From contig JAJPZP010000267.1 of assembly GCA_021204285.1 (NCBI GenBank), forward strand, positions 1 to 6,697: 6,697 bases of DNA, written 5' to 3'. Below are positions 1-6,697 of the stretch, one piece after another; positions within the stretch are counted from its first letter, which is position 1; each line of letters starts with the position of its first letter. The position numbers were made by a program, and so were the translations under genes. This DNA comes from Lachnospiraceae bacterium (lineage in GTDB: Bacteria > Bacillota > Clostridia > Lachnospirales > Lachnospiraceae). Below the pieces are notes generated by a model, which was not told the origin of the DNA, did not search any database, and saw only the letters and a list, made by a program, of their open reading frames with translations.

Positions 1-108
1 GAACTCCCCATTATCTGGAATGGCGCTACTGATAATGGTCAGACGTGGGTATATTTATTATTACAGGATTTTACAGATTACAAAATTGATTCATATGTTG
101 TTTATTAG
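1..108 (+). CDS. Possible 3' end of an unrecognised gene (partial)
   Basis: A reading frame open from the first base runs 35 codons and stops at TAG 106-108. It begins ELPIIWNGATDNGQTW and ends DSYVVY. The composition is protein-like (aromatic and acidic residues mixed, no low complexity), but I do not recognise the family and the piece is too short to assign. If real, it converges with the minus-strand LOG gene and overlaps its end by 38 bases (71-108). The tail is more A/T-rich than the LOG gene, with three consecutive TTA codons at 55-63. It could equally be a chance open frame, since 35 codons without a stop is not rare. Confidence 0.35.
   Translation, partial: ELPIIWNGATDNGQTWVYLLLQDFTDYKIDSYVVY
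8..38. repeat. 8-bp inverted repeat at left edge
   Basis: CCATTATC at 8-15 and its exact reverse complement GATAATGG at 31-38 are separated by 15 bases. The arms could form a hairpin in RNA from either strand. No T-run follows on either strand, so it does not look like an intrinsic terminator for the LOG gene. It lies inside the possible partial gene 1-108. Its role is unknown and it may be coincidental. Confidence 0.3.
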
Positions 109-643
109 ATAACACTTTGATGGCTTCCGCAATCTCATAGACTGTATTCCAGAATCTGATCTTCTCCCTGCTTTCCGGGGACAGAAAGCCCTGCGAGACC
201 ATCTGATCATAGCCGTTTCGCGCAAATTCATAATAGCCATTCACATTGTAATAACCGTAGATACCCTGCAAGTGGCCGAGCGAACCGGCGCTGATCACCT
301 CAGCGATCTCCTCCGCGGTACCGGTGCCGCCCGGGAACGCGATGAAGACTTCGGCAAGCTCTATCATCCGGGCTTTCCGTTCTCTCATATTGTCGGTCAC
401 GATGAGTTGCGTCAGGCCTTCCAGCTGAATTTCCTCTTCAACGAAAAACACAGGCTCGACGCCGATAACCTCCGCGCCGTGCTTCAGCGCCTGCTGCGCC
501 AGCACGCCCATCAGGCCGCATTTGCTCCCGCCGTAGATCAGACGGTGTCCGTTTTCACCGATCCAACGCCCCAGCTCGGCGGCGCGCTCTTTGTAAATGG
601 GGAGATTTCCTTCATTTGCTCCTAAGTAGACTGCGATGTTCAT
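71..643 (-). CDS. LOG-family cytokinin riboside 5'-monophosphate phosphoribohydrolase-like protein
   Basis: The product is 190 residues, the usual size for the TIGR00730/LOG family (once called lysine decarboxylase-like). These cytosolic Rossmann-fold enzymes hydrolyse the N-glycosidic bond of nucleoside 5'-monophosphates, releasing a free base and ribose 5-phosphate; the true substrate in gut-type bacteria is generally unknown. Visible motifs in order are the N-terminal strand and phosphate loop (AVYLGANEGN), GGSKCGLMG in the first third, the conserved basic stretch MRERKARM and the signature PGGTGTAEE, which carry the family's catalytic Arg and Glu. The start at 643 is chosen because MNIAVYLGANEGN begins the conserved fold and GAGAGGAA lies about 11 bases upstream. 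The longer frame starting at 766 would run through the promoter and leader hairpin. The gene is divergent from the BREX operon with its own promoter, so it may be an unrelated neighbour. Family is sure, substrate is not. Confidence 0.9.
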   Translation of the reverse strand: MNIAVYLGANEGNLPIYKERAAELGRWIGENGHRLIYGGSKCGLMGVLAQQALKHGAEVIGVEPVFFVEEEIQLEGLTQLIVTDNMRERKARMIELAEVFIAFPGGTGTAEEIAEVISAGSLGHLQGIYGYYNVNGYYEFARNGYDQMVSQGFLSPESREKIRFWNTVYEIAEAIKVLSNKQHMNQFCNL

Positions 644-676
644 TGTGGGGTGGTTCCTCTCTTGTAAGAATTGCGT

Positions 677-712
677 ATAAGTGTCCGCCGGAACTTCGGC
701 GGACATGCTTAT
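677..712 (-). promoter_or_regulatory. GC-rich hairpin at the predicted 5' end of the LOG mRNA
   Basis: TGTCCGCCG (682-690) and CGGCGGACA (697-705) form a perfect 9-bp stem with a 6-base loop. A further 5-bp match (ATAAG 677-681 with CTTAT 708-712) extends it past a 2-base bulge. The -10 box of the LOG promoter ends at 711, so transcription should begin near 704, which puts the core stem at the very start of the mRNA, about 40 bases before its ribosome binding site. Possible roles are a 5' stabilising stem or a DNA operator covering the start point. On the plus strand it is followed only by a broken T-run, so a terminator is less likely. Confidence 0.5.
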
Positions 713-739
713 TTTAGTATAGAAAACAGGGCAGGTCAA
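711..739 (-). promoter_or_regulatory. Promoter of the LOG gene
   Basis: Read on the minus strand, TTGACC (739-734) and TAAAAT (716-711) match the sigma-A/sigma-70 -35 and -10 hexamers at 5 of 6 positions each, with an exact 17-base spacer. The predicted start is near 704, about 60 bases upstream of the LOG ATG. No other gene lies between. The prediction is from sequence only. Confidence 0.65.
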
Positions 740-760
740 TCCCACAGGATACATGGGATT
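738..760. promoter_or_regulatory. Candidate operator dyad between the divergent promoters
   Basis: AATCCCA (738-744) and TGGGATT (754-760) are perfect 7-bp inverted arms around a 9-base spacer, giving a 16-base centre-to-centre distance. The dyad occupies nearly all of the gap between the two opposing -35 boxes (739 and 767) and overlaps the last two bases of the LOG -35. This geometry fits a dimeric helix-turn-helix regulator, but no regulator gene is present in the window to pair with it. The arms are short, so chance cannot be excluded. Confidence 0.4.
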
Positions 761-766
761 CCTCAA

Positions 767-795
767 TTGTAAATCTTATTTTGGTATGGTATGAT
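767..795 (+). promoter_or_regulatory. Promoter of the BREX operon
   Basis: TTGTAA (767-772, 4 of 6 to the -35 consensus) and TATGAT (790-795, 5 of 6 to the -10 consensus) are separated by exactly 17 bases. A TG at 787-788 makes an extended -10, which can compensate for the weaker -35. The predicted start is near 802, giving a brxA leader of about 57 bases. It is the only convincing promoter I see upstream of brxA, and the short spacings downstream suggest that it serves brxA, brxB, brxC and pglX together. Confidence 0.6.
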
Positions 796-862
796 GATAC
801 AAGAGCTTCTGAAACGGCCGTACACATTAGATTTTGTGCCTGACGAGGAGGTCAGCGAATGA
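791..862 (+). CDS. Possible 23-residue leader frame coupled to brxA
   Basis: ATG 791 (or ATG 794) opens a frame of 23 codons containing LLKRPYTLDFVPDEEVSE. Its TGA at 860-862 overlaps the brxA ATG at 859-861 (ATGA), the arrangement typical of translational coupling. The predicted residues look like ordinary protein. Against it, no ribosome binding site precedes either ATG, and ATG 791 lies inside the predicted -10 box, so a transcript from that promoter would lack the start. It may be a relic of a former upstream gene, a leader translated from another promoter, or chance. Confidence 0.25.
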   Translation: MMIQELLKRPYTLDFVPDEEVSE

Positions 863-1488
863 CGATAAAGAATACAGCGGTTCTGAAGGGCACAAGCCCC
901 TACAGTGCTGTGATTACGAGGGAGCAGTTCCTCTTTTATGAGACAAGGACAACGGCAAAGCTGGTGACGGAGGGACTGTCACGAGAGGAAGTCGTGAACC
1001 GGATTGTCGCTGATAACCTGTTCCAATATCCGACGGAGAAATCCGTGCGGCGTATGGCTCTCACATGTCTGAAACGCCTGGATGCTCTGGAGGATGATTC
1101 TCTTGTGGCGACGATTGCCAGGCGTCCACAGGATACGGCAAAACAAATCTGCCTGTACGCGATGATGAAGCAGTACCGATTGATCTGGGATTTTATGATT
1201 ACCGTAATTGGTGAGAAGTACCGTTTATTGGACACCTCATTTGGGAAAATAGATATCAACGGATATTTTCTGCGCCTGCAGGAGCAGGACGACTGGGTGG
1301 CGACCTGGAGCGATTCTACCATAACGAAGCTCAAGCAGGTCCTGCTCAAGCTTTTGGTGGACAATGAGTATCTGGACAGCACGAAATCAGAAAAGCTGAA
1401 CCCGGTGTTGATTAGCCCTATACTGGAGGCCGCGATCCGGGAAAGCGGAAACGCACAGGCACTCACGGCATTTAACTGTTTTGGATAA
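859..1488 (+). CDS. brxA: BREX protein BrxA (DUF1819)
   Basis: The product is 209 residues, normal for BrxA/DUF1819. The N-terminal half carries the family hallmarks: SAVITREQFLFYETRTTAKL, then EGLSREEVVNRIVADNLFQYPTE followed by SVRRMALTCLKRLDAL (roughly residues 16-76). Characterised BrxA proteins are small, helical, DNA-binding proteins needed for full BREX defence, though their exact step is not settled. The start is fixed by AGGAGGT at 846-852, seven bases before ATG 859. It is the first gene of the operon, 40 bases before brxB. I see no frame break or missing segment. Identification rests on sequence pattern plus the brxA-brxB-brxC-pglX order. Confidence 0.93.
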   Translation: MTIKNTAVLKGTSPYSAVITREQFLFYETRTTAKLVTEGLSREEVVNRIVADNLFQYPTEKSVRRMALTCLKRLDALEDDSLVATIARRPQDTAKQICLYAMMKQYRLIWDFMITVIGEKYRLLDTSFGKIDINGYFLRLQEQDDWVATWSDSTITKLKQVLLKLLVDNEYLDSTKSEKLNPVLISPILEAAIRESGNAQALTAFNCFG

Positions 1489-1510
1489 TGGTATGGCAAT
1501 CGCCACGCCA
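1489..1510 (+). other. Small hairpin between brxA and brxB
   Basis: TGGTATGGC (1489-1497) pairs with GCCACGCCA (1502-1510) around the loop AATC; eight of nine positions pair, one of them G-U. The stem starts right after the brxA stop and ends just before the brxB ribosome binding site (GAGGAGG, 1512-1518). No T-run follows, so it is not an intrinsic terminator. It could set the relative stability or translation of the two cistrons. Confidence 0.35.
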
Positions 1511-1528
1511 TGAGGAGGAATACATGAC

Positions 1529-2086
1529 ATGGGTAATCTGAACGAACGGCTCGACAGCCTGAGGGCTTTGATTCAGGAACCGGATTTTCTGGATGGCAAG
1601 GGATTAAGCAATGAGGTCAACATCCGCATCTTCTGTTATGATGAAGCGGATGAGATGGCAGTCCGGCATTTCGTGGGGCAGCTGAAAACAGACCAGTCTC
1701 TGAACTGCCATCTGGTGGAATATGATTTATACAAGCTGTTTCTTTCCATCTGTGACGACATGGGAATTACGGAGGAAATACCGGATGTAGAGGAAAATGA
1801 CGGTCCGGAGTATCTTCTGGATCAGCTTCACGGCTCGGTAGGCGAAGGCGAGTTCATAGAGAAAATGATGTATTCTCCCCATGAGCGAGGGGATGTGATA
1901 TTGCTTACCGGCGTCGGCGATGTGTTTCCATTCATGAGGGTTCATGCATTGCTGGAATCCATGCAGGTGGATTTCTCAGATGTTCCTATCCTCGTCATGT
2001 ATCCGGGAGAATTTGATGGGCGGCATTTGAAGCTTTTCGATAGATTGAAGCCAAACGACTATTACAGAGCGTTTAACGTAGTGTAA
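1529..2086 (+). CDS. brxB: BREX protein BrxB (DUF1788)
   Basis: The product is 185 residues, close to the usual ~190-200 for BrxB/DUF1788. Family features are the early RIFCYDEADEM segment (about residues 31-41), a central GDVILLTGVGDVFPFMRVHALLE stretch and the highly typical C-terminus with MYPGEFDGRHLKLFDRLKPN followed by DYYRAFNVV. BrxB is a core, non-enzymatic-looking component of type I BREX, required for defence; its biochemical role is not established. The ribosome binding site GAGGAGG ends at 1518. ATG 1524 is nearer to it but gives only five codons (MTWVI), so ATG 1529, which opens the conserved frame, is chosen. The gene appears intact and lies 67 bases upstream of brxC. Confidence 0.93.
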   Translation: MGNLNERLDSLRALIQEPDFLDGKGLSNEVNIRIFCYDEADEMAVRHFVGQLKTDQSLNCHLVEYDLYKLFLSICDDMGITEEIPDVEENDGPEYLLDQLHGSVGEGEFIEKMMYSPHERGDVILLTGVGDVFPFMRVHALLESMQVDFSDVPILVMYPGEFDGRHLKLFDRLKPNDYYRAFNVV

Positions 2087-2153
2087 AAGTAGTGCAAGGC
2101 AAGGAGCGATGGGCTTTTACGAATAAGATGGAAGGAGAGGGAGGGGCACCGAT

Positions 2154-5100
2154 ATGAAGATAAGCGAAATGTTTGCGGAGGACATCAACCGTCCTATCAA
2201 TGGCGTCATCAAGGTAGACCAGGATTCGGAGGATGTCACAAGGCAGGAAGTACAGGAATATGTCATCACCAAGGAACTGAAAAAACACTTTATCAGCTTC
2301 TTTGATTTTTACAGTGAAAGTGTTCAGAATCCGACCCCGACAGCGGCGGGTGGATTTCGGGATTCTTTGGAAGTGGTAAATCGCACTTCCTGAAAATGTT
2401 GTCCTACCTGTTGGAGAATAAGCGTGTGAATGGCGTACCGACTGTCGAGATGTTTCGCAGCAAGTTTGCGGATGATCCGGCGACATTTATGCTGATTGAT
2501 AATTCCACCCGGTATGATACAGAGACTATTCTGTTTAACATTGATATCGAAGGCTCCATCAACAAGGATAAGACCGCTGTTCTCCGCGTCTTTGCGAAGA
2601 TGTTCTATAAGCATCTTGGCTTTTACGGCGAGAATCTGAAGGTCGCTATGATGGAGCGGTACATCGACCAGCAGGGAAAGACCGAGGAGTTCCGGCGTGT
2701 ATTCGAGCAGAAAAAGGGAAAGCCGTGGCTGGAGCAGCGCAAGGCGTTTGCTTTCAACGGCAAGGTCATCATTCCTACCCTGATGGAAGTGCTGGATATG
2801 AGCGAGGAAGATGCACGGAACTGGTATCAGGATAAATCTTCCGTGGAGTATTCAATCTCAAGCCTTGTGAAAGACATCAAGGCTTATGTTGATTCGAAAC
2901 CGGAGAATTTCCGCCTACTGTTCATGGTGGATGAGGTCGGTCAGTATGTTGGTACAGACACCGATATGCTCTTAAACCTCCAGTCCCTTACCGAGAAGCT
3001 CGGCAGTGAGTGCGAGGGAAAAGTCTGGGTGGTATGCACCGGGCAGGAAGCCATCGATGAGATTATCAAAGTTCGTGCGGACGAGTTCTCCCGTATTCAG
3101 GCACGTTTCAAAACACGCCTCTCTCTGTCCTCTTCTTCTGTGGATGAGGTCATCCAGAAGCGTGTGCTGAAGAAGAAACCGGAATACGAGAAGCGTCTGC
3201 AGGAAGTTTATGATACAAACGATTCCACCCTTCGGAATCTGTATACGTTCCGTGACTCCATCCTTGACATCAAGGGATTTGAAGGATCGCAGGAATTTTC
3301 GGATGATTTCCCGTTCGTGCCTTACCAGTTTATCATCATGCAGAAGGTATTCGCAGAGATTCGTAAGCACGGGAACTCCGGCAAGCACCTCTCCGGCGGC
3401 GCGCGTTCCATGCTCTGCGTGTTCCAGGAGGCCGCACAGAAGGTGCAGGAAAACGCCGAATTTGCCCACCTGGCGTTCTTCCGTTTTTATGATACCGTAC
3501 ATAGCTTTCTCGACGGCTCGATCCGTCGGGTGATTGAACGTTGCCAGAAGGCGGCGGACAGCGGCTTCGGTATTGAGCAGCAGGATGTGGATGTATTGAA
3601 GCTCCTGTATCTCATCCGCTACGTGGATGACATTCCGGCAAACCTCGATAATATTGTAATTCTGATGGCGGATGATATTCGCACGGATAAACTAACGCTT
3701 CGTGAAAAGATGCGCGGCAGTCTTGACCGCCTGCTCAGCCAGAACTATATCGGCCGTAACGGGGAAGTATATAACTTCCTGACTGACGAGGAGCAGGATA
3801 TTGCGAGGGAGATTCGCAACACGAACGTGGACACCTCTGCCATCGTGACGCAGCTGGGCCGTATGATTTTCGGTGATCTTTATCAGACGAAAAAGTACCG
3901 TTACGGCAAGTATGATTTTGACTTCGACAAGATGGTGGACGGTATGGCGGTCGGCGCTGTCACGGGTGGGATGCGTCTGCGTTTCCTGACGGTTGCCACT
4001 GACCCGACCGAAAAAAATGAGCTGCACCTTATGACGCAGTCCAAAGGACAGGCTCTCGTCGTTCTGCCGGAAGCAAAGTATTATGAGTCAGTAGAAAATG
4101 CCATGAAGATTCGGAAGTATGTGAAACAGCGTAACGTGTCGCAGCTTCCCGGCTCCATGCATACGATTATTAAAAAGCAGCAGGAAGAGGCAGATGCTTA
4201 TGAGGCATCCTCTGCCGATGAACTGAAGGAGGCAATCGAAAACGCAGCCTTTTATGTGGATGGAGAACATCTGGTGATTAAGGGCGGCGACGCAAAATCA
4301 AAGATTGACCAGGCGTTGGAGTATCTCGTTATCCATGTATACAGCGACCTCGACCTGATTACCAAAAACGCGGAGACAGATGCCGACATCTATTCGATTC
4401 TGCGGAAGGAAGAAACCCTGCTCCCCGGCACGGAGCCAAATCGCGATGCGGCGGCGAAGATGGAGGAATATCTGGAGGTTCAGCATAAGCGGAATCTCCC
4501 GACTTCTATGGCGGATGTGCAGAGCCGGTATCAGGGGATTCCCTATGGCTGGCGTGAGATTGATATCGCCGCCGTAGCCGCACAGCTGATTGTTGACCAG
4601 AAGGTCACCATCAAGTATGCCGGCACCACCATCCAGCCGGATAATCCGAAGCTGCCGGATATGCTTCGTAAAAAGAGCGAAATCGGCAAGACCAGCATCT
4701 CCAAGCGTATCTTAAATTCTGCAGCGAACATCCGCGAGGCGCGGGAATTCCTGCGCGAGTATTTTGAAGTGATGGATGTTCCCCAGGATGAGGACGGGCT
4801 GATCGCATTTATGATAAAGAAATTCAGTGAGCAGCGTGATTACTACGCGGAACTGGATCAGAAATACGCTGGGCATAAATACCCTGACCACGCTCTTGTG
4901 TCGCAGGCAATCCAGTTGACAGAGGATGTCCTGAGCCAGCAGAAGGACAATATTGCCCTTGTGCAGCGACTGCTAAAGCGCATGGATGACCTTGACGACA
5001 ACAAGGAAAAAATGCAGCGTGTGGAGAACTTCTTCAAGAGCCAGGTAAAGGTGTTTGATGCAGCAGTCAAGCTGGAAGCTGACCTGCGTCATGAGTTGGA

Positions 5101-5716
5101 CTACCTCTCCCATGAGCCGGAAGCCAATGATGCCTTGAATCAGATCCGGCTGATTTGCATCGTGCAGACTGGTGGAAAGTTTGATTACCGGCGCATTCCG
5201 GAACTGAATGGGCTGATGTCCAAAGTTCACGAAGGGCATGACCGTCTGCTTGCTGCCAAGCGCGAGGAGCTTTTGGAGATTGTCCGCCAGTGCATGGAGG
5301 CAATCCACACGGCAGCCGATGGAGATTTTAATTCCAGGAATATCATCCAGATGGCTGATAACTTCTATACGGCAAAGAAGCAGCAGATAGCAGAATATGA
5401 AAGCCTCGCTCTTCTGGACGGCCTGATTCCGCCGATGCTCCAGGAGAAGGACAAGGCGGTGGAGAGGCTGGAAGCGGCGAAGCGTTCTGTCCAGACAGTG
5501 CAGTCGGAGGCGAAGCCACTCTTTATCCATGAACCGGAAATACAGGATGGAACGAAAAAACAGACGCCAAAGAAAATCTATAAAAGCCTGAACCGGTCCA
5601 TCGTCTTTCCTGCAAAGCGGCTGGAAAATGAGGATGAGATTGACGCCTATGTGGAGAAGATGCGGGATACGCTGCGGCAGCTTTTGAAGAACTGCGACGG
5701 CATTGATTTGAAGTGA
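2154..5716 (+). CDS. brxC: BREX P-loop ATPase BrxC, interrupted by a one-base frameshift
   Basis: BrxC is the large AAA+-like ATPase of type I BREX. The gene starts at ATG 2154 after a purine-rich ribosome site (AAGGAG/GGGAGG, 2132-2145) with the typical opening MKISEMFAEDINRPINGVIK. That frame continues to NPTP (2328-2339) and then runs into TGA 2391-2393. The rest is in the -1 frame: from 2339 it reads DSGGWISGFFGSGKSHFLKM and continues to TGA 5714-5716. Joined, the protein would be about 1187 residues, normal for BrxC. Walker A GFFGSGKS is at joined residues 70-77 (2360-2383), Walker B LLFMVDE ends at D260-E261 (2930-2935), a sensor-like VCTGQ is near 294-298, and an arginine-rich ARFKTRLSLSS follows. 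The C-terminal half is mostly helical and charged. ATG 2396 would start after the Walker lysine and give an ATPase-dead fragment. The gene is a pseudogene if the base change is real. Confidence 0.9.
2318..2393 (+). other. Frameshift zone in brxC, before and over Walker A
   Basis: The upstream frame is closed by TGA 2391-2393, and the downstream frame is closed on its 5' side by TGA 2315-2317, so the break must lie between. Protein conservation narrows it to about 2337-2352. Adding one base after CCCCG (2335-2339), or re-reading G2339, restores NPTP-DSGGWISGFFGSGKS without loss. A four-C run is the only homopolymer there. No standard X-XXY-YYZ slippery heptamer is present in the upstream frame, so programmed -1 frameshifting is not supported. 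Confidence 0.85.
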
Positions 5717-5726
5717 GGATACTGCA

Positions 5727-6695
5727 ATGGATAAGAACGCGATAAAAAAATATGCGACATGGGCAAGGCGCGAATTGATTTCCCGTGTATCCCAGAAGGC
5801 GGAGTTCTACGGCGTAACAGCGGAGGAATATGGCGACTTCCATGCAGCCAGCATTGATGGTCGTGTTCTGTCGCCTACGGAGAAAATGCAGAGACAGGCG
5901 CTGATTGATAAAGTTCGCTCAGAAGGCTATGAGCAGGCGATGGAGGAAGTGGCGTACACCTGGTTTAACCGTTTTTCTGCCCTGCGTTATATGGAGGTCA
6001 ACAATTACCTCCCCACTCGTGTGCGCGTCTTTACCAATGAGAATGGCGAATTCAAGCCGCAGATTATTGACGAAGCGATCCATCTGGAACTGGACGGGCT
6101 GGACATGGAGAAGATCTATTCTCTCAAGGAAACGAATGACACAGAGGCACTGTATCGTTATCTGCTGATTACCCAGTGCAATGCGTTAAGCAAAATCATG
6201 CCGGTCATGTTCCAGAAGATTTCCGACTACACGGAGTTGCTTCTGCCGGATTATCTTCTCCGTGAAGGTAGCGTAATCGAGCAGATGGTGACGTCAATTC
6301 CGGAAGAAGACTGGACCGACCAGGTGCAGATTATCGGTTGGCTGTATCAGTATTATAATGCGGAAAAGAAGGACGAGGTCTTTGCTGCACTGAAGAAAAA
6401 CGTGAAGATTACGAAGGAGAATATACCTGCCGCTACCCAGTTGTTTACGCCGGACTGGATTGTGCGCTATATGGTTGAGAATTCTCTCGGACGTCTGTGG
6501 GTGGAGGGGAATCCAAACGAGCAGCTGAAATCCGGGTGGAAATACTATCTGGAGGAAGCCGAACAGGAAGCGGATGTTGAAGCACAGCTTGCGGAAATTC
6601 GAAAGGAATATGCCGCGCTGAAACCGGAAGAAATCCTATGCATCGAAATTCCCACTCAACTTTTAATACAATCTGGCGATAGATTATGTGCGTGA
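5727..6695 (+). CDS. pglX: BREX adenine-specific DNA methyltransferase PglX, truncated after the N-terminal region
   Basis: PglX (BrxX) is the N6-adenine methyltransferase that marks host DNA in BREX; intact type I proteins are around 1200 residues. This frame has 322 codons. The start ATG 5727 follows GAGG (5715-5718), which overlaps the brxC stop region, and opens with the family-typical MDKNAIKKYATWARRELI. Further hallmarks are ALRYMEVNNYLPTRVRVF (about 84-101) and TQLFTPDWIVRYMVENSLGR at 237-256. Similarity continues through LKPEEILCI (residues 298-306). There the family normally reads DPC-x-GSGH (SAM-binding motif I), but here the frame gives EIPTQLLIQSGDRLCA and stops at TGA 6693-6695. 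No methyltransferase motif is encoded, so this product should be inactive. The 16-residue tail lies in A/T-richer sequence, suggesting an inserted or rearranged segment at about 6645. The missing part may lie beyond the window. Confidence 0.9.
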   Translation: MDKNAIKKYATWARRELISRVSQKAEFYGVTAEEYGDFHAASIDGRVLSPTEKMQRQALIDKVRSEGYEQAMEEVAYTWFNRFSALRYMEVNNYLPTRVRVFTNENGEFKPQIIDEAIHLELDGLDMEKIYSLKETNDTEALYRYLLITQCNALSKIMPVMFQKISDYTELLLPDYLLREGSVIEQMVTSIPEEDWTDQVQIIGWLYQYYNAEKKDEVFAALKKNVKITKENIPAATQLFTPDWIVRYMVENSLGRLWVEGNPNEQLKSGWKYYLEEAEQEADVEAQLAEIRKEYAALKPEEILCIEIPTQLLIQSGDRLCA

Positions 6696-6697
6696 GT
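6645..6697. other. Junction with foreign sequence inside pglX
   Basis: From about 6645 the sequence no longer encodes PglX. The final 50 bases are about 38% G+C, lower than the pglX sequence before them. I recognise no terminal inverted repeat or transposase motif in so short a piece. On the minus strand one frame is open across the whole tail, and another ends with TGA at 6656-6658, near the junction, as a gene at the end of a mobile element might. Candidates are an insertion sequence edge, an inversion junction or an assembly chimera. Confidence 0.5.

Follow-up and report, generated by a model that had tools for sequence, protein, structure and literature searches.

A BREX pglX gene interrupted at the motif I Asp codon by an integrative element, probably a temperate phage placed by large serine recombinases

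The BREX operon and the interrupted pglX

The window, that is, the whole stretch of DNA analysed here (6,697 nucleotides from a Lachnospiraceae bacterium), is the entire contig C75; the assembly totals 2,188,130 bases, is divided into 272 contigs and has a completeness of 88.5%. It contains the start of a BREX type 1 operon: from the type 1 set, brxA, brxB, brxC and the 5' part of pglX are present, and the contig stops before pglZ and brxL. Its features are the following:

859..1488, plus strand: brxA (Pfam BrxA, PF08849)
1529..2086, plus strand: brxB (Pfam BrxB, PF08747)
2154..5716, plus strand: brxC, split by a frameshift near 2327-2339 (NCBIfam BREX_BrxC on 2396-5716)
5727..6644, plus strand: 5' part of pglX, 306 codons (NCBIfam BREX_1_MTaseX, positions 1-318 of 1210)
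6645..6697, plus strand: left end of an integrative element, first 53 bases (the same 53 bases in 8 copies in 7 other genomes)
6645..6646, plus strand: GA, predicted crossover core (GA at the left and right junctions of relatives)
6664..6669, plus strand: TAATAC arm motif, 17 bases from the core (the arm rule given below matches the window once, at 6645)

Beside the operon, a TIGR00730 or lysine-decarboxylase-like gene lies on the minus strand (71-643) and appears ordinary. The brxC gene was recovered with an intact relative (tblastn) in two frames, 2154-2339 and 2327-5710, which places the frameshift just 5' of Walker A. This frameshift may be real decay or an assembly error, and would fit an operon released from selection.

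The similarity to PglX stops at 6644, directly before the Asp codon that opens motif I, and in an alignment six relatives continue at the break column with DPCxGSGH. The first-pass annotation, made from the letters alone, had described a pglX abruptly cut where motif I should start and followed by an unrelated tail of lower G+C content, and both descriptions hold: the 53 bases of the tail have 37.7% G+C, and the frame is closed by EIPTQLLIQSGDRLCA and a stop codon at 6693-6695. The GA at 6645-6646 stands in for the GA of the Asp codon GAY. Since contig C75 ends at position 6697, just these 53 bases of the insert are visible; we infer that assembly broke off there at a left end common to several prophages of the sample. 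The arm motif has a single match in the window, at 6645, with both strands scanned.

In the 88.5%-complete assembly, a profile search gave no further piece of pglX, and no second copy of the tail was found with up to 3 mismatches. A search for PF20466 in the same genome led nowhere. A recombinase fragment on G000:C270 (59%) was also recorded, with no tie to the insert of the window established. As a candidate origin of the tail, the 3' end of pglX itself was considered and rejected, the 13/14 base match to L014 having a score within the shuffle range.

Left ends, right ends and recombinases of related elements

An 18-base piece of the tail, used as query against a genome collection, gave 17 stretches, nine with the 18-mer only and eight with at least 37 bases in common. 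In seven of these eight, the whole tail is present and runs on into GGTGGGGACAAA-type sequence before diverging; a second left-end copy in G062 was found afterwards. Full left ends besides that of the window amount to 8 copies in 7 genomes, six of them with 0 mismatches and two with 1 mismatch over the 53 bases. The seven genomes are metagenome-assembled and labelled Lachnospiraceae, Clostridiales or Clostridiaceae, and have similar accessions, so they perhaps come from one study. Among 392 genomes of the order, a search for the tail pattern that allowed up to 3 mismatches recovered nothing but the genome of the window, and a tail pattern had 0 matches in IMG/VR.

All eight left ends adjoin an adenine methyltransferase gene that is interrupted immediately 5' of the Asp codon of motif I (DPxxGSG). 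Seven of the interrupted genes are of the N6_Mtase (PF02384) or HsdM type, with profile matches ending at positions 43-52, and the eighth is a second pglX (L032, in G068), cut at the same codon as the pglX of the window. Counting the window, 9/9 integrated left ends of this type stand at the same methyltransferase codon. The junction is thus more than a chance one, since other methyltransferase genes run into these 53 bases at the corresponding codon and the window has a single arm motif. The sharp edge had been read in the first-pass annotation as typical of an insertion or a recombination junction; an insertion junction made by a recombinase is supported by the shared tail (0-1 mismatches) in other methyltransferase genes. 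In G062, another methyltransferase first half (C217:2271-2423, L118; profile positions 2-52), which ends near motif I, lacks this left end and perhaps marks another element in this position.

Methyltransferase halves starting at profile position 50 also came up in the PF02384 search. Before three of these halves, two in G062 and one in G064, stands a right end, ACAGATAGTGTTTGTATCAAAGATAGCGTCCGGATA, that continues directly into GATCC, the Asp-Pro codons of motif I, and all three right ends have one and the same terminal sequence. Among the 9 genomes searched with the right-end pattern, it was matched in G062 (twice) and G064 (once), with no match in G000 or the other six. Read together, the two ends give GTATCA-N17-GA-N17-TAATAC, whose arms are inverted repeats around GA, with a symmetry at 17 of 27 positions that was matched by 2 of 20,000 shuffles. 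We take this to be the form of the attP of a large serine recombinase. Two inverted arms, a 2-bp core and the halves of the site at both junctions are all seen in this way through the junctions of relatives, and two viral contigs, L146 and L192, contain intact GA-core sites of the same form. None of the elements is assembled over its full length, and left ends could therefore not be matched to right ends.

The GA at both junctions in relatives implies that precise excision would rejoin the gene. Of the switchable pglX allele suggested in the first-pass annotation, a switch by excision is possible, no excised form having been seen, and a switch by inversion is not supported by the incomplete assembly. 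An empty site of the same gene was sought in G063, where the occupied hsdM (L120) shares 89% of 807 bases with an empty hsdM (L129); at this identity the latter is a paralog or comes from another strain, and gives no proof of excision. In G065, the last of the eight stretches with at least 37 bases in common (L024) has a separate attP-like site (3911-3974; GTATCA-N17-GA-N17-TAATAC) with the left arm of the window and outside any methyltransferase, an exception to the pattern; a truncated open reading frame beside it is presumably terminase-like.

In G061, G063, G067 and G068, a large serine recombinase is encoded 0.7-1.6 kb inward from the left end, that of G067 being cut by the contig end and that of G061 having a stop near its end. 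Both G062 copies have a C-terminal recombinase piece at the contig end, G064 has only a recombinase remnant near its left end, and near the left end of G066 none was found. A Pfam scan of the recombinases of G061 and G068 identified Resolvase, Recombinase and zinc-ribbon domains, with no match to DUF4368 in either of the two; the domains of a large serine recombinase element are in this way present in relatives with the same left end. The recombinases, that of G063 included, match the integrase family phrog_95 (PHROGs), and their relatives of solved structure include the SPbeta, TP901-1 and TnpX proteins. A second recombinase is located directly upstream in 65 of the 75 loci with room for it. 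Inward from the left end of G063, the genes encode, in this order, a 303-aa protein without a clear family, two recombinases of 527 and then 608 aa, a small protein of phrog_2308, an amidase, a holin and a protein of phrog_19291. Between the left end and the recombinase, both G063 and G068 (L120, 8020-8931; L085) encode a protein that starts with MSEKKHKKIS and fits no clear family, a candidate helper. Behind the left end of G066 lie genes for an anti-repressor, a major tail protein and a tail terminator.

The carrier of the element is likely a temperate phage, as argued by the amidase, holin and phage-family genes behind the G063 pair, by the tail genes of G066 and by the recombinase relatives in phages; for the insert of the window itself, this would hold by extension. 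The sequences behind the right ends carry defence genes. Behind that of L080 (1286-18462, G062:C53) are BrxP, BrxC, PglZ, BrxL and a DndA/SspA-like protein, and the first four we take to be a BREX type 4 set; an element integrated in one defence gene may thus bring along a second defence system. Behind the right end of L081 are a D12 methyltransferase, N6_N4 methyltransferases, a MutH-like protein and a GmrSD protein, and behind that of L079 a GmrSD-like HEC-05 protein.

The target of related recombinases

The 527-aa recombinase of G063 was used as the sole query against IMG/VR, and the best 80 of 599 confirmed stretches (59-74% identical) were analysed. Among these best 80 of 599, 11 distinct left junctions were first located by methyltransferase similarity alone, and GA is at the cut in 11/11. 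An arm rule, GA[AT]A-N15-T[AG]ATAC[AG][AG], composed after the junctions were seen, located 27 arms in 27 loci of the same best 80 of 599, downstream of the recombinase. The wrong strand and the reversed sequence gave 0 arms each, and 20 shuffles together gave 4. In the other 53 of these best 80 of 599 there is no arm by the final rule, and so no target. Subtracting from the 27 arms the intact attP sites of L146 and L192, the contig-end cuts of L131 and L175, and L206, which repeats L133, leaves 22 distinct flanks; outside these counts stand L208, with methyltransferase matches away from a defined junction, and L148, which fits a looser rule only. Among the best 80 of 599, 20 of the 22 distinct host flanks read as methyltransferases, 15 cut at motif I and 5 at DPPY:

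Motif I cut, HsdM-type by Pfam: L132, L133, L135, L137, L140, L145
Motif I cut, N6_Mtase match below Pfam's cut-off: L139, L144
Motif I cut, pglX: L142 (74% identical to the pglX of the window, adjoining brxC)
Motif I cut, MmeI domains: L179
Motif I cut, by tblastn only: L154, L167, L171
Motif I cut, by the motif only (weak): L156
Motif I cut, by eye over 17 residues (weak): L147
Cut before DPPY: L134, L157, L160, L169, L173 (related to each other)

The uncut relatives of L156 continue with DPAAGIGNF or EPSCGVGNF, those with an annotation being helicase-family proteins. For L160 and L134, relatives with the annotation site-specific DNA-methyltransferase continue with DPPYNTGN. As to the remaining two of the 22 flanks, that of L174 is not a methyltransferase and lies inside a recombinase gene, and that of L187 had no match in phages and no Pfam identification. 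In L199 (near 7386) and L204 (near 3614), the second half of a methyltransferase gene, which in L204 is again pglX, starts at the same Asp codon beside a mirror arm. It is the end near the recombinase that meets the second half there, so the attP is turned round relative to the recombinase genes while the site is unchanged.

What the cut genes have in common at the junction are the codons for a hydrophobic strand followed by Asp-Pro. The recombinases of L171 and L173 are 95.4% identical, one with a motif I methyltransferase and the other with a DPPY methyltransferase; those of L140 and L144 are 94.3% identical and have two different N6 methyltransferases. The left end of the window, in turn, occurs both in HsdM-type genes and in pglX. 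Since recombinases of 94-95% identity occur in different methyltransferase families, the Asp-Pro region, rather than one gene, appears, as judged from these sequences, to be the target. In a tree of the recombinases, which left out 12 of 84 with internal stops, the methyltransferase label does not cluster, requiring 6 changes against a mean of 5.6 after shuffling. The recombinase may read GATCC-like DNA, the strand codons, or both.

Proposed mechanism, alternatives and known systems

The pglX gene of the window has very probably been interrupted at the Asp codon of motif I by an integrative element, likely a temperate phage placed by serine recombinases, with the Asp-Pro codons as attB. The attB would be the DNA around the catalytic Asp-Pro codons of adenine methyltransferases, either in motif I (DPxxGSG) or in DPPY; this would account for the cut at one and the same codon in HsdM, PglX, MmeI-type and DPPY methyltransferases. 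The predicted site of crossover by the recombinase is the GA of the Asp codon GAY, and each half of the gene would then carry one half of attP. The insert of the window would carry such recombinases, and these would have made its junction. The methyltransferase would lose motif I and everything after it, leaving PglX, and hence BREX, presumably inactive; excision would restore the Asp codon, since the core belongs to the codon. In type I and BREX systems the loss of the methyltransferase would end methylation and defence together, which would make it tolerable to the host.

The strongest competitor is an integrative and conjugative (ICE) or mobilizable element with serine integrases, rather than a phage, and we regard it as unlikely, though with a real share of the probability. 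Streptococcal ICEs with serine integrase triplets are indeed described in hsdM, with 2-8 bp repeats, in the available text of PMC4701971; the cargo of the insert is out of view, with 53 bases visible in the window, and the annotated parts behind the right ends of relatives are defence genes without virion genes. Against this, G063, with the same left end, has an amidase, a holin and a phage-family protein behind its recombinase pair, G066 has tail genes, and close relatives of the recombinases are found in phages.

That pglX is intact in the cell and the junction an assembly chimera or contig-end error, the case that the first-pass annotation had named as refuting its reading, is far less probable still. 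The assembly is fragmented, the contig ends 53 bases after the junction, and the tail is common to elements of other genomes; yet the same join is found in other genomes, including the second pglX of G068, related ends occur in the pglX of L142 and L204, and a chance chimera would miss the shared codon. Hardly credible is a phase-variable pglX in which a recombinase inverts one allele against another. This was the lead of the first-pass annotation, from pglX inversion in lactobacilli (for which no paper was found), and a recombinase family is linked to the site; but the search it had proposed for an inverted pglX copy with a recombinase gave one pglX match only in the incomplete assembly, with no second or inverted piece, and the tail is the end of an element that is found at many methyltransferase genes unrelated to pglX. 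Random transposon insertion into a decaying operon, to which the frameshifted brxC and the accumulation of inserts in decaying genes might point, is practically dismissed by the single methyltransferase codon shared by 9/9 left ends and likewise by 20/22 related flanks (best 80 of 599).

Returning to the interruption of pglX by a recombinase-placed element, the chances seem to us about even that a whole clade of tandem phage serine integrases uses the catalytic Asp-Pro codons of methyltransferases (motif I or DPPY) as a universal attB, and so reads a protein motif that adenine methyltransferases have to keep. Such phages would lysogenize any host with a restriction-modification or BREX methylase, disable that defence on arrival while supplying defence genes of their own, and restore the gene intact when they leave; as the enzyme needs its catalytic residues, the host could not easily lose the landing site. 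If this were true, broken hsdM and pglX genes in gut genomes would represent reversible lysogeny and not decay, lysogeny would be tied to the loss of restriction and BREX, and these integrases would have a defined, motif-like target. Whether prophage induction restores methylation is a testable question.

Among known recombinases, the SPbeta integrase (YokA), the TP901-1 integrase and TnpX are sequence relatives, all of them serine recombinases of phages or transposons. They have different target genes, and TnpX has a GA core. Two phages deposited as Ca. Heliusvirales (PV036449.1 and PV036426.1) have, at the corresponding place, genes for a minor tail protein and an endolysin followed by those for two large proteins, the second of which is 69% and 68% identical, respectively, to the 527-aa recombinase of G063. 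The likeness consists of recombinase similarity and gene order; the viral order shares nine core genes, as stated in the available text of PMC9226167. The main text of this paper on Ca. Heliusviridae, as far as it was accessible, does not contain the words integrase, methyltransferase or attachment.

The multi-targeting large serine recombinases of Durrant et al. 2022 (PMC10083194) are alike in that one recombinase has several target genes with a short conserved target, as described in the accessible part of that paper. Their example has a TT core, and here the core is GA and the targets are methyltransferases. The same accessible text reports no target enrichment in or near defence genes, the multi-targeting clade being left out of that analysis, and its main text, to that extent, contains neither methyltransferase nor methylase. 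Such insertions are likewise not described in the portions available of PMC8637289 and PMC11318856, and within the open-licence literature no paper was found that joins pglX or BREX with a serine recombinase.

The closest known case is that of the serine integrase triplets of streptococcal ICEs, which insert in hsdM and disrupt it (available text of PMC4701971 and PMC7563491). The kind of element, and hsdM as a target of serine integrases in streptococcal ICEs, are therefore already known, as far as those texts go. Both systems have several serine integrases, a short core and an insertion inside a methyltransferase gene that is disrupted; unlike the ICEs, compared here by their description in that available text, the elements reported here mostly have a recombinase pair and phage genes. 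Relative to the hsdM insertions so described, the targets here add PglX, MmeI-type and DPPY methyltransferases, all at one Asp-Pro codon, and within the open-licence literature this motif-defined set of targets appears to be new.
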